Positions 1 through 15,665 of a stretch of 15,665 nucleotides of DNA are shown here, piece after piece. Below the pieces are notes generated by a model. It saw nothing but the letters and a program-made list of their open reading frames with translations. It did no database searches and was not told where the DNA came from. Numbering within the stretch: the first letter of the stretch is position 1; each line of letters begins with the position of its first letter. The position numbers were made by a program, and so were the translations under genes. The DNA is taken from contig JAUWYR010000051.1 of assembly GCA_030615745.1 (NCBI GenBank), positions 1 through 15,665 on the forward strand. Direction: 5' to 3'. Source of the DNA: Candidatus Zixiibacteriota bacterium (GTDB lineage: Bacteria; Zixibacteria; MSB-5A5; SM23-73-2).

Positions 1-190
1 TTTTAGGACTTTGGATATTACCGGGACGATCAAGTTACCTGAGGGTGTTGAGATGGTTATGCCGGGTGACAATGTTAATATGGATGTTGAGTTGATATCC
101 CCGATAGCCTTGGAGAAGGAGTTACGTTTTGCTATAAGGGAAGGAGGAAAGACAGTAGGAGCTGGAGTTGTAACTGAGATAATAGAATAG
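1..190 (+). CDS. tuf: Elongation factor Tu, C-terminal fragment (5' end outside window)
   Basis: This is the last 62 codons of EF-Tu, the GTPase that carries aminoacyl-tRNA to the ribosomal A site. The first complete codon is at position 2 and the TAG stop is at 188-190. The translation begins [20 protein letters not shown] and ends with the EF-Tu signature [17 protein letters not shown] followed by TEIIE, which is beta-barrel domain 3. The rest of the gene lies upstream of the window. A second tuf begins at 15482, so this genome has at least two tuf loci in the same orientation about 15 kb apart. The two fragments cover opposite ends of the protein and cannot be compared. No intrinsic terminator (stem plus T-run) is visible between this stop and rpmG. 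Confidence 0.97.
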
Positions 191-223
191 ATGCAAGATG
201 CAAGATTCAAGATGCAAGATCAA
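190..223. repeat. Tandem heptamer repeat (GATGCAA) after tuf
   Basis: Five consecutive units can be read: GATGCAA at 190-196, GATGCAA at 197-203, GATTCAA at 204-210, GATGCAA at 211-217, and a one-base-shorter GATCAA at 218-223. The array starts on the last base of the tuf stop codon. It resembles the short tandemly repeated (heptanucleotide) sequences found in intergenic DNA of some bacteria. The remaining spacer to rpmG (224-286) contains a weak GATCAA/TTGGTC stem (218-223 with 237-242) and an AAGGA ribosome binding site at 271-275, but no convincing promoter or terminator. Confidence 0.85.
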
Positions 224-286
224 CGGATGGAATGGATTGGTCAAAAAAGGGATTAAACTTACGTAAATAGAAGGATGATTTAAATT

Positions 287-439
287 ATGCCCAGGGAGAT
301 TGTAACTTTAGCCTGTGAGGAGTGTAAGAGGAGAAATTATACAACTACTAAAAACAAAAGGAAACACCCGGATAGGGTATCATATAAGAAATTTTGTCCA
401 TTTTGCCATAAACATACATTACATAAGGAAACAAGATAA
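287..439 (+). CDS. rpmG: 50S ribosomal protein L33, zinc-binding form
   Basis: This encodes a 50-residue L33, a small protein of the large ribosomal subunit near the tRNA exit site. It opens [18 protein letters not shown] and ends with [14 protein letters not shown]. Two cysteine pairs, C10/C13 and C37/C40, form a zinc ribbon, so this is the C+ (zinc-containing) version of L33, which in other bacteria often coexists with a cysteine-free paralogue. The ATG at 287 is preceded by AAGGA at 271-275. The gene lies between tuf and the Trp tRNA, its usual place beside secE-nusG in many bacteria. Identification is firm despite the short length. Confidence 0.96.
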
Positions 440-477
440 AGATGAAAATTTGTGTAATTTTTTAATATGGTCTAAAC

Positions 478-551
478 AGGTCTGTAGCTCAACTGGCTAG
501 AGCATCGGTCTCCAAAACCGGTGGTTGGGGGTTCGAGTCCCTCCAGACCTG
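478..551 (+). tRNA. trnW: tRNA-Trp (anticodon CCA)
   Basis: The full cloverleaf can be folded. The acceptor stem pairs AGGTCTG (478-484) with CAGACCT (544-550), with discriminator G551. The D stem is GCTC/GAGC (487-490 and 500-503). The anticodon stem is TCGGT (505-509) with ACCGG (517-521, one G-U pair), around loop CTCCAAA with anticodon CCA at 512-514. The T arm is GGGGG (527-531) with CCCTC (539-543) around loop TTCGAGT. The 3' CCA is not encoded (the bases after G551 are AAA), so it must be added by tRNA nucleotidyltransferase. The gene sits between rpmG and secE, a common location for this tRNA, and is probably cotranscribed with them. Confidence 0.97.
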
Positions 552-578
552 AAAAAATAAAAGATTTTTTTACAATCT

Positions 579-764
579 ATGTTTGGAAAAATAAAGAGGT
601 TTATAAAAGAGGTAAAAATTGAATTGACCAAGGTTACCTGGGTCTCCAAGCAGATGCTTATTGGCTCAACTATTATCGTTGTAATTTTTTCTATGCTTTT
701 GGCTATATTTACAGGAGTAGTGGATAAACTTTTATCTGTGGTTATGAGTTTTATTCTAAGTTAA
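579..764 (+). CDS. secE: Preprotein translocase subunit SecE (one-helix form)
   Basis: This encodes a 61-residue SecE, the small membrane subunit that clamps SecY in the SecYEG protein-export channel. An amphipathic cytoplasmic helix carries the conserved ELTKVTW motif (residues 15-21). It is followed by a single transmembrane segment at about residues 27-48 (IGSTIIVVIFSMLLAIFTG). The length matches the short SecE of most bacteria rather than the three-helix E. coli type. The ATG at 579 lies only 27 nt after the tRNA-Trp 3' end, and no clear Shine-Dalgarno sequence is visible in front of it. nusG follows directly, as in most bacteria. Confidence 0.95.
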   Translation: MFGKIKRFIKEVKIELTKVTWVSKQMLIGSTIIVVIFSMLLAIFTGVVDKLLSVVMSFILS

Positions 765-779
765 ACTGGGGTGATTTGT

Positions 780-1310
780 TTGGCTAAAAAGTGGTATGTT
801 GCACATACTTATTCTGGACATGAGCTAAAGGCAAAAAAGTATTTGGAAAACGAAGCAGCAAATTTAGGCTTAAGTGACAAATTTGGAAGGATTTTGGTTC
901 CTACTGAGACTGTGGTGGAAATGAAACATGGAAAAAGGAACACCAAGGTGAAAAAATTCCTTCCGAGCTATATACTAATTGAGATGGAATTATGCGAAGA
1001 AACTCAGCATTTGGTGACCTCGAGCCCTGGAATAACAAGCTTTGTTGGCAGTAAAGGAAAACCTGTTCCTTTAAGGGAATTGGAGGTTAAAAGGATTTTA
1101 GGTCAGATAAAAAAAGGAAGGACCAGAGAATACGAGAAAATCCCATTTAAAACCGGAGATCATGTTAAGGTGGTGGATGGCCCTTTTACCGATTTCGCAG
1201 GTTTTGTGAGCGAGGTTAATGATGAGCGCAAGAGCCTGAAGGTTATGGTGAGCATTTTCGGACGACCAACTCCGGTGGAGTTGGATTTCTTGCAGGTCCA
1301 GATTCTTTAA
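780..1310 (+). CDS. nusG: Transcription termination/antitermination factor NusG
   Basis: This encodes a 176-residue NusG, the universal elongation factor that binds RNA polymerase through its N-terminal domain and links it to Rho or to the ribosome (via S10) through its KOW domain. The N-terminal NGN domain opens [15 protein letters not shown]. The KOW domain spans about residues 124-160, with the motif [16 protein letters not shown] and then [15 protein letters not shown] choose the TTG at 780 over the in-frame GTG at 771 for two reasons: GGGGTGA at 768-774 is a Shine-Dalgarno at proper distance from 780 but overlaps the GTG, and family members begin with the MAKKWY-like sequence. No extra domain is inserted between NGN and KOW. 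Confidence 0.96.
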
Positions 1311-1324
1311 ATCGAGGAAAAAAA

Positions 1325-1750
1325 ATGGCAAAGAAAGTAGTTGCAAAAATTAAGCTTCAGATTCCAGCAGGCAATGCAACTCCTGCACCTCCGGTTGGTC
1401 CAGCATTGGGTCAACATGGGGTGAATATCATGGAATTCTGTAAAGCTTACAACGCTAAAACTCAATCGCAGGCTGGTATGATCGTGCCCGCTATTATCAC
1501 AATCTATGTTGATAGAACCTTTTCCTTTATCACTAAAACTCCTCCAGCCTCTGTCCTTTTAAAAAAAGCGGCTAACATTGAGAAAGGCTCTGGTGAACCC
1601 AACAAAGTCAAGGTTGGAAAGGTAACAAGAAAACAAATAGAGGAAATCTCAAGCATAAAGCTTAAGGATTTGAATGCCTCCTCCTTGGAGAGGGCTGTTA
1701 AGATAATTGAAGGAACAGCAAAAAGCATGGGAATTGAGGTGGAAGGCTAA
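1325..1750 (+). CDS. rplK: 50S ribosomal protein L11
   Basis: This encodes a 141-residue L11, the usual length. L11 binds 23S rRNA in the GTPase-associated centre, next to the L10/L12 stalk, and contacts EF-G. The N-terminal domain contains the signature [14 protein letters not shown] (residues 22-35), and the C-terminal rRNA-binding domain includes the conserved segment [14 protein letters not shown]. The ATG at 1325 follows a GAGG-containing stretch just after the nusG stop. Only 14 nt separate nusG and rplK, so there is no room for a classical L1-binding leader directly upstream. The stop codon abuts the rplA start codon. Confidence 0.98.
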
Positions 1751-2455
1751 ATGAGAAGAGGAAAAAATTACAAAAAGACAAAAGAGAAAATAAAATCTTT
1801 TGAAAAACTCTCCCTTATGGATGCTATAAAACTTGTGAAGGAGAACGCCCATGCTAAATTCGATGAGACAGTGGAACTATCAGTTAGGTTAGGGGTAGAT
1901 CCTAAATATTCTGATCAGATGGTGCGAGGGATTGTGATTTTGCCTTTTGGCACAGGTAAAAAAGTAAAGGTTTTAGTATTGACCAAAGGTGAGAAAGAAA
2001 AGGAAGCTAAAGATGCTGGTGCTGATTTTGTGGGCTCAGATGAGTATATTGAGAAAATAAGGGCTGGTTGGAGCGATGTAGATGCTATCGTAGCAACGCC
2101 TGATATGATGGGAGCAGTTGGAAAATTAGGGAAAATACTCGGACCCAAAGGACTTATGCCTAACCCAAAATCTGGAACTGTCACCTTCGATGTAGCAAAG
2201 GCGGTGAAGGATTTGAAGCGTGGTAAAATCGAGTTTCGAGTTGATAAATCCGGAAATATAGGGACTCCAATTGGTAAGGTCTCTTTTAAGGATGAGGAAT
2301 TATATGAAAATGCAAAAGCATTTCTCGATACGGTAATTCGTGCCAAGCCACCAGCGGCAAAAGGTCAGTACTTTAAAGGTATGTCCATATCCTCTACAAT
2401 GGGTGTGGGGATAAGGCTGGATACACAATCAATTTTAGCAGAGTTAAAGAAGTGA
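1751..2455 (+). CDS. rplA: 50S ribosomal protein L1
   Basis: This encodes a 234-residue L1, the protein of the mobile L1 stalk that assists E-site tRNA release; in several bacteria it also represses its own operon. The family signature [14 protein letters not shown] lies at residues 131-144, and the C-terminal part contains [16 protein letters not shown], also typical. The ATG begins immediately after the rplK TAA (zero spacing), so the two genes are very likely translationally coupled. rplJ starts 4 nt after the stop. Confidence 0.98.
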
Positions 2456-2459
2456 TCCT

Positions 2460-2981
2460 ATGCTTAAAGAAGAAAAAAAAAGAGTTGTTGAAGAGTTAAA
2501 AGAGAAATTGGAGAAAAGCAAAAGCTTTTTTTTGACAGACTTTTCCGGTCTTAATGTCGAGGAGATAAACCAGTTAAGAAAAGAGCTTAAAAGTAATGGA
2601 ATAGAATATAAAGTGGTCAAAAACACCTTGTTAAGACTTGCAGTAAAAGATCTTGGCTTGGACCAAATAACAGATTATCTTGAGGGACCAACGGGTGTGG
2701 CTTTCGGATACAACGAACCAATTCTCCCTGCAAAAATTTTGCATAATTTCAAAAAGAAAACAGAAAAACCGAAAATAAAAGTTTTCTGGATAGGAAAAGA
2801 GCTTTTTCAAGCAGATAAGTTTGAGGATTTCGCAACACTTCCAACAAGAGATGAACTTCTGACTCTGATTTTCGGATGTTTTAAATCTCCCCTGGTTAAC
2901 CTTGTTGGAACATTAGATGGGGTTTTAAGAGAGTTTGTGGGAACCATTGAGGCTATAGTTAAATCTAAGTCAAAAAAATAA
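2460..2981 (+). CDS. rplJ: 50S ribosomal protein L10
   Basis: This encodes a 173-residue L10, the base of the ribosomal stalk. The N-terminal domain binds 23S rRNA with L11, and the long C-terminal helix recruits L12 dimers. The typical N-terminal features are FFLTDFSGLNVEEINQLR (residues 23-40) and KVVKNTLLRLA (51-61). The C-terminal helix segment includes NLVGTLDGVLREFVGTIEAI and a Lys-rich tail. The ATG at 2460 lies 4 nt after rplA, so the L10-binding leader that precedes rplJ in many bacteria cannot sit in the spacer. A 78-nt gap follows before rplL. Confidence 0.97.
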   Translation: MLKEEKKRVVEELKEKLEKSKSFFLTDFSGLNVEEINQLRKELKSNGIEYKVVKNTLLRLAVKDLGLDQITDYLEGPTGVAFGYNEPILPAKILHNFKKKTEKPKIKVFWIGKELFQADKFEDFATLPTRDELLTLIFGCFKSPLVNLVGTLDGVLREFVGTIEAIVKSKSKK

Positions 2982-3004
2982 ACTTATCAGTCTGAGGCAA
3001 AAAA

Positions 3005-3028
3005 TTTAATTTGTTCTCAAAGATTAAA
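3005..3028 (+). promoter_or_regulatory. A/T hairpin in the rplJ-rplL spacer
   Basis: TTTAATTTG (3005-3013) can pair with CAAA (3018-3021) and TTAAA (3024-3028). This gives nine A-T-rich pairs with a two-base GA bulge and a TTCT loop. It lies 17 nt before the rplL Shine-Dalgarno in the 78-nt spacer. No T-run follows, so it is not an intrinsic terminator. It could influence the separate expression level of L12, which is needed in several copies per ribosome, but it is weak and may be chance in A+T-rich DNA. Confidence 0.3.
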
Positions 3029-3059
3029 ATATAAAATCAAAAAATGGAGGTTAAATTTT

Positions 3060-3575
3060 ATGGCTGAACCTGAAAAAGAAAAAACTAAAAAAGCAAGCGC
3101 TAAGAAAGAAGAGGGACAAAAAAAACAAGAGGCAAAGAAAGAAAAAAAACAAGAGGTAAAAACCCAGGTTGCAGAAGAAAAGCCAACCTCTTTTTCATCT
3201 GAGATCGACCAGATTATCTCCACTATCGAGAACATGACAGTTATGGAGCTTTCACAGCTCTCCAAGGCATTGCAGGAGAAATTTGGGGTTTCAGCTGCTG
3301 TTCCAGTTGCCCAAGCTGCCTCACCTGCTGGTGGAGTGGCAAAGGAGGCTGCCACAGAGGAGAAAAGCGAATTTAATGTGATTCTTTCGAGTGTGGGTGA
3401 TAAAAAGATTCAGGTGATAAAAGTGGTCAGAGAAATAACTAGTTTGGGTTTGAAGGAAGCCAAAGATCTGGTCGATTCTGCACCAAAACCTGTGAAAGAA
3501 GGGATACCAAAAGAGGAGGCTGAACAAATCAGAGCTAAACTCCAGGAGGTGGGAGCTACTGTCGAGCTTAAATAA
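3060..3575 (+). CDS. rplL: 50S ribosomal protein L7/L12 with a charged N-terminal extension
   Basis: This encodes the stalk protein that recruits and activates translational GTPases. It is 171 residues, against roughly 120-130 in most bacteria. Residues 1-46 are an added low-complexity segment ([20 protein letters not shown] and more); 24 of the first 41 residues are Lys or Glu. The ordinary protein then follows: the N-terminal dimerisation domain from about residue 47 ([20 protein letters not shown]), the Ala-rich hinge ([16 protein letters not shown]) and the C-terminal factor-binding domain from about 104 ([20 protein letters not shown], then [19 protein letters not shown]). The start at 3060 is supported by GGAGG at 3046-3050 with 9-nt spacing. 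I see no alternative ATG, GTG or TTG start near residue 47, so the extension is part of the gene. Confidence 0.96.
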
Positions 3576-3621
3576 TTTATCTTTAATTTAAAAAAGTTGG
3601 TTTTTATAAAAGAAAGATAAA
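3576..3621 (+). promoter_or_regulatory. Long inverted repeat in the rplL-rpoB spacer
   Basis: TTTATCTTT at 3576-3584 is the exact reverse complement of AAAGATAAA at 3613-3621. Inside it, AAAAA (3591-3595) can pair with TTTTT (3601-3605) around GTTGG, with additional TTT/AAA pairing. The result is one long A-T-rich hairpin starting directly after the rplL stop codon. In E. coli the rplL-rpoB gap carries an attenuator and an RNase III processing site, and this hairpin occupies the same position. No clean T-run follows, so termination is less likely than processing or mRNA stabilisation. The function is inference. Confidence 0.45.
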
Positions 3622-3625
3622 AATG

Positions 3626-3654
3626 TCACATCCACACATTTTAAAGGAGTGTGA
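3626..3654 (+). promoter_or_regulatory. Hairpin covering the rpoB ribosome binding site
   Basis: TCACATCC at 3626-3633 can pair with GGA (3646-3648) and TGTGA (3650-3654), with G3649 bulged, giving an 8-bp stem and a 12-nt loop. The paired GGA is the core of the AAGGAG Shine-Dalgarno at 3644-3649 that serves the TTG start at 3660. An alternative pairing of CACAC (3633-3637) with GTGTG (3649-3653) also touches the same site. This structure could limit rpoB translation, but no ligand or protein is identified from the sequence. Confidence 0.4.
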
Positions 3655-3659
3655 TAACT

Positions 3660-6600
3660 TTGTCAAAAGTCAAAACCATTGAGAGAATATCATTTTCTAA
3701 ATTGAAAGAGGTAGCAGAGCTTCCCTGTTTCTTGGATATTCAGAGGGAGTCTTTTAAAAATTTTCTACAACTGGAAAAAGACCCTGAAAAAAGGGAGAAC
3801 AAAGGGCTTCAAGCAATTTTCAATGAGGTTTTCCCTGTTACCGATGTTCATGAGAACTACTCTTTGGAGTTCGTGAAATATACGGTGGGCAAACCTCGCT
3901 ATACTCTTCAGGAGTGTCGTGAAAGAAATATGACCTATGGAGCTCCACTTAAAGCCACTTTGAGGCTGGTGATAAGAGAGACGAAGGAGAAAAGGAAAGA
4001 GGTCAAGGATATCATCGAGCAGGATGTTTTTTTAGGAGAGCTTCCTTTAATGACTCCCGCAGGAACTTTTATCGTCAATGGTGCAGAGAGGGTAATTGTA
4101 AGCCAGCTTCATCGTTCCCCAGGGGTCTTTTTCGATGAAGAGATTCACCCTAACGGTAAAAGACTTTACAGCGCTCGAATAATTCCATACCGCGGTTCCT
4201 GGATGGTATTCAATTTAGATGTCAATGACATTATGTACGTGCACATCGATACCAGGAGAAAACTTCTTGCAACTATCTTTTTGAGAACTTTAGGTTATTC
4301 CACTGATGAAGAGATTATAAAACTATTTTATGAGGTGGAAGACTTTCAACTTTCTGGAAAAAATCCATCCAAACTTTCAGGAAAGATCTGTGCTTCACCA
4401 GTAATTGATCCGAAAACTGGCGAGATCGTTTTATCTTGTGGAGAAACCATAACTGAGCCTTTCATAGAGCAACTAAAAAGTCTTAAAATACGAAAGATCA
4501 AGGTTATCTCCTCTGATCTGACTCATGATCCGAAAGTGATAATCAACACCTTGCAGAAGGATTCTACAAAGTCTTTACAGGACGCTCTGTTCAAAATCTA
4601 CACCCTTTTGAGACCAGGGGAACCCCCTTCCCCGGAGATGGCCAAGGGTCTTTTGGAGAGACTATTTTTTACCTCAAAAAGATATGACTTAGGTGAAGTG
4701 GGTCGCCACAGAATAAATGAACGCCTTTCACTTGAGGTACCTCTGGAAACTACCACCCTGACTAACCAGGATTTTCTGAGCATAACAAAATACTTATTGA
4801 AATTGAGGAATGGAGAAGGAACAGTAGATGATATAGACCATCTCGGCAACAGGAGAGTACGAACAGTTGGTGAGCTTTTGTCAACTCAATTTTTGATCGG
4901 TCTTTCCCGGATGTCAAGAACTATGAGGGAAAGGATGAGCCTAAAAAATACCGAGGCTATCACCCCTCATGATCTGGTGAATGCCCGAACTGTCTCCGCT
5001 GTGATACAGACTTTCTTCGGTTCTTCCCAGCTCTCTCAGTTTATGGATCAGACTAATCCCTTAGCAGAGCTAACTCATAAAAGGAGATTATCAGCTTTGG
5101 GACCTGGTGGTCTAACCCGGGAAAGAGCTGGTTTTGAGGTTAGAGATGTGCACCATACTCACTACGGGAGGATGTGCCCTATCGAGACGCCGGAGGGTCC
5201 TAATATAGGGTTGATCGCTTCCCTTTCCACCTACGCCAGGATAAATAAGTATGGATTTTTGGAAACACCTTATCTTAAGGTGGTAAAGGGAAAGGTTACC
5301 AACCAGATTGAGTATCTTTCAGCAGATGTTGAGGATAAATATCATATAGCTCAAGCTAATGAGCCTCTGGATAAAGATAGAAGGTTTTTGAATTCAATGA
5401 TTAAGGCAAGGGTCAAAGGTGATTTTCCTTTAGTCCCACCAGAAAAGATTGAGTATATGGATGTTTCACCTAAACAACTGGTCTCAGTAGCTGCTGCTCT
5501 GATTCCATTTCTCGAACATGATGACGCTAACAGAGCTTTGATGGGCTCTAATATGCAGAGACAAGCAGTCCCTCTTCTGACCTCGGAAGCTCCCATCATC
5601 GGAACTGGAATGGAAAAAAAAGCGGCCTTGGATACCAAAACTTTAGTAATTGCCAAAAGAAGTGGAGTGGTCAAAAGCGTAACTGCTGATAAGATAGTGA
5701 TTAAACCTACTGATGAGGGTGATGATTCATTTGATTTCGTGGGAGATGATGAGTATAGACTGGAGAAATTCAGACGTTCAAATCAGGACACCTGTACAAA
5801 TCAGAGATCTTTGGTGGAAGTTGGGGACAGAGTTAAGCTGGGAGATTGTGTAGCTGATGGAGCTGCCACCGATAGAGGGGAGTTAGCTTTGGGAGCCAAT
5901 GTATTGGTCGCCTTCATGCCTTGGAGAGGTCATAATTTTGAGGATGCTATTATAGTAAGTGAGAAGCTTGTTGCTGAAGACCGATATACCTCGATCCATA
6001 TTGAGGAATTTGAGCTTCAGGTAAGGGAGACCAAAAGAGGCGCTGAGGAGATAACCAGAGAGATTCCCAATGTATCTGAGGAGGCTTTAGCTAATTTAGA
6101 TGAAAAAGGTATTATAAGAGTAGGAGCTGAGGTTGAGGCAGATGATATTTTGGTGGGCAAGGTTACCCCTAAGGGTGAGTCGGAGCTTTCTCCGGAGGAA
6201 AGACTTTTAAGGGCTATTTTTGGCGAGAAGGCTGGAGATATTAGGGATGCTTCCCTGAAAGCACCCCCAGGAATGAAAGGAATCGTGATCGATACCAAGG
6301 TATTTTCTCGTAAGGAGCGAACTGAGGAATCAAAAAAAGCGGAGAGAAATGAGATTGCCCGTCTTAAAAGAGTCCTTCAGAAAAAGATGGAGAGTTTGAA
6401 AAAACTTAGAGATAGTAGGTTGAAAAAGCTTTTGAAAAACCAGGTCGCGAACACTATAAGGAAAATATCGGATGACTCGGTGGTTTTCAGAACCGGCTAT
6501 AAGTTTAAGGTGGATTCCTTAGATGGTATAGAAGTCGATGATCTTTTTGTTGAGAATGGATTTGTTCAGAGCCCCAAAGTTAATAGTAAAATAGAGAAGC

Positions 6601-7439
6601 TTTTGCAAAGCTACAAAAAGACAGCCTCTGAAACTCAAATTCAATTTGAGCTTGAGCAGGAGAAAATTCAAAGAGGCGCTGAGCTTTCACCAGGAGTAGT
6701 TCAACTGGTTAAGGTATACGTTGCTACCAAAAGGAGGTTGTCGGTTGGTGATAAGGTGGCTGGAAGGCATGGAAACAAAGGTGTTATTGCAAAAATTGTT
6801 CCAGAAGAAGATATGCCCTATCTACCTGATGGAACTCCGATTGAGATGATACTCAATCCATTGGGGGTGCCCTCGAGGATGAATTTAGGTCAGATTCTCG
6901 AGACTCATCTCGGTTGGGCAGGTAAGAAGCTTGGGATTTACTTTTCCAGTCCTATCTTCGATGGGGCAAGTTTGGGGGAAGTGCAAGAGGCTTTGAAGAA
7001 AGCTGAGCTGCCAAAATCGGGTAAAGTTGTGATCTATGATGGAAAGACAGGTGAGCCCTTTGACTATCCGGTCACAGTTGGTTACATCTATATGATGAAA
7101 TTATCTCATCTGGTGGACGATAAAATCCATGCTCGTTCCATTGGACCATATTCTTTGGTTACTCAACAGCCTTTGGGGGGAAAAGCTCAATTCGGAGGTC
7201 AGAGATTTGGTGAGATGGAAGTTTGGGCTTTAGAAGCTTATGGTGCTGCTTATACCCTTCAGGAGATGCTTACCTATAAATCTGATGATGTATCTGGGCG
7301 CTCCAAAGTTTATGAAGCTATAGTTAAAGGAGTTAATCCACCGGAGCCAGGGGTTCCTGAATCTTTTAATGTTTTAGTAAAGGAGCTCCAAAGCCTTGGG
7401 TTGGATGTACAACTTATAAAAATAAATAATAAACCTTAG
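3660..7439 (+). CDS. rpoB: DNA-directed RNA polymerase subunit beta
   Basis: This encodes a 1259-residue beta subunit, one half of the RNA polymerase catalytic core. The rifampicin pocket is intact: [14 protein letters not shown] at 454-467 and [13 protein letters not shown] from 472. Residues Q460, D463, H473, R476 and S478 match the sensitive E. coli Q513, D516, H526, R529 and S531. The catalytic-centre motif [12 protein letters not shown] carries K1032 and K1040 (E. coli K1065/K1073). Residues about 885-1005 form a Lys/Glu-rich, probably coiled insert placed like the E. coli beta insert at 938-1042. The C-terminal clamp motif [20 protein letters not shown] is present. I prefer TTG 3660 ([12 protein letters not shown]) because the AAGGAG at 3644-3649 is only 1 nt from the in-frame GTG at 3651. 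rpoC follows after 12 nt. Confidence 0.98.
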
Positions 7440-7451
7440 GGAGGGTTAGAC

Positions 7452-10400
7452 ATGCCAGAGAACCAACAAAGAAGCCCAAAAAAACCATCTGATTTCTATG
7501 CAATAAAAATTCAGCTTGCCTCTCCTGAGACAATAAGGTCATGGTCTCATGGAGAAGTGACCAAGCCTGAGACAATTAATTATAGATCATATAAGCCAGA
7601 AAGGGAGGGTCTTTTCTGCGAAAGGATATTCGGTCCAGTTAAGGATTGGGAATGCAATTGTGGTAAATATAAAAGGGTGAGGTTTAAAGGAATAGTATGT
7701 GATCGTTGTGGAGTTGAAGTTACCCATTCCAAGGTTCGCAGAGAGAGAATGGGTCATATTGAGCTAGCAGTGCCCGTGTCCCATATCTGGTTTTTCAAAT
7801 CTATGCCTTCACGCATCGGCTACCTTCTGGATCTGAGTATAAAAGAACTGGAGAGAATGCTTTATTATGAATCTTATATTGTTATAGATCCTGGGAATAC
7901 TCATCTGAAATATAAGGACATCATCTCCGAAGAAGAATATGTGAAGCTTGAGGAGGCGGGCAAAGAGTTTGTAGCTAAGATGGGAGCAGAGGCTATCTTA
8001 GATCTTTTAAAGCAGGTGGATGTTGAGGAGCTTTCCATATCCTTAAGAGCTCAAGTGAAGGTGGAGACCTCAGTTCAAAGAAAAAAAGACACCCTCAAAA
8101 GACTAAGAGTGATCGAGGCTTTCAGGCAATCGCAGAATAAACCTCGGTGGATGATAATGGCGGTGATTCCAGTAATTCCCCCTGACTTGAGACCTTTAGT
8201 TCCATTAGAAGGTGGAAGATTTGCCACCTCAGACTTGAATGATCTCTACAGAAGGGTGATCAATAGAAATAACCGTTTGAAAAAGTTAATTGAGATAAAA
8301 GCACCTGAGGTTATCCTTCGTAATGAGAAAAGGATGCTCCAGGAGGCAGTAGACGCCCTTTTTGACAACGGAAGGCGTTCCCAAGCAGTTAGAGGAGATT
8401 CGAAAAGACCATTGAAATCCTTATCCGATCTGTTAAAAGGGAAGCAGGGAAGGTTCAGACAAAACCTTTTAGGGAAAAGAGTCGATTACTCTGGAAGATC
8501 GGTTGTCGTTGTGGGTCCTGAGCTTAAACTTCATCAGTGTGGTCTGCCCAAGACCATGGCATTGGAGCTTTTCAAGCCCTTCATCATAATGAAGCTGGAG
8601 GAAAAAGGATATGTCCAGACGGTAAAATCAGCTAAAAAGCTGGTTGAAAAAGAGCGTCCGGAGGTGTGGGATATCTTGGAGGAGATAATTTCAGATCATC
8701 CTATACTTTTAAATCGTGCCCCTACTTTGCACCGACTTGGTATCCAGGCTTTTTATCCGGTTTTAGTTGAGGGAAAAGCAATCCGGCTTCATCCTTTAGT
8801 TTGCCAGGCTTTCAATGCTGACTTCGATGGCGATCAGATGGCAGTTCATATCCCACTTTCATATGAAGCACAGCTGGAGGCTCGAATTCTTATGCTCTCC
8901 GCATATAACCTTCTTTCCCCCTCCAGTGGAAAACCAATTGTGGCTCCTACCCAGGATATTGTTTTAGGCTGTTACTATTTAACAAAGGAGAAGCCCAAAG
9001 ATAAAGGTGAGGGAAAAATATTTTCTTCTACCGACGAGGTGATCTCAGCTTACAATTCTAAGGTTTGCGGACTTCATGCTAAGATCAAAGTTAAAATCAA
9101 GGATAAGCTTGTTGAAACCACAGTTGGAAGAGTTCTTTTCAATGAGATCATTCCTTTGGAGTTAGGTTTTTTCAACGAGATTGCGAATAAAAGTAGACTT
9201 GAAGAGTTAGTGGCAAAAGCCTATAACACCTTAGGTCATCACAAAACAGCTGTTCTTTTGGATAGTTTGAAAAAGATCGGCTTTGAATACGCCACCTTAG
9301 CTGGAGTGACTGTGGGAATAGAGGATCTGATAATACCGGATGAGAAAGAAACACTTATTTCAAGCGCTAATAAAGAGGTGGAGAAGATCAGAAAACAATA
9401 TGAAAGAGGGCTTATCACCTCTGGTGAGAGATATAATAAGGTAATCGATACTTGGACTCACATTACTACTCAAGTTAGTGAGGTTATGTTTGAGAGCCTT
9501 AAGCTTGACCAGGATGGTTTTAATCCTATTTTCATGATGGCAGACTCAGGTGCAAGAGGATCAAAGGAGCAGATAAGACAACTTGCTGGGATGAGAGGAT
9601 TAATGGCTAAACCGCAGAAAAGGATTACCGGTCAGATCGGTGAGATTATAGAATCTCCTATCACCGCTAACTTCAGGGAAGGGCTGAGTGTGATGGAGTA
9701 CTTCATCTCCACTCATGGAGCGAGAAAAGGGTTAGCTGATACTGCTTTAAAGACTGCGGATGCCGGCTATTTGACCAGAAGGCTGGTGGATGTTGCTCAG
9801 GATGTGATCACAACTGAGAAGGATTGTGACACTATCTTAGGGTTGGATATCGGAGCCTTAAAGGAAGCTGAGGAGGTAATCGAATCCCTTAAAGATAGAA
9901 TCCTGGGAAGAGTTGCCTTGGAGGATGTGATCGATCCAATCACCAATGAAGTTTTGGTTAGAGCTGGTGAGGAAATAGGTGAAGAGACTGCTACTAAAAT
10001 TGAAGAAAGCGCTATTGAAACAGTCAAGATCAGGTCGGTTTTGACCTGTGAATCTAAAAGAGGAGTGTGCGCAAAATGCTATGGTAGAAACTTAGCTACT
10101 AGCGAGATGGTGGATTTGGGAGAGGCTGTGGGTGTGGTCGCGGCTCAAAGCATTGGTGAACCTGGCACCCAGCTTACTTTACGTACCTTCCATATAGGAG
10201 GGACTGCAGCCAGAATAGCAGAGCAGTCCAGGGTTACAGCCAAAACTGAAGGAAAAGTCATCTTCAAAAATGTTCGGACTGTTCAGAGATCAGATGGTGA
10301 CAATGTGGTTTTGGGAAGAGATGGTGAGATCCACCTTCTGGATGATCAGAACAGGATGAGGGTGAAGTATAATGTTCCTTATGCGGCTATTTTTAAAGTT

Positions 10401-11507
10401 AAGAATAAAACTCAGGTGGCTAAAAATGATGTTATATTCGAATGGGATCCCTACACTAACACTATCTTGACTGAAAAAAGTGGCACAGTTCAGTTCGTTG
10501 ACCTAATCGAAGATGTGAGTTTTCGTGAGGAATTGGATGAGACTACCGGATTAAGGCAGAGGATTATCATGGAACTAAAAGATAAGACCCTCAGACCTCG
10601 AATTTTTATTCTTGATAATAAAAGCAAAAAACTTATAAGTTACTCAATACCGACCAGAGCCTATCTTTTGGTGCATGATGGGGACAAGGTGCAGGCGGGT
10701 GACTCTTTAATTAAGCTTCCACGGGAGATCAGCAGGACCAGGGATATAACCGGCGGTTTACCCAGGGTGGCTGAGCTTTTTGAAGCGAGAAGACCTAAGG
10801 ATCCTGCAGTTGTTTCAGAGATCGATGGGATTGTGGAGTTCGGCAAAATCATCCGCGGTGCCACTCAGATATTTGTTCGTGGTGAAACCGGTGATCTCAA
10901 GGAATATCTCATTCCTCATGGAAAACACTTAAGGGTTCATTCTGGTGATAGCGTGAAAGCAGGTGAAAGATTGTGCGAGGGACCTATCGATCCCCACGAT
11001 ATTTTGAGGATAAAGGGAGCTTATGCGGTTCAGGAATATTTGGTTAATGAGATTCAGGAGGTTTATCGTCTTCAGGGTGTGAAGATAAATGATAAGCACA
11101 TTGAGGTTATTGTGAGACAGATGCTTCAGAAAGTCAAAGTGATGGATATTGGAGATACCAACTTTTTAGAAGGCGAACAAGTGGATAAACAACGTTTTAG
11201 AGAGGAGAACGAAAGGGTGATCGCTGAGGGTGGGGAGCCAGCTACATTCCAGCCTTTGCTTTTAGGAATCACTAGGGCTTCTTTGACTACTGATAGCTTT
11301 ATCTCTGCTGCATCTTTCCAAGAGACCACCAAGGTTTTAACTGAGGCGGCGATCAATGGAAAGACCGATTATCTTTTAGGTCTTAAGGAGAATGTGATCA
11401 TCGGACATTTGATCCCTGCTGGCACCGGGTTGGAAAGATACAGAAACATTGAACTCAAAGAAGAGAAGGAGGAAAAACCCTTAGAAGAAGTAGCGCTCAA
11501 GGAGTAA
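7452..11507 (+). CDS. rpoC: DNA-directed RNA polymerase subunit beta'
   Basis: This encodes a 1351-residue beta' subunit. In order it shows the N-terminal zinc finger (C68, C70, C83, C86), the lid/rudder region with [20 protein letters not shown], and the metal-binding motif NADFDGDQM with catalytic D457, D459 and D461. The bridge helix region follows ([20 protein letters not shown]), preceded by a [20 protein letters not shown] loop a few residues longer than in E. coli. Next come the second zinc-site cysteines ([13 protein letters not shown]) and the trigger loop starting TFHIGG (912-917). About 175 residues are inserted in the trigger loop before [20 protein letters not shown] (from 1096), at the position of the E. 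coli SI3 insert. A strong Shine-Dalgarno, GGGAGGG (7439-7445), precedes the ATG. It is cotranscribed with rpoB. Confidence 0.98.
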
Positions 11508-11562
11508 AAATCATAGTCTTTGATTGTTAATTGTGTAAACTTTTAGATCTTTAAAAAAGAAT

Positions 11563-11580
11563 GCACAAATAAATTTGTGC
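11563..11580. repeat. Inverted repeat after rpoC
   Basis: GCACAAAT (11563-11570) and ATTTGTGC (11573-11580) are perfect reverse complements, forming a 7-8 bp stem with a very short loop 56 nt after the rpoC stop. The bases that follow are TAAAAAGC, not a T-run, so it is a poor intrinsic terminator on the + strand. On the - strand a T-rich stretch would follow, but no - strand gene is seen. It could be a 3'-end stabilising or processing structure for rpoBC mRNA. Confidence 0.4.
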
Positions 11581-11605
11581 TAAAAAGCTAATTTAAAGGA
11601 TAAAG

Positions 11606-11698
11606 ATGGAAGTTTTTTATAGTTTAATATCTTATAGAAAATATTATTTCAAAGATTTTATTTGCAAAGATAAAGGAGGTTTTGTAGAAAAAGCTTGA
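11606..11698 (+). CDS. Possible 30-codon small ORF between rpoC and rpsL
   Basis: An ATG at 11606 is preceded by AAAGGA (11595-11600) with 5-nt spacing. It opens a 30-residue frame beginning MEVFYSLISYRKYYFKDF and ending VEKA. The product would be aromatic-rich and positively charged with one Cys; I do not recognise it. Its TGA stop (11696-11698) overlaps the -35 element of the promoter upstream of rpsL. It also contains AAAGGAGGT (11672-11680), a perfect Shine-Dalgarno-like string with no usable start codon after it. In A+T-rich spacer DNA such an ORF can arise by chance, so this is only a candidate. Confidence 0.18.
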   Translation: MEVFYSLISYRKYYFKDFICKDKGGFVEKA

Positions 11699-11722
11699 CA
11701 GATTTAAATTTTAAATTATAAT
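11695..11722 (+). promoter_or_regulatory. Near-consensus sigma70-type promoter of the str operon
   Basis: TTGACA (11695-11700) and TATAAT (11717-11722) are both perfect consensus hexamers with a 16-nt A/T-rich spacer. Transcription would start near 11729-11731, about 22-24 nt before the rpsL TTG start. This lies in the 245-nt rpoC-rpsL gap, the largest in the window. It indicates that rpsL-rpsG-fusA and probably the downstream genes through tuf form their own transcription unit, in addition to any read-through from rpoC. The short leader leaves little room for an attenuator. Confidence 0.85.
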
Positions 11723-11752
11723 CAGGATTTTGTAAATTTTTATGGAGGTATT

Positions 11753-12127
11753 TTGCCGACTATAAACCAATTGATAAGAAAAGGCAGAGAGCAATTAAAA
11801 AGAACATCGAGCACCCCAGCCCTTGGTGGCTCACCTCAGAAAAGAGGAGTTTGCACCAGAGTCTACACCTCTACTCCCAAAAAGCCTAATTCCGCTTTGA
11901 GAAAAGTAGCCAGGGTGAGGTTGACCAGTGGAATTGAGGTGACCTCCTATATACCCGGAGAGGGACATAATCTGCAGGAGCACTCAATTGTTCTGATCAG
12001 AGGTGGTAGGGTTAAGGATCTGCCCGGAGTGAGGTATCATATTATCAGAGGGACTTTGGATGCGGCTGGAGTTGCTGATAGAAAACAGGGGAGGTCTAAA
12101 TATGGGGTTAAAAAGCCCAAGAAATAG
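11753..12127 (+). CDS. rpsL: 30S ribosomal protein S12
   Basis: This encodes a 124-residue S12, the decoding-centre protein that controls accuracy. It begins [20 protein letters not shown] and contains [17 protein letters not shown] (K43 and K44) and [13 protein letters not shown] (K88, D89). The lysines linked to streptomycin resistance in other bacteria are wild type, and D89 is the position that is beta-methylthiolated in E. coli. The start must be TTG at 11753: the protein has no other Met, and GGAGG lies at 11744-11748, a short 4-nt spacing. The stop codon lies in the loop and stem of an inverted repeat (12106-12137). Confidence 0.97.
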
Positions 12128-12137
12128 CTTTTTAACC
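12106..12137 (+). promoter_or_regulatory. 11-bp perfect hairpin spanning the rpsL stop codon
   Basis: GGTTAAAAAGC (12106-12116) is the exact reverse complement of GCTTTTTAACC (12127-12137), with a 10-nt loop (12117-12126). The TAG stop of rpsL is at 12125-12127, so the stem joins coding and spacer sequence. In E. coli the S12-S7 intercistronic RNA is the target through which S7 represses its own translation and coupling. The position here and the 87-nt spacer are similar, so an S7 target is a reasonable guess. The E. coli sequence itself is not recognisable. No T-run follows the stem. Confidence 0.45.
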
Positions 12138-12187
12138 TTGGTTTAAAATAATGAGTCTTTCTAAATAGAATGCTAACAAAAAACCAA
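12138..12187 (+). promoter_or_regulatory. Second inverted repeat in the rpsL-rpsG spacer
   Basis: TTGGTTT (12138-12144) and AAACCAA (12181-12187) are perfect complements enclosing 36 nt. This helix would begin exactly where the preceding 11-bp hairpin ends, allowing the two to stack, and it ends 15 nt before the GAGGT (12202-12206) that serves rpsG. Two adjacent helices in the S12-S7 spacer strengthen the idea of a structured regulatory RNA, but a seven-pair match over 50 nt can also be chance. Confidence 0.28.
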
Positions 12188-12214
12188 ACAAATGCAAAAG
12201 TGAGGTAAAAGGCT

Positions 12215-12685
12215 TTGCCCAGGAGAAAAAAGGTAATAAAAAGAGAATCGCCACCAGATACAAAGTTCAACAGCGTTTTGGCTGCCTTTTTTATTAACAA
12301 TTTGATGAAAAAGGGTAAAAAAAGTTTAGCTGAGAAGATATTTTATCAAGCCATTGAGATGGTGGAGAGGAAGACCGGACAACCAGGTATGGATCTATTT
12401 GAAAAAGCGGTTAATAACGTTAAGCCTATGCTGGAGGTTAAATCCAGAAGAGTGGGTGGAGCAACCTATCAGGTGCCTGTGGAGGTTAGACCTGGACGCC
12501 GAACCTCTTTGGCAATCAGATGGCTGATCTTATATGCTAAAGAAAGAACGGGCAAAAGCATGGCTGAGAAGCTCGCTTCTGAGCTTATTTCAGCATCCAA
12601 AAATGAAGGAGGAGCTATAAAGAAAAGGGATGATACCCACAGGATGGCAGAAGCGAACAAAGCCTTTGCTCATTTCAGGTGGTAA
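12215..12685 (+). CDS. rpsG: 30S ribosomal protein S7
   Basis: This encodes a 156-residue S7, the usual length. S7 nucleates assembly of the 30S head and lines the E site. Recognisable segments are [20 protein letters not shown] at the start, [38 protein letters not shown], and the C-terminal [19 protein letters not shown]. The start is TTG at 12215, preceded by GAGGT at 12202-12206; the first in-frame ATG would remove the conserved N-terminus. In E. coli S7 is the translational repressor of the str operon, and structured RNA lies just upstream here. A very strong Shine-Dalgarno (12687-12696) follows directly after its stop codon. Confidence 0.97.
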
Positions 12686-12710
12686 AAAAGGAGGGGAGAT
12701 TAAAAGATTT

Positions 12711-12827
12711 ATGTTTGAAAAAGGATTGAAATTTTTTAAATTGTCTCCACTTAAAGTGGACAAAAATTGTTATCGTGGGAGTGGATTTTTTTATGCCGAG
12801 AGATTTCCCTTTACAGAAAATCCGTAA
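12711..12827 (+). CDS. Possible 38-codon ORF with strong SD, overlapping the fusA start
   Basis: AAAGGAGGGG at 12687-12696 is one of the strongest Shine-Dalgarno matches in the window and begins 2 nt after the rpsG stop. The next ATG, at 12711 (14-nt spacing, longer than ideal), opens a 38-residue frame starting [20 protein letters not shown] and ending RFPFTENP. Its stop is at 12825-12827, 35 nt inside fusA in another frame. It might be a leader peptide or coupling cistron, or the strong SD may have another use. I recognise no homology. The gap between rpsG and fusA holds no other gene. Confidence 0.25.
12746..12760 (+). promoter_or_regulatory. Small hairpin upstream of fusA
   Basis: TCCAC (12746-12750) and GTGGA (12756-12760) form a 5-bp stem with a TTAAA loop, extendable by TGTC/CA pairing. 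The same GTGGA recurs at 12781-12785, overlapping the purine-rich GGGAGTGGA in front of the fusA ATG. TCCAC could therefore pair either locally or with the fusA ribosome binding region. This is a short match and tentative. Confidence 0.25.
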
Positions 12828-14874
12828 TATAGGTTTGATGGCTCATATTGATGCAGGGAAGACAACCTCTACCGAGAGAATCCTTTTCTATACCGGGAAA
12901 ACCCATAGGATGGGTGAGGTAGATGATGGGGCTGCGGTTATGGACTGGATGGATCAGGAGAAGGAGAGAGGTATAACCATAACCTCGGCTGCCACCACTT
13001 GTTTCTGGAACGGACACCGGATAAATATCATCGATACTCCTGGACATGTCGATTTCACTGCTGAGGTGGAAAGATCATTAAGGGTATTGGATGGTGCCAT
13101 TATGATTTTCTGCGCAGTTGGTGGGGTTGAGCCACAATCTGAGACTGTGTGGAGACAGGCAGATAGATATAGGGTGCCGCGTATTGCCTTTGTTAATAAG
13201 ATGGACCGGGTAGGAGCTGACTTTGAGAATGTGGTGAAGATGATAAGGGAACGTTTGGACGCTGTGGTAGTTCCGATTCAACTCCCTGTTGGTTCAGGTG
13301 AGATGTTCACAGGTATTATAGATCTTCTAAGTATGACCTTCAGGGTCTATAATGAGGAGACTCTTGGCGCAACTTACGATGAGCACCCGGTACCGAAAGA
13401 TCTGGTTAAAATATGTAAGATTAAAAGGGAAAAGCTTTTAGAGTCTCTTTCTGATTATGATGATCTTTTAGCAGACAAGTTCCTCAACGAGAAGCCGATC
13501 CATACGGAAGAGATAAAAAAGGTGTTGCGGAGGGCAACCATAGAGACGAAGGTGGTCCCGGTTTTGTGTGGTGCGGCTATCAGGAACAAAGGTGTGCAGA
13601 AACTTCTGGATGCAGTGGTGGATTTCTTACCTTCGCCTAAAGATCTACCAGAGGTGAAAGGGTTTAATCCATATACTGGTAAGGAGGAGAAAAGAGCCGT
13701 TTCTGATTCAGAAGGTCTAACCGCATTGGTGTTCAAAATAGTAAGCGATTCCTATGTGGGAAGATTAAGCTATATCAGAGTCTATTCAGGGATGCTCAGA
13801 ACTGGAACAGTTGTTTTGAATGCAAATTCCAAAAAAAAGGAAAGGATCGGAAGAATTCTGCAGATACATGCTAATAAAAGGGATGAAATCTCAGAGGTCT
13901 ATGCCGGTGATATCGCGGCTTGTGTTGGGTTAAAATGGACTTTTACCGGGGATACACTGTCCGATTTAAAAAAGCCGGTAGTTTTAGAGATGATGAGATT
14001 TCCTGAGCCAGTTATATTTATTGCTATTGAACCCAAAAGCAAAGCTGACCAGGATAAATTGTTTGATGCTTTGAAAAAAATAGCATATGAGGACCCCACC
14101 TTTAAGATTAAAGTGGATGAGGAGACTGGTCAAACTATAATATCTGGCATGGGGGAGCTTCATCTTGAGGTATTAGTGGAGAGGATGATGCGGGAGTTTG
14201 GAGTTTCTGCTAATGTGGGCAAACCGCACGTTGCTTATAAAGAGACCATAACTGTTCCTGTTGAGTCCGAGGGAAAATTCATTCGGCAGAGTGGAGGGAA
14301 AGGACAATATGGTTTGGTGCGACTAAAAGTTGAGCCTTTACCCAAGGGACAAAGATTTTTATTCGAGAATAAAATAGAGGGTAGAATTATTCCCAAAGAG
14401 TTTTTTCCAGCGATCCAACGGGGGGTAAAAGAGGCTATGGAAAACGGCGCTCTGGCCGGTTATCCGGTAATCGATATCAAAGTTACTCTTTACGATGGGT
14501 CATATCATGAGGAAGATTCAACTGAACTTGCTTTTAGAATTGCTGCCTCGATGGCATTGCAGGATGGGCTGAGAAGGGGAGAACCTAAGCTTTTGGAGCC
14601 TTTGATGAAGGCGGAGGTGGTTGTTCCAGAGGAATATATGGGTGATGTAATAGGAGATCTGAATGCGAGGAGAGGAAAAATTTTGGGTGTTAATCCAAGG
14701 CCGAACGCTAAGGCAATAGATGCTTTAGTTCCCCTCTCTGAAATGTTTGGTTATGCTACTGATTTGAGAAGTCTCTCTCAGGGAAGGGCTATATATACAA
14801 TGGAATTTTCCCATTACGAGAAGGTTCCGGAGACTATTTCTGAAAAAATTATTGCAAGGATTAGAGGATACTAA
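12793..14874 (+). CDS. fusA: Elongation factor G
   Basis: This encodes a 693-residue EF-G, the GTPase that drives tRNA-mRNA translocation and works with the ribosome recycling factor. GTPase motifs are all present: G1 AHIDAGKT (17-24), the switch-I RGITI with T62, G3 DTPGH (81-85) and G4 NKMD (135-138). Later domains show [20 protein letters not shown], the domain IV segment [20 protein letters not shown], and the domain V ending [21 protein letters not shown] choose ATG 12793 ([20 protein letters not shown]) over the in-frame GTGs at 12775 and 12781, because those overlap the GGGAG at 12777-12781 that serves as Shine-Dalgarno. Length and motifs fit the canonical str-operon EF-G. Confidence 0.98.
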
Positions 14875-14889
14875 AGGTAAGGGGGCTAA

Positions 14890-15477
14890 ATGAGTTCATT
14901 AACTCACGATGAAATAGCGAAGAAAATTAGAGATAAGTTAGATAAAAAATTGAAAAATTACGAAACTAAAGTCAAAAAGAATTTATTGTATAACATTCCT
15001 ATCGACAGTAAAGGAGAAATTGAGTTAGACCTCAAAGAGGATGGAGAGGCAAAAAGAGGCCATAATGCATTTCAACAAGATATACTTGTATACGAAGAGA
15101 AAGAAGCCCGTTCTGATATGTGCGAAGTGAAAGTGATTCCAAGAGTGGCAATGGAATTGAGTATGAATAAAGTTTCGACTCATACTGCGATACAATATTC
15201 TAAAAAGGCAAGTATGTTGAAATCTATTTATCCATATCTCCGATACATATTAGTTATTTTTGGTAAAAGCGAAATAGATAAAAGGGTATTAAAACACGGA
15301 GAAGATTTTGATGCTATTGTGACTTTAAAAAATGATAGAAATGGTTGGCAAACACTGGCTGAAATAGTGAGGAGGCAGATAAGAATTTCTGAGGAGATTA
15401 GGAAAGCTTTATTTGGGAGAGATAGACATATAGCGATTTTTGAGAAAAAACTAAGCGTTAAAAAGATGGAGGAATAA
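14890..15477 (+). CDS. Unknown protein between fusA and tuf, possibly PD-(D/E)XK nuclease-like
   Basis: This 195-residue protein is not a normal member of the str operon, and I do not recognise a named family. The N-terminal 30 residues are Lys-rich and probably helical. The centre reads [14 protein letters not shown] (D64), then [18 protein letters not shown] (E79-V80-K81 and E89-L90-S91), then [20 protein letters not shown]. An Asp on one strand followed by a strand bearing E-x-K, next to a Lys-rich helix, resembles the core of PD-(D/E)XK restriction-type nucleases. However, the second Glu strand has Ser where the catalytic Lys would be, so activity is uncertain. Hand-counted G+C is about 33% (14941-15480) against about 44% in the end of fusA, suggesting transfer. 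A purine-rich AAGGTAAGGGGG precedes the ATG, and tuf starts 4 nt after the stop. Confidence 0.85.
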
Positions 15478-15481
15478 AATT

Positions 15482-15665
15482 ATGGCCAAGGCTAAATTTA
15501 TCAGGACTAAGCCGCATATAAACGTAGGGACTATCGGTCATGTGGATCATGGGAAGACCACCTTGACTGCGGCGATAACGATGATTTTATCGAGGAGGGG
15601 ATTAGCTCAGGCGAAGACGTTTGAGGAGATAGACAATGCTCCGGAGGAGAAGGCTCGTGGATTGA
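15482..15665 (+). CDS. tuf: Elongation factor Tu, N-terminal fragment (3' end outside window)
   Basis: This is the first 61 codons of a second tuf copy, running off the window. It begins [20 protein letters not shown] and contains the P-loop GHVDHGKTT (19-27) and the switch-I region [15 protein letters not shown], all diagnostic of EF-Tu. The Shine-Dalgarno GGAGG is at 15468-15472 with 9-nt spacing and lies inside the final codons (Met-Glu-Glu-stop) of the preceding unknown gene, so translation of the two may be coupled. Position after fusA is the classical tufA location, while the copy at the left edge, before rpmG-secE, corresponds to the tufB-like location. Confidence 0.98.

Follow-up and report, generated by a model that had tools for sequence, protein, structure and literature searches.

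A Stand-Alone Gene with a Predicted Restriction-Endonuclease-like Fold between fusA and tuf in a Candidatus Zixiibacteriota Genome

The window analyzed here comprises positions 1 to 15,665 of contig JAUWYR010000051.1 (assembly GCA_030615745.1), from a Candidatus Zixiibacteriota bacterium. It carries, in order, tuf, rpmG, tRNA-Trp, secE, nusG, rplKAJL, rpoBC, rpsL, rpsG, fusA, an additional open reading frame (ORF) and tuf, which, leaving aside the ORF, is the usual order of this cluster. The ORF, here termed P0001, occupies positions 14890–15477 of the + strand, from an ATG at 14890 to a TAA ending at 15477, with 195 codons for a protein of 195 residues. Upstream of it is fusA, encoding EF-G (12775–14874, +; in the ORF list the longest frame runs from 12775, and the likely start is the ATG at 12793), whose stop codon (14872–14874) is 15 bp away. 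Downstream, after only 4 bp, the tuf gene for EF-Tu starts with an ATG at 15482, and its 5′ part (15482–15665, +) is cut by the contig end. The ORF list and the sequence therefore agree with an earlier note on this DNA, which had placed a 195-residue ORF between fusA and tuf in the same orientation. The sequence AGGGGG at 14880–14885 (+), 4 nt before the ATG, is the likely ribosome-binding site of P0001, and comparison with the equivalent junctions of three related genomes (G001, G002 and G006) identifies GGAGG at 15468–15472 (+), within the last codons of P0001, as the Shine-Dalgarno sequence of tuf. Elsewhere in the window, the bL12 protein encoded by rplL (3060–3575) has about 45 additional N-terminal residues, rich in Lys and Glu, ahead of the usual start; such an extension is also present in G001, and a shorter one in G002.

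Because fusA and tuf are adjacent, with no gene between them, in the sister species G001 and in four other relatives (G002, G006, G010 and G117), the insertion is lineage specific. The gap between the two genes ranges from 22 to about 107 bp in these genomes, being about 31 bp in G001, similarly short in G002, G006 and G117, and about 107 bp in G010. G001 was the sole other genome of the genus that was searched, and its fusA protein is 83% identical to that of the window over its length. A search of 59 relatives gave no match to P0001, and a profile search of 132 genomes of the phylum found the family gene in just two, the second copy (G117, matched at 9.1e-24) lying directly behind glyS and not in the str operon; no other genome among the 132 had the family gene between fusA and tuf. 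The earlier note had pointed out that a phylum-wide presence at this position would argue against recent insertion, and the comparison went the other way: insertion of the gene is well supported.

The genome is split over 74 contigs, and this one begins and ends within tuf, of which there is more than one copy, so that the fusA-ORF-tuf junction might be suspected of being an assembly artefact. However, the spacing of 15 bp and 4 bp on the two sides of the ORF, and the 9 nt between the tuf Shine-Dalgarno sequence and its ATG, the same as in the sister species, would hardly result from a chance misjoin, and we give this explanation very little credence. In Gammaproteobacteria and Bacilli, this cluster is known to have taken up small groups of genes (tusDCB, bfd-bfr, nrdHEF and ilv-leu; PMC8046335); the examples considered here from that article serve metabolism or tRNA modification and occupy other positions of the cluster.

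The base composition of P0001 (32.7% GC, 29% GC3) is lower in GC than that of fusA (43.4% and 41.5%), and high AT content is seen in secE and rplJ as well. In codon adaptation (CAI 0.737) P0001 falls within the range of its neighbors (0.72–0.78). The gene is thus a lineage-specific acquisition that is either old enough, or similar enough, to match the codon use of its host. Since no terminator was found, and no promoter of its own was seen for P0001 within the str operon, transcription of the operon probably continues through it, and its translation is likely to be coupled to that of tuf. The tuf ribosome-binding site is kept inside the last codons of P0001, and the insertion would thus have been tolerated.

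An AlphaFold2 model of P0001, made with 11 homologues, had a pLDDT of 81.6 and a pTM of 0.80, the final 16 residues being the only ones with values under 50, and an order of elements of H-E-E-E-E-H-E-H-E-H. Foldseek returned three significant matches in the PDB, all to BbvCI (E values from 1.5e-5 to 2e-5). Using VIA-align, the model scored Z = 10.7 against BbvCI and BsaWI, and Z = 9–10.6 against PspGI, BstEII, NucC, Can2 and others, although unrelated receiver domains reached Z = 8–9, so that the structural margin alone is moderate. Because a canonical relative, modeled separately, gave the same top structural matches, and because the invariant Asp and Glu-x-Lys of the family fit the fold, the prediction of a PD-(D/E)XK (restriction-endonuclease-like) fold for P0001 is nevertheless firm. 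The earlier note had proposed this fold, and its suggestion was upheld by the model and by both structural searches. Structure prediction, one of the checks that it had named, placed restriction enzymes at the top; a Pfam profile scan of P0001 gave no match above the cut-off. A sequence search of the PDB with P0001 yielded designed ankyrins only (E = 0.1). EndoMS/NucS ranked low among the structural matches (Z about 8), and a role in mismatch repair was set aside.

Among solved structures, the closest to the P0001 model is BbvCI. The BbvCI subunits and the SgrAI/NgoMIV-like group (PDB: 6m9g, 6mag, 4zsf and 3bm3) share the same PD-(D/E)XK core with the model (Foldseek E = 1.5e-5; VIA-align Z = 10.7, rmsd 4.1 over 150 residues), and have the order Asp ... 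Glu-x-Lys in common with canonical members of the P0001 family. However, P0001 is only about 14% identical to them and some 70–90 residues shorter. The N-terminal nuclease domain of type I restriction enzymes (HSDR_N/HSDR_N_2, PF13588) belongs to the same superfamily, but P0001 itself does not match it, and its family, unlike the type I HSDR enzymes, has no helicase or translocase part. The CRISPR ancillary and CBASS nucleases Can2/Card1, VC1899 and NucC also resemble P0001 in fold (Z = 9–10.6), but no CARF or cyclic-nucleotide-binding part was seen in P0001, and the window contains neither CRISPR nor CBASS genes.

P0001 belongs to a small family of stand-alone nucleases, with homology extending over the whole domain. 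We collected 18 homologues from at least seven phyla, carried on chromosomes, on a plasmid and in prophage- or transposon-like neighborhoods. A first homologue was a gene on plasmid pHRM2a of Desulforapulum autotrophicum (tblastn, 7e-13), where there are two copies. A single-sequence scan of genome contigs with P0001 gave no match, and it was a profile built with the pHRM2a homologue that made it possible to detect further members, in Pseudomonadota, Planctomycetota, Desulfobacterota, Acidobacteriota, Bacillota, Atribacterota and Chloroflexota. Genome samples of the same phyla added a few more, at a rate of no more than 2% in each sample, every one of which includes a seed genome. No homologues were found in viral contigs or phage records; matches to Synechococcus phages (E = 5) were weak and not significant. 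Since clear homologues exist elsewhere and the predicted fold is confident, P0001 is a genuine gene rather than an open frame that arose by chance.

The core of the family in the 19-row alignment reads YETD(I/L)L ... PRV(V/I)(I/V)E-x-K ... THD-AITYSQKA--HK-V(H/Y)PYLRYG ... GR-(F)-(R)HGAHFDF, giving the signature YETD...PRVVIExK...THDAITYSQKA..HK..HPYLRYG...RHGAHFDF. P0001 groups with a subfamily marked by RG(H/N)xAFQxD or similar (L017, L041, L051, L052 and L054), its nearest homologue being L052 (41% identity over 118 residues). In the tree these two fall together on very long branches, that of P0001 being the longest, and its exact placement is unsure. Scans of P0001 against Pfam, NCBIfam, PADLOC and PHROG gave no match above the curated cut-offs (hits to ArsA_ATPase, with E = 0.023, and to DUF4777 were sub-threshold noise), and the same libraries gave none for the domain itself in its relatives, although a few members were weakly similar to the HSDR_N_2 profile, the best (E = 0.012) being below the cut-off. 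The family is rare, moves horizontally, and is named by none of the curated libraries searched. In pairs close enough for counting, dN/dS was low, at about 0.16 (L005/L006) and about 0.09 (L004/L053), indicating that canonical members are maintained and under purifying selection. One copy, L009, has an in-frame stop, so decay of copies does occur.

The earlier note had recognized an Asp/E-x-K layout in the central region of the protein, but here the alignments led to a different result. The triplet E79-V-K81 (15124–15132, +), which looks like an E-x-K motif, is a decoy not conserved in the family. The real motif is formed by the motif II aspartate, D64 (codon 15079–15081, +), and by motif III at E89-L90-S91 (15154–15162, +). 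Both acidic residues, D64 and E89, are present in all 19 rows, as expected of a PD-(D/E)XK protein. By contrast, position 91, where an active nuclease should have the lysine of (D/E)-x-K, is Lys in 18/18 homologues and Ser in P0001, which therefore does not have the canonical active site intact. Cleavage by BbvCI is abolished when the equivalent lysine of its E-x-K is mutated (PMC6326814). In a leave-one-out analysis, P0001 departed from the family at 4 of 17 otherwise invariant columns (E6H, K91S, G120I and F142A), whereas every other member departed at none or one. The simplest reading of this pattern is that the nuclease activity of P0001 is lost or strongly weakened.

Some PD-(D/E)XK families are, however, believed to function with no lysine in motif III (PMC1913061). 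In DUF506, DUF790 and DUF1626, including variants with (D/E)-x-S, migration of a lysine or arginine to the motif IV helix has been proposed, and a related correlated change is described for YhgA-like proteins (PMC1913061). Like these, P0001 has a motif III without Lys and a basic residue in the helix that follows. This helix, residues 97–113 (15178–15228, +), contains the invariant H98, Y103, K106 and K111, together with K105, which is new in P0001 (other members have Q, T, A, Y or F there); K94, in the preceding loop, was also gained by P0001 alone. K105 could therefore be a migrated lysine, and P0001 might still be active, with the lysine moved from position 91 to K105 (or to K94), in which case it would act, at high expression, as an orphan and perhaps modification-dependent restriction enzyme. 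The intact, codon-adapted frame would fit this possibility. In the families just mentioned the change is common to many members, whereas here P0001 alone has it and all 18 relatives keep the Lys. Against activity, the further substitutions at E6, G120 and F142 look more like a general relaxation than like one compensated swap. We consider an active P0001 unlikely, although it is the most serious of the alternatives.

An orphan restriction enzyme also raises the question of how the host DNA would be protected. There is no methyltransferase in the window, which ends inside tuf, and so P0001 does not have alongside it the cognate methyltransferase of a type II restriction-modification system, a further difference from BbvCI. 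The earlier note had likewise seen none nearby. The genome does contain several N6/N4 and N6 methyltransferase genes outside the window, which could protect against an active P0001, and P0001 might have a distant partner among them. A search of the genome for C5 methyltransferases detected none, and this, as well as the lack of any methyltransferase next to P0001, counts against activity. Solitary restriction enzyme genes are known; many are fragments, some have their methyltransferase at a distance, and an enzyme with no methyltransferase would be expected to be toxic (PMC3488263). As a separate observation, contigs C9, C17, C30, C55 and C61 of this same genome (G000) carry many frames of the N6/N4 methyltransferase type, some broken by stops, so that restriction-modification is abundant and partly decayed in it.

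The neighborhoods of the homologues are suggestive of a link to defense and mobile regions, although they were surveyed without a matched control. Several members are accompanied by restriction-modification genes, i.e., a C5 methyltransferase (L008), a piece of a ThaI-family endonuclease and an N6/N4 methyltransferase (L013), HsdM and a PDDEXK_4 nuclease in a type I cluster (L014) and, by eye, an HsdM-like frame (L051). The member in L014 (5803–6834) carries DUF7662 (E = 3.6e-11) as a fused domain at its C-terminus. Others are next to mobile-element genes, with a resolvase on plasmid pHRM2a (L003), a serine recombinase (L011), a phage integrase (L012), a terminase (L054) and, again by eye, transposase frames (L009 and L015), while the member in L053 adjoins a TIR-domain protein. 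A third arrangement is that of a conserved gene directly upstream on the same strand, i.e., xylulokinase, 15 bp away, in two planctomycetes (L005 and L006), glyS in G117 (L017), and folD with a ParE-like toxin gene in L052. The glyS gene in L017 (99–1418) is in two frames, of 203 and 210 residues, and is either broken or mis-sequenced. In L052 the ParE-like toxin gene (4184–4489) ends a few bases before the family gene, and no antitoxin gene was noticed adjacent to it.

The tight spacing behind same-strand conserved genes such as fusA, xylulokinase and glyS might be taken to mean that these are free-standing homing-type endonucleases, which insert beside conserved genes by cutting alleles that lack the gene. 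PD-(D/E)XK enzymes do form one recognized class of homing endonuclease (PMC6083498). However, the insertion sites are unrelated to one another, several members are in restriction-modification clusters or in plasmid or prophage-like regions, no intron or intein was seen, phages and viral contigs yielded no homologue, and P0001 lacks the catalytic lysine. Enzymes of the I-Ssp6803I type were absent among the structural matches listed. A homing origin is therefore improbable in our view.

Because canonical members have an intact D...E-x-K, are under purifying selection, and in many genomes have restriction-modification or mobile-element neighbors, they are most likely DNA-cutting nucleases of restriction type, directed against phages or mobile elements. 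Their fold, active site, patchy spread and neighbors would most likely reflect a role in defense or in competition between mobile elements. We found no bench-tested member of the family.

For P0001 itself, the balance of evidence tips modestly toward a horizontally acquired, orphan restriction-type nuclease gene that was inserted between fusA and tuf and is now a disarmed passenger. A gene of this rare mobile family would have entered the fusA-tuf gap, of about 30 bp, after the split from the sister species. With K91 replaced by Ser and three other otherwise invariant residues lost, the protein is most likely inactive, or nearly so, as a nuclease, and may persist as a tolerated passenger, perhaps one that binds DNA. 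An active orphan nuclease in a highly expressed operon would be dangerous, and we hypothesize that loss of the lysine allowed the gene to be tolerated by disarming it. Against a disarmed passenger, the intact frame and adapted codons suggest that the protein is probably still made, and maybe selected.

Another alternative is that P0001 was recruited for a translation-linked job, e.g., nucleic-acid binding or feedback on EF-G and EF-Tu, and is kept by co-expression. Its frame is intact, very high expression is to be expected of the operon that contains it, the tuf ribosome-binding site is inside the gene, and the catalytic lysine was lost while most other conserved residues were kept. However, only one genome has the gene at fusA-tuf, the sister species lives without it, and P0001 carries no sequence sign of a role in translation; such recruitment seems to us very doubtful. 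It is a similarly long shot that a former defense gene now encodes a highly expressed, non-cutting nucleic-acid-binding protein of translation or nucleoid biology. If it did, a protein with a restriction-enzyme fold but without its cutting residue would share a transcript with EF-G and EF-Tu and be coupled to tuf in translation.

On the favored reading of a disarmed passenger, a mobile restriction-type nuclease gene can enter and remain in an operon that is among the most conserved known, with the catalytic lysine as the apparent cost; both the location of the gene and the missing lysine are mildly surprising. The analysis also brings together a small and scattered family of stand-alone PD-(D/E)XK proteins, whose canonical members are candidates for a simple, single-gene system of defense or DNA processing. 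Two further arrangements were seen among them. On pHRM2a (L003, about 6700–16375) there are two tandem copies of a block of about 5.7 kb, in which the nuclease-family gene is accompanied by a resolvase, a MerR regulator and a toxin pair of the RelE/ParE type. In L041 (9368–11550, in G503) the member follows a DUF4238 gene and shares a few bases with the end of an upstream gene that belongs to no known family, so that the three may form a single unit.
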